A stretch of DNA of 53,140 nucleotides from an uncultured Prevotella sp. GTDB lineage: Bacteria > Bacteroidota > Bacteroidia > Bacteroidales > Bacteroidaceae. Within the stretch, counting starts at the first letter, position 1. Each line of letters starts with the position of its first letter. This document shows positions 1 through 53,140 of the stretch, one piece after another. The DNA lies in the NCBI GenBank assembly GCA_945830345.1, contig CALZYS010000003.1, forward strand, positions 1 to 53,140. The letters run 5' to 3'. The position numbers and the translations under genes are program-made. The notes under the pieces are model-generated. The model was not told the origin of the DNA, did no database searches, and worked only from the letters and a program-made list of their open reading frames with translations.

Positions 1-1630
1 CGAGGCGTGGGCGCTGCTCGTCCTTGTTGGTGCACTGTGGATTCCACTTGCGCCTGATCCAGAACTCCTCCCAATAGTGATGTCCGTTGCCGTCGATGGT
101 GCCCTTGCCGGCAATGGTGAAGCCGTCAAGCGAGTCGGCATTGACGAGGGCGGCGAAATACTTGCATGTCTGTCCCTCGATGCGGGTGGTGAGTATGGGG
201 AAGTCAGCGATATACTCGCTGCCCTTGAGTTTGCCTCCCTCCTCAATGAGAAGGTGTGTGCCCTGGCGGAAAAAGAGAGCTCCGCTGAGGAATGTGCCGC
301 GGGGAATGACTATCACTCCCCCACCCTCGTTGGCGGCACGGTCGATGACAGATTGCAGGGCGGCAGTCTGCACGAGTGTACTGTCGGCCTTGACGCCATA
401 GTCGGTGACTACATATCGCTTGCCAAGAGTGGCGACATCCACCTTGTCGACATTCTGAAACCAAGGCGACATGGATGTGCCGTCGGGCCATCGCTCGTCC
501 TTGGCGAGAAGTCGGTAGTATTCCACTGCGCCGAGGATGAAGCAACCGGTGCCGTAGTCCTCGAAGTCGGGCACGGAGGTGAAGGTGACAGGCTGACCAG
601 CCGAGGGGTCTTTGCCTGTGCCCTGATTATAGCCGATGAATCCGTTGTCGTGGACGCAGGATGCAATGGCTGTCCATGCCTTGTCCATTGCCTTCTGATA
701 GGTTTTCATGGGCAGAATGCCCTGGCGCACGCCCCAAGCCATACCATAGAGGAAGAGGGCCGTGCCGGTCATCTCAGGACCGCCGTAGGTGACGGGCGAC
801 ACAAGACTGACATTCCAGAAGCCGTCCTTGCGCTGGCATTTGAGCAGGGCGCGACTCATCTTGACGAAGTCGGCCTTGAGATACTGGTAGTGGGGGTCGG
901 TGGCGGGAAGTGTCTCCATCACCCTCACAAGGGCTGCATACACCCATCCGTTGCCACGACTCCAATAACAGTTCTTGCCGTCTTTCTCCTTATATGGCGG
1001 CACATAGTCCTTGTCGCGCCACCAGAGTCCCTCTTTCTTGTTGAAAAGTCCGCCGGCGAGAGTGTCGCGACTCCATTTGTATGAATTCATCGCATAGTCG
1101 AGATACTTGCGCTCGCCTGTGAGTTTGGCATATTTGGCATATACTGGCATAGCCATCTGAATGGCATCAATCCATGTCCAGTAGGAATATTTGCCAGTTG
1201 CCATCTGATGGTCGAGATTTTCCTTCACCTTCGACAAGTCCTTTTTCATTCCGCTCTGCACATGGCGGTCGATGTAGGTTTGCTGGCAGCACTGGTTGTC
1301 GGCATCCATGTCGTTGACGCTTCCACGTGCTGTCCACTTGTGATAGTCGGCCCAGCGGTCGGTGTAGTCGATATAACGCTGCTGCGGGTCGATGTCGTAG
1401 AGAGCCATCAGTCCCTCGTAATACACTGCCCTCGTCCAGAGGTTGCTTGTTCTGAGTTTCTTGACGAATGTGTCCTTCGTCGGGTCGTTGTACTTCTGCA
1501 TGAAATAGTCGTTGGTGCGGTGCACCACATCGATTATCTCCCTCTGCTTTTCATTGTTCTGCGCTCCTGCTTCCGCAGGCATCAAGGCGGCAAAAGCCGC
1601 AATCACGCAGGCAATCATAGTCATTTTCAT
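1..1630 (-). CDS. GH105 (unsaturated rhamnogalacturonyl hydrolase)-GH28 (polygalacturonase/pectinase-like) fusion, C-terminus cut by left window edge
   Basis: Own translation of the minus strand from ATG at 1630 (MKMTMIACVIAAFAALMPAEAGAQ...) stays in frame to position 2; absent from the ORF track because it has no stop in the window. N-terminal half is GH105-like (WSRGNGWVYAALVRVMETLP, PVTYGGPEMTGTALFLYGMAWGVRQGIL); C-terminal half is GH28-like (YVVTDYGVKADSTLVQTAALQSVIDRAANEGGGVIVIPRGTFLSGALFF...GTIDGNGHHYWEEF). Confidence 0.85.
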   Translation of the reverse strand, partial: MKMTMIACVIAAFAALMPAEAGAQNNEKQREIIDVVHRTNDYFMQKYNDPTKDTFVKKLRTSNLWTRAVYYEGLMALYDIDPQQRYIDYTDRWADYHKWTARGSVNDMDADNQCCQQTYIDRHVQSGMKKDLSKVKENLDHQMATGKYSYWTWIDAIQMAMPVYAKYAKLTGERKYLDYAMNSYKWSRDTLAGGLFNKKEGLWWRDKDYVPPYKEKDGKNCYWSRGNGWVYAALVRVMETLPATDPHYQYLKADFVKMSRALLKCQRKDGFWNVSLVSPVTYGGPEMTGTALFLYGMAWGVRQGILPMKTYQKAMDKAWTAIASCVHDNGFIGYNQGTGKDPSAGQPVTFTSVPDFEDYGTGCFILGAVEYYRLLAKDERWPDGTSMSPWFQNVDKVDVATLGKRYVVTDYGVKADSTLVQTAALQSVIDRAANEGGGVIVIPRGTFLSGALFFRQGTHLLIEEGGKLKGSEYIADFPILTTRIEGQTCKYFAALVNADSLDGFTIAGKGTIDGNGHHYWEEFWIRRKWNPQCTNKDEQRPRL

Positions 1631-1634
1631 ATTT

Positions 1635-1678
1635 TCTTAATTCTTAATTTTTAATTCTTAATTCTTAATTCTTAACTT
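1635..1678. repeat. Tandem AT-rich heptamer spacer between GH106 and GH105-GH28 genes
   Basis: Tandem ttcttaa-type heptamers (minus strand AAGAATT), includes last codons and stop of the GH106 gene. Confidence 0.85.
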
Positions 1679-4183
1679 CACATCAGATATTCCGCTCGGC
1701 ACTGGTGTCCAGTTGTCGTAAGTCGTGCGCTTGTAGTTGATATCGACGACATTGATTTCCTTCATCTTGCGCCATTTCACGCCCTTGCGGTCGAGATCGG
1801 CGATGCGGTTGGCTGGAAGGTTGGTCACCTCTATACGTATGGTGTTCTTGCCCTTTTTGAGGGCATTCTTGCAGTCGAGCACGAAGGGCACTGCCCACGC
1901 ACAGCCGATATATTCATTATTTATATACACGCGTGCACTCTCGCGCACATCACCAAGGTCGATAGTCCAATGCTTGCGGGCATCAGCGGCAGAGAGTTTT
2001 ACTACCGTCTCATACACTCCTGTGCCCATCGTCACTGCTGCACTGTCGCATAGTGTCTCCCAATTCTGCAGTCGGTCGAGTTGGTATGTACGACCGACTT
2101 TGGGATGCTCGTCGATGAAGGAAAGAGTCCATTTGTTATTTGTTATATCTATCTCTCCCTCACTATCGCCAAATGTCTCCTCTGTTATACCCTGGGGATA
2201 GAGAGACTCACTGTCTGAACAAATGAGGATACGACTCTCGCCGCTTTTAAGATTCAACAACAATCCCTCGTCGTCAAGTCTTGCCTTGGTATAAACATCT
2301 GTCATGGGATTATACCACATACCATATTTCTCTGCCACGGCAAGAGGCACTGAGGCATGGATGTCGTGGTCGGTGAGGTTGGCGATGAAATAATGATGTC
2401 CATTATCGTTGCTGCGACGGATGATTTTCAGTCCGAGCACATTTTTCATACCTTCGGGCTTGGCAGCTTTCTGCATGGCAGACTTGTCGCATCCGCGAAT
2501 CACATTTGCACCAGAGCGCTGAAGAGCCTCGATATGTTCAGACACCTCCTTAGGCATGACGCAACCATCGGGGATGATAATGCCCTTATAGCGTGTGCCT
2601 GCTTGTGTAGTTAATATTCCATCGCGCAACGATGTGGCAAGGAGAAGGTTGTCACTGATATAGTCGCAGTCGAATCCTGCCTTGTCGATGTCGAGGATGG
2701 TGCGTATGAAATCAGGAGCTTTCTTGTCCATCGAGTGGATGTCGAACATCATGAGCCAATTCTTCGTATCATTGCGCCACATGTCCCTAACGGGCAGATA
2801 GACGAGGAAATCATTGTCGGGCTGTCCCCACTGAAGGTATGTTTGGCAACGGGTGATATACGACATTAGTGATGGTGCGTCGCGCCAGATACTGTTGTTA
2901 GGACTCATATCCACCGACGCATAGAAGCGCCATCCCGGCCAAGCGTCGTCCTTGGGCGAATAGGCTGTGCCATGGAAGAACATGTGATTGACTCCGGCAC
3001 AGAACATGAGGTCGAGATCGGGTTTCATCTGACTGAGCGACGTGCGGAAATGCTCAGTGAGCCATGTGAAGGTCTCGCTCGACGTGTATCTCTTGCCTGT
3101 GACATGGGCTGCTGAGGGTGCATATTTCAGCATACTGAGATCGCTGAAATTGGGACGGGTGTTGCCCTCGTCGCGACGAAGTCCACGAATACCGAAGTCG
3201 GTGAGTCCGAATCCCTCTATCTCGGGAATATCCACGGCTGCATAGCAGTCGATGAGGTTGGCTGGCGAGCCATGAGCCTGATTGCGAGTTACGGCTCCAT
3301 GACGATGCGCCCACGAGGTCCACTGACGAGTGAAATTATTCAGAAGCATGTCAGCCAATGTCTCGCGATAGTCGCTCACCACTTGAGGGTCGCCATCCAC
3401 AAACTGCTCAAACCTGTCCTCAAGCCTGTAGCCACGGCGACGGGCAAACTCGTCGAAGAGCGTGGGAGTCCAGTTGGCACCATACACCTCATAACTGTCG
3501 TTGAAGAAAGTATGAGGAAACGGAGTGCCGCTCTCCACGAAAGCCTTCTCGATATGCTGCAGATAATGCGCCACGGCCGTTGAGTCGAAATGGTCAATGA
3601 CAAAGCCCTCACCTCCGGGGGCTGCACGCTTCACCTTCTGGCGTGTGCGACTCTCATACAGGGCTATCACCCTCTGTCTGCCATCGGTTTTGGGATATGA
3701 TTTCAGCAACTTTAGTTTGGCGTATTTTCTCTCCTTTTCGGGAATATCCAACTGTATGCTCTCGGGCTTGACCATCGAGCCTATGAGGGTGTCAACGACG
3801 AAGGCCTTGCATGCAGCCTCATCGATGGGCACCCACGGACCGCCGAAGGGCCATCCTGTGCCCGTGGCCATGTCGGTCTCTATGCCGAGGCGTTCGCCCT
3901 CAGTCTCCACATGGCGCAACATCTCCATCCACCGTGACGAGAGGTAGGGTATGTCGTTGGCATCATTGCCCTGCACACCATAGATGGGGGTAATCTCCAC
4001 AGCACCCACTCCTGCCTTGGCATACTCGGAAAGGCACCAAGTAAGATTGGGCTTATCCACAGCCGATCCCAACCACCACCAACGCAGTCCAGGCTTCGAC
4101 TCGCGCGAGGGCGAGGGAAGAAACGTTTGTGCCCATGACGAGCATGTCATCAATGCTAATAAGAATGTAATAAATCGTCTCAT
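1658..4183 (-). CDS. GH106-type alpha-L-rhamnosidase, secreted
   Basis: ORF 1658..4252; likely true start is internal M24 (MRRFITFLLALMTCSSWAQ signal peptide) at 4183. GH106-like N-terminus (KPGLRWWWLGSAVDKPNLTWCLSEYAKAGVGAVEITPIYGVQG; ATGTGWPFGGPWV). Confidence 0.85.
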   Translation of the reverse strand: MRRFITFLLALMTCSSWAQTFLPSPSRESKPGLRWWWLGSAVDKPNLTWCLSEYAKAGVGAVEITPIYGVQGNDANDIPYLSSRWMEMLRHVETEGERLGIETDMATGTGWPFGGPWVPIDEAACKAFVVDTLIGSMVKPESIQLDIPEKERKYAKLKLLKSYPKTDGRQRVIALYESRTRQKVKRAAPGGEGFVIDHFDSTAVAHYLQHIEKAFVESGTPFPHTFFNDSYEVYGANWTPTLFDEFARRRGYRLEDRFEQFVDGDPQVVSDYRETLADMLLNNFTRQWTSWAHRHGAVTRNQAHGSPANLIDCYAAVDIPEIEGFGLTDFGIRGLRRDEGNTRPNFSDLSMLKYAPSAAHVTGKRYTSSETFTWLTEHFRTSLSQMKPDLDLMFCAGVNHMFFHGTAYSPKDDAWPGWRFYASVDMSPNNSIWRDAPSLMSYITRCQTYLQWGQPDNDFLVYLPVRDMWRNDTKNWLMMFDIHSMDKKAPDFIRTILDIDKAGFDCDYISDNLLLATSLRDGILTTQAGTRYKGIIIPDGCVMPKEVSEHIEALQRSGANVIRGCDKSAMQKAAKPEGMKNVLGLKIIRRSNDNGHHYFIANLTDHDIHASVPLAVAEKYGMWYNPMTDVYTKARLDDEGLLLNLKSGESRILICSDSESLYPQGITEETFGDSEGEIDITNNKWTLSFIDEHPKVGRTYQLDRLQNWETLCDSAAVTMGTGVYETVVKLSAADARKHWTIDLGDVRESARVYINNEYIGCAWAVPFVLDCKNALKKGKNTIRIEVTNLPANRIADLDRKGVKWRKMKEINVVDINYKRTTYDNWTPVPSGISDVKLRIKN

Positions 4184-4210
4184 GTTATTATATCGTTTGT
4201 TTTTCTGCTG

Positions 4211-4218
4211 CAAAATTA
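4211..4218 (-). promoter_or_regulatory. -7 element for the GH106 operon
   Basis: Minus strand TAATTTTG, matches Bacteroidetes TAnnTTTG, upstream of ATG at 4183. Confidence 0.6.
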
Positions 4219-4300
4219 CAAATATTCGGCTTAGAATAGGCAAATATTTCATAAATAAATATCAAAGAGTGAAAACTATTGTTAAGGATTTGGCAATATA

Positions 4301-4363
4301 TCAAAAGTCAATGTATTTGTATCAAAACAGTAGGTCAGGAACAGAGGAAAAATCGTAAATTTG
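4301..4363 (+). promoter_or_regulatory. rhaD promoter: TCAAA-N16-TCAAA (4301, 4322) and -7 TAAATTTG (4356-4363)
   Basis: 21-bp direct repeat; 29 nt from proximal TCAAA to TAnnTTTG. Confidence 0.65.
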
Positions 4364-4415
4364 CAACGTAAAAAAAATGAAACAAAACAATAATTAAGGA
4401 AACAAACAATACATT

Positions 4416-5225
4416 ATGAAAAGCGTACTCGAAGGTCGCCCTGCCCTAAAGAGGGAGGTCGAAAAGATTGCTGAAGTAGCTGGGTATCTCTGGCAAAACG
4501 GATGGGCTGAACGCAACGGCGGCAACATCACGGTGAATGTGACCAAGATGATTGACGACGAAATAAGAAATATGCCTGCAATCAGTGACGTAATACAAAT
4601 AGGCACCACATTGCCAGCCCTCAGCGGACAGTATTTCTATTGTAAAGGCACAGGCAAGCGCATGCGCGACCTCGCCCGATGGCCTATGGACAACGGTTCG
4701 ATAATACGCATTCTCGACGACTGCGCAAGCTATGTGATTATTGCCGACAATGCCGTGATGCCTACATCTGAACTGCCAAGTCATCTGAGCGTGCACGCAA
4801 GGATGATTGAGAAGGGAATGGCATACAACGCCACAGTACACACCCACCCCATCGAACTCATCTCGATGAGCCACTGCAAGAAGTTTATGGGCAAGGACGT
4901 GCTGAGCAACTTGCTCTGGAGCATGATTCCCGAGACAAAGGCGTTCTGTCCGTTAGGATTGGGCATTGTGCCCTACACACTGCCCGGAAGCCTAGAACTC
5001 GCCGACGGCACCCTCAAGGAACTGGAGGACTACGACGTGGTGATGTGGGAGAAGCACGGAGTGTTTGCCAAGGGACTCGACGTGATGGACGCCTTCGACC
5101 AGATTGACGTGCTGTCGAAAAGTGCCAAGATATACATCAATGCCAAATGCATGGGTTTCGAGCCCGACGGAATGAGCCAGGATGAAATGGCGGAAATGAC
5201 AAGGGCTTTCAATCTGCCAAGATAA
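4416..5225 (+). CDS. rhaD: L-rhamnulose-1-phosphate aldolase
   Basis: Class II aldolase signatures (WAERNGGNITVNVT; ATVHTHPIELISMSH; WEKHGVFAKGLDVMDAFDQID); rhamnose gene neighbourhood. Confidence 0.92.
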   Translation: MKSVLEGRPALKREVEKIAEVAGYLWQNGWAERNGGNITVNVTKMIDDEIRNMPAISDVIQIGTTLPALSGQYFYCKGTGKRMRDLARWPMDNGSIIRILDDCASYVIIADNAVMPTSELPSHLSVHARMIEKGMAYNATVHTHPIELISMSHCKKFMGKDVLSNLLWSMIPETKAFCPLGLGIVPYTLPGSLELADGTLKELEDYDVVMWEKHGVFAKGLDVMDAFDQIDVLSKSAKIYINAKCMGFEPDGMSQDEMAEMTRAFNLPR

Positions 5226-5271
5226 GATTCTCATTTAATAGTTTATAAAAACAAATTCACTTAAAAACAGA

Positions 5272-5306
5272 AAAACGGTCGGAATCGTGAGATGTCCGGC
5301 CGTTTT
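5272..5306. terminator. Bidirectional terminator between convergent rhaD and rhaM
   Basis: AAAACGGTCGGA (5272-5283) / TCCGGCCGTTTT (5295-5306), one G-U wobble, with A-rich/T-rich flanks. Confidence 0.8.
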
Positions 5307-5327
5307 ATTTGTACAAAAAAGCAGTGG

Positions 5328-5645
5328 TTAGTCGAGATGGAACAATTCCTGTAAGGGGATGCTGACAGGAGAGTTGTCGGGATTGACCTCCATGATGTCT
5401 GCCATCATGTCCCACCATCTTTGGGTAATGGGGTCAACGTTTGTGGTGTCCTGACTATTGGTGTCCTTGTCGCACTTCTGCACGGCAAAGAGCAGGTTGG
5501 TGTCCTTGTCCCAGAATATACTGTAGTCGCTCACGCCCTGGTCCTTGATCATCTGGACCAGTTCGGGCCAAATGGCGGCATGGCGTTTGGCATATTCCTC
5601 TTCGCAACCTTTCTTAAGATACATCTTAAATGCAAATCTCTTCAT
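5328..5645 (-). CDS. rhaM: L-rhamnose mutarotase
   Basis: 105 aa; MKRFAFKMYLKKGCEEEYAKRHAAIWPELVQMIKDQGVSDYSIFWD...NLLFAVQKC is typical of RhaM. Confidence 0.9.
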   Translation of the reverse strand: MKRFAFKMYLKKGCEEEYAKRHAAIWPELVQMIKDQGVSDYSIFWDKDTNLLFAVQKCDKDTNSQDTTNVDPITQRWWDMMADIMEVNPDNSPVSIPLQELFHLD

Positions 5646-5669
5646 AATTCCTAATTTCTAATTCCTAAT

Positions 5670-6704
5670 TTAAAGAAGTTGTGGCAGGAAGCTCGATATT
5701 ATCAATATCACTATTCCGACGATGAGGACGGTGATGGTCTTAGACGAGCAGCCCTTCCACTCCTTAAGGATAATGCCCCAGATGTTAGAGAATACCACGT
5801 TGAGTGCCATCAATATGCAGAACGAGAGGGTTGTGAGCGTGGCTGACTCGGTGAGGAAACCCTTGCCAAGAGACAATCCGAAGAACTGGCTATACCACAA
5901 GGCTCCGGCAAGCAGGCAGAAAAGAGCATTGTTGCCCCATACGGCAGTCTTGCGATAATCGCCCCATGTTCCGTTTTTACTGTTTTGATAGAAGCAATAC
6001 ACGGCATTGGTGAGGAATCCGCCCACGGTGACAAGCATAGTGGCAGGGAGGGTCTTATACATGTCGGGAGTGAGGTCGCCGAAGTTGATGTCGGCACCGA
6101 ATGCAAGACCTACATTAAAGCATCCGCTCATGAATCCTGCAAGAAGAGCAATGGCGAGACCCTTGGGGAAATTGAAGTCCCTGACGGCCTCTTTCTTCTG
6201 TTCGTCGGAGAGCGAAGATGCCTTCATACTGCCTGCGACACCAATGACGGCAATGCCGACAAGAGTGACTACCACACCTATGATAACCGATGCTGTGAGC
6301 GAGGCCAAAGCATTCTGCTCGGGGAAAAAGATATTGAGCAAAACGGGCCCCATGATAGTGCCAAGACCGGCACAGGTGCCAAGGGCGATACTCTGTCCGA
6401 GAGCCACACCGAGATAGCGCATGGATAGACCAAAGGTGAGACCACCCACTCCCCACAACACTCCGAAGAGCATCGTCATCACGATATTAAACGAATTGCC
6501 GCTATTGAACAACTCGCACATCGAATGACCTTCGGGCACGGCAAGCCATGCCCCAAGCAGCGGCAACAATAGCCATGCGAAGACTCCCTGCACAATCCAG
6601 TAGCTCTCCCAACTCCAGTCCCTAATCTTGTTGATGGGGACATAGCAACTGCTTTGGCAGAAAGCTCCGATGGCTATAATTAATAAACCTAACGTAATAT
6701 CCAT
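5670..6704 (-). CDS. rhaT: L-rhamnose/proton symporter
   Basis: 344 aa, ~10 hydrophobic helices; LLIIAIGAFCQSSCYVPINKIRDWSWESYWIVQGVFAWLLLPLLGAW. Confidence 0.92.
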   Translation of the reverse strand: MDITLGLLIIAIGAFCQSSCYVPINKIRDWSWESYWIVQGVFAWLLLPLLGAWLAVPEGHSMCELFNSGNSFNIVMTMLFGVLWGVGGLTFGLSMRYLGVALGQSIALGTCAGLGTIMGPVLLNIFFPEQNALASLTASVIIGVVVTLVGIAVIGVAGSMKASSLSDEQKKEAVRDFNFPKGLAIALLAGFMSGCFNVGLAFGADINFGDLTPDMYKTLPATMLVTVGGFLTNAVYCFYQNSKNGTWGDYRKTAVWGNNALFCLLAGALWYSQFFGLSLGKGFLTESATLTTLSFCILMALNVVFSNIWGIILKEWKGCSSKTITVLIVGIVILIISSFLPQLL

Positions 6705-6713
6705 TGTGTATGA

Positions 6714-7967
6714 TTATCCTCTCTTACTCAGCACCTCTGCCTCATATTTCTCGATGTCGGTGATATACGACTCTCCAACGGGGATGTTATTCTTGAGGTT
6801 GAAATAGTCATATACGGCTCCAAACGGCAATGTCTTCTCTTCCTCAAGCAAGGCAAGGCGCTGGAAGAACTTGCCCTCGTCCTCATACTTGCGGAGCAAT
6901 GGCAGCGGTTCGAGGAATGCCTGGAGAAGTGACTTCTGGGCAGCACGCACTCCAATAACGTAAGCTCCGATACGGTTGATGGAGGCATCGAAATAGTCGA
7001 GACCGATGTGAGCACGGTCGAGGGCGTCGGCACGCACAAGCTCAGAGAAGAGGTTGCGGGTGTTGTCGTCGAAGAGTGTAACATGGTCAGAATCCCAGTG
7101 CATCGGGCGCGACACATGAAGCATCAGTTCGGGAACAAACAGAAGGAGCGACGACACTGCATCGGAGACATTCTCAGTCTGCTCGTAGTGACCGGTGTCG
7201 AGGGTGTACATCACGTTGTTCTTAGAGCAATAGCCAGCATAGAAATCGTGCGAACCAACGGTGTATGCCTCAAGACCGATACCAAAGAGTTTTGCCTCAA
7301 GACAAGGCTTCATGTCGGGCAGCTGCTCGGCAAGAATCTCGTCGAGACTTTCCTTGAGAATCTGACGATAGCGAAGTTTCTCTACAGTGTAATCCTTCGA
7401 GCCGTCATGCACCCAGATGTTCATAATACAGGGGTCGCCCTGCGCCTTACCCATGGCGTCGGCAATACGACGGCAACGCTTGGTGTGCTCAATCCAGAAG
7501 TCGCGGATGGCCTTGTCGGGATTGGACAGTGTGAGATAACCGCTCTTGGGATGTGAGAACGACGTGGAGTTGAAGTCGAGGCACATATTGCGCTCCTTGG
7601 CCCACTGCATCCAGCCCTGAAAATGCTCAACGCCTACCTCGTCGCGATCGACGAACTTGTTGCCAAACTCTCCGTAGGTCTCGTGGAGATTGAGGCGCAG
7701 AGTACCTGCGAGCAAGGACACGACCTTGTCAATATCCTGACGCAACTCGTCGATGTTGCGGGCCTTACCGGGATAGTTACCTGTGGTCTGAATACCACCT
7801 GAAGCAGCCTCATTGCGCTCGAAACCGACTACATCGTCAGCCTGCCAGCAATGCAAGGAGATTGGAGTCTTCTCCAACAGCTCAATGGCCTTTTCTGTAT
7901 CAACACCAAGCGCAGCATAGCGCTCCTTTGCAATCTCGTAATTTTTCTTAATCAGTTCTTCTTTCAT
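6714..7967 (-). CDS. rhaA: L-rhamnose isomerase
   Basis: 417 aa; LHCWQADDVVGFE, NWV-HDGSKDY-like motif (IWVHDGSKDYTVEKLRYRQILKESLDEIL), adjacent to rhaB/rhaT. Confidence 0.92.
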   Translation of the reverse strand: MKEELIKKNYEIAKERYAALGVDTEKAIELLEKTPISLHCWQADDVVGFERNEAASGGIQTTGNYPGKARNIDELRQDIDKVVSLLAGTLRLNLHETYGEFGNKFVDRDEVGVEHFQGWMQWAKERNMCLDFNSTSFSHPKSGYLTLSNPDKAIRDFWIEHTKRCRRIADAMGKAQGDPCIMNIWVHDGSKDYTVEKLRYRQILKESLDEILAEQLPDMKPCLEAKLFGIGLEAYTVGSHDFYAGYCSKNNVMYTLDTGHYEQTENVSDAVSSLLLFVPELMLHVSRPMHWDSDHVTLFDDNTRNLFSELVRADALDRAHIGLDYFDASINRIGAYVIGVRAAQKSLLQAFLEPLPLLRKYEDEGKFFQRLALLEEEKTLPFGAVYDYFNLKNNIPVGESYITDIEKYEAEVLSKRG

Positions 7968-7981
7968 AATTATATATTTTA

Positions 7982-8018
7982 AATTCTTAATTCTTAATTC
8001 TTAATTCTTAATTCTTAA
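7982..8018. repeat. Tandem heptamer spacer between rhaB and rhaA
   Basis: (attctta)n on + strand; minus-strand AAGAATT repeats covering the rhaB 3' end. Confidence 0.85.
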
Positions 8019-9483
8019 TCACTCCCAAGAACGCCTCATAGGCCTCATCCCACAGTTCCTTGTCCTGCGGTTCGAAGACTCTCTGGTCAACCGAGTTGGC
8101 GATGATTTTCCTCATATCCCAGATGTCGCTGACATCCCCGGCTGACTTGGCCTGAAGCATGATATTACCAATAGCAGTAGCCTCTTGAGGACCAGCCTTC
8201 ACAATGACACCACAACTGCTGGCGGTCATCTGGTTGAGATAGTTGTTGAGCGAACCGCCACCTATAATATACAAAGTGTCGAGGGGGAAATCGGCAAACT
8301 CATTCAACCAAGTGAACACCTGACGATAGCGAAGTGCAAGACTGTCGAAGACGCAACGGATTATCTCGGCATACCCCTGAGGCACATACTGCCCCGTAGT
8401 GCGGCAATAATCCTGTATAGCACCAATCATCGACGGTGGATTGGCAAAGGCGGAATCATCAGGGTTTATAAGACACTTGAACGGCTCCTGAGCCATAGCC
8501 TCCGACTGCAGGTCGGCATGCGACTGCGGAGCGTCGGTAAACTCCTTGCGGCAACGCTCGTAAATCCACATTCCACATATATTCTTAAGGAAACGTGTCG
8601 TGCCATCAATACCGCCCTCGTTGGTGAAGTTCAACTCACTGCTACGGGCATTGATGATGGCATTGCGGGTCTCGATACCCATAAGGCTCCATGTTCCCGA
8701 ACTGAGATAGGCGAAACACTCGTTGGCTGCGGGGACAGCTGCCACAGCACTTGCCGTATCATGACCAGCCACCGCCACAACCGGCACAGCTCCAAGACCA
8801 GTGATTTTCTGCACCTCGGGAGTAAGTGTACCAATCACTGTTCCTGGCATAGTCATTTTGCCGAATTTGTCTCTTGCAATACCAAGACTGGAGAGCAAAT
8901 CGGCATCAAGGTCCTTGGTCACAGGATTGAGCAACTGCGACGTGGATGCCACCGTATATTCACAAATGGCATTTCCAGTAAGCATATAACTGAGTGCATC
9001 TGGAATAAATAGTATCTTGTCGGCATTAGCAAGGGCAGAGTTACTGTTCTCACGCATAGCGTAGAGTTGAAATAGCGAGTTGAAGTTCATAAACTGTATT
9101 CCTGTCTTCGAATATACAGTCTGCTTATCCACCGCCTTGTCGAAATACTTCTCCATTACACCCATGGTATGAGGGTCGCGATAAGCCAATGGATTGCGCA
9201 ACACGGCTCCGTCGGCAGCAACACAGAGAAAATCGCAGCCCCAAGTATCAATTCCTATGCTGGCAACTGCGATTTCACGCTTTGCCGCAACCTTCAACCC
9301 ATTGATTATCTCGGAGTAGAGAGCATATATGTCCCAATACACATGCCCTCCCGTCTCGATGAGATTATTGTTGAAACGAGTGAGTTCTTCTTGCTCTATC
9401 TTGCCTTCAGAAATCGACCCAATAATGGTGCGTCCACTGGTGGCACCGAGATCGACAGCAAAGAAATATTTTTTATTGTTCAT
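8008..9483 (-). CDS. rhaB: rhamnulokinase (FGGY family)
   Basis: FAVDLGATSGRTIIG, GIDTWGCDF, AVAGHDTASAVAAVPA, YLSSGTWSLMGIE, IGGGSLNNYLNQMTAS. Confidence 0.93.
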   Translation of the reverse strand: MNNKKYFFAVDLGATSGRTIIGSISEGKIEQEELTRFNNNLIETGGHVYWDIYALYSEIINGLKVAAKREIAVASIGIDTWGCDFLCVAADGAVLRNPLAYRDPHTMGVMEKYFDKAVDKQTVYSKTGIQFMNFNSLFQLYAMRENSNSALANADKILFIPDALSYMLTGNAICEYTVASTSQLLNPVTKDLDADLLSSLGIARDKFGKMTMPGTVIGTLTPEVQKITGLGAVPVVAVAGHDTASAVAAVPAANECFAYLSSGTWSLMGIETRNAIINARSSELNFTNEGGIDGTTRFLKNICGMWIYERCRKEFTDAPQSHADLQSEAMAQEPFKCLINPDDSAFANPPSMIGAIQDYCRTTGQYVPQGYAEIIRCVFDSLALRYRQVFTWLNEFADFPLDTLYIIGGGSLNNYLNQMTASSCGVIVKAGPQEATAIGNIMLQAKSAGDVSDIWDMRKIIANSVDQRVFEPQDKELWDEAYEAFLGVIKN

Positions 9484-9528
9484 TGTTTAAATAAGTTTTT
9501 AATTATGAGGTTTGTTTTAATTCGGTTG

Positions 9529-9591
9529 CAAAGTTAGAACTAAAAAACAATATTGAACAACAATTTTTGACCTTATAGCATTGTTTTTTGT
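9529..9591 (-). promoter_or_regulatory. rhaB promoter: -7 TAACTTTG (9536-9529), TCAAA (9570-9566), ACAAA (9591-9587)
   Basis: Minus strand ACAAA-N16-TCAAA, 29 nt to TAnnTTTG. Confidence 0.6.
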
Positions 9592-9621
9592 CTATGATTT
9601 TGTCTTTTCGATATTTATTTG

Positions 9622-9629
9622 TATCTTTG
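9622..9629 (+). promoter_or_regulatory. -7 element for the 9657/11823 operon
   Basis: TATCTTTG, 28 nt before the ATG. Confidence 0.6.
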
Positions 9630-9656
9630 CAGCAAATATAACAAACTAATTCATGT

Positions 9657-11810
9657 ATGAAGAAACAATTTACTAAGACATTTGCAACCTTGTTACTTGG
9701 AATAACAGTTGCCGGCAGTGCAGTTGCCGCAGAAAAGATTGACAGAAGTAAGGTAGTGACACGACATAATCCACATGTCACACAAATAGACTCATTGTCT
9801 TCGCTGACAGTGGGAAACGGGAGGTTTGCCTTTACCGTGGATGCTACGGGTTTACAAACTTTTCCTCTGAAATATTCAAAGGGAGTGCCACTCGGAACAA
9901 TGAGCGAATGGGGATGGCATTCGTTTCCAAATACCGAAGGTTATGAGGCTAAGGACGCATTGGCAAACCACGATTTCCACAGAGGTCATCCCGAATACTA
10001 CTCACTTCAGATAAAACAACCAGAACGAACTCGCAAGGCGGTGGATTATCTGAGGGCTAATCCTCATCGTCTGCATCTCGGAACAATAGGTTTTGACTTC
10101 ACCAACACTTCGAAGATTAAGGACATCGACCAGTATCTTGACCTTTGGACGGGAAAAATCGACAGTAAGTTCAGGTATGACGGACATGCATATCATGTAG
10201 AGACCGTATGTGATCCCAACGATGATTGTATTGCGGCGAATATCACATCCGATGGAAATATAGGAGTTGCTTTCAGTTTTGCCTATCCAACTGGAGGGCA
10301 TTGTGACGATGCATGCAAATGGGATGACGACAATCTGCATAAGACATCATTGCAAACAACAAAGAACTCTGCCATAATCACTCGACAGATCGACAATACC
10401 TTATATTATATATATATAACATGGAAAGGCAAAGCCGAAATCAAGCAAACTGGACTGCACAAAATAACCCTCAAGGCGAAAGGCAAGAGCCTCTCATTCT
10501 CGGCAACATTCCAAGAGGATTCCAATAAATCCGGTTTATCCAAAATATCCGGAAAAAATGTGAAATTCCCCGCCTCCCCCAACTTCCCCTCATGCGCCAA
10601 GGGCTCTGCCAATCGCTGGAGTGAATATTGGAACGAAGGCGGATTCATAGACCTCGGCAATGTGAAGGACAAAAGGGCTGCCGAACTTGAGCGACGCATC
10701 ATCCTCAGCCAATATCTTATGGGAGCTCAGGAGGCTGGCAATATCCCCCCGCAGGAAACAGGACTCACATATAACTCATGGTTCGGAAAGTTCCACCTCG
10801 AAATGACATGGTGGCATCTCGTTCATTATGGACTGTGGAACAAGCCCGAACTGCTCGACCGCCAGCTCTCCTGGTATGCCTCGGCTGAGGAAAAGGCGCG
10901 CCTGATAGCCCAACGCCAGGGATTCAAGGGAGTGAGATGGATGAAGATGACCGACCCCTCGGCTGAGGAAGCCCCGTCGAATGTCGGTTCGTTCCTGATA
11001 TGGCAGCAGCCCCATCTCACATATATGGCTGAACTGCTTTACCGTGCGGCAAAATCTGATGATGAGCGCGCCAAGGTATTGGACAAATACGGCAAGCTCG
11101 TGGATGAGACTGCCCTCTTCATGACTGATTTTGCCGAATATGACGCTCCCCGCGACCGGTATATCCTTCGTGGCTGTATTCCCGCACAGGAGACACTCAA
11201 GGCCGACTCCACGATTAACCCTCCCTTCGAACTGTCATATTGGCTCACCGCACTCGACATGTCGCAGAAGTGGAGAACGAGACGTGGACTCGCGCCTATG
11301 GAAGACACGCAAAAGGTGATTGACAAGTTGTCGCCCTTGGCGTTCAACTCCGACGGATTGTATCTCGCCGCCGAGAGTGCCGTCAACACATACACCGACA
11401 TTCGCATGACAAGCGACCATCCCGCCCTGCTCGGTGCCTTGGGAATGATGCCCGACAACAAACTGTTGGACAAAAAAGTGATGGCAAAGACCCTCAGATG
11501 GATATGGGACAACTGGAACTGGGACAAGACCTGGGGATGGGATTATCCCATGACGGCAATGACCTGTGCGCGACTTGGCGAAGCTGACATGGCGGTGGAT
11601 GCCTTGCTCATGCCTAAGCGCACGAACACATATCTCGTCAGCGGACATAACTATCAGGACCAGCGTCTTCGTCTCTATATGCCCGGAAACGGCGGCTTGC
11701 TCACTGCCGTAGCGATGATGTGTGCCGGCTGGGACGGATGCAACACATCAACACCCGGATTCCCCAAAGACTGGGATGTGAAATGGGAAGGACTGCTGCC
11801 AATGCCGTAA
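9657..11810 (+). CDS. Secreted putative (alpha/alpha)6-barrel glycoside hydrolase, family not assigned
   Basis: Signal peptide; N-terminal SLSSLTVGNGRFAFTVDATGLQTFPL and C-terminal six-hairpin-like repeats (FHLEMTWWHLVHYGLWNKPELLDRQLSWY; IWQQPHLTYMAELLYRA; WDYPMTAMTCARLGE). Confidence 0.6.
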   Translation: MKKQFTKTFATLLLGITVAGSAVAAEKIDRSKVVTRHNPHVTQIDSLSSLTVGNGRFAFTVDATGLQTFPLKYSKGVPLGTMSEWGWHSFPNTEGYEAKDALANHDFHRGHPEYYSLQIKQPERTRKAVDYLRANPHRLHLGTIGFDFTNTSKIKDIDQYLDLWTGKIDSKFRYDGHAYHVETVCDPNDDCIAANITSDGNIGVAFSFAYPTGGHCDDACKWDDDNLHKTSLQTTKNSAIITRQIDNTLYYIYITWKGKAEIKQTGLHKITLKAKGKSLSFSATFQEDSNKSGLSKISGKNVKFPASPNFPSCAKGSANRWSEYWNEGGFIDLGNVKDKRAAELERRIILSQYLMGAQEAGNIPPQETGLTYNSWFGKFHLEMTWWHLVHYGLWNKPELLDRQLSWYASAEEKARLIAQRQGFKGVRWMKMTDPSAEEAPSNVGSFLIWQQPHLTYMAELLYRAAKSDDERAKVLDKYGKLVDETALFMTDFAEYDAPRDRYILRGCIPAQETLKADSTINPPFELSYWLTALDMSQKWRTRRGLAPMEDTQKVIDKLSPLAFNSDGLYLAAESAVNTYTDIRMTSDHPALLGALGMMPDNKLLDKKVMAKTLRWIWDNWNWDKTWGWDYPMTAMTCARLGEADMAVDALLMPKRTNTYLVSGHNYQDQRLRLYMPGNGGLLTAVAMMCAGWDGCNTSTPGFPKDWDVKWEGLLPMP

Positions 11811-11822
11811 TTAATAGTATAT

Positions 11823-14800
11823 ATGAAAACACCTATATTATTGATAATGCTTATTCTCGCATTGCCCCAGGTGATGGCGGGAAGAAAATACCAATACTAT
11901 CCTGACGGGCGGGAGATAGTGTGCCTTAATGGCGAGAACAGATATACCAGGGCATTATACGGAACTCACGGTCCCTTTCGCCTTGAAACATCCGACCGCC
12001 CGATATTCGCCACGTTCAAGAAAGGCGAGTGCCGCAACCTCAGGCTCTATGCCATTATAGACAAGGAGAGAATTCCTCTCGACTCGGCATACTTTGACTG
12101 CGAGGCCCGATACCTTGGCGGAAGAAGAACTTATCGTCTGAGCCACGGAGACCTCAGGATTGATATATATGCCATGGCATCCTTCATTCAGGAAGAGGAT
12201 GCTATATTTAGATTCACTACGTCGGAGATAAAAAAAGGACGCACCAAGTCTCCATCCAAGAAGATTCAATTCGAGGCTGTCCTCACCAATGCAAGAAGCA
12301 GCAAGTTCCAGCGCAATGGTGACCTCGGAGTTGATGACTTGACGAAGTTTGAGCCAGCTCCAAATGCACAACCCATAGCAAAGGTAACATGGGACGGAGG
12401 AGGAGGAACCTACCTCCTATTAAAAACTAATAAAGAATTAGAGGGCAGCCCCACCCCCAACCCCTCCCTGGGGAGGGGGGATGGCTATGCAGATCTCGAA
12501 AACAGGTTTATTGAAGAGGAGAGAAGAAGACAGAACTTAATGTCGCGCGTTGAGATAAATACCCCCGACCCTCTGTTCAACACCCTCGGCAGTGTGCTTA
12601 TGGCAGCAGCCGACGGACTGTGGGACGGCAAGACGTGGCAGCATGGATGTATCGGTTGGCGAATACCCTTGGCAGGATGGCGAGGCTGTTATGTGGGCGA
12701 TGCCGTGGGGTGGACCGACCGCTCCTACCGTCATTTCCAGGCCTACGCACGCAGTCAGGTGAAGGATGTTCCCGCCACATTGCCCCATCCCCGCCAGGAC
12801 AGTGCCCTGAATATGGCAAGGGCAGAGAAGCGATGGGGAACGCAGATGTACAGCAACGGATATATCTGCCGCTATCCCGACCGCAACGACGTGATGCACC
12901 ACTACGACATGAACCTCAACTATATCGACGGACTGCTATGGCATCTCTCCTACGATGCCGACGAAAGAAAGCTCAGGGAGTTCTGGCCCGTACTGAAGAG
13001 TCATCTCGAATGGGAGAAACGCAATTTCGACCCCGACGGCGACCATCTCTACGACGCCTATTGCTGCATCTGGGCATCCGATGCCCTCTACTACAACGGT
13101 GGAGCCGTCACCCATTCCTCCGCATACAACTATCGTGGCAACCTACTTGCTGCACGCATCGCCGAACTCATTGGCGAGGACGGCAAGCCTTACCGTGACG
13201 AGGCTGAGGCTATCCTCAAGGAGATGAACGAACGTCTGTGGATGAAAGACCGGGGACACTGGGCGGAATTTCAGGACCTCATGGGACTCAAACGACTCCA
13301 CAAGAGTGCCGCCCTCTGGACTATCTACACCCCGATTGACTGTGGCGCATGTACGTCCGAACAGGCATATCTCGCCACTAAATACGTGGATCGCGACATT
13401 CCCCATATCCCCATTGTCATCGACGGGGAGAAGTCAAACGGATACACCCTCTCCACCACCGACTGGATGCCATACGCCTGGAGCACCAACAACGTGGCTC
13501 ATGAGGAAGTGGCAAACATGGCATTGGCTTATTTCCAGGCAGGACGCACCGACGAGGGATTCCGCCTGCTGAAGAGCGACCTCACCGACGAGATGCTCCT
13601 TGGCAAGTCGCCCGGCAACTTCGGGCAAATCAGTTTCTACGACCGCGAGCGCAACGAGGCATACCGTGATTTCGGCGACAACCTCGGCATCACGAGCCGT
13701 GCGATTATCAACGGACTCTTCGGCATCACTCCCGACGCCCTCAACGGACAGTGCATCCTCAAACCTGCCTTCCCCGAAGAATGGAACGAGGCAAGCATAC
13801 GCACTCCCTATCTCAGCTTCACCTACAAGCGTGAGGGCAATCGTGACATATATCAGATAGAACAGCATTTCGCGCAGCCCCTGAAAATCGTGGTAAGGAC
13901 GAACGCGGGATGCGGGGCTTATATGGATACCGAAGGAACCACCGGCGAAAGCCAGACCATCATCGTAGATCGCACCCTTCTGCCACAGCCGCCTGCATAT
14001 CCCGAGATTCCGTCGGCAAGAAACGATGTGACCTCCAAGGACTACATACGCCGTATGGGACTTGAGGACATCACCCCAAATTCCTCCGACAGGCATGAGA
14101 TGATAGACATCACCGGGGCATACAACGCAAATGTCAACGACATCTTCCGCAACAGATACGAGAGTCCGCGTCCCCCATACACCACCCTTCAGCTCCCCGT
14201 GCAGGGAATTGGCGAGTGGTGTCATCCCAAGCAGACTGCCGAGATAGACGATACGGGGCTCAGGGCTTGCGCCACACCGCTTCCGGGCAATGATGCCCTT
14301 GGAGTATATGATACAGGCAAGGGAGTTAGTTTCCTCATTCCGCGCCGGGGAAGCAACATAGTCTTCTCCTCGCTTTGGGATAATTATCCCGATGAGGTGC
14401 TTGTCCCGGTTTCTCCCAAGTCGCAGTCCTGCCATGCCGCCTATCTGATGTTGGCAGGCACAACCAACAACATGCAGAGCCGCATAGACAATGCCCTCAT
14501 ATTGGCAGAATATGAAGACGGTGCCTGCGACACCCTCCGACTTGAGAATCCGATAAACTGGCCCACTATCAACGAGGAGTTCATCTTCGACAACAATGCC
14601 TTCTGGTCAGCCCCCGTGATGCCTCTCCGTTTCCGTCTTGACAACGGCAAGGTAGGGCGACATATTAATGCCAAGAAACTCCTGTCAGCCGTTCCGGCCA
14701 AGCACAATGGCAAGGAGAAGAAGATAGGCGAGGACAATCGCTATACCATCGACAAGGGAGCGGGAGTGATATTGAAGATGCCGCTTGATTCCTCCCGCAG

Positions 14801-14876
14801 GATAAGAGCCATCCGCATCAAGACCCTCTCCAATGACATCGTCGTAGGACTGATGGCTGTAACTATGGAAAGATAA
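11823..14876 (+). CDS. DUF4450-like secreted protein, probably a glycosidase with an (alpha/alpha)6 domain
   Basis: Signal peptide; NRYTRALYGTHGPFRLETSDRPIFATFKKGECRNLRLY resembles DUF4450; C-terminal AEIxGEDGKPYRDEAEAILKEMNERLW / STTDWMPYAWSTNNVAHEEVANMALAYFQAGR toroid-like region; 12 nt downstream of the previous gene. Confidence 0.6.
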   Translation: MKTPILLIMLILALPQVMAGRKYQYYPDGREIVCLNGENRYTRALYGTHGPFRLETSDRPIFATFKKGECRNLRLYAIIDKERIPLDSAYFDCEARYLGGRRTYRLSHGDLRIDIYAMASFIQEEDAIFRFTTSEIKKGRTKSPSKKIQFEAVLTNARSSKFQRNGDLGVDDLTKFEPAPNAQPIAKVTWDGGGGTYLLLKTNKELEGSPTPNPSLGRGDGYADLENRFIEEERRRQNLMSRVEINTPDPLFNTLGSVLMAAADGLWDGKTWQHGCIGWRIPLAGWRGCYVGDAVGWTDRSYRHFQAYARSQVKDVPATLPHPRQDSALNMARAEKRWGTQMYSNGYICRYPDRNDVMHHYDMNLNYIDGLLWHLSYDADERKLREFWPVLKSHLEWEKRNFDPDGDHLYDAYCCIWASDALYYNGGAVTHSSAYNYRGNLLAARIAELIGEDGKPYRDEAEAILKEMNERLWMKDRGHWAEFQDLMGLKRLHKSAALWTIYTPIDCGACTSEQAYLATKYVDRDIPHIPIVIDGEKSNGYTLSTTDWMPYAWSTNNVAHEEVANMALAYFQAGRTDEGFRLLKSDLTDEMLLGKSPGNFGQISFYDRERNEAYRDFGDNLGITSRAIINGLFGITPDALNGQCILKPAFPEEWNEASIRTPYLSFTYKREGNRDIYQIEQHFAQPLKIVVRTNAGCGAYMDTEGTTGESQTIIVDRTLLPQPPAYPEIPSARNDVTSKDYIRRMGLEDITPNSSDRHEMIDITGAYNANVNDIFRNRYESPRPPYTTLQLPVQGIGEWCHPKQTAEIDDTGLRACATPLPGNDALGVYDTGKGVSFLIPRRGSNIVFSSLWDNYPDEVLVPVSPKSQSCHAAYLMLAGTTNNMQSRIDNALILAEYEDGACDTLRLENPINWPTINEEFIFDNNAFWSAPVMPLRFRLDNGKVGRHINAKKLLSAVPAKHNGKEKKIGEDNRYTIDKGAGVILKMPLDSSRRIRAIRIKTLSNDIVVGLMAVTMER
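12443..12481. repeat. GC-rich palindromic repeat element carried in frame inside the DUF4450-like gene
   Basis: GGCAGCCCCACCCCCAACCCCTCCCTGGGGAGGGGGGA; CCCCTCCC (12461-12468)/GGGAGGGG (12471-12478) palindrome; encodes GSPTPNPSLGRG. Confidence 0.65.
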
Positions 14877-14886
14877 CAATATAAAA

Positions 14887-14926
14887 AGACCGGCGTAATC
14901 CTATGGGATGGAATTACGTCGGTCCT
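14887..14926. terminator. Terminator between convergent 11823..14876 (+) and GH2 14950..17340 (-)
   Basis: GACCGGCGTAATCC (14888-14901) / GGAATTACGTCGGTC (14910-14924), near-perfect stem with A/T flanks. Confidence 0.7.
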
Positions 14927-14949
14927 TAACTAACTAAAAATTTACGAAA

Positions 14950-17340
14950 CTACATTGTATTGAGTTTTAATCTCTGAGTCTTGTATTTGTCACTTGCCAC
15001 TTCAAGGGTTATATTGGAGGCTGACTCACCTGCACGGAGAATGACGAGGGCACTGCCCATGAAGAGACTGCGCTCGGTGCCTACGGCAAGTTCGTCGGAT
15101 GAGATGTTGCCGTTGTCAACAGCTACTATCTCGGCATCACCCATAACGGAGAAACGTAGATTCTCGCCGGCGGAGAACACCCGTCTGCCCTTCTTATCTA
15201 CGGCAATCACCCTGACGTGCAGCAGGTCCTTGCCGTCAGCATGCCATGTCTGTGCGTCGGGTATCAGTTTGAGGGCAACGGCATTGCCTGTTGTCTCCAA
15301 GTTGTGGCGTGCCACCTCCTTGCCGCCGTTGCGTGCAATGGCGGTCAGAGTGCCCGACTTATACTCGATGTTGTCCCACTTGATGCGGTTGCGCTCCTTG
15401 GGGTTGGTGCTGTTCTGCTTCACGCCAAGGCTCTTGCCGTTGAGCTTCAGCTCCACCTCCTCGGCGTTGGTGTAGGTATAGAGCGAAAGCTTTTCGCCCT
15501 CCTGCCTGTTCCAGTTCTCTGAATAGCTACCGATGGCAACGTTCACTCCGTTCCACATCTGCTCGCCCTTCTTTCCCTTCTCAATCACGGCGAGGTGGAC
15601 GGTGGGCTCATCTGAGAACATGCTCTTGAGAAAGTAAGCGTCGGGTTTGGGCTGTAGGGAGATGTCGAACACGCCCTGGTTCCATCCCTTGATGGGCCAT
15701 CCCATACTCTCGCCGAGATAGTCGATGGCTCCCCAGTAGGCAAGACCTACAACCTTGTCAAGGTCCATCTCGAAGAAGTTGGGACCCATGGCGGCAGTGC
15801 TTGCCTCGCTCTGATAGAATATCTTCTCGGGATAACGACGCGAGTCGCCGGGGAAGTACATATAGCGGTAGTTATACGAGTTGACCTCAGTGGCTATCGC
15901 CAACGGGGCGGGGATGGAGTCGGTGTCGATGTCGCGGTAGCGGGGGTGCATGGCGACGGTGGTCAGGCGGGTGTTGTCATATCTGTGAAGGAGTTCCTTT
16001 TGCAGATTGTATGCCGTCACTCCCCAGTCGTTGAAGGGGAGGTTGGCGTATTGCTGAAGTTCATTGCCGAGACTCCACATAACGACAGAGGGATGGTTGC
16101 GGTCGCGCTTCACCCATTCGGGCACGTCGCGCTGCCACAGAGCCTCCCATTCCACGCGGCCTCCGGCATACTGCGTGAGCCACTTGTCATACAGCTCATC
16201 CACGACGAGGATGCCATAGCGGTCGCATAGGCGCATAAAATCCTCGCTGTAGGGATTGTGGGATGTGCGGATATGGTTGTAGCCGAAAGACTTCATCAAC
16301 TGTATGCGCTTCTCGATGGCACGGGGATAGGCTGCGGCACCAAGGGCACCGAGGGTGTGGTGGTTGGCATATCCCTTGAGCAGCACCTTCTTGCCGTTGA
16401 GCTTGAATCCGCATGAGGGCGAGAACTCGATGGTGCGCACGCCAAACTGCTCGCGTATCTGGTCAACGGTGTTGCCGTTGGCGTCGAAGAGGGTCACCTC
16501 GGCGGTATATAGATAAGGTGACTCGCACGACCAGAGATTGGCGTTCTTAATCTCCATCGGCTGGAGTTCATACTCGCGTGTGCGCCATTTTGCGTTGAAG
16601 GTGATATCCTGCTTCTGCTGTGCAACAACCTGTCCGTTGGCATCATAGATCTTCACCTCGGCAGGAATCTTATCCACCTTGTTGAAGCATGCAATCTCAG
16701 CCTGAATCTTCACCTTGCTGTTGTTTTCGGTGCGGATGAAGAGCGGATGGCGCGGGAAGTAGAGTTTCTTGTCGGTGACGATGAGGTTGACATCGCGATA
16801 GAGTCCTCCGCCGGTGTACCAACGGGAATTATTTGGCTGTTGGGTATTAGCCTTGACGATGATTTCGTTCTCCTCGCCGAATTTGAGCAGACTTGTGATT
16901 TCTGAGTCAAAGCCAAGATAGCCGTAGTCGGTCTTGCCGATATGCTTGCCGTTGAGCCACACGTCGCCCACGAGCATGATGCCCTGGAAGTCGAGCACTA
17001 CTCTCTTGCCCTTCCATTCTGCCTTGGGGGTGAGGGAGTATCTGTACCATCCCACGTTCATCTCCTTGAAGCCACGTGGACTGAGTCGGCTGCGCACGTT
17101 GCTGCCTGCGTCGCTATTGTCGGGACGCTCCGAGGGGTCGGGTTCCACCCATGGCTGTCCGATGAGGAAGTCATGCGGCAGGTTAACCTTCTCGCTCTTG
17201 GCGTTCTTCACTGCCTCAATGCCCGACAGTTCACCGAGGTGGAACTGCCATCCCGCATTCAGGCTTATAGTATCTCTCACTGCGGCTGACGCTTCTCCAA
17301 CGAGCATTGCCATAGCCGCTAATATCATAAGTTTTTTCAT
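14950..17340 (-). CDS. GH2 beta-galactosidase-like, secreted
   Basis: GH2 signatures: RDTISLNAGWQFHLG, FNHIRTSHNPY-like YNHIRTSHNPYSEDFMRLCDRYGILVVDELYD, NHPSVVMWSLGNELQQ. Confidence 0.88.
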   Translation of the reverse strand: MKKLMILAAMAMLVGEASAAVRDTISLNAGWQFHLGELSGIEAVKNAKSEKVNLPHDFLIGQPWVEPDPSERPDNSDAGSNVRSRLSPRGFKEMNVGWYRYSLTPKAEWKGKRVVLDFQGIMLVGDVWLNGKHIGKTDYGYLGFDSEITSLLKFGEENEIIVKANTQQPNNSRWYTGGGLYRDVNLIVTDKKLYFPRHPLFIRTENNSKVKIQAEIACFNKVDKIPAEVKIYDANGQVVAQQKQDITFNAKWRTREYELQPMEIKNANLWSCESPYLYTAEVTLFDANGNTVDQIREQFGVRTIEFSPSCGFKLNGKKVLLKGYANHHTLGALGAAAYPRAIEKRIQLMKSFGYNHIRTSHNPYSEDFMRLCDRYGILVVDELYDKWLTQYAGGRVEWEALWQRDVPEWVKRDRNHPSVVMWSLGNELQQYANLPFNDWGVTAYNLQKELLHRYDNTRLTTVAMHPRYRDIDTDSIPAPLAIATEVNSYNYRYMYFPGDSRRYPEKIFYQSEASTAAMGPNFFEMDLDKVVGLAYWGAIDYLGESMGWPIKGWNQGVFDISLQPKPDAYFLKSMFSDEPTVHLAVIEKGKKGEQMWNGVNVAIGSYSENWNRQEGEKLSLYTYTNAEEVELKLNGKSLGVKQNSTNPKERNRIKWDNIEYKSGTLTAIARNGGKEVARHNLETTGNAVALKLIPDAQTWHADGKDLLHVRVIAVDKKGRRVFSAGENLRFSVMGDAEIVAVDNGNISSDELAVGTERSLFMGSALVILRAGESASNITLEVASDKYKTQRLKLNTM

Positions 17341-17382
17341 TCCTAATTTCTAATTCCTAATTTCTAATTCCTAATTCCTAAT
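17341..17382. repeat. Tandem heptamer spacer between CE12 and GH2 genes
   Basis: tcctaatttctaattcctaatttctaattcctaattccta. Confidence 0.85.
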
Positions 17383-20138
17383 CAGTTTCCCGCCGGCTTG
17401 GTCACATCCACACTCTGTGCGGGATACCACTTGAAGGTCTTCACGTCGTCGGGTTGTGCGGGATTGTAGTCCTTCCACTCAGAGCGCAGGGACTTGACGA
17501 GAGGGAGGTTGAGCTGTTTCATACCCATGATAACCATCTTTGCCACCTCGTATGCTCCGTAGGGATTGAAGTGAGTGTTGTCGGCAAGAGCGGTTGTCTG
17601 ACCGGGGAAGGAGTTTGCTGGATAATGCACGAGCGACGACTTGCTGCCCTCAAATCCGAGAGTCTCGAAGAATGTGCGGGTCATGTCGTGCAACTCGATT
17701 ACGGGAACGTTCTCTCTATGAGCCACTGTGCGCATAGCATCGGGATAGTCGCCATGGGTTTCCTGAATCTTGCTATGTGTAGCCTCGTCGAAGGAACGGC
17801 GCTGAGTGGGAGTGACAAAAATGATGTTTCCGCCCTTTGCCCTCACACGGTCGATAAATATCTTGAGGTTCTGCGAGAAGTTGTACCATGCACCGCTTCC
17901 GGGCTTGCGCTCCTTCTGGTCGTTGTGCCCAAACTCGCAGAACACGTAGTCGCCCTTCTTCATCTGCTCAATCACCTGGTCGAGACGGCCCTGGGCGATG
18001 AACGAACTTGTGGCAAGACCGCTCTCGGCATGATTGGCTATCACCACGTCGGGTCCAAACCACACGGGAGCCATCTGTCCCCAGCTGGCATATGGTTCGT
18101 AAGGCTGGTCGGTCACAGTAGAGTTGCCGCAGAGGAAAACCTGCGTTGCAGTGGTGTCGCGCTCTATACGCAACTCCTTGACGGCAGGAGCGGCACCGGT
18201 GAACTCCAATGTCAGGACATCGTCCCAGGTCATGGTTCCCTTCTCACGGTCCTTAATCTTCACGTATTTCAAGTCGGAGATAAACGGAGTGCGCTTGTTG
18301 ACGGTAAACTCAACCGTCTTGAACTCACCCTTCTTCGTTGTCACCTCATCCACCATTAGACGTCGGCTTTCAGCCCTTACGACAGTCTTTCCTGCCTTTT
18401 TCTTGGAGCCGAAGACAACAGTCACCTTGTAGTTGCCGTCGGGCAGTTCGGCTGCATAGTAGAACGGGGCGTTGTCCTTAGGGTCTCTCTTGCTCATATC
18501 CTCCACGATGGTGGTTTGGGCAATGAGATACTTGGCGAGGGGCGAGTCGTTGCGCATCAGACCCTTAGCCACACTCTTGGCGTTCAACTTGGCGCCGGTG
18601 AGAGAGGTGTGGGTATGGTCGTGGTTGTAATATGCCTTTGCCTCTTCCCTTCCGATACCGTCGAGGAAGTCCGCAGAGATATTGTGTACATCCACTAATT
18701 CCACTCCTGTCTCCTTAACCACCTCGCGATACCATTTGCCGTAAGAGTCGTTGCGACGCTCAATCTTGCCGCCGGGCCATTCGTTGCGCGGAGTGAGCGA
18801 CACGAGGATAGGAGTGGCACCCTTCTCCCTCACATCCTGAATGAATTTCTTCAGATACCAGCCGAAGGAATATACCACCTCGTATTTGCCGCTGTCGGCG
18901 AGCTTATATACATGGCTTGTGTCCTTGGCGCAGGCTATTGTTCCGCGTTGCTTCTGATTGTCGATAGGACCAATGTCATTGTGTCCGAACTGAATCAGCA
19001 CGAAGTCGCCGGGCTGAAGACTGTTATACACCTTGTCCCAACGTCCCTCGTTGAGATAAGTGCGGGTGCTGCGTCCTGCCTTGGCACAGTTGACGCAGGT
19101 AATCTTGTTCTGGTCGAACACGGTGTAAGCCTGTGAACCCCAGCCCCACATGCCGTTCTCGTCCTTGTCCTCGTTCTTCACCGTACTGTCGCCAGTGATG
19201 AACACCACGGGCTTGCCTTTTTCGCGGTTCACCTCTTCGGTGGGCAGTTCCACATTGTGCATCATTGCCTGCAGCGGAGCAAGTTTCGGGTCTTTGCTCT
19301 CGGCGATACCCTCGGCAGCCGACCTTGCGTTCATCATCGCACCGAAACGGCTTGTGTGGATATGGTCGGTGTAGAAGTGGTATTTCTCCTTCCACGGGCC
19401 GTAGGCATCGAGCTTTGAAGCCGAAATCTCATTGAGATCAACGTAAGGCACATTCTCCTGTTCAGCCACCTGCTTAGCCCATAGACCGAAAGTTTTGTTT
19501 ACACGCACTATCTTGCCGTTGTCGTCGTAGGCATCACGCGGAGTAAGCGACATCAGTATGGGATTGGCTCCCACGGCACGACAGTCGTTGATATATTTGC
19601 GGAGATATTCACCGTAGGTATAAACCGTTTCTTTCACTCCCGTTTCTTTGATAGTGACGTTGAGTGTGTCCTGGCCTATGCCTGGGATGCTGGCGCGGGC
19701 GCGTCCGCTGTCATACGGCCCGTTGTCGTTATGTCCGATGGAGATAATGACCCAGTCGCCCTTCTGTATGCCCTTACGCACGTCGGGCCAAAGGCGGTTG
19801 TAGAAGGTGCGGCTGCTCATACCTCCGAGAGCCTGGTTTTCAACAGTGATTTTATTCTCATCGAAGAACTCTTGGGCATAATATCCCCATCCCCACTGTC
19901 CGTTGTTTCCGTTGCCGAGCGTACCGTTGCGCATGGTGGAGTTGCCGATGAGGAAGAGTACGGGGTTGTTGCCCTTGCGGCTTGTGCCAGCCGGTATTCG
20001 TGCGGTCTTGGCCTTGTTGAGGCTGTCGAGGGTGTTATCAACGACCTTGTTGACATCCTCCATTGGTTTTGCCACTTGTGCAAAAGCCATTGTTGTAGAG
20101 AGCGATATGATAGCTCCCATCAGTATTCTTTTTTTCAT
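17382..20138 (-). CDS. Triple-domain SGNH/CE12-type rhamnogalacturonan acetylesterase
   Basis: Three SGNH units in one 918-aa ORF: GNSTMRN...GHND...DHIHTSRFGA; GDSTVKN...GHND...HDHTHTSLTGA; GNSTVTD...GHNDQ...DNTHFNPYGA; beta-rich linker between units 2 and 3. Confidence 0.88.
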   Translation of the reverse strand: MKKRILMGAIISLSTTMAFAQVAKPMEDVNKVVDNTLDSLNKAKTARIPAGTSRKGNNPVLFLIGNSTMRNGTLGNGNNGQWGWGYYAQEFFDENKITVENQALGGMSSRTFYNRLWPDVRKGIQKGDWVIISIGHNDNGPYDSGRARASIPGIGQDTLNVTIKETGVKETVYTYGEYLRKYINDCRAVGANPILMSLTPRDAYDDNGKIVRVNKTFGLWAKQVAEQENVPYVDLNEISASKLDAYGPWKEKYHFYTDHIHTSRFGAMMNARSAAEGIAESKDPKLAPLQAMMHNVELPTEEVNREKGKPVVFITGDSTVKNEDKDENGMWGWGSQAYTVFDQNKITCVNCAKAGRSTRTYLNEGRWDKVYNSLQPGDFVLIQFGHNDIGPIDNQKQRGTIACAKDTSHVYKLADSGKYEVVYSFGWYLKKFIQDVREKGATPILVSLTPRNEWPGGKIERRNDSYGKWYREVVKETGVELVDVHNISADFLDGIGREEAKAYYNHDHTHTSLTGAKLNAKSVAKGLMRNDSPLAKYLIAQTTIVEDMSKRDPKDNAPFYYAAELPDGNYKVTVVFGSKKKAGKTVVRAESRRLMVDEVTTKKGEFKTVEFTVNKRTPFISDLKYVKIKDREKGTMTWDDVLTLEFTGAAPAVKELRIERDTTATQVFLCGNSTVTDQPYEPYASWGQMAPVWFGPDVVIANHAESGLATSSFIAQGRLDQVIEQMKKGDYVFCEFGHNDQKERKPGSGAWYNFSQNLKIFIDRVRAKGGNIIFVTPTQRRSFDEATHSKIQETHGDYPDAMRTVAHRENVPVIELHDMTRTFFETLGFEGSKSSLVHYPANSFPGQTTALADNTHFNPYGAYEVAKMVIMGMKQLNLPLVKSLRSEWKDYNPAQPDDVKTFKWYPAQSVDVTKPAGN

Positions 20139-20178
20139 ATTATTTATTTAGGTTTTTCTTTATTTCTCAAAAACGCTG

Positions 20179-20242
20179 CAAAATTACATATTTATATTAT
20201 AAGCCCAACAAGAATATTTGATTTTTAACATTTAATATTTGG
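20179..20242 (-). promoter_or_regulatory. CE12-GH2 operon promoter: -7 TAATTTTG, TCAAA (20221-20217), CCAAA (20242-20238)
   Basis: Minus strand CCAAATATT-N12-TCAAATATT, 30 nt to TAnnTTTG. Confidence 0.6.
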
Positions 20243-20263
20243 TTTGTATTCATTCTTCATTCT

Positions 20264-22216
20264 TCATTTAAATAAATCTGGCAGATAGTACCCGAGGTGC
20301 GGGGGCTGATTGTAGCTCACGTTCTGCCATGCCACTGCCATACGGTAGGTGTGGTCGTGCATGAGCGTAGGGACGCGGTAGTCAGAGGGACAGTTGGTGG
20401 TGAAGATGTTGAGATGAGAGGCATCAGTGACATCCCAGAAGACAAGCTCCTCGCGCCAGTCGCCCATGAGGTCAGCCTGAAGATTAGGAGTTGCCTTGGT
20501 CCAGTTGCACGAACCCGAATTACCCATTTCGTGCAGCATATTTCCGTTGCTCAGTGGCAGGGGCTCAGCCCTCTTGCCGTTCCACTTCATAAGACATGGA
20601 GGGAAGAACGGACGGCGGGGGAGATTGCCAAGCAGTTCCTCCTGCAAGTCGCCATCCCAATAGATACGGAAGTTCATAGGGGGCATTGTCTTTGCGATGA
20701 CATTCCCATGGATGTCCTTCACCTCCCTGTTGCATATATGCCACATCTCGCAACCTCGGTGATTGGCATCTATGTCAGCGCACATGCCGCGTCCAGTGTC
20801 TTCATCCCCCTCTTCGTGAAAGAGTAGATCTCCCGTGCGTGCATCGCGAAGGTCGGCACCATAGGGACGCGCCTCATGAACCATATAGAACTCAAGTCCG
20901 GGCCGGTCGGGGTCGAGGTCGGATAGATGGAATGCATCACCATGTCCAAGCCCCGTGGAATAGAGCAGAGTACCATCATTGTCAATAGCGGCTGAGCCGT
21001 AGGTTATCTCGTCGCATCCATCGCCATCAACATCTGCCACTGCTATTCCGTGGGCACCTTGTCCGTATGCCGTAGCCTTCAGTCCTTTGGCGGATTTCAA
21101 TACCTTTCCATTGGCATCATGCAGGTTCCATTCCTCTGGACTGATGGATGCGTGCAACCACTTGGTGGTGAGCCGCTTGCCGTCGAAATCCACCGCCCAC
21201 AGATAAGAGCGCGTGTAATATCCGCGGCACATCACCGCACTCGCATTCCTGCTGATACCGTCGAGATGAGCCACGCATGCGAGATACCTCTCGCCACGGT
21301 TGCCCTGACATTTTGAGTCGCCCCATCCCGCATATTCAGCCTTGCTCCCGACACCGTAGGCGCGGTTGGGGTTATACCATACGGTGTGTATTGATTCTCC
21401 GGTTATTCCGGAAAATACTGTAAGAAGTTCCTCACCTTCGAGGATTCTTCCCTTGCGGTTGCGGTAGTCGGAGGAGTTTTCAATCTTTTTAATCTCCTCA
21501 TCAGTGGCAGACATAGTGACAAACTGCCCCTTGCCGTCGGTAGAACCTGGAGCCGTCTTGCATATCATCTCGGCCTTACCGTCGCCGTCGAAGTCATACA
21601 CGAGGAATTGCGTGTAGTGGGCACCGGCACGGATGTTGCGCCCGAGGTTGACGCGCCAGAGTCGCTTGCCTGTCAACTTATAGCAATCGAAGATGACATC
21701 GCCCGTATATCCGTCGTGCGAGTTGTCGTGGGCATTCGACGGGTCCCACTTCACAATGAGTTCATACTCGCCGTCACCGTCAACATCCCCCACCGAGCAA
21801 TCGTTTGGCGAATAGGTATATGACCTTCCGTCGGGAGTGTTGCCTCCGTCGGGGCGGTCGATGGGCATACGATAGAAGAGGTCACCCCATGGCTTGATTT
21901 CCTTTGAGGCCATCTCGCTGCCGCCTTGCCTTGCTATGATGCTATATGTGGATGAAGCCGTACCTTCGGCATCGGTGAAGTTGGTTGACTTGATGTCCTT
22001 GGCGATGGTCTTGCCGTTGCGCACAACGTCAAACGTCACGTCATTGGCATCGTCGCCGAGCAGTCGCCAGCTTACGAAAATTCCCTTGTCTTGTGCGGGC
22101 AGTGCCACCACGCCGCGGTCAAGTCGTTCATGAACAGTAGGAGAGATTGTTGCCTTCTGTCCCCAAGCCATGCCTATAGTCATGGCAAGCATTACGGTTG
22201 CAAATGTCTTTTTCAT
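20264..22216 (-). CDS. PL11-type rhamnogalacturonan lyase, secreted
   Basis: ERLDRGVVALPAQDKGIFVSWRLLGDD, repeated DVDGDGEYEL / DFDGDGKAEM / DVDGDGCDEI calcium-binding motifs, LMGDWREELVFWDVTD. Confidence 0.9.
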   Translation of the reverse strand: MKKTFATVMLAMTIGMAWGQKATISPTVHERLDRGVVALPAQDKGIFVSWRLLGDDANDVTFDVVRNGKTIAKDIKSTNFTDAEGTASSTYSIIARQGGSEMASKEIKPWGDLFYRMPIDRPDGGNTPDGRSYTYSPNDCSVGDVDGDGEYELIVKWDPSNAHDNSHDGYTGDVIFDCYKLTGKRLWRVNLGRNIRAGAHYTQFLVYDFDGDGKAEMICKTAPGSTDGKGQFVTMSATDEEIKKIENSSDYRNRKGRILEGEELLTVFSGITGESIHTVWYNPNRAYGVGSKAEYAGWGDSKCQGNRGERYLACVAHLDGISRNASAVMCRGYYTRSYLWAVDFDGKRLTTKWLHASISPEEWNLHDANGKVLKSAKGLKATAYGQGAHGIAVADVDGDGCDEITYGSAAIDNDGTLLYSTGLGHGDAFHLSDLDPDRPGLEFYMVHEARPYGADLRDARTGDLLFHEEGDEDTGRGMCADIDANHRGCEMWHICNREVKDIHGNVIAKTMPPMNFRIYWDGDLQEELLGNLPRRPFFPPCLMKWNGKRAEPLPLSNGNMLHEMGNSGSCNWTKATPNLQADLMGDWREELVFWDVTDASHLNIFTTNCPSDYRVPTLMHDHTYRMAVAWQNVSYNQPPHLGYYLPDLFK

Positions 22217-22227
22217 AATATGTCTTT

Positions 22228-24642
22228 TTATTTTATCAAATACCTCTTGCGGCTTTTATCGAAATCCACGTTCCATTGATCCACAATGATGTGATTGTCG
22301 AGAGCCTTGATTCTCAGGGAGTGCCTTCCTGGGATGAAGCCGTTAAGCTCAATCTCCCTCACTGCCTGTCCCCTAAGGACGTTGAGTTTCCAACGCTCCG
22401 AGCGGAAAGGTTCTTTTAGTGAGAACACCCGCTCCTCACCTCCATCTATGCTTGCCGAGAAGCGAATGTCACCGTTGTCGTTGGGCTGGGTGGGGATGAG
22501 GGCGATCTTCATTACGGCATCACCGCTTGACGATGTGTCGAAAGTGTAATCGAGAGTGCCACCCTTGGGTATGCTGAGTGCATTCATGCTGTGTCCGAGC
22601 ATCTGTATCGCCTTGCAGCCTTCGGACGCGGATGAATACTCATTGGCGTTGCGCGAGATATACTCACATTCATTGCTTGTGACAATTATAACAGAAGAGT
22701 CATTCTTGTATGCAGTGTCAGGCATACCGAAGACCGGCAGGTTACGGGGATTCATCGACATAAGATTCTTCCACTTGCCTCCAGCGAGTTCGTTGTTGTA
22801 GCGTTCCGTCAGTGTCTTTATCTCTTCGTATGCCCCCGCGCTTTGCTTTGCGGCATCGGCATCTCCCGTCTGCCTTGCCTTTTGTGCGAGAAGCAGTTTG
22901 CGGGCATTGGCATCTGCGGCAAGCACGGGATATTCTATTGCTGCAAAATAGGCATCCTTCAATCTCGCGGGAATGATGCCTTCCACCTTCTTCACGGCAG
23001 ATGAGACAGAGGAATAACGTTGCAGATATTCTCCTATTTCATCTATCGTAAACTCAGTGTCCTGTATGGGACTCAGTCCACGGTTGTATTTTTTCTTGTC
23101 GAGTTCCACTTGTGTCCATCCCATAAACTCAGGGCGACGCTGGGCGCACAGTCTGTAAAATTCCTTCATGGCAGGGAACAGTTGCTTGCCTGCCTCCTCG
23201 CCAAACTGGCGGCAGAGCCAACGCAAGTAATGATTCTCGATACTCGCCTCGTTCACGCAGTTGATGTCCCATGCCATATCGAGAAACAGTTCGAGGTCAT
23301 ATCCCGCAACCTTCGGGTCATGCACATTCACTATCCACAGTTTGCGGGCGTTGTGGTCGTATGCCGTGCGCATCTCGTTGTATATCAGTCCCGGTTGCAT
23401 GGTAGTCAACCACAGGTGGTCATGCGGACGTCCCCAATAGCTGAGGTGGTAGTATATTCCCGCTCCGCCGATGCGCTTCTGTTCCTCATCGTTGGACAGT
23501 CGCGTGAGATAACCGTAGTTGTCGTCACACCACATCAGCGTGACATATTCGGGCACCTTCAGTCCCTGCTCGTATATCTGCAGCACCTCCTTGTAGGGGA
23601 TGAAAATCTGCGTTTGCTTTGCAGGGTCGCCGATATGCTTGGCAATCAGTTCCTGCTGGTCGTTGATTACACGCTGCAGTCCGTCGAACTTCTGTTCCAT
23701 GGTCTTCGCGCCCTCCATCGAACCGTCGTGAATGCCTCGCATACCTATGGTGAATAGATTGCCTCCTGCGGAGTTCTTCACCTCGTCGAGACGCTCAGTC
23801 CAATACTTTTGCACATTCTCGCGGTTGGTGAAGTAGTTGAAAGCCCCGCGCTCCTTGACGTTCCACTCACCCGTGTTGCTCCTCAAAAGCGGTTCGCAGT
23901 GGGACGAGCCAACAGCAATGCCGCAACTGTCAGCCACCTCCTTTGCGCTGGAAGTCTTGAAGAACGACACCGTTCCCTCGTGCATCGCAGGCCAAATGGC
24001 ATTGGCACGCAGGCGCATCAGCAGTTGGAACACCTTTTTATATATGTCCCTGTCGATAAGTCCCTTTTGTCCTTTCTCGCTCCATGGGCGGATACTCCAG
24101 TCTTCATCGTTGATGAAAATGCCTCGATATTCCACCGATGCCCCCTGGGTGATGGAGGTATTACGGTTGATGGCAAGACGAGATTTCCTTTCCGGCACCA
24201 CGTCACCCCACCATATCCAAGGGTTCACTCCCGCCATCCTCGACATTTCAAGAATACCATAAGCTGTGCCCCTTCCGTTCTTTCCCACTATGAGCACCTT
24301 TCCGTCAGTCACTGAGATATGAAATCCGTCGCACAAGGAAATGACCTTATCTACGGGCACATTCTTGCGCACGAGTTCTTTCCTCACTTTCTTGCTTGCC
24401 TTGTCGAGTTCCACTATCCTCAACGTGCCTTTTTTTGCAGGTATGGCCTTTCTGCCCGTGACAGCCGACATGTCGTCGGAAAACATGTCGAGAGCCACCT
24501 TCACAACGGGGTCCACGTCCGTCAGCACGTTGTATGCCACGGCATTCTCACCGTCATACCATAGGAGTTCATCTGCTGTTTGTGCCGTCATGTATGACAT
24601 GGCAAACATCATCAGACAGCATATAATAAATCTCTTAAACAT
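22228..24642 (-). CDS. GH115-family glycosidase (alpha-glucuronidase-like), secreted
   Basis: Likely start at internal M19 (MFKRFIICCLMMFAMSYMTAQ). GTAYGILEMSRMAGVNPWIWWGDVVPERK, YRGIFINDEDWSIRPW, LRANAIWPAMHEG, VTLMWCDDNYGYLTRL. Confidence 0.88.
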   Translation of the reverse strand: MFKRFIICCLMMFAMSYMTAQTADELLWYDGENAVAYNVLTDVDPVVKVALDMFSDDMSAVTGRKAIPAKKGTLRIVELDKASKKVRKELVRKNVPVDKVISLCDGFHISVTDGKVLIVGKNGRGTAYGILEMSRMAGVNPWIWWGDVVPERKSRLAINRNTSITQGASVEYRGIFINDEDWSIRPWSEKGQKGLIDRDIYKKVFQLLMRLRANAIWPAMHEGTVSFFKTSSAKEVADSCGIAVGSSHCEPLLRSNTGEWNVKERGAFNYFTNRENVQKYWTERLDEVKNSAGGNLFTIGMRGIHDGSMEGAKTMEQKFDGLQRVINDQQELIAKHIGDPAKQTQIFIPYKEVLQIYEQGLKVPEYVTLMWCDDNYGYLTRLSNDEEQKRIGGAGIYYHLSYWGRPHDHLWLTTMQPGLIYNEMRTAYDHNARKLWIVNVHDPKVAGYDLELFLDMAWDINCVNEASIENHYLRWLCRQFGEEAGKQLFPAMKEFYRLCAQRRPEFMGWTQVELDKKKYNRGLSPIQDTEFTIDEIGEYLQRYSSVSSAVKKVEGIIPARLKDAYFAAIEYPVLAADANARKLLLAQKARQTGDADAAKQSAGAYEEIKTLTERYNNELAGGKWKNLMSMNPRNLPVFGMPDTAYKNDSSVIIVTSNECEYISRNANEYSSASEGCKAIQMLGHSMNALSIPKGGTLDYTFDTSSSGDAVMKIALIPTQPNDNGDIRFSASIDGGEERVFSLKEPFRSERWKLNVLRGQAVREIELNGFIPGRHSLRIKALDNHIIVDQWNVDFDKSRKRYLIK

Positions 24643-24644
24643 AG

Positions 24645-27515
24645 TTATTTCCAATTTCTTATTGTTTCCTGCATGAAAATGGCATCCATTGTCCATGTGG
24701 CACAGTCATTTGTCCATAACGATGGTTTATGTGACAACGGAAGATTATTGAGCAGACTATCCCATGCAGCCTTAGCAGTAGGGGCATTGCCTTGCCATGC
24801 GGCATAAGCCTGCAGACGGGGTATTCTGAACTTATTGCGCTTGATTTCCCATGCTTTCTCTTTATATTGACCACAAAACAGTCTCCATAAATAGAAGAAT
24901 TGAGGGGCATCGATTGACAATTGGAGTTCGTTGAGAAGCTCAAATCCACCCATAATCGGCATAAGATGATTGGTGGTCTGCTCATCAGGCATGTCGGTAG
25001 ATATTACACCTGTCGCCGGATCATAGCCCAAAGCCAACGGTCCCTGGAAGAAATGGTGGGGCAATCCAATTATCGAGTTCATGCCTGCGAACAATTTGTC
25101 GCGATACGTTGTATCACCTGAGCGTTCCCATTCAGCGAGCCAGTTGGAGGCATATCCAACCCAATCCGGCCCTATCCTAAGTCTGGCTGGAGCAGAACAA
25201 GGATATTTTTCCCTTGGTTGGGCAAGGCGCATCGGGTCGAGGGTATAAAGCAGAGTATCTGCATCCGCCACCTCGTGCATGATGTCACCCAGTCGGTCGT
25301 CTGCCGTTAGATAGAATAGGAACCTGTTCCACCAAGCCTCGCTTATTCTCGACTCTTTGGCGCCACATCCCCAATGCACGACATTATGGCGACTGCCCAG
25401 TCCCGAATGTGGTCCGAAGTGATAGGTGTCAACCTCCGAGCAGTGGCGGGTCATAGCCTCAGCCATACGCCATATCCTGCTGTCGGCAGTGCGCAAAAAC
25501 TGATACCAGAACATCGAGGGTGAGGCCAGTTCGGTATTGTCCCAAGCATAGCCTCCCACGTCATAGCGCCATTCGTCGCGACTTGTGTCGTAGCCGTGCA
25601 TCACGTCTCCATAGTTGAAGAATCCATACCATCCATGTCGCTCTATCTCCCTTTCATAAAAATCCATGATACCGCCGAGTGTGCCTTCTATGATTGAGTC
25701 ACGACTATTCTCCATTATAGGAAGACTCCATATACCGAATGCCCTCTTGCGATGAAGGTATTCGGGAGTCGGCAGCAACACACAATCATCGTCATAGTCG
25801 GGATTGATATATATTATACTCGTGCGAGCTATTCCCCATGCAGTGCTCATCCCAGGCTGAACGTCCTCATAGGCATATTCCAACGAATGGGGAATGGTGT
25901 CGTAATGAGCGAAAGAGAAAGGCTCTGCCTCTGGAGAATAAAGACTGACGATGACGGAGGCTGAGTCTCCCCTTGCACCGTCAACCTGCAGTGTGGATGG
26001 ATAACTCTGCCAGAAATCCTTCAGTCGAAATACTGTTGAAGAGACACTGTCACCAATCTCTACCCTACCGCCACTTCTATTGCCTTCGATAGTGCCAATC
26101 CATGGACTGATGCTTGTAGCTCGCTTCCTGATAGAGTAGCCATTGGGAGACAGCTGACTAAGTCTGAAGCCGTCCCACTTGGCAATTTGTTCGAGAGTTT
26201 CAATTGTCTTGGGGTCTTTCTTCTCCATATCTATCGGACGGCGGGAAATGAGCGGTTGCACTGACATTCGGCTGCGGTCGTCAAACTTAACATATCTTTC
26301 GAAAGCCTCACCGTGCATTGGCACCTTGAAACGGATGGAAAGTTCCTTGAGTCCCTCTTTATTAAGTATGCTGTCAACCAACAGGGTATGCACAAATTTC
26401 ACTTGTTTGCTTCCTTTGTAAGTGTAAGCCCTTATGACAAAGTTGTCCCCCGTGAACTTATGCACAGTGGAAATGTTGCCCTTTCTCTCCACAACATGTT
26501 CCACTATAGGGCACACCATATTATTAAGCGTCACAGTGAATGGAGGTATAACGCCTTCTGCCAATGACACTTCGCACTTCTCCTTTGTTTTCCTATGCTT
26601 GGAATTCTTTCTGACGCCCACCTTTGAAAGAATGCATGAATCCACCCCTTGTGGGATGACCCCCGTAAAGGCTTGCCACTTAGCACTTCCGTCACTCCAC
26701 GATGCAAGTCTTCGGGTCTCCAATGCAATGCTTTCACCCTTGTCTGTCTTCAAGACAAAAGCGTAATCGTCATGGTTCACCTCACCTTGGTCGAAAGGAA
26801 CCCCAAAGGTAACAGCCCCCTGCCCCTTGCCGCCAATCCATTTCAGCACTATGCCATCATGGTCGGGATCAGAACAAGAATATCTGAAATTTTTCATTTC
26901 AGCATGGGCAAGTGTTGTCCTAAAACCAAAGTAGCCACTCTTTAATGGTTTAGGGTCAACGTAATCCACGAGACACTCACCGTCAATAATATATCTCACC
27001 CTGCCGTCAATAGCCTCAAGTCGGATATGATACCAATGGTCGGCCTTAATAAGATGCTCTTTATCGGTATATTCCCTAAGAATAATAGGTTTCAGCCACT
27101 CTTCCTCTACGGATGGGGCATAGCCTGTATAACGGCGGAAACGTGTCGTGGTGTTCCAGTTGCCACCATAGCCCAAATAATACATCTTCAGTGCATAGTT
27201 ATTAGCAAACTTTCCTCCATAGCCTCCGCATTTGTCAGCCATCCAGAAACAGTTGAGGTCACTCACACGGATGTTTCCCTTGTCATCCCGGAATTGCGGG
27301 TCGGAGACAATGCGGGCATCATATTCAATTATGGTGTTGCCCGTCATTCTGTTGGTATTCCATAGTGTAAGACCTTTTGGCGCAATAATTGTAGTCACGC
27401 CATCTTGAGTGGTGACAGATGACGAGGCATCCTCTGCCTCTATCCACCAATCGCCTTTAGCATTTGCCGAGATGCCAATTGCCGAAAGAAGAATAATTAT
27501 TAGCAGTCTTCCCAT
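24645..27515 (-). CDS. Exo-rhamnogalacturonan lyase-like (PcRGLX/YetA, PL26-type) with N-terminal DUF6250-like domain
   Basis: N-terminal GDWWIEAEDASSSVTTQDGVTTIIAPKGLTLWN...IEYDARIV...CFWMADK; then GQGAVTFGVPFDQGEVNHDDYAFVLKTDKGESIALETRRLASWSDGSAKWQAFTGVIP. Confidence 0.75.
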   Translation of the reverse strand: MGRLLIIILLSAIGISANAKGDWWIEAEDASSSVTTQDGVTTIIAPKGLTLWNTNRMTGNTIIEYDARIVSDPQFRDDKGNIRVSDLNCFWMADKCGGYGGKFANNYALKMYYLGYGGNWNTTTRFRRYTGYAPSVEEEWLKPIILREYTDKEHLIKADHWYHIRLEAIDGRVRYIIDGECLVDYVDPKPLKSGYFGFRTTLAHAEMKNFRYSCSDPDHDGIVLKWIGGKGQGAVTFGVPFDQGEVNHDDYAFVLKTDKGESIALETRRLASWSDGSAKWQAFTGVIPQGVDSCILSKVGVRKNSKHRKTKEKCEVSLAEGVIPPFTVTLNNMVCPIVEHVVERKGNISTVHKFTGDNFVIRAYTYKGSKQVKFVHTLLVDSILNKEGLKELSIRFKVPMHGEAFERYVKFDDRSRMSVQPLISRRPIDMEKKDPKTIETLEQIAKWDGFRLSQLSPNGYSIRKRATSISPWIGTIEGNRSGGRVEIGDSVSSTVFRLKDFWQSYPSTLQVDGARGDSASVIVSLYSPEAEPFSFAHYDTIPHSLEYAYEDVQPGMSTAWGIARTSIIYINPDYDDDCVLLPTPEYLHRKRAFGIWSLPIMENSRDSIIEGTLGGIMDFYEREIERHGWYGFFNYGDVMHGYDTSRDEWRYDVGGYAWDNTELASPSMFWYQFLRTADSRIWRMAEAMTRHCSEVDTYHFGPHSGLGSRHNVVHWGCGAKESRISEAWWNRFLFYLTADDRLGDIMHEVADADTLLYTLDPMRLAQPREKYPCSAPARLRIGPDWVGYASNWLAEWERSGDTTYRDKLFAGMNSIIGLPHHFFQGPLALGYDPATGVISTDMPDEQTTNHLMPIMGGFELLNELQLSIDAPQFFYLWRLFCGQYKEKAWEIKRNKFRIPRLQAYAAWQGNAPTAKAAWDSLLNNLPLSHKPSLWTNDCATWTMDAIFMQETIRNWK

Positions 27516-27562
27516 ACTGTATTTTTCAATGTTGTATTTCCTTAGTAAGTCACAAATAACTC

Positions 27563-28876
27563 TTATTCAACGTAGAATATCGGTTTGTCGGTCTTTGGGT
27601 CAACAGGATAATAGTGGACGGCGCTGTCATTGGTCTTAATACAGTGTGAGGAGAGCATGGCATAAATCTCCGCTCCTGCCCATATCACGGGTCCATAGCC
27701 ATGGGCTGCATAGTTATTGACTGGACGATATGCATAGAAAGCCGGATCGAACGCAAGTCCTGTACCTACGCAAGTGCCCTCCACCTGACCACTCTTTGTG
27801 ATATGTGCAGCGACATAGTTCCAGGCAAGGAGGGTTTGTCCGATATAAGGTTCTGCCTCTATCCACCCTTTATTGATTGCATGTGCCAGACAATAGGCAT
27901 ATATCGCCGTACACGATGTCTCAAGATATGTGTCGTTGCGGTCGAGCAACTGATGCCAAGCCCCATCTGAAGATTGTAGTGCCATCAGTCCGTTGAGATG
28001 CTGTTTGAAACAGTCCATGATATAGGCATCCTCACGCACATCGAGCAACTCGCAGGCAGTGAGCAATGCCCAGCCGTTAGCCCTTCCCCAGAAGAACGAT
28101 GGGTGGTATCCCGACTCAGTGGGAGTCCAACCATGGCGGTATAGCGACTTATCCTTCACCCACATCTTCTCACGGAAAAGACGGAACTGACGAAGAGCCT
28201 CGTCATAGTCACCGTGAAGTGCAAGAGCCGGTATTCCCATAAACATGTCATCGAGCCATACGGTATTCTTTACAGGACGCAAGCGTGCAAACTGACCATC
28301 CGAATAACGATACTCCTTGTTGGCAATAAAGTCATAATATCTGTCTATCTGCTCCTGCCAAAGCTTGTCGTTCTTTTTCCCCTTCATTCCCTGAGCCTTG
28401 ATCATGGCGCAACAGATGGCACCGCAGTCATCAAGGGCGTCGGGAGACACCACCTGCTCCATCAAGACATCAATATCCTCTCCGTCATTCTTCATTTTTA
28501 TAAAACGTGGAGCTTGCTTGCACAGGAAGTCCATACGGTCGATGGCATACTTGGTGTAGCGTGCATCTCCAGTCACCTCCCCTGCCCTTAACATTGCCGA
28601 ATAGGTCACTCCCCACTCGTATGATGTGAGTCGGAAGTCTCCTTGTTTAAGGTGCTTTCCCGTCTCGTCGAGTTGGGCAAATGTGGTCTTGTCAAGATAG
28701 TCCAATATACGGTCGATGGATGACTTCACGTCTTTCCTGTCCGGCACTCCATAATTGTATTTATATGCCGGCTTCATCAGGTGTAGAGGTGTTGTTGCAT
28801 CATTTACCACATTCTGCGACATGCATGACAAGGGTAAGATTGCCATTAAGGCAGCGAAAGTGAATTTCATTGTCAT
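27563..28876 (-). CDS. GH105 unsaturated rhamnogalacturonyl hydrolase, secreted
   Basis: LRPVKNTVWLDDMFMGIPALALHGDYDEALRQF, WGRANGWALLTACELLD, SDGAWHQLLDRNDTYLETSCTAIYAYCLAHAI. Confidence 0.88.
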   Translation of the reverse strand: MTMKFTFAALMAILPLSCMSQNVVNDATTPLHLMKPAYKYNYGVPDRKDVKSSIDRILDYLDKTTFAQLDETGKHLKQGDFRLTSYEWGVTYSAMLRAGEVTGDARYTKYAIDRMDFLCKQAPRFIKMKNDGEDIDVLMEQVVSPDALDDCGAICCAMIKAQGMKGKKNDKLWQEQIDRYYDFIANKEYRYSDGQFARLRPVKNTVWLDDMFMGIPALALHGDYDEALRQFRLFREKMWVKDKSLYRHGWTPTESGYHPSFFWGRANGWALLTACELLDVREDAYIMDCFKQHLNGLMALQSSDGAWHQLLDRNDTYLETSCTAIYAYCLAHAINKGWIEAEPYIGQTLLAWNYVAAHITKSGQVEGTCVGTGLAFDPAFYAYRPVNNYAAHGYGPVIWAGAEIYAMLSSHCIKTNDSAVHYYPVDPKTDKPIFYVE

Positions 28877-28915
28877 AGTGTTGAGTTAAAGGGTTATTAA
28901 TTTTTATTCTCGCTG

Positions 28916-28958
28916 CAAAAATACGAATATTTTATCAATTACGAACTATAATATTTGA
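28916..28958 (-). promoter_or_regulatory. GH105-PL26-GH115-PL11 operon promoter: -7 TATTTTTG and proximal TCAAA
   Basis: Minus strand AGTCAAATATT, 30 nt upstream of TAnnTTTG; no clear distal half-site. Confidence 0.5.
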
Positions 28959-28985
28959 CTTTTACCATTACTTTTTATTTTTTTA

Positions 28986-31961
28986 TTAATCTATCCATTG
29001 CAGCAAGTCACATTCCACAATACGCAGTTCGCTACGCACCTTGTCGCCGTCCTTTGCCTTGAAGAGGTCAAGCTCGTTGGCTACTGGGGCGGCAAGCTCC
29101 TTGATATTGCCATACTTGTCAGAGTCGGAGGCTGTGCCTTGCAGTTTGATGGTTATGCTGCTTGCTGGCTGTGATGCGGCAAGGGGAAGATGAACGTAAC
29201 CCAATGACACGGGAGTCTTGCCCTCCCATACGAGGGTGTCGTCGGCGAATATCTGGAGAGGATACTCCCTCTTGCGCCATCCCGTCAGTTTGAGCACCAC
29301 CTCATCCACGCGGGCCTTCTCCGTAAGTTCATATCTGATCCATGCCGTTGACATCCTGCCGTCGTTCTTCCATTCTGTGTCCTCGCTGTCGTCGTAAGAG
29401 CGGATGGCATCCTGCTGGTTGCATCCCGCTGTGGCAGACTTGCACTGTATGGTGCGCTTGATGTCCTTGTATGAAGGAGTGGCGGGAGTCTCGTCCCTGA
29501 CAAACTTGAATGGAGCGTTTGCGGCATCCTTCTTGGCTTCGAGGGTGATGGAAGAGGCGGGCAGTCCGTCGCAGTTGACGTTTACACGCACAATGCCCTC
29601 TTCGCCTGTGCTTCTCAGAAGTACACGGTTTACTCCACATTCCAAGGGCAGCGACGTGGAGCGTATGCAGTTGGTGCCTTGTTCGTCCTTGCCGATACCG
29701 CCAATCCATTCTGCAGGACCCTCAACGGAGAAATGAAGCATGTTGGTGGCGAGGGGATTGCGGCGACCCTTGGCATCAAGAGCCTCAATCTCCAAAAGAA
29801 CCATGTCGGCACCGTCGGCCACGAGCTGGTGGTTCTTGATATTGCTGATGCGAAGCGATGCAGCCTTGCCTGTGGTCTCGATGCAATGCTCGGAGAGAGC
29901 CTTGCCGTCCTCATTGTATGAGATGGCCTTGATGTTTCCAGGCTCGTATGCAATGTTTTCAAAGACATGAAGGAAATGGTAAGCCACTGAGTCGCGACCC
30001 GTTTCCTTTCCATTGACAAACAGCTTAACCACAGGAGCGTCGCTCACTACATATACGGTCTTCTTGAAATCCATATTGCCGTTGTTCTTGTCACGGCAGT
30101 ATTCCTCATAGTTCCAGTGTCCCACGATATGCGTCATCGACTTGTCGGGAGTAACCCATCCGTTCCACATCACCTGGTGGGCATAGAACGCATCCTTGGG
30201 CAGACGCATGGCATCCACAACTCCCGACGTGCGGTAGTTGGATTCGCCACGGTTGTGGGTGTTGGTGTCGGAGAATATAATCTTCGTGCCACCGTCAGAC
30301 ACTCGCAGTCCCGTTCCCGGACGTTCCATCCAGTAGTCATACCATCGGCGCACCATCTCCACGGCAAACTGGTCGTTGTTCTGATTGTATGCCGAGGCGT
30401 CGGCATCCCTGTAGAGAGGACCGTCGCCGTGCTTGTGATAGGGATACGACCAGTCGTCCCAATAGCGGCGGAGAGCCTCGTCGCGGCAGTATTCCATAGC
30501 CCACACAGGCTTGCCCGCCGACTTGTTGATATATAGCATCTCGCCGCCGTATTCTGCACATGTCGCCTTGTTGAGCATCTCGCGGCATCCGATGGCACGT
30601 CCTCCGTGAGGGTCGTACTTGTCGCGCAACTGCTTCATCTCCATCTGGTGTTCCTCGCTAATGCCCTTGTTTCCACATTCATAGAAGAGGATTGAAGGGT
30701 TATTGCGGTTGTATATGATGGCATCCCTCATCAGTTCCACCCTCTGCATCCAGTGTCTTCCCTTCACGTCCTTCTCGGCGTCTCCCGCAGGCATTGCCTG
30801 TATGAGTCCCACACGGTCGCACGACTCGATGTCCTGTTTCCATGGACACACGTGCATCCATCTCACGAGATTACCTCCCGAGAGCACCATCAGCTCATTG
30901 CTGTAGTCGCTCAGCCATGCCGGCACCGACATGCCCACTCCGGGCCATTCGTTGGAAGTGCGTTGTGCATATCCGTGCATCATTATGACGCGGTCGTTCA
31001 GATAGGTCATGCCGTCGCGGAAGGCAGTCTTGCGGAATCCCGTCGTGGTGGTCTGCCGGTCGATTACCTTGCCGTTGACAGTGATGTATGTGTTCACGTC
31101 ATACAGATAGCCATATCCCCATGACCAGAAATGCAGTCCTTCCACCATCTTCTCCGCACTCACAATGCGTGTCTCGCCCTTGTCCAATGTAACAGGAGCC
31201 GAGGAGAAAGCAGACAGTTTGGAACCGTCGCGGTCAATGATTTCCACGCTATATACAAAAGTCTGTTTCTTTCCCGTCTCGTTCCTCACCTCCGACTCGG
31301 CATGTATAGTTGCCTTCCTTGCCTTCACGTCGTGGTTCTTGGCATAGACGTAAGTACCTGTTGTTCCAAGGGCGGAGTAGAGCGGGAGAGTCTGATAGAG
31401 GCGGTCTGTCACATGCAGTTTCACGTTTTTGGGCAGTCCGCCGTAGTTGGCGTTGAAGTTTTTGTTGTTCCACTGGAAGGACGCCGGACTTAGTGCATTA
31501 TTTGGAAGGTTGTTCCCGTCTTTAACCACCTCGCCGTCAGTAGGTGTCCCTTTTTCCTTGTATGCCCACGAGTTGTCTGTCTTCACTTCGAGGACATTCT
31601 CTTTCCCGACGCGTATGTATGGGGTGAGGTCGAATCCGAATGCCATCACCCCGTTCTCATGCAGTCCGATTTGCGTGCCGTTGAGGAACACCTCAGCAGC
31701 CTGTCTTGCGCCCTCAAACTCGATGAACACCTTCTTGCCCTTCCAGACCTTTGGAGCAAGGAAAGTCTTGGTGTAAGTCACCTCTGCGTCGGGCAGTTTC
31801 TCTATAGGCACCTTGAAAGCATACTCCTCGTTCCAAGCCCGGGGCAATGTCACTTTCTTGTCGCCAATCTTCCAGTCCGCATTAAAGTCCTGCGCCCTTT
31901 GTGCGAACGATGCCGAGGCTATGTTTAAGCCGGCAATGATTATTAAAGCAAGTTTTCTCAC
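28986..31961 (-). CDS. GH2 beta-galactosidase-like with extra C-terminal beta-sandwich/carbohydrate-binding-like module
   Basis: KKVTLPRAWNEEYAFKVPIEKLPD, IEFEGARQAAEVFLNGTQIGLHENGVMAFGFDLTPYI, NPSILFYECGNKGISEEHQMEMKQLRDKYDPHG; C-terminal ~150 aa F5/8-type-C-like. Confidence 0.82.
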   Translation of the reverse strand: MRKLALIIIAGLNIASASFAQRAQDFNADWKIGDKKVTLPRAWNEEYAFKVPIEKLPDAEVTYTKTFLAPKVWKGKKVFIEFEGARQAAEVFLNGTQIGLHENGVMAFGFDLTPYIRVGKENVLEVKTDNSWAYKEKGTPTDGEVVKDGNNLPNNALSPASFQWNNKNFNANYGGLPKNVKLHVTDRLYQTLPLYSALGTTGTYVYAKNHDVKARKATIHAESEVRNETGKKQTFVYSVEIIDRDGSKLSAFSSAPVTLDKGETRIVSAEKMVEGLHFWSWGYGYLYDVNTYITVNGKVIDRQTTTTGFRKTAFRDGMTYLNDRVIMMHGYAQRTSNEWPGVGMSVPAWLSDYSNELMVLSGGNLVRWMHVCPWKQDIESCDRVGLIQAMPAGDAEKDVKGRHWMQRVELMRDAIIYNRNNPSILFYECGNKGISEEHQMEMKQLRDKYDPHGGRAIGCREMLNKATCAEYGGEMLYINKSAGKPVWAMEYCRDEALRRYWDDWSYPYHKHGDGPLYRDADASAYNQNNDQFAVEMVRRWYDYWMERPGTGLRVSDGGTKIIFSDTNTHNRGESNYRTSGVVDAMRLPKDAFYAHQVMWNGWVTPDKSMTHIVGHWNYEEYCRDKNNGNMDFKKTVYVVSDAPVVKLFVNGKETGRDSVAYHFLHVFENIAYEPGNIKAISYNEDGKALSEHCIETTGKAASLRISNIKNHQLVADGADMVLLEIEALDAKGRRNPLATNMLHFSVEGPAEWIGGIGKDEQGTNCIRSTSLPLECGVNRVLLRSTGEEGIVRVNVNCDGLPASSITLEAKKDAANAPFKFVRDETPATPSYKDIKRTIQCKSATAGCNQQDAIRSYDDSEDTEWKNDGRMSTAWIRYELTEKARVDEVVLKLTGWRKREYPLQIFADDTLVWEGKTPVSLGYVHLPLAASQPASSITIKLQGTASDSDKYGNIKELAAPVANELDLFKAKDGDKVRSELRIVECDLLQWID

Positions 31962-31988
31962 ACTAAATAATGATAATTAAGCAAACAT

Positions 31989-32999
31989 CTAATGATTAAA
32001 CAATGAATAGCTTGTGCATGTAATGCGACGGGCTTTAACATTCATGATGTTTCCCATATCAGACTCCTTCATTGTTACGGTCTTCTTAGGCCAGCCTATA
32101 GGGTAATATTCCCTTGATTCATATCCCCTTATATTCACATCATCCTTCAATTCCTTATCGAAGAAATCGCCTAAAGTGCCTGCCAATTTTTTCTCCTTGC
32201 CAAAACCCATAGATGACAATCCTTTTGCCAACTGGCCGGAAAACTTTTCTTTAGGAATAATGGTTTCCATAAGCACCATTGTGAAATAACCTGCATAACT
32301 GCCGTCTTCATTGTAGTCGTTGTCGGCAATATACTTATAGGTGACAGGGATTTCGCTCGATGTTGAGTCAACAACATTGTTTTCCCCTATCTGAACCTGT
32401 ATGCCGTGACTTCCGAAAAGCAAGTCAAGCTCCGGGAACATTCCCATTATGCCTTCTTCGCTGTTGAGAGTCTGTTCAACCATTCTTTTAAGATTCTTGG
32501 CTGTTTCCTTGTCTATGTTTTTATTGCCAAACGTATTATTCAACGCGGCCTTGGCCTTGTCGCACAAGGCTTTCCTGTTGGAGATACCTTTCAGTGTGCC
32601 GTATTCGTCGAGTTGCACAATCACTTTTTCTCCCTTTATGCTTTTAAAGAATTCTATCTCCGATAAAGATCTTTCGTTGCCCTCATCATCATCTATATTC
32701 TCGGCAATCATTTCAAGCGTGTAACCATTTTCGGTTGAATCGGTAACGACGATTGATATATTACGTGAAAGGGACTGAAGTAAGACTGTGTCTCCTTCAA
32801 CCGCTCTCGTTTCTTGAAAATCGTATCTATATGTCAGTGTGTCGTTCTTGTTGAAAAATGCTATTACACTAACTACGGTGTCCTCACTGAGTTCGCCTTC
32901 ATCATTGGTTTCATTGCTCTGAGCCACAACCTGTGAAACTGACAATGGCATCAAAGCCATACACAATACAATAATGCGAATTAATTCTTTTTTCATCAT
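31989..32999 (-). CDS. Secreted protein of unknown function
   Basis: 336 aa, signal peptide (MMKKELIRIIVLCMALMPLSVSQVVAQ), acidic N-terminal segment, no recognised enzyme motif; 27-nt gap to the downstream GH2 gene. Confidence 0.7.
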   Translation of the reverse strand: MMKKELIRIIVLCMALMPLSVSQVVAQSNETNDEGELSEDTVVSVIAFFNKNDTLTYRYDFQETRAVEGDTVLLQSLSRNISIVVTDSTENGYTLEMIAENIDDDEGNERSLSEIEFFKSIKGEKVIVQLDEYGTLKGISNRKALCDKAKAALNNTFGNKNIDKETAKNLKRMVEQTLNSEEGIMGMFPELDLLFGSHGIQVQIGENNVVDSTSSEIPVTYKYIADNDYNEDGSYAGYFTMVLMETIIPKEKFSGQLAKGLSSMGFGKEKKLAGTLGDFFDKELKDDVNIRGYESREYYPIGWPKKTVTMKESDMGNIMNVKARRITCTSYSLFNH

Positions 33000-33013
33000 A
33001 CTTTATTTTTTTG

Positions 33014-33021
33014 CAAAGGTA
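33014..33021 (-). promoter_or_regulatory. -7 element upstream of the unknown 336-aa gene / GH2
   Basis: Minus strand TACCTTTG, 15 nt before the ATG; lacks the TCAAA pattern. Confidence 0.5.
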
Positions 33022-33072
33022 ATACTAAATATTCTAACGACCAAATCTTTTCTAAGAAAAATGTAAAACAAA

Positions 33073-33119
33073 AGACACAAAGGTACAAAGTTATATAAAT
33101 ACTCTGTGCCTTTGTGTCT
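33073..33119. terminator. Imperfect long hairpin downstream of the 1532-aa PL11 gene
   Basis: AGACACAAAGGTACAAAGT (33073-33091) / ACTCTGTGCCTTTGTGTCT (33101-33119), two non-Watson-Crick positions. Confidence 0.65.
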
Positions 33120-33152
33120 CTGTGTTATTATCTGATTCGGAAAGCCAAGATA

Positions 33153-36100
33153 TTAGAATGAAATCTTGATGCTGTTCTTTCCTGAGCGCACGATATATGT
33201 GCCAGCGCCAAGGCCTCTGCTCTTGAGGTCATTCCTCAACGAAGAGACTGTAGTGTTGATTCCATCAAGAACCTTGATTCCTGAGATGGTATATACATCA
33301 GCACTGAACTCGGTGTCGGCATCAATACCCTTAATGCCAGTAGAGCTTCCAACCTTGATTACACCCTGAGTAAGCAGCGCGGATGTGTCCCATGTCAATC
33401 CCTCGGGAAGCTCCTGAAGGTCGAAGGTGGGAGTTCCGCTTATAGCGCCCTCACAATCGAGCACTCTTACATAGTCGCCTTCTGCCGGAGTCCATGTTGT
33501 GCCGTATGTCACGTGGATAGTACCATTGAGAGTGGCGTCTCCTCCAACTTTCAGGAATGCCCATGCCTCTGACTTTGCTCCTGTGATGGAGTTCACGGAG
33601 ATGGAGTCGGTCTTGGTCTTGTTCACGTAGATATGCGAACCAGCCTCTGCATTGAGATTTCTCTCAATCTCAATGATGCCTGTGTTCTTGGTCTGAGATG
33701 TCGGGACATTTGTTCCCGGACGGAGGCTACCGCCATTTAGAAGGTTGATACCGTATGAATATCCCAAACCACGGAGTTCACCATTGTCCTGTACATACAA
33801 TATTGTAGGTGAAGTCATTGATGAAGTGGCAGCCTTATTGTTCAGTTTGACCGCTCCGTCGATAATCTTCAGCGACTTGGCATTGGCGAGTACATTCTCG
33901 CTTGAGATTGTCCATACTCCCGTACCGTTCTTTACAACATAGCTGCCGTTGATACTTCCCGAGAAGGTGAAGTTGGTGTTGTTGCCACCTATGGTAAGAG
34001 TGTTTGTTGCCGAACCGTAATAACCTCCATTGCTGATGTATCCAGATCCGGTGAGTGCTCCAATAGCAAAGCTCTTTCCGCTTGTGTTAAACGGTGTGGC
34101 CTCTGTGAATGCTGCGTCAACATTGAGCGTTGCGAGAGGAATACCGTATGTGTTGTTGAAGTCGAATACGGGTTCGTAGGCATTCTTCGGTCCGCGCTTT
34201 GCGTTGATTGTACCCGCAAACTCGCTCCAGTTGCCCTTAAACGGACAGCGCACCCATGTGGCATAGATGTCGATGGTACCCTCACCGGTTAGCTTACCCG
34301 TATAGTCGCATCGGCCGTCAGGATACCATATACCGGTCTTTCCCTTTGGCACTACAATGTTCACATTGTCTGAATTTGAGCTATATATACTGTTGTCAGC
34401 CTGCAGTGTCACCTTGCTTCCGTTGAGCACCACGGTCTTTCCTGTGAAGTGTGCATCCTGGAAGTCATACACTTTTCCACCATCAATATAAAGAGTGTCA
34501 TAGTCTGCTGTACAATTCAGTTGCAAAGTTCCTGTTCCTGCCTTGTGCAAGTTGCGGCTCTTGCCACTGTTAGCCTTCTTTATGCCGCCATTGAGAATCA
34601 GTGTGCCAGTGGTATTTATCGTACCGCCGTTTTCCTCTATGACTATTGGGTGTGAGGCAGTCATTGACGTTGCAGTCTTCAGAGTTCCGTTGTTTCTCAG
34701 AGTAATACTATTGTTTGCATCTCCGAGCGAACCGTATTGTGCTCCATCGGTGTTGGCGAGTGACGACGGAGTGAGAATACCTCTGCTTATGTATGTTCCA
34801 CCATTATATTTGTTCACATTCTTGATGTTTACAGTGCCCTTACCTTCCACTGAAAGAATTGCTTCGCCTTCAATGGCTCCATCACCCGACAGGTTATATG
34901 TCTTGGTGTCGTTCTTGAAGATGATGTTTCCAGGTGTGACATTCTCTGCAATGGTGATAGTGGTATTGACAGCACTGTCATCAAATGTGACCTCGTCGCC
35001 AGTGACGAAAGTCTTGTCAGAAGAGGAGAAGTTCTCCGAGTTCATCAGATCCCAAATTCCGTCCTTTTCTCCTGTCCAGATGACGCTTTCGCTTCCACGT
35101 CCGTCGAAGATAGAAAGGCTAATCTTGCCGTCGGCGTATGCAATCTCGTATTTCTTTCCGCCAAGTCCTTCTATGGTGATGTCGGAGAGATTGCCGTTCA
35201 ATTCACTTGTTTCAACGAGTGTGTATGTTCCTGCTGCTGGTTGTGATGTGAACACAAACACGGGAGCACTGTATTCCGGACCGTTCTTCCAGTCTTTCTT
35301 CTCAATACTCATCTTTGTAGCCGAAATCTTGTCGATTTCATTGCCATTTACATCGAACATCACACGTGCACCAAAGCCAAGCTCAAGTGACGATGTGGTT
35401 AGAGCACCCACATTGTTATTTCCTCCAGGACGAATCTCCGAACCATAGTCAGCCTTGATTCCGCCCTTGAAGTTACCACCGTCAGAGCTGAGGACGGCAA
35501 AGCGGTTGAGCCATACGGGGCTGCTCTCCATAGTGCCGTCAAACTGCAGTGTTCCTGCCCATACGTCGGTGCTTCCAGTGTAAGTCTCTGTCACGTTAGG
35601 CAGAACAAGTGTTCCGTCTCCCTGCTTCACAAGTCTCATAGCTCCGGCGAAAGCTCCGCCAGTGAGTGTATGTGTATAATATGTGTATTTTATCTCCGTG
35701 TCCTTAGTGGTACACTCGCTTGGGGCAGTTCCCTGCACCCATGACGGGGCATTGTCGGTAAAGATTGCAGGTGAAGCTCCTTCTGCCACAGCTATAGAGG
35801 CATCACCGTCAACATCGAGTAATGCATGCTTTCCGTTGAGAGAAGCATCGATGGATGATGACACAATCTCACGTCCCGTAGTTGTGAGTGGTGGCGGAGC
35901 GATTGTTATGCCTTCCAGTTCGCCGAGGAAGTATGAAGCGTGAGGCGGCTGGTTATATCCGCAAGGCTGCCATACCATAGCGTTGCGATATTGATGGTCG
36001 TACCATAACGAGTAGTTACGCCACTCCGTCGGGGTGGTTGTCGTATATATCCTTATATTATTATCTGCAGTGCGCTCGATTACCTCCTCACGCCAATCAC

Positions 36101-37751
36101 CGAAGATGTCACCCTGATAGCAAGGAGTGGCTTTGGTACTGTTGTTGGAATATGCGCCCGAGAAAGTGGCGAGAGTGCCAACACCTGGCTTTGACACAGT
36201 GATATTGTCGAAACATTCCTCCTGAAGGTCGCCATCCCAATAGATACGGAAATTCATTCCGAGACCATTGGTGTTCACTGTCACATGGTCATTTACCACT
36301 GTTGAGATTGGAGTATCATGAGCACCATTGCCTATGGAACCGGGGATGGTGTTATAGAAATTACCTGCGAGGGCACGTCCGGCATCGTTGGTGTCGGTCA
36401 TACGATAGTATATTTTGCTTGTTGTGGCATCGCGGTAGTTGTTTGCGGGATTGTCCTCGTTGCAGGCAAACACTTCCTGACCATGGGCGTATGGGTTGAG
36501 GTCGCCCACGTGGTGTGCATCGCCATGTCCGAGACCAGTGGTGGATAGTCCCTTTCCATTGTCGTCAATCACCATCGAACCCCATACTATCTCGTCCTTG
36601 CCGTCCCAATCCACGTCGGCAATGGAGTAGTTGTGATAACCCTGACCATACCAAGGCGAACCTGCTTGGTTGTTAGTCCATTGCCATCTCACGTTTAATG
36701 CATGTGATGCAGGGTCAACATCGTATGCTATGAACTTGTGTCTTGTATAAATACCTCGTCCTATGAACATGCTTGGACGCTTGCCGTCGAGATATGGCGC
36801 ACCGAAGAAGTGCTTGTTAGAGCGGTGTCCATAACCGTCGCCCCAAGCTGCCTTGAGGTCTGTTTCTCCAGCCTCAAGTCTTTTCAGAGGATATTCGATG
36901 CACTGGTATGGCTTACCAGTTGCACCCTCACAGTAGAAGAGGAACTCGTTGCCATAGTATGTAAACCATTCCACTGAGCTTGAACCCTTGGGAATGCGGT
37001 AGTTCGTCCACGATGTTCCATTCTTGCCGTCGGCACCGATGGTGTATGTTGTTCCGTCAGCCAAATGCACTGCGGCACCTTCCACGAGGCGCATCACCAC
37101 CTCTGCCTTTCCGTCCATGTCCCAGTCATATCCCACGATATTCTGTTCATTGTTCTGGAAGTCTCCCATGTTAGGACCGCAGTTCACCCACCACAACACA
37201 GTGCCGTCCTGCTTCAGACATGCAAGCATGGCATATTCCTTAGTCTCTACCCCATTGATGCTTGGACCGTTCTTGGGATAGAGCTGTTCACCCTCCTCCT
37301 TGTTGTCGAATTTCAGCAGTATCTCCACCTCGCCGTCACCGTCGACGTCGGCGCAGCAGGCGTCGTTCGGTATATAAGTTGACTTTAGTGAAGCATCGTG
37401 CTTGATCGTTATCGACTTGTAGTTATTGGCAAGCACAGTAGCAGCCTTTGATGCCTCCTTTTCGACTCCGTTCACAACAGCTTTAACAGTGTAAGTAGAG
37501 CTTTGCGAGCCAGATGCGTCAGTAAAGTTTGAGACGTTGAGCGGTTCGGAGTTCACCTTTGTTCCGTTGCGATAGAGATTATACTTTACGTCATAATACT
37601 CATCTGCCTGAATACGCCACGAGCAATACACTCCGCCCGTAGTCTGGACTGCCACAAGTCCGCGGTCGAGCCTGTCCATAACTCTCTGTGCCATGACTCC
37701 TGTGAATGAAGTCAGTGTGGCAAATGCAAGTGCGATAATTTTTTTGTTCAT
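33153..37751 (-). CDS. PL11-type rhamnogalacturonan lyase with long beta-strand-repeat extension and sorting-like C-terminal tail
   Basis: PL11 N-terminus (MDRLDRGLVAVQTTGGVYCSWRIQADEYYDVKYNLYRNG; DVDGDGEVEIL; DWDMDGKAEVV; DIFGDWREEVIERT). Residues ~650-1450 are G/N/T-rich autotransporter-type beta-strand repeats (GDGTLVLPNVTETYTGSTDVWAGTLQFDG; GKGTVNIKNVNKYNGGTYISRGIL). Tail VYTISGIKVLDG...LGAGTYIVRSGKNSIKISF. Confidence 0.85.
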   Translation of the reverse strand: MNKKIIALAFATLTSFTGVMAQRVMDRLDRGLVAVQTTGGVYCSWRIQADEYYDVKYNLYRNGTKVNSEPLNVSNFTDASGSQSSTYTVKAVVNGVEKEASKAATVLANNYKSITIKHDASLKSTYIPNDACCADVDGDGEVEILLKFDNKEEGEQLYPKNGPSINGVETKEYAMLACLKQDGTVLWWVNCGPNMGDFQNNEQNIVGYDWDMDGKAEVVMRLVEGAAVHLADGTTYTIGADGKNGTSWTNYRIPKGSSSVEWFTYYGNEFLFYCEGATGKPYQCIEYPLKRLEAGETDLKAAWGDGYGHRSNKHFFGAPYLDGKRPSMFIGRGIYTRHKFIAYDVDPASHALNVRWQWTNNQAGSPWYGQGYHNYSIADVDWDGKDEIVWGSMVIDDNGKGLSTTGLGHGDAHHVGDLNPYAHGQEVFACNEDNPANNYRDATTSKIYYRMTDTNDAGRALAGNFYNTIPGSIGNGAHDTPISTVVNDHVTVNTNGLGMNFRIYWDGDLQEECFDNITVSKPGVGTLATFSGAYSNNSTKATPCYQGDIFGDWREEVIERTADNNIRIYTTTTPTEWRNYSLWYDHQYRNAMVWQPCGYNQPPHASYFLGELEGITIAPPPLTTTGREIVSSSIDASLNGKHALLDVDGDASIAVAEGASPAIFTDNAPSWVQGTAPSECTTKDTEIKYTYYTHTLTGGAFAGAMRLVKQGDGTLVLPNVTETYTGSTDVWAGTLQFDGTMESSPVWLNRFAVLSSDGGNFKGGIKADYGSEIRPGGNNNVGALTTSSLELGFGARVMFDVNGNEIDKISATKMSIEKKDWKNGPEYSAPVFVFTSQPAAGTYTLVETSELNGNLSDITIEGLGGKKYEIAYADGKISLSIFDGRGSESVIWTGEKDGIWDLMNSENFSSSDKTFVTGDEVTFDDSAVNTTITIAENVTPGNIIFKNDTKTYNLSGDGAIEGEAILSVEGKGTVNIKNVNKYNGGTYISRGILTPSSLANTDGAQYGSLGDANNSITLRNNGTLKTATSMTASHPIVIEENGGTINTTGTLILNGGIKKANSGKSRNLHKAGTGTLQLNCTADYDTLYIDGGKVYDFQDAHFTGKTVVLNGSKVTLQADNSIYSSNSDNVNIVVPKGKTGIWYPDGRCDYTGKLTGEGTIDIYATWVRCPFKGNWSEFAGTINAKRGPKNAYEPVFDFNNTYGIPLATLNVDAAFTEATPFNTSGKSFAIGALTGSGYISNGGYYGSATNTLTIGGNNTNFTFSGSINGSYVVKNGTGVWTISSENVLANAKSLKIIDGAVKLNNKAATSSMTSPTILYVQDNGELRGLGYSYGINLLNGGSLRPGTNVPTSQTKNTGIIEIERNLNAEAGSHIYVNKTKTDSISVNSITGAKSEAWAFLKVGGDATLNGTIHVTYGTTWTPAEGDYVRVLDCEGAISGTPTFDLQELPEGLTWDTSALLTQGVIKVGSSTGIKGIDADTEFSADVYTISGIKVLDGINTTVSSLRNDLKSRGLGAGTYIVRSGKNSIKISF

Positions 37752-37791
37752 ATACAGAATTATTTAGGTATTTTATTTCTTTTTTTGGGTG

Positions 37792-37854
37792 CAAAGATAA
37801 TAAGAATAATCCAATGACATACTTAGATTTATGATTTTAACCTTTGCTTTTTGA
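37792..37854 (-). promoter_or_regulatory. Long PL11 promoter: -7 TATCTTTG, TCATA (37834-37830), TCAAA (37854-37850)
   Basis: Degenerate half-sites about 20 bp apart, 30 nt to TAnnTTTG. Confidence 0.5.
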
Positions 37855-37868
37855 TAAGAGACAATATA

Positions 37869-38036
37869 ATGCCCTATTCACTTGCTAAGTGAATGCCCTA
37901 TTCAGTTGACGAGTGAATGCCCTATTCAGTTGACAAGTGAATGCCCTATTCAGTTGACAAGTGAATGCCCTATCGTAATAACATAAGGATGCCCTATCGT
38001 AATAACATAAGGATGCCCTATCGTAATAACATAAAG
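37869..38036 (+). repeat. Tandem array of seven 24-bp units, each beginning ATGCCCTAT
   Basis: Units at 37869, 37893, 37917, 37941 (ATGCCCTATTCA...TGA; 7-aa micro-ORFs) and 37965, 37989, 38013 (ATGCCCTATCGTAATAACATA(A)(G/A)G, open into one ORF to 38159). Confidence 0.95.
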
Positions 38037-38078
38037 ATAGCAATTACTCAAATACTTGATGTATATACATCACTATTT

Positions 38079-38174
38079 CGCCGATATAGGGTCTTACCTC
38101 GTGTAAGACCGCAACCCTATTTGTGGTGGTTTTGCGGAGGACGGTCTTACACGAGGTAAGACCCTACAACGGCG
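38079..38174. repeat. Nested inverted-repeat element
   Basis: Perfect 24-bp inverted arms AGGGTCTTACCTCGTGTAAGACCG (38088-38111) and CGGTCTTACACGAGGTAAGACCCT (38142-38165); outer CGCCG/CGGCG (38079-38083/38170-38174); each arm is itself GGTCTTAC-N5-GTAAGACC. Confidence 0.93.
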
Positions 38175-38209
38175 GAAACTCGGCTAATTATACTTGCGAA
38201 AGTTGAGTT

Positions 38210-38338
38210 AATGACCAAACTTTTTCTGCAAATTCTACTAAAAGCATATATAAATTAGATAAAATAACGACCGGGGCTGTCGCTTTTGTTGCGAAGCCCT
38301 GGTCGAGAGAATATAGAATCTTATTGTATATCTGAAAT
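38210..38338 (-). repeat. Direct repeat copy 1 (terminator module), follows the AbiE-like relic
   Basis: aatgaccaaactttttctgcaaattctactaaaagcatatataaattagataaaataacgaccggggctgtcgcttttgttgcgaagccctggtcg...; near-identical to 38722-38847. Confidence 0.92.
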
Positions 38339-38652
38339 GTTATGGAATCGTGCTTCAAGTTCTTCCATTCTTTTCATTAGAACAGAAAAATCTAATGAAT
38401 CCCCATAAATAAAACTCTTCCTCATTTCACTATAGTCAGCTTCGTAACTTGACAGAAGAGCTTCGCTTAGAACAATCTGAATGTTATGTCGCCTTTAGAT
38501 ATTCTGGATATAATTCCCTCTTTCTCGAATATCGCCATTAGTTTTGTTACATATTCCACATCATATTGCGGAAAGGAAGATACAAAGAAGACCTCCCCAA
38601 ATTTGCTATGTAATATTTTGCTCTTAATCTTTTTTACAACAGCTTCTTGCAT
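38321..38652 (-). pseudogene. Probable AbiEi (antitoxin) N-terminus / AbiEii (nucleotidyltransferase toxin) C-terminus deletion relic
   Basis: ORF 38467..38652 MQEAVVKKIKSKILHSKFGEVFFVSSFPQYDVEYVTKLMAIFEKEGIISRISKGDITFRLF* resembles an AbiEi/DUF6088 winged-helix N-terminus. A different frame continues to a stop at 38321: ...LSEALLSSYEADYSEMRKSFIYGDSLDFSVLMKRMEELEARFHNISDIQ*, resembling an AbiEii C-terminal tail. Confidence 0.55.
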
Positions 38653-38670
38653 AATTTTATTTAAATTTTG

Positions 38671-38707
38671 GTCGGAATCATTGCAAATATTTCCGACTGC
38701 AAAATTA
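38671..38707 (-). promoter_or_regulatory. Promoter/operator of the AbiE-like relic
   Basis: Minus strand TAATTTTG (38707-38700) followed by inverted repeat GTCGGAA/TTCCGAC (38671-38677/38691-38697) before ATG at 38652. Confidence 0.5.
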
Positions 38708-38721
38708 CAGATTTATTTTTA

Positions 38722-38847
38722 AATGACCAAACTTTTTCAGCAAATTCTACTAAAAGCATATATAAATTGGATAAAAAAACGACCGGGGCTGTCGCTTTTG
38801 TTGCGAAGCCCCGGTCGGGAATTGAATATAGTATCTAATGTATGAAA
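38722..38847 (-). terminator. Direct repeat copy 2 with GC hairpin terminator at the 3' end of the SusCD operon
   Basis: GACCGGGGCT-gtcgcttttgttgcga-AGCCCCGGTC hairpin directly after the stop codon of 38848..41019 (-); same module as 38210-38338, offset 512 bp. Confidence 0.8.
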
Positions 38848-41019
38848 TTACTTCATCTGTGCACCAGATACAGAGAAGGTCTTGTCACCCTTAACGATAA
38901 CGATACCGTTGTCGGTGATCACTTTTCTGATGGCAGGAGCAATCTCCTTGGCAGCTGTTGCAGAAGAGATGCCAGTGCCAGGGTTGAAGCCCTTGTAAGT
39001 CATAACCTTAACTGTGCTGATTGCAGTGTCGTAACGATAGAATTTGAATGTCTCACCAGCTACAACAACTTCTGAAGAGGTGCAGTCACCCTTGTCAGGA
39101 CGGTTGTAACCACCAGTCTTGTTAACGATGAAGAAGTTTGGCTTGCTTGCATCGTCAGATGTGTACTTAGGATCGAGGTGCATCTTCAGATAACCATCGC
39201 CGTCAACAGCGCAAACGCCTTCAACCTTAGTGTTAACATCATAATATACCAATCCCTCGAATGGGAATAATGACCAAGCATAGTGGCCGTTGAATACCTT
39301 ATAGAGAGCAGTGTTCTCCTCAGACGGGATAAGCGGGAGGGCGCAAGTTGTTACATCATCAGGACAGAGTACATTCCACTTGGCATTTGCTGTACCGCAA
39401 TCTGTATCAGCGAACAGAGCGTGACCTTCCTTAACCCAAACGTAAGAGTCAGCATTGTCAGCATTGTAAACCTCTTGTGATCCGTCAGCTTTGTAACCAC
39501 GCTTCTCGCTTGACATGATGCGATCCCAGTGTGACTTACCAGCTGCATCAACACACTCTACTACGTTCCAACCATCAAGACCTGCGTTGATTTCCTCAGC
39601 GGTCTTAACATAGTTCTTAACTTCAGCAGTTTCATACTCTGCATTGTTCTGGATTGTGACAACATCAGAAGGAGAATACCAGGGATCTGGGTGCTTGGCA
39701 TCCAAAGAGTAAAGTTCGAGAGTTCCAGGCTCTGTAAATGTTACTTTCTTACCAGAAAGGTCAGTACCCTCATCGATAATAGAACCTGAGGCGTTCTTCA
39801 AAACATAGTGGATAGAAACCTCTGGCTTAAGTAGGGTTTCTGAGTTGTCAACGGTGAGAGTGTATTCCTTGCCATAACCCTCTTCCACGTTTGTAATTGT
39901 AGCTACAGGAGTAGGCATAACAACTTCAACACATTCAACTGCAGTTACAGACTCATCAGAAATGTTTGATTCATCATCTGCAAGTGTTGTCCATACTCTG
40001 AGGTTACCAGACTCTGTACAATAGATAATCTTGCTTCCAAAGTAATCCTGTTCATTAGGCTCGAAATCGCGGGTGTCATTAGCTGTCCAGTATTCAGCTG
40101 TGTATTCCTCGCCGTTAGCGTAAGACTCGCCGTTTACGTAATCGTAAGCATCACCAAGCTGTACCCAGTGGAGCACTTCGCCTTCAGCAAAGTTTACATA
40201 GTATGCACGCTGTGTACCGATAACTGCCAATGGGTCAACAGAAGGAGTACCTGCGAATGGACCTTCTACCGCAGTTGAAAGACCAATGTTGGAGAGTTGG
40301 TGAACTGATGTTCCGTTCATTGAGAAAACAAAGATACCAGCACGGTCCTCTTCGCAAACATAGTTGTGAACACCAGTTGCGAGTACATTGTCTTCCTCGT
40401 CTGCAATGGTGTAAGTGGCGGTCTTGTTGACTACGTTAATCACACAAGCAAACTTGTAGGTCTTTTGGCTCTGGAGAACGAGAGTTTCCTCGGTTGTCTG
40501 AGTCCAATCATTATTGGCTGTAGGATTCTCGTTAATCCAAATAGTAAATTCGCCATTGGCAGCTGTAGGAGCTACACCTACTCTCCAGCGGAAGAAGTAG
40601 TCCTCGCCCTCAGCACTGTTAAACCAACGATTGTTGTGTGTAGAAACACGTTTGTCGCTTGAAGTACAAGCACCAACTGGCAGAAGCACGAACTCCATAT
40701 CAGCACGAGCAGCCATGCTCGACATATTCAAGTTCATTGTGAACTTGTATTCGTTGTTAGGCAGAGTGCTAAGATCCTGCATCTTTGTCCACGCATCCTC
40801 ATTCCAAAAATAGTTGAGCATACGTCCACCGTTCTTTTTGTTGTAAGCCTGAAGGTAGTCCTTACCAGGAGTTCCTACGAAGTTGCCTGCGTCCTGGATA
40901 ACCCAGCCGTCAGCCATCTTGTCAGTTGGAATGGAGAAGAAGAACTTGTCCATCAACTGTGCTTTTGCCATCGTGCAACAGATGAGCATAAGCAATGAAA
41001 TTAATGTAAACTTTTTCAT
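38848..41019 (-). CDS. Secreted protein of unknown function in SusE/SGBP position
   Basis: 723 aa, signal peptide without a clear lipobox (LISLLMLICCTMAKAQ), beta-rich, tail GISSATAAKEIAPAIRKVITDNGIVIVKGDKTFSVSGAQMK; last gene of the SusCD operon. Confidence 0.7.
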   Translation of the reverse strand: MKKFTLISLLMLICCTMAKAQLMDKFFFSIPTDKMADGWVIQDAGNFVGTPGKDYLQAYNKKNGGRMLNYFWNEDAWTKMQDLSTLPNNEYKFTMNLNMSSMAARADMEFVLLPVGACTSSDKRVSTHNNRWFNSAEGEDYFFRWRVGVAPTAANGEFTIWINENPTANNDWTQTTEETLVLQSQKTYKFACVINVVNKTATYTIADEEDNVLATGVHNYVCEEDRAGIFVFSMNGTSVHQLSNIGLSTAVEGPFAGTPSVDPLAVIGTQRAYYVNFAEGEVLHWVQLGDAYDYVNGESYANGEEYTAEYWTANDTRDFEPNEQDYFGSKIIYCTESGNLRVWTTLADDESNISDESVTAVECVEVVMPTPVATITNVEEGYGKEYTLTVDNSETLLKPEVSIHYVLKNASGSIIDEGTDLSGKKVTFTEPGTLELYSLDAKHPDPWYSPSDVVTIQNNAEYETAEVKNYVKTAEEINAGLDGWNVVECVDAAGKSHWDRIMSSEKRGYKADGSQEVYNADNADSYVWVKEGHALFADTDCGTANAKWNVLCPDDVTTCALPLIPSEENTALYKVFNGHYAWSLFPFEGLVYYDVNTKVEGVCAVDGDGYLKMHLDPKYTSDDASKPNFFIVNKTGGYNRPDKGDCTSSEVVVAGETFKFYRYDTAISTVKVMTYKGFNPGTGISSATAAKEIAPAIRKVITDNGIVIVKGDKTFSVSGAQMK

Positions 41020-41133
41020 TGTTAAAAATTTTTTAGTTAATATTAAATGAATTATTAATTATTTCGTTTCCAGTCTCCGACAGTGTGCTTGCGCAACACT
41101 GTCATTGACTGGCTTTACGGAATCTGTTATTTA

Positions 41134-42960
41134 TCACCAACCCTCATTCTGGGTGATGGCATTACCCGACTTCATAATCTCGGTCTGCGAGAATGGGAAG
41201 AAATTCCACTTGCTCTGCCACTGACCGTCACCACGAGTCACTGCCACCTTATTATAAGAGAAGGTACCATCTTCGTTCTTGGTGATTTCCATACGGTGAA
41301 TCTTCATGAACTTGTCACCATCCTCCATCCAACGACGAATGTCATAGAAGCGGTGACCCTCGAAGGCGAGTTCCACACGACGCTCGTTCTTATACTTAGC
41401 CCAGAACTCGTCGTTGCTCATGCCTAATGCAAACTCAGGCATGCCTGAGCGAGTGCGAGTCATGCTTGCCATCTTGGCGGCTGTCTGCGATGCGGGAACA
41501 GAGATTGTCTGCTGTTTGCCTTCAGAGTCCTTGTATGTCACGCTACCGCTTGCGTCAGCGGCATTACCGTTGCCTTCAGCCTTGAAATACTGGTAGAGAG
41601 CCTCGGCATAGTTGAGATACATACCGCCCATACGGAAGGTAAGCCATCCGTGGGGAGAAGTAGTTACGGAAACACTTGAGCGGGCACGAAGAATCTGGTT
41701 AGGATTACAGAACTTCTTCAGATAGTAGCTCGTGGTTGTGGCGTATGACTTACCGGCAGCGTTACCCGTGCGTGAGTGATAACCGCCGATATAGGTCTCG
41801 AGCACAGGGTGCTCGCTGTTGTAATCCGCAAGGTCGTTAGGCCAAGCCTCGCCGTTGGTCACAACAGTCTTTGCGAGACGTGCGTCGCGGTTGGCGTAGG
41901 GATTTGCTGCGTCATAGAGGTCACTCTCAGCAATGCTCTTGCCGTCGGTGCATTCAAAGGCATCAACAAGATCTTGTGTTGGACAGTTGCCGCCCTGGCC
42001 AGAGGAATAACCTACTGGGAAGTTGTAGCCCTCGAAGGTGTTGGCAGATGCCGTACGGCGGGCGAAGATAATCTCCTTGGTGCTCTCTGCGTTTGAATAG
42101 TATTCAGTGTCCCAAAGCTTTTCTATATCAGATGCCAATCCAAGTCCCTTGGCCTCGGCAGCGTCGATAAGCTCCTTGTTGGCTGCCACTGCCTGTGCCC
42201 ACAGCTCCTTCTTCTCATCGGCACTCTTGCCCTGAGTGAAGAGAGGAGAAGCATGATAGAGGGCTGCCTGAGCCTTCAGTGCGAGCACTGCATACTTGTT
42301 GGCGCGACCTGTCTCGGCCTTGGCAAGGATGTGCTCCTTGTCGGCAGAGTAGTCCTCGATAATCTTGTCCTTTATACTGTCGCACTCGCTTGCTATGAAT
42401 GCGAAGATGTCATCTGCACTTGTACGTGGGAGAGCAGTCTCTTCTGTACCTGTGGTGTTGTGGTCCTTGAAAGGCACACCACCATACTGTCTTACGAGAG
42501 TGAAGTAGAAATAAGCACGTGCCCAACGAGCCTCATACACATAATTCTGATACAGATACATCTGCTTCTCATAGTCGAGGTTAAGTTTGAACTGCTCGAA
42601 GTCGAGGTTCGACCAGTTGTCGATTACTTCGTTGCAGTATGTGATGCCCTCGTATGCCGATGTCCAAATGGTCTGATGTGGATTAGCAGGACTCCAGTTG
42701 CCGTTGTAGAAGTCCTCTATAGAGTTGCCGTCATGACTGTACTCCGACTCGTCGGTAGCTGACGAGAGCATGGCTCCCGAGAGGTTGCCCCAGTCAGTGT
42801 CGATATCATTGTAGATCATTGTCATGAGACCTCCTACATAAGCGAATGAACGCTCTATGTATTCCTTGTCGTAGGCTGTGTATTCATTGTAGTCCATATT
42901 ACATGATGACAATGCTACGGCAGCCATTGCAAAGCCTAAAATATTCTTTTTCAATTTCAT
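41134..42960 (-). CDS. SusD/RagB-family outer-membrane lipoprotein (second pair)
   Basis: Likely start at M5 (MKLKKNILGFAMAAVALSSCNMDYNEY, lipobox); RWARAYFYFTLVRQYGGVPF; LAFEGHRFYDIRRWMEDGDKFM. Confidence 0.9.
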   Translation of the reverse strand: MKLKKNILGFAMAAVALSSCNMDYNEYTAYDKEYIERSFAYVGGLMTMIYNDIDTDWGNLSGAMLSSATDESEYSHDGNSIEDFYNGNWSPANPHQTIWTSAYEGITYCNEVIDNWSNLDFEQFKLNLDYEKQMYLYQNYVYEARWARAYFYFTLVRQYGGVPFKDHNTTGTEETALPRTSADDIFAFIASECDSIKDKIIEDYSADKEHILAKAETGRANKYAVLALKAQAALYHASPLFTQGKSADEKKELWAQAVAANKELIDAAEAKGLGLASDIEKLWDTEYYSNAESTKEIIFARRTASANTFEGYNFPVGYSSGQGGNCPTQDLVDAFECTDGKSIAESDLYDAANPYANRDARLAKTVVTNGEAWPNDLADYNSEHPVLETYIGGYHSRTGNAAGKSYATTTSYYLKKFCNPNQILRARSSVSVTTSPHGWLTFRMGGMYLNYAEALYQYFKAEGNGNAADASGSVTYKDSEGKQQTISVPASQTAAKMASMTRTRSGMPEFALGMSNDEFWAKYKNERRVELAFEGHRFYDIRRWMEDGDKFMKIHRMEITKNEDGTFSYNKVAVTRGDGQWQSKWNFFPFSQTEIMKSGNAITQNEGW

Positions 42961-42982
42961 ATTCGTAATCATTTTAAAAGGT

Positions 42983-45859
42983 TTAGAATGTTACAGCTGC
43001 ACCAATCTGGAAACTTCTTGTCAATGGCTGTGTCACGCCGTAGGATGCAGCGTCAGCCTCGTCAAGGTTGTCGATAGTGAAGAGGTCAGTGCCACGCAAG
43101 TAGAGCTTGATGTTGTTGACAACACTGAGCTTGCTTACCAATGTCTTAGGAAGGTGGTAGTAGAGTTCCACATAGCGGAGCTTCAGATAGCTGCGGTCGA
43201 ACATGTTCAGCGTGCTGTTGAGGTCGTTGTTGGCATTGCTTGTTGTTGAGAGACGTGGGAAGAGAGCGTTCTCAGTGTTTCCACGTTCTGCCGACCAAGA
43301 GTTGTCGTAGAGATACTGCGACAGTGTGTTTGTTGCCACTGCCGAGCGATAGAGTCCGTTGGTGGTCATGAAACCAGTCCACTTACCCACACCCTGGAAC
43401 ATTGCATTGATACCCAAGCCCTTGTACTCAGCACCGAGGTGGAAGTTGTAGTAGAGGTCGGGAGCTGTAGTGCTGTAACCGATAGCCTTGCGGTCGTTGG
43501 CATCAATAATTCCGTCGTCGGTGAGATCGACATACTTTACGTCACCGGGATATACCGTTGTAAACGACTGCACGGGATAGCCTTTCTGCTGCATTTCGGC
43601 AGTAGAGATGATTCCGTCGCCGTCGATGTCGTCACTCTTCTGGAAGAATCCGTTGGCTACATAACCGAAAGCCTGTCCGTAGCGTTCGCCGGTTGAGGAT
43701 GTGTTGGCATATAGCTGTGGAGCTTCAGCCTGTTCCTTCACAATGCTCTTGTTGAGTGTGAGTGATGCACCAACGTTAATGACGAGATCCTTATTTATCG
43801 TCTTACTGTAGTCAGCCGAGATGTCAAAACCCTTGGAATTGACAATACCCACGTTCTCGTATGGAGCGGTCAGACCGAACACGCTGTTGTAGCTTCCAGC
43901 TGTTGAGCACCAGATGTCATAGCGGTGCTGATAGTAGTAGTCAACTGAGAGGTTGAGACTGCCGAAGAGAGTGGCGTCGATACCGATGTTGAACTTGTTG
44001 GTACGCTCACGTCCAAGCGACTGGGTCTTTGCTGTTGAGAGATAAGTGTTACCCCACTGTGTACCAGTGTATGTAGCATCGAAGGGATAAGACGTTCCGT
44101 TCATAAGATAGAACTGGTCGTAGTATGTCCACACGCTGCTTCCTGGCAGAACATCGAGCGACTGGTTGCCCCATGAAGCGCGGAGCTTGAGGAAATTCAC
44201 CCACTTGACATCTTTCATAAACTCCTCGTTGGAAATGTTCCATGCTGCAGATACATTGGGAGAGAATGCCCATTTGCTCCCAGGAGCAAGACGGCTTGAG
44301 CCTGACTCCACGAGAGCCACGTCGAGCAGGTATTTCTTGTCGTAGCCATAGTGTGCAAACAGAGAAGCAGTATGGCGATATACAGTGGTGTTTGTACCAG
44401 TCTGGTCGTTGTATTCGTAGTCATACTTCAACTGTCCATAGACATTGTGCTTTTCAGCAAAAGTCCTGTCATAATAGAGTGAAGCGTTGAAGATGCAGCG
44501 GCGAATCCATGAGTTGTTGCCAGATGCTGTGCCCATGTTAGAGTCTGTACCTTCTACTGAAGAAAGTGAAGCTGCACCGTCGGCTACCACATCACCCGTG
44601 TTAGAAATATCGTAGTAGCTATAGCGATAAGTCTTAGAGTGATCCTCATAGACATTCGACCATGTGTCATATCCAATCTGTCCCCTTGCGCTCAATCCCT
44701 CTGTGATGGACGACAAGTCCTGGTCGAGCACGAGGTCGGCGTAGAGAGCACGCTGGTGATTCTTATAATAGGCTGCGCCCTGGCTCTGTGCCACCGGGTT
44801 GTTGGTGGTATAAACAGGGTTACCTCCCCATACGTCATCCGATACCTTTACAGGGAAGGCATTGGCAGGCAGCTTGTATATCATCGACCAAAGGTCGGCC
44901 TGTGAGCCAGGCTGCGACTGCTCGGTAAGGAGTCCGTAGAGATGAGTGTGCATCTTGGTCTTAGGACCGAGGTCGATGTCCATGTTTGAGCGAAGAGTAC
45001 CACGTGTATATTTGTTCTGGGTGGAATATCCGTCGTTCTCAAAGTTCTTGATGAACCCCTTGTTGGTGAGCAACTGCACGTTGGTGTAGTAACGGAAGTT
45101 CTTTGATCCACCCTTGAACTCAAGATTGAAGCGGTTATTGTGAGAAACATCGCGGAAAGTCTCTTCAGCCCAGTTCACATTGGGATAATAGAGCGGATTT
45201 GTACAGTTCTTGTAAGCATTGATGACGGCATCACTATAAGCCACATTGCCAGTGCTTCCCTGATTGCGGTAAGCCTCATTTACTGCGGATGCGTAGGTGG
45301 CTGCATCCACCATCTTAGGCTTGTTGGTAAGATAAGAGAACACATGGTCGTAGGAGAAGGTGAACGACTTGGTGTTGTATTGTCCGTGCTTGGTGGTAAC
45401 GAGCACCACTCCGTTTGCACCCTTATAACCGTAGAGAGCAGTGGCAGCGGCATCCTTAAGAATCTGCACGCTCTCCACGTCTTCTGCCACCACGTTCTCG
45501 ATGGCACGCTCCACACCATCCACAATAATAAGAGGTGAGCTGCCGCTAAGCGACTGTAGTCCACGGACATAGAAAGTAGGATTCTGCTGATTGTAGATTC
45601 CTGAGCCGTCAAGGGAAATCAATCCTTTGCCCTGTCCGAGAATATTGTTACCGATATTGCGTGCTCCACGCTTGTTGACATCCTTGGTAGTGATGACACC
45701 GACAGATGCCGTTGTCTGCTCACGAGAGAACAGGCGGTTGGCACCGATGTCAACAGTCTGGTCCTTGTATGCCAAGGTATCGACTATCTCTGACTGTGCC
45801 ATTGCAGGCAGGCATGAGCCTGCAAGCAAGGTCAGTATAAATATATTCTTTGTTTTCAT
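42983..45859 (-). CDS. SusC/RagA-family TonB-dependent transporter (second pair), lacking a CarboxypepD_reg-like N-terminal extension
   Basis: NPTFYVRGLQSLSGSSPLIIVDGVERAIENVVAEDVESVQILKDAAATALYGYKGANGVVLVTTKHG; mature N-terminus goes almost directly into the plug. Confidence 0.93.
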   Translation of the reverse strand: MKTKNIFILTLLAGSCLPAMAQSEIVDTLAYKDQTVDIGANRLFSREQTTASVGVITTKDVNKRGARNIGNNILGQGKGLISLDGSGIYNQQNPTFYVRGLQSLSGSSPLIIVDGVERAIENVVAEDVESVQILKDAAATALYGYKGANGVVLVTTKHGQYNTKSFTFSYDHVFSYLTNKPKMVDAATYASAVNEAYRNQGSTGNVAYSDAVINAYKNCTNPLYYPNVNWAEETFRDVSHNNRFNLEFKGGSKNFRYYTNVQLLTNKGFIKNFENDGYSTQNKYTRGTLRSNMDIDLGPKTKMHTHLYGLLTEQSQPGSQADLWSMIYKLPANAFPVKVSDDVWGGNPVYTTNNPVAQSQGAAYYKNHQRALYADLVLDQDLSSITEGLSARGQIGYDTWSNVYEDHSKTYRYSYYDISNTGDVVADGAASLSSVEGTDSNMGTASGNNSWIRRCIFNASLYYDRTFAEKHNVYGQLKYDYEYNDQTGTNTTVYRHTASLFAHYGYDKKYLLDVALVESGSSRLAPGSKWAFSPNVSAAWNISNEEFMKDVKWVNFLKLRASWGNQSLDVLPGSSVWTYYDQFYLMNGTSYPFDATYTGTQWGNTYLSTAKTQSLGRERTNKFNIGIDATLFGSLNLSVDYYYQHRYDIWCSTAGSYNSVFGLTAPYENVGIVNSKGFDISADYSKTINKDLVINVGASLTLNKSIVKEQAEAPQLYANTSSTGERYGQAFGYVANGFFQKSDDIDGDGIISTAEMQQKGYPVQSFTTVYPGDVKYVDLTDDGIIDANDRKAIGYSTTAPDLYYNFHLGAEYKGLGINAMFQGVGKWTGFMTTNGLYRSAVATNTLSQYLYDNSWSAERGNTENALFPRLSTTSNANNDLNSTLNMFDRSYLKLRYVELYYHLPKTLVSKLSVVNNIKLYLRGTDLFTIDNLDEADAASYGVTQPLTRSFQIGAAVTF

Positions 45860-45881
45860 ATTACAACTTCATTTTATGTTA

Positions 45882-48176
45882 TTATTCCCATCCAGGGTTC
45901 TGAACGAGACCGTATTTCTTGTTTATCTCAGCCTGTGGAATAGGTTCAAACAACCACTTCTTCACCTCGTCGCTCTTAGGATCCTTATTCCAAAGATAAC
46001 GGCTGTTGCCTGTAATTGTCTTGATGGAGTTCAGGAAGAACAATGGCTGTGTAGAAGAAGCATCGTTTTCGCGGTCGGAACCAACCCATGCCACATGGCG
46101 GCTCTCAAATACAGTACCTTTCTGAATCATGCGATACTGCATCAATCCGTGCAGCTGCTTTGTCATCCAGTCGGTACGCTTAAGGCGAATCATGTCAAAC
46201 CAACGTGCGTTGGTAAGTCCAAGCTCACGAACGCGCTCATCGAGTAATTCCTCCATGAACTCTGTTGATGTCTCGCCATTGTCGAGTGTCACAGTAGCAG
46301 TAGCGGCATTGGCGGCAGTTGTAGCAGTATAGCCTTTTGAAGTACGCCATGCAGAACTTGTCCACACCTTTGCCATTGTGGGCAGGCCAACGCGTGAGCG
46401 AACGATGTCAACCATCTGTACTGCCTTTGCCACATCAGGATTTGACCTCATCACGAGTGCCTCGGCATACTGCAGATAGAACTCGGGCAAGGAGAGTGCC
46501 ACCCACTGAGTCGGGAAACGGTAAGAGTCGGCACTCTGGTCTGCGCTGTATTCTCCGGTACCAAGGTAGTACTTGTTGAATCCATATCCAGAACCAAACA
46601 TGGTGTTCTGCTGAGTCAAAACGCCAGTTCCACCATCATTACCATTATACCATATCTCCCAAGGATAACCTGTCATTGAAGCTGTAGTCCAGTCGAGGTT
46701 CATGTTCTGTCCGTTAACTATACACTCCTCATAAAGACGCGGGTCACGGGTAAGAGAAGTGTTGATTTGACGACCACCTGCGGGAACATCACCACTAACA
46801 AACATTGTGTGGAGTGACTTGGCACTACGAGTGATGGCACCAGTAAGCTTGTTAGTCACAAAGTTTGTAACGGTGTACTTAATCGAACCGTCTTTCTGCT
46901 CTTCCTCTGTTACCTCGGGTTCCGTTGCATTATCCTTGTAAGTCTTCTTTGCGGCATTATCCCAATTAAACGGTTCGCCATCGTTCCAAGAGAACTTCTC
47001 TACATACTCCTGAGTTGGACAATAGGCATTACGCGGTACACTCCTTGAATACCATGCATGCCAGCAATAGCGCGCTGTTGACATATTGTCATTTCCATAT
47101 ACGCGCACAGAATGCAAAACCTCAGTAGATGCATTGAGGAAATAACCCTGACGGTAAGCCAATCGATAGTATGGCACCTTTGAAGCCGGTGTCTTGGCTG
47201 TTGAAGGAATAACAGCCTCAACCATCTTGTACTGTCCGTTGCTCTGAAGTGCGTTGTATAAATCATCGCAAGCCTTTGCAAACTTGTCCCAACGCTCCTG
47301 ATATTTTGATGCGTCAGTGTACATAATGCATGGCAGGACTTCATCAGAAGCACCGCTATAATATGGTTTGCCATCCTTAGGATTGAGCAAAGGCGAAGCA
47401 GCAAACTGAAGAACCTTGCACTTGAGTGCCATAGCTCCAGCTTTTGTCCAACGGCCATTCATTGTTGCTGGATTAGAGGTTATCCAGGGGAATGCGCTCT
47501 CGTTAATTGCACTGTCGAGCTGGTTAACCATCCAATCTACACACTCCTCAACGCTATTGCGTGGGAATTGTCCCGCAGCCTCACTTGCATCGAGCACATG
47601 ATCCATGATTGGAACACCACCATAATGCTGGAAAGTATTGAAAAAGGCATCAACCATAAGACATCTTGCCTCAGCCTTCAAGCGATTCTTCTCCTCTTGT
47701 GCCATATCCTTTTCAGGAGCACGGTCAACATTGTTGAGGAAGATATGTCCGGCACGAATCATATACCACTGGAACTCCTTGTCGTATGAATAGAGTGGAC
47801 CGTCAAGTCCGTCGGAGCGGTTTGTGGTGGCAGTCATCGCACCAGTATAGTACTGTCCATAAACAGCTGCGCCATTCCAGAACTGATGCCAACAGTCGGT
47901 CAGTCCGTCCATCTTTCCTGTATATGGGTTGCCAGAGTGAGGCATATAGGCACCACCGTTGGTATAAGGTATTCCATAATACTGCTTTGAGTAGATACCT
48001 ACAAGAAACTGGCGCGTATATTCCGCATTGTTGAATACGGTGTCGATAGTGGCAGTAGAGCTGGTAGCCTTGTCAAGGGCTGCGTCACCCACGGCGATAT
48101 TGTCGGTACAAGCCATGAAGGTTGCACTCACCGCAAGCATTGCCACTGCACTACGTAATAATATATTGTGTTTCAT
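45882..48176 (-). CDS. SusD/RagB-family outer-membrane lipoprotein (first pair), unusually long
   Basis: 764 aa; lipobox ATFMACTDN; LKAEARCLMVDAFFNTFQHYGGVPIMD; DERVRELGLTNARWFDMIRLKRTDWM. Confidence 0.9.
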   Translation of the reverse strand: MKHNILLRSAVAMLAVSATFMACTDNIAVGDAALDKATSSTATIDTVFNNAEYTRQFLVGIYSKQYYGIPYTNGGAYMPHSGNPYTGKMDGLTDCWHQFWNGAAVYGQYYTGAMTATTNRSDGLDGPLYSYDKEFQWYMIRAGHIFLNNVDRAPEKDMAQEEKNRLKAEARCLMVDAFFNTFQHYGGVPIMDHVLDASEAAGQFPRNSVEECVDWMVNQLDSAINESAFPWITSNPATMNGRWTKAGAMALKCKVLQFAASPLLNPKDGKPYYSGASDEVLPCIMYTDASKYQERWDKFAKACDDLYNALQSNGQYKMVEAVIPSTAKTPASKVPYYRLAYRQGYFLNASTEVLHSVRVYGNDNMSTARYCWHAWYSRSVPRNAYCPTQEYVEKFSWNDGEPFNWDNAAKKTYKDNATEPEVTEEEQKDGSIKYTVTNFVTNKLTGAITRSAKSLHTMFVSGDVPAGGRQINTSLTRDPRLYEECIVNGQNMNLDWTTASMTGYPWEIWYNGNDGGTGVLTQQNTMFGSGYGFNKYYLGTGEYSADQSADSYRFPTQWVALSLPEFYLQYAEALVMRSNPDVAKAVQMVDIVRSRVGLPTMAKVWTSSAWRTSKGYTATTAANAATATVTLDNGETSTEFMEELLDERVRELGLTNARWFDMIRLKRTDWMTKQLHGLMQYRMIQKGTVFESRHVAWVGSDRENDASSTQPLFFLNSIKTITGNSRYLWNKDPKSDEVKKWLFEPIPQAEINKKYGLVQNPGWE

Positions 48177-48234
48177 TTTTTCTTGTTTCTTTATTGTTTA
48201 ACCAAAATGTTAAAAGCCCACATTATTATATATA

Positions 48235-51200
48235 TTAGAAGCCTACATTCAGACTGACTGTATATGTACGCTGCAGCGGGTAGGATGGTGAGCTGGAAGC
48301 TCTGGTCTCAGGGTCCCCCCACTTGTACGGTGTGAGAGTGAGAAGGTTGTAACCAGAGAGTGTCACCTCAAACTTTGTCATACCAATCTTCTTGAAAGCT
48401 GGATTGATGAAATCGTATGACAAGGAGACAGTCTTCAGACGCAGGTACTTGGCATCCTTTTCCCACAGGTCGGAACCGGCATAGTTCTGCACTGCATTGT
48501 TCCATGTGGCACGAGGATAGAGTGCATCCTGTGACTCATAAACACCAGGGGTCCATGTGTTGTCCACATGATAAGAGAGAAGACCGCCCTGTGTGGTATT
48601 TGAAGAACAGAAGTACGGCTGGCGGAACACGTCGGTGATATAACGTGACACATTCCATGCACCGGTCAACTGAGCATTGAATGTCAGTCGCTTCCATGCG
48701 CAACCAAAGGTGAGACCTGCCATATACTCGGGATCATCGGTAAATCCGTTGTCACGGGTCATGTCGTTCTCGTCTATCTTTCCATCCTGGTCGAGGTCAA
48801 CATATACGCAGTCACCTGGTTGCAGGTTCTTCACCAACTGTGTCGGGAACGGAGTGCCGAAGGCTTGTTCATATTCTGCCTTGGTCTGTTCTCCCTCATA
48901 ATACTTCCAGAACTGATACATTGAGCGTGCACCGATACGATGACCACGGGCGAACATATACTCGTTCTTCTGAGGAGTCTCCTTCATCTCGACAATCTCG
49001 TTCTGGTTGTATGAGAGATTGAGCTTACCCCATACTCTAAAGTCCTTGCCTAACTTGTCGTTATATCCGAGAGAAACTTCCCAGCCCCATGACTTTGTTT
49101 CACCTGCATTGGTGTAAGGCATTGTGAATCCAAGTGATGATGGAACAGTGGCATCACGCAAGAGAATGTCAGTACGGTGCTCACGATAATAGTCGAAGGT
49201 TGCCCTAATCTTGTCATCAAGGAAATTGATGTCGAATCCGTAGTCCTGCTTGAAGGCCTTCTCCCAACCAATGTCGGGATTGTTCTTCATCGACTCGTAT
49301 GCACCTGCTATACCAGATGTTCCTGATACAGTACCTGATTGTGCGTTACCAAAGAGATAACCATAAGTGTCTGTCAGCGGTTGGGTAAGACAGTTGGACA
49401 TCAGACCATAAGAACCTGTGATAAACGGGTCAGCGAGATACATAAAGCGGATAGCCTCTGTAGTCTTGTCGTTACCTACAAGGCCCCAAGATGCACGCAG
49501 TTTGAAGAAGCTGACAACCTTGGAGACAGGCTTCCAGAATTTCTCCTCGCTAACAATCCAACCGATAGAACCGGCGGGGAATGTACCGAAACGGCGGCCT
49601 GGAGCGAAGTTCTCCGAACCATTGTAACCGACATTAAACTCAGCCAAGTACTTATTGGCATAGTCGTATGTCACACGACCTACGAGACCAACGTATGAAC
49701 GTGGCACATCGGGATATGAGTTACCGGAATAATAATACTGCTTTGACTGGTTGTAAAGCAAGAGTCCATTAACGGTGTGCTTGCCAAATGAGCGTGAATA
49801 GCTAACACTTCCTTCGAGATACCAGTCACGACCCTTACCCTGAGAATAACTGTAAGAGGGTTCGGTGTCATTGCCGTTCTGACGATATAATATATAAGGT
49901 GTACCGTCGGCATTGTAAATAATGTTGCCAGCCTCGTCATACTGAACGAGCGGATTGTATGTAGCAACACCGCAGTTACCCTGCTTGTTTACGATGAAGG
50001 CTGAGTTGTAAGAACCCTTCACCTTTGCAGAAAGTCCCTTGGTGATGAAGTCCAACTTCTGTTCAACTACAAGGTCCATCTGTATCTTGTTGATATTGGT
50101 CTGCATGAATCCGTTGCCGTAGTATGCCATACCTGTACCACCAAGGAACGGAAGGTTAAGACCATCGGTGTAGTCGGTGGTACAATAAACCATCTTGCCG
50201 TCAACAATACCAGGGCTTGAGAACGGAGTGGCATAGTAGATGTTCTTAATCATACCGCCAGAACCCTGTCCGGTGTATGGTTTGTCGGCATCGTTCACGT
50301 TACCTGCCACATTGAATGAAATGGTAGTGGATTTTGTAGCCTTGAGGTCGAGGTTACCACGATAGTTGAATCGCTGGTACTGATAACCGTAATTATATCC
50401 GCGGTCGAACTCCTTGAACAAGCCATCCTGAGAATAGTAACCTGCTGAAATAAAGTACTTCACGCGGTCTGTACCACCCGAGATGTTGAGGTTGTGCTGC
50501 TGCTGAAGGGTGACATCCTTCATGATATATTCAGCCCAACGGGTGTTCGGGAATCGGATGGGGTCAGAGCCATCTTGGAATTTCTGTATGATACCCTTGG
50601 AGAAACTTGGTGTAAACGGGTTCTCAGCCATATAGGCATCTACACTAGGGAATTTGCCATTGGCAACTGCCACATTGGCGTTCTGCAGATGGTCGTTATA
50701 TGACATTTGGTTGTAGAAGTTGGCATATTCGTATGAACTTGCCTGCTCCACCATCTTTGTTGGTGAAAGTGCTGTCCAAGAGGTGGAAACACTAATCTTG
50801 GCCTTGCCCTCTGAACCACGCTTGGTAGTGATAAGCACAACACCATTAGCACCGCGCACACCGAACACGGCTGTGGCGGATGCATCCTTAAGCACTGTAA
50901 CACTCTCGATTTCATTGGGGTCGATGTCTGCCATTGTACGCTCTACACCATCCACCTGGATAAGAGGTGTAGAATCACCCCATGTGGCCTTACCGCGGAC
51001 GAATATCTCTGCGGCATCCGAACCAGGCTCACCGGAATACTGCACTGTAGTAACACCCGAGAGCTGACCTCCAAGCACGTTGTTGACCGAACCAACGGAT
51101 GTGCGGACGAGGTCTTCGCTCTTCACACTGGAGATGGCACCCGTAACGGTCACCTTCTTTTGCACACCATAAGCCACGACTTCGATTCCCTGCAGCTCAA

Positions 51201-51558
51201 CTCCAGCAGAAACCTTGAGTTTCACCTGCATACCTTGTTTTGCTTCTACGACCATCTCGTCGTAGCCAATGTAGGTAATCTTTAGCTTTTGGCCTGGTTT
51301 TACGTTAACACTGAAGTTACCGTCAAAATCAGTAACGGTACCTTGTGCTGTCTTACTGCCCATGACGAGGACAGTAGCACCAATCACAGGCTCGCCGTTT
51401 TCATCGACAACGGTGCCCTTAATAGCCTTTGCCTGTTGCATATCATGCACTTCAGCCCTGACGGACAGTACTCCAAAAGTGGGACTGAACGTCATGGCAG
51501 CACATGCAAACGCAAATGGCAAAACAGACTTGGTAATTAACATGTCTTGTTTTCTCAT
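48235..51558 (-). CDS. SusC/RagA-family TonB-dependent transporter (first pair)
   Basis: N-terminal KGTVVDENGEPVIGATVLVMGSKTAQGTVTDFDGNFSVNVKPGQKLKITYIGYDE; plug with ...VFGVRGANGVVLITTKRG. Confidence 0.95.
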   Translation of the reverse strand: MRKQDMLITKSVLPFAFACAAMTFSPTFGVLSVRAEVHDMQQAKAIKGTVVDENGEPVIGATVLVMGSKTAQGTVTDFDGNFSVNVKPGQKLKITYIGYDEMVVEAKQGMQVKLKVSAGVELQGIEVVAYGVQKKVTVTGAISSVKSEDLVRTSVGSVNNVLGGQLSGVTTVQYSGEPGSDAAEIFVRGKATWGDSTPLIQVDGVERTMADIDPNEIESVTVLKDASATAVFGVRGANGVVLITTKRGSEGKAKISVSTSWTALSPTKMVEQASSYEYANFYNQMSYNDHLQNANVAVANGKFPSVDAYMAENPFTPSFSKGIIQKFQDGSDPIRFPNTRWAEYIMKDVTLQQQHNLNISGGTDRVKYFISAGYYSQDGLFKEFDRGYNYGYQYQRFNYRGNLDLKATKSTTISFNVAGNVNDADKPYTGQGSGGMIKNIYYATPFSSPGIVDGKMVYCTTDYTDGLNLPFLGGTGMAYYGNGFMQTNINKIQMDLVVEQKLDFITKGLSAKVKGSYNSAFIVNKQGNCGVATYNPLVQYDEAGNIIYNADGTPYILYRQNGNDTEPSYSYSQGKGRDWYLEGSVSYSRSFGKHTVNGLLLYNQSKQYYYSGNSYPDVPRSYVGLVGRVTYDYANKYLAEFNVGYNGSENFAPGRRFGTFPAGSIGWIVSEEKFWKPVSKVVSFFKLRASWGLVGNDKTTEAIRFMYLADPFITGSYGLMSNCLTQPLTDTYGYLFGNAQSGTVSGTSGIAGAYESMKNNPDIGWEKAFKQDYGFDINFLDDKIRATFDYYREHRTDILLRDATVPSSLGFTMPYTNAGETKSWGWEVSLGYNDKLGKDFRVWGKLNLSYNQNEIVEMKETPQKNEYMFARGHRIGARSMYQFWKYYEGEQTKAEYEQAFGTPFPTQLVKNLQPGDCVYVDLDQDGKIDENDMTRDNGFTDDPEYMAGLTFGCAWKRLTFNAQLTGAWNVSRYITDVFRQPYFCSSNTTQGGLLSYHVDNTWTPGVYESQDALYPRATWNNAVQNYAGSDLWEKDAKYLRLKTVSLSYDFINPAFKKIGMTKFEVTLSGYNLLTLTPYKWGDPETRASSSPSYPLQRTYTVSLNVGF

Positions 51559-51611
51559 ATTTATTTTTTAGGTTTTTAATGCTACTGAAACTTATTATTA
51601 GAATTTGGGTG

Positions 51612-51674
51612 CAAAAGTATCTAAAAGTATTCGGGTAGGGCTTTAATTTTTGACCATTAAACCCTATAATTTGA
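51612..51674 (-). promoter_or_regulatory. SusCD operon promoter: -7 TACTTTTG, TCAAA (51653-51649), TCAAA (51674-51670)
   Basis: Exact TCAAA-N16-TCAAA on minus strand, 29 nt to TAnnTTTG. Confidence 0.68.
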
Positions 51675-51775
51675 GAATTTGCCCAAAATATCGGTCACAG
51701 ATGACAGGTATTTGATACAATTCCCATTATACCATGGCATAAAATGAACCAATTTGGCTTAATAATATAGCAATA

Positions 51776-51838
51776 TCAAAAATTATGGGTCTATTATCAA
51801 AATTCAACGTATTCTTTAATTATTTACCCATAATTTTG
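51776..51838 (+). promoter_or_regulatory. araC-family gene promoter: TCAAA (51776), TCAAA (51797), -7 TAATTTTG (51831-51838)
   Basis: Exact TCAAA-N16-TCAAA, 29 nt to TAnnTTTG; overlapped by a 12-bp inverted repeat. Confidence 0.68.
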
Positions 51839-51880
51839 CGCCAAAAATCTAATTAATGTGATTATTGACATAAAACCATC

Positions 51881-52759
51881 ATGCAAAAAAGCAAATACTT
51901 GTTGGCATCAGAGAGAGATGCGGAATGGGGGCTTACAATCAGCACTGTAGGCTGCGAAAAGATTGAGCCATGGGAATCCTACCCCACCAAGGGACATGCC
52001 TACGGCTATTTCTTTAATATTAATAAAGGTAGGATACTGGATGAATACCAAATACTCTATCTGTCGGAAGGTGAGGGTGTGTTTGAATCCGCCCACCAGA
52101 AAGAGATTAGAGTTAAGGCGGGGGACATCTTCCTGCTCTTTCCGGGCGAATGGCATACCTACAGACCGCTCTCTGACAAGGGATGGACTTCATATTGGAT
52201 AGGATTCAAGGGAAAAAATATCGATGACAGAGTGAGGGCAGGATTCCTTTCGCCTGAAAAGCCTATCTACCATGTGGGATTCAGCACCGACTTCATTGCC
52301 ATCTTCGAAAAAGCCCTGAACATTGCCGACAGCGAAGACCCTTATTACCAACAGACTCTGGCGGGGATGGTGAACTACTTGATTGGCATGATGTATTCAC
52401 TCGAAAGAAACATCGAACTGAACAAGAAATCGCAGCAGGTGGACATCATCGGCAAAGCCAAGGTGATGATAAGGGAGTCGCTTGAGACTTGCCTGACCAT
52501 ACAGGAGATAGCACAGACCTTAGGGGTGAGCTACTCAAGCTTCAGAAAACTATTTAAGGAGCATACGGGGATTGCACCCGCCATGTATCAACATAACCTC
52601 AGGCTGCAACTTGCCAAGGAACTGCTGACATCTACCGACGAGAGTATCAAGGAAATAGCATACAGACTTAATTTCGGCTCGCCCGACTATTTTTCATCCA
52701 AGTTCAAGAACAAAACGGGAATGAAACCATCGGACTACAGGGCTGCAAACAGGGAGTAA
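51881..52759 (+). CDS. AraC-family transcriptional regulator with cupin-type sensory domain
   Basis: C-terminal double HTH (LTIQEIAQTLGVSYSSFRKLFKEHTGIAPAMYQHNLRLQLAKELLTSTDESIKEIAYRLNFGSPDYFSSKFKNKTGMKPSDYR); N-terminal VKAGDIFLLFPGEWHTYRP. Confidence 0.93.
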   Translation: MQKSKYLLASERDAEWGLTISTVGCEKIEPWESYPTKGHAYGYFFNINKGRILDEYQILYLSEGEGVFESAHQKEIRVKAGDIFLLFPGEWHTYRPLSDKGWTSYWIGFKGKNIDDRVRAGFLSPEKPIYHVGFSTDFIAIFEKALNIADSEDPYYQQTLAGMVNYLIGMMYSLERNIELNKKSQQVDIIGKAKVMIRESLETCLTIQEIAQTLGVSYSSFRKLFKEHTGIAPAMYQHNLRLQLAKELLTSTDESIKEIAYRLNFGSPDYFSSKFKNKTGMKPSDYRAANRE

Positions 52760-52850
52760 AATTGGATTCTCAAATCGTTAAATATTGTGAATTATCTTGC
52801 ACATGAAGGAATTAATTGCGATATTTGCATCGAATTATATAATATGAATT

Positions 52851-53140
52851 ATGACAGAAGAAATTTATAAAGCAGACAGTAGCCGATACGACAATGGCAT
52901 GATGTACAGGAGATGCGGTCGTAGTGGCATAATGTTGCCCGAGGTGAGCCTTGGTTTTTGGCATAACTTCGGGGCAGTGGATCCCTTGCAGCGCAGTCGC
53001 GACATCATGCGATATGCCTTCGACCACGGAGTGACTCATTTCGACCTTGCCAACAACTACGGGCCTCCCTACGGCAGTGCGGAGAAGACATTCGGCAAGT
53101 TGATGAAAGATGATTTCCAAACCTATCGCGACGAGATGTT
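52851..53140 (+). CDS. Aldo/keto reductase, YghZ-like, cut by right window edge
   Basis: ATG at 52851: MTEEIYKADSSRYDNGMMYRRCGRSGIMLPEVSLGFWHNFGAVDPLQRSRDIMRYAFDHGVTHFDLANNYGPPYGSAEKTFGKLMKDDFQTYRDEM, open to the edge. Confidence 0.85.
   Translation, partial: MTEEIYKADSSRYDNGMMYRRCGRSGIMLPEVSLGFWHNFGAVDPLQRSRDIMRYAFDHGVTHFDLANNYGPPYGSAEKTFGKLMKDDFQTYRDEM

Follow-up and report, generated by a model that had tools for sequence, protein, structure and literature searches.

A probable inverted doublet of a GTAG-tagged REP family in the genome of an uncultured Prevotella sp.

The window analysed here is a stretch of 53,140 nucleotides from the genome of an uncultured Prevotella sp. (G000; other G numbers denote relatives and L numbers denote loci). 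It contains a nested palindrome in the 1.1 kb of intergenic DNA that separates two minus-strand genes (Table 1). Next to the palindrome the window carries 24-bp units in tandem, which exist in two versions, ATGCCCTATTCAGTTGACAAGTGA being one of them. Similar 24-bp arrays were seen elsewhere in this genome at G000:C77 (L063, 225-355) and G000:C2 (L252) and, in inverted orientation, in syntenic position in G079 (L250). The window also contains two near-identical segments of about 100 bp, about 510 bp apart, which flank an apparent remnant coding sequence; on the minus strand both comprise a hairpin (CGACCGGGGC...GCCCCGGTCG) with a T-rich run after it and resemble intrinsic terminators. In G129, the syntenic interval (L249, G129:C248) contains two copies of parts of the 5' half of the lyase gene (window 36900-37773), pointing to a local duplication.

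Table 1. Position of the palindrome and of the neighbouring features in the window (units named according to the preferred reading)
Feature	Position	Strand	Remarks
Rhamnogalacturonan lyase	33153-37751	-	RGL11 and RGI_lyase domains
Tandem 24-bp units	37872-38037		
Outer flank, unit 1	38076-38085	+	TTTCGCCGAT; matches the conserved CCG-n-T before GTAG; pairs with 38170-38178
Probable REP unit 1	38086-38112	+	tag ATAG 38086-38089 (degenerate GTAG); GGTCTTAC-CTCGT-GTAAGACC 38090-38110; tail GC
Doublet spacer	38113-38140	.	by eye like the doublet spacers of G086 (L222) and G129 (L217): GCAACC..ATTT..GCGG..TTTTGCGG
Probable REP unit 2, inverted	38141-38167	-	tag GTAG 38167-38164; GGTCTTAC-CTCGT-GTAAGACC 38163-38143; tail GT
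Outer flank, unit 2	38168-38178	-	TTTCCGCCGTT on the minus strand
Segment of about 100 bp, first copy	38210-38308		
Segment of about 100 bp, second copy	38722-38820		
Unassigned 723-aa protein	38848-41019	-	

The two arms of the palindrome (38088-38111 and 38142-38165) are exact reverse complements, AGGGTCTTACCTCGTGTAAGACCG, and each of them contains a hairpin GGTCTTAC-N5-GTAAGACC, at 38090-38110 and 38143-38163, respectively. This geometry had been described in the initial annotation and holds, as does the outer pairing of CGCCG with CGGCG and of TTTC with GAAA in the window element. The 104-nt sequence is predicted to fold with -36.6 kcal/mol as DNA (z -11) and with -63.7 kcal/mol as RNA (z -9.7), and in neither case did a shuffled sequence fold as well. 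It had been proposed that the element could adopt either one long stem or two short hairpins; the long stem is the minimum-energy form, and one hairpin by itself is predicted to fold as well (-6.9 kcal/mol as DNA). The complementary loops that had been pointed out are indeed present but do not constitute a separate feature, because a hairpin and its inverted copy necessarily show them. An inverted pair of REPs directly gives rise to such a nested palindrome with complementary loops.

What is repeated is an asymmetric hairpin of about 27 nt, GTAG-GGTCTTAC-CTCGT-GTAAGACC-GC, with a perfect 8-bp stem and a loop of 5 nt. From 127 units of five genomes the consensus CCGnTGTAG-GGTCTTAC-CTCGT-GTAAGACC-GC was derived; in 111 of these units the GTAG tag immediately precedes the stem on its 5' side, and two units have the ATAG tag that the left unit of the window carries. 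The initial annotation had related ATAGGG (38086-38091) to the CCCTAT of the adjacent 24-bp array. The match exists, but ATAGGG is the tag GTAGGG with one G-to-A change, and the match to the array is most likely coincidental. An array without the repeat is present at G000:C2, and likewise in syntenic position in G079, and nearly all repeats are without an array; the second array, at G000:C77, adjoins a degenerate copy of the repeat.

The units occur as singles, as inverted pairs with the tags outside, and as arrays. Among 41 adjacent pairs, 32 are inverted with the tags outside, eight are tandem and one has the tags inside. The paired hairpins are 17-88 bp apart and their spacer sequences differ. 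Double-foot forms (GTAGGG...CCCTAC) are present at four G000 loci. Head-to-tail arrays repeating about every 55 bp were observed in G176 (L373, 18316-18866; L394, 10433-10602), and tandem arrays of about 55 bp also in G078. At a contig end of G129 (L217, G129:C129:8300-8916) the flanks of a REP pair form a long inverted repeat, which could be genuine or result from a fold-back in the assembly. Since solitary hairpins predominate in G000 (23 of 41 units) and pairs account for only part of the copies, the unit is the hairpin and not the pair of 24-bp arms, and it may not be the doublet that moves. In three genomes the units in clusters were not more alike than the solitary ones (permutation p 0.20, 0.80 and 0.81). 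As the doublets are not better conserved than the singlets, we classify the element as a REP doublet and not as a proven REPIN replicative unit.

The palindrome is not a single-copy sequence. A DNA search of the G000 assembly, which comprises 2.61 Mb in 250 contigs at about 80% completeness, produced 54 matches, many of them palindromes counted on both strands. The hairpin GGTCTTAC-N5-GTAAGACC is present in about 35 copies at about 30 places; by pattern search, 23 sites have an intact stem and 10 more have one mismatch. The reversed control pattern gave no match for the tagged motif in any genome which, together with the number of G000 copies, argues against a chance repeat. The location of the copies was compared with random positions in the same stretches, using open reading frames of at least 120 aa. 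Only 4 of 40 G000 copies are inside a reading frame as compared with 74% of the random positions, and for G176 the corresponding values are 0 of 44 and 43%. The copies adjoin unrelated genes. Plasmid and phage records gave no match.

In the sample of 398 genomes of the same genus nine carry the repeat (G000, G078, G079, G086, G129, G176, G346, G235 and G311), with 1 to about 70 matches per genome (about 80 hits in G078 by another pattern count); a shorter pattern adds one site in G026. The G000 copies are quite diverged, with a mean pairwise identity of about 0.78-0.83, and the G078 copies are 92-95% alike. For seven G000 loci we found relatives that possess the flanking genes and lack the element at the syntenic site: four relatives each for L060, L049, L061 and L058, two for L045, and one each for L039 and L057, the absence at L057 being less clear owing to other insertions at the site. 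The intergenic interval of the window is rearranged in G129, G079 and G078 and contains no copy there. Judged by eye, at least the G000 copies L037 and L041 have counterparts in the same surroundings in G129 (L227 and L228), therefore some insertions are older than the split of G000 and G129.

The copies of one relative contain a compensatory stem change. The sampled copies of G176 read GTAGGGTCTTAG-N5-CTAAGACC, the apical pair being G-C instead of C-G, and this version was also found in single copies of G026 and G311. Among 48 distinct units the apical pair is C-G in 34, G-C in 12 and G-U in two. In this set 94.8% of the cells pair, and 17 cells are changed on both sides as compared with 4.8 in shuffles. 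The covariation score of 0.164 was reached in none of 500 shuffles (shuffled value 0.055) and was at most 0.053 when the units were slid. Most of the covariation stems from one pair and probably reflects a single change, that is, one strong compensation and a few isolated ones. Because one relative carries the apical C-G swapped to G-C, the comparison of the units supports the folded hairpin as the conserved feature. Such compensation fits selection on single-stranded DNA and on RNA equally well.

We conclude that the element is very probably (about 0.85) a doublet of a GTAG-tagged REP family, inverted with the tags outside, as in an HH dimer, BIME or REPIN. The repeat has the properties of a REP: it is a short dispersed palindrome with GTAG by the stem, is extragenic and shows complementary stem variants. 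The window copy has those of an HH dimer, namely two inverted REPs with the tags outside, a spacer, and one hairpin fold (z about -10). In 24 GTAG-tagged REP families (Di Nocera et al. 2013, PMC3733652) palindromes of 20-40 bp with stems of 6-9 bp have likewise been described, which are mostly intergenic and have compensating stem variants, a terminal GTAG (in about 90% of copies there), HH dimers as the commonest arrangement and spacers of 20-100 bp. In that study GTAG REPs were reported from Proteobacteria, Cyanobacteria, Chloroflexi and PVC, and Bacteroidetes with CGTC repeats only. The present family differs from those families in its 5-nt loop, in that its stem and loop sequence was encountered here in one genus only, and in that no REPtron was found. 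With the REPINs of Pseudomonas (Bertels and Rainey 2011, PMC3116915) it shares inverted doublets with a spacer, one long hairpin and extragenic dispersal; unlike in these, solitary units are as common or commoner in G000, and the doublets are not better conserved than the singlets. As in the E. coli REP/BIME, GTAG is located 5' of the hairpin and units are paired in inverted orientation, whereas the sequence is different and the perfect 8-bp stem has no bulge. For Bacteroidetes, the TnpA_REP subclasses 2.4 and 2.6 have been described; subclass 2.4 is abundant there, and GT[AG]G REPs, some of them double-foot, are assigned to it (Quentin et al. 2018, PMC6006769). The present repeat resembles the subclass 2.4 REPs in the phylum, the GTAG and the double-foot forms (here at four loci). 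A gene of this subclass was not identified in any carrier; the RAYT-like proteins encountered (345 and about 445 aa) have a long C-terminal extension and are not flanked by the present REPs.

By analogy with the TnpA_REP/RAYT enzymes, the copies would spread as single-stranded DNA: a Y1 HUH enzyme would recognise the hairpin, use GTAG as a guide and cleave next to the hairpin. In the REPs studied so far a Y1 HUH enzyme (RAYT/TnpA_REP) recognises the single-stranded hairpin, the need for GTAG varies, and cleavage takes place at CT or CA (PMC8266576). In the present family CT immediately precedes GTAG in only 41 of 107 units. We searched for the enzyme with PF01797 and two RAYT queries. The repeat was beside a Y1-transposase gene in none of the 91 fetched loci (347 kb), and none of these loci was a REPtron, in which the RAYT gene has the REP in question on its flanks. 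G079, which is 99% complete, contains repeats and gave no Y1 match with the queries used. In G078, also 99% complete, the sole RAYT-like gene is distant (33% identical, about 445 aa) and has no repeat beside it; relatives of this protein with 51-61% identity are present in G110 and G095, both of which lack the repeat, and it was rejected as the mobiliser. G000 itself has a 345-aa RAYT-like gene split by the assembly (C33:20633-21205 and C176:1-474; L054, L210). Its product shows a weak Y1_Tnp match, a PDHIHI motif and a long C-terminal part; relatives with 87-91% identity are present in G129, G122 and G086, and the closest named relatives are Prevotella and Prevotellaceae records. This gene was rejected as well, since it is flanked on both sides by hairpins of its own, CTCGACAGTTTTGCTGTCGAG, with 1-4 copies per genome, and its presence does not track that of the repeats: G122 has the gene and lacks the repeat. 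A search for a RAYT gene flanked by repeats in 1.18 Mb of G176, about a quarter of the genome, yielded one spurious hit.

A variant of the REP reading is that the mover is a non-RAYT enzyme, or that the RAYT has been lost and the copies are now relics. The unlinked Y1 loci, the situation in G079 and the divergence of the G000 copies are in line with this. On the other hand, the near identity of the G078 copies and the compensated version owned by G176 suggest recent spread, and the searches comprised three queries, with G000 being 80% complete; we regard this variant as possible, with the odds against it. In a doubtful extension, the GTAG REP family of Prevotellaceae would spread in genomes that contain no canonical RAYT. 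Movement would then depend on a HUH enzyme not recognised as such, on a distant RAYT working in trans or on an enzyme acquired by transfer, as carriers of 99% completeness hold many near-identical copies and no linked Y1 enzyme.

It had also been proposed that the element is a candidate MITE. This stands insofar as it is a miniature dispersed palindromic element that is multi-copy, intergenic and present or absent in relatives. A classical MITE, the non-autonomous derivative of a DDE transposon with terminal inverted repeats of about 25 bp, a transposase in trans and target-site duplications, is nevertheless very improbable. The pairs with the tags outside do resemble terminal inverted repeats, the distribution is mobile-like with absence at syntenic sites, and the outer CCGC/GCGG is kept beyond GTAG in several genomes. 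Against this, the solitary units are not bounded by both inverted repeats, spacers vary in length and sequence, tandem and double-foot forms exist, and the unit itself is a hairpin with a GTAG tag; no target-site duplication was evident by eye, the flanks being too diverged to score one or to read the junctions to the base.

A structured RNA acting in cis on the neighbouring mRNA as a switch, processing site or stabiliser, with the hairpin selected as RNA, is extremely unlikely: the predicted RNA fold is very stable on both strands, the stem shows the compensatory change and some G-U pairs, and the element is about 335 bp upstream of the rhamnogalacturonan lyase gene, but copies adjoin genes with no relation to one another, orthologous sites lack them, selection on single-stranded DNA explains the compensation equally well, the window gave no Rfam match, and the kissing-loop switch of the initial annotation is not supported, as the arm loops differ in 9 of 32 inverted pairs. 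The loops are equal in the other 23; from the loop frequencies about half of all pairs would have equal loops by chance, and the excess is attributable to shared descent.

REPs are well studied in Proteobacteria, and the present repeat adds a new family to a known kind of repeat, the GTAG-tagged REPs. In the literature we found Bacteroidetes GTAG REPs only within a transposase survey (PMC6006769), and no publication joining Prevotella with REPs in a search mostly without subscription papers; priority is not claimed. By default, the doublet in the window is taken to be an insertion, selfish or neutral, into an intergenic island that undergoes rearrangement and is bordered by two genes of the same direction. 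The point of interest is the missing enzyme. If spread without a RAYT were true, the lineage-specific compensated stems would mark co-evolution with a partner enzyme. The patchy spread and the compensated sister version in one relative make the family a tractable case of a REP following its enzyme or surviving without it, and its copies can serve as markers for genome rearrangement in gut Prevotellaceae.
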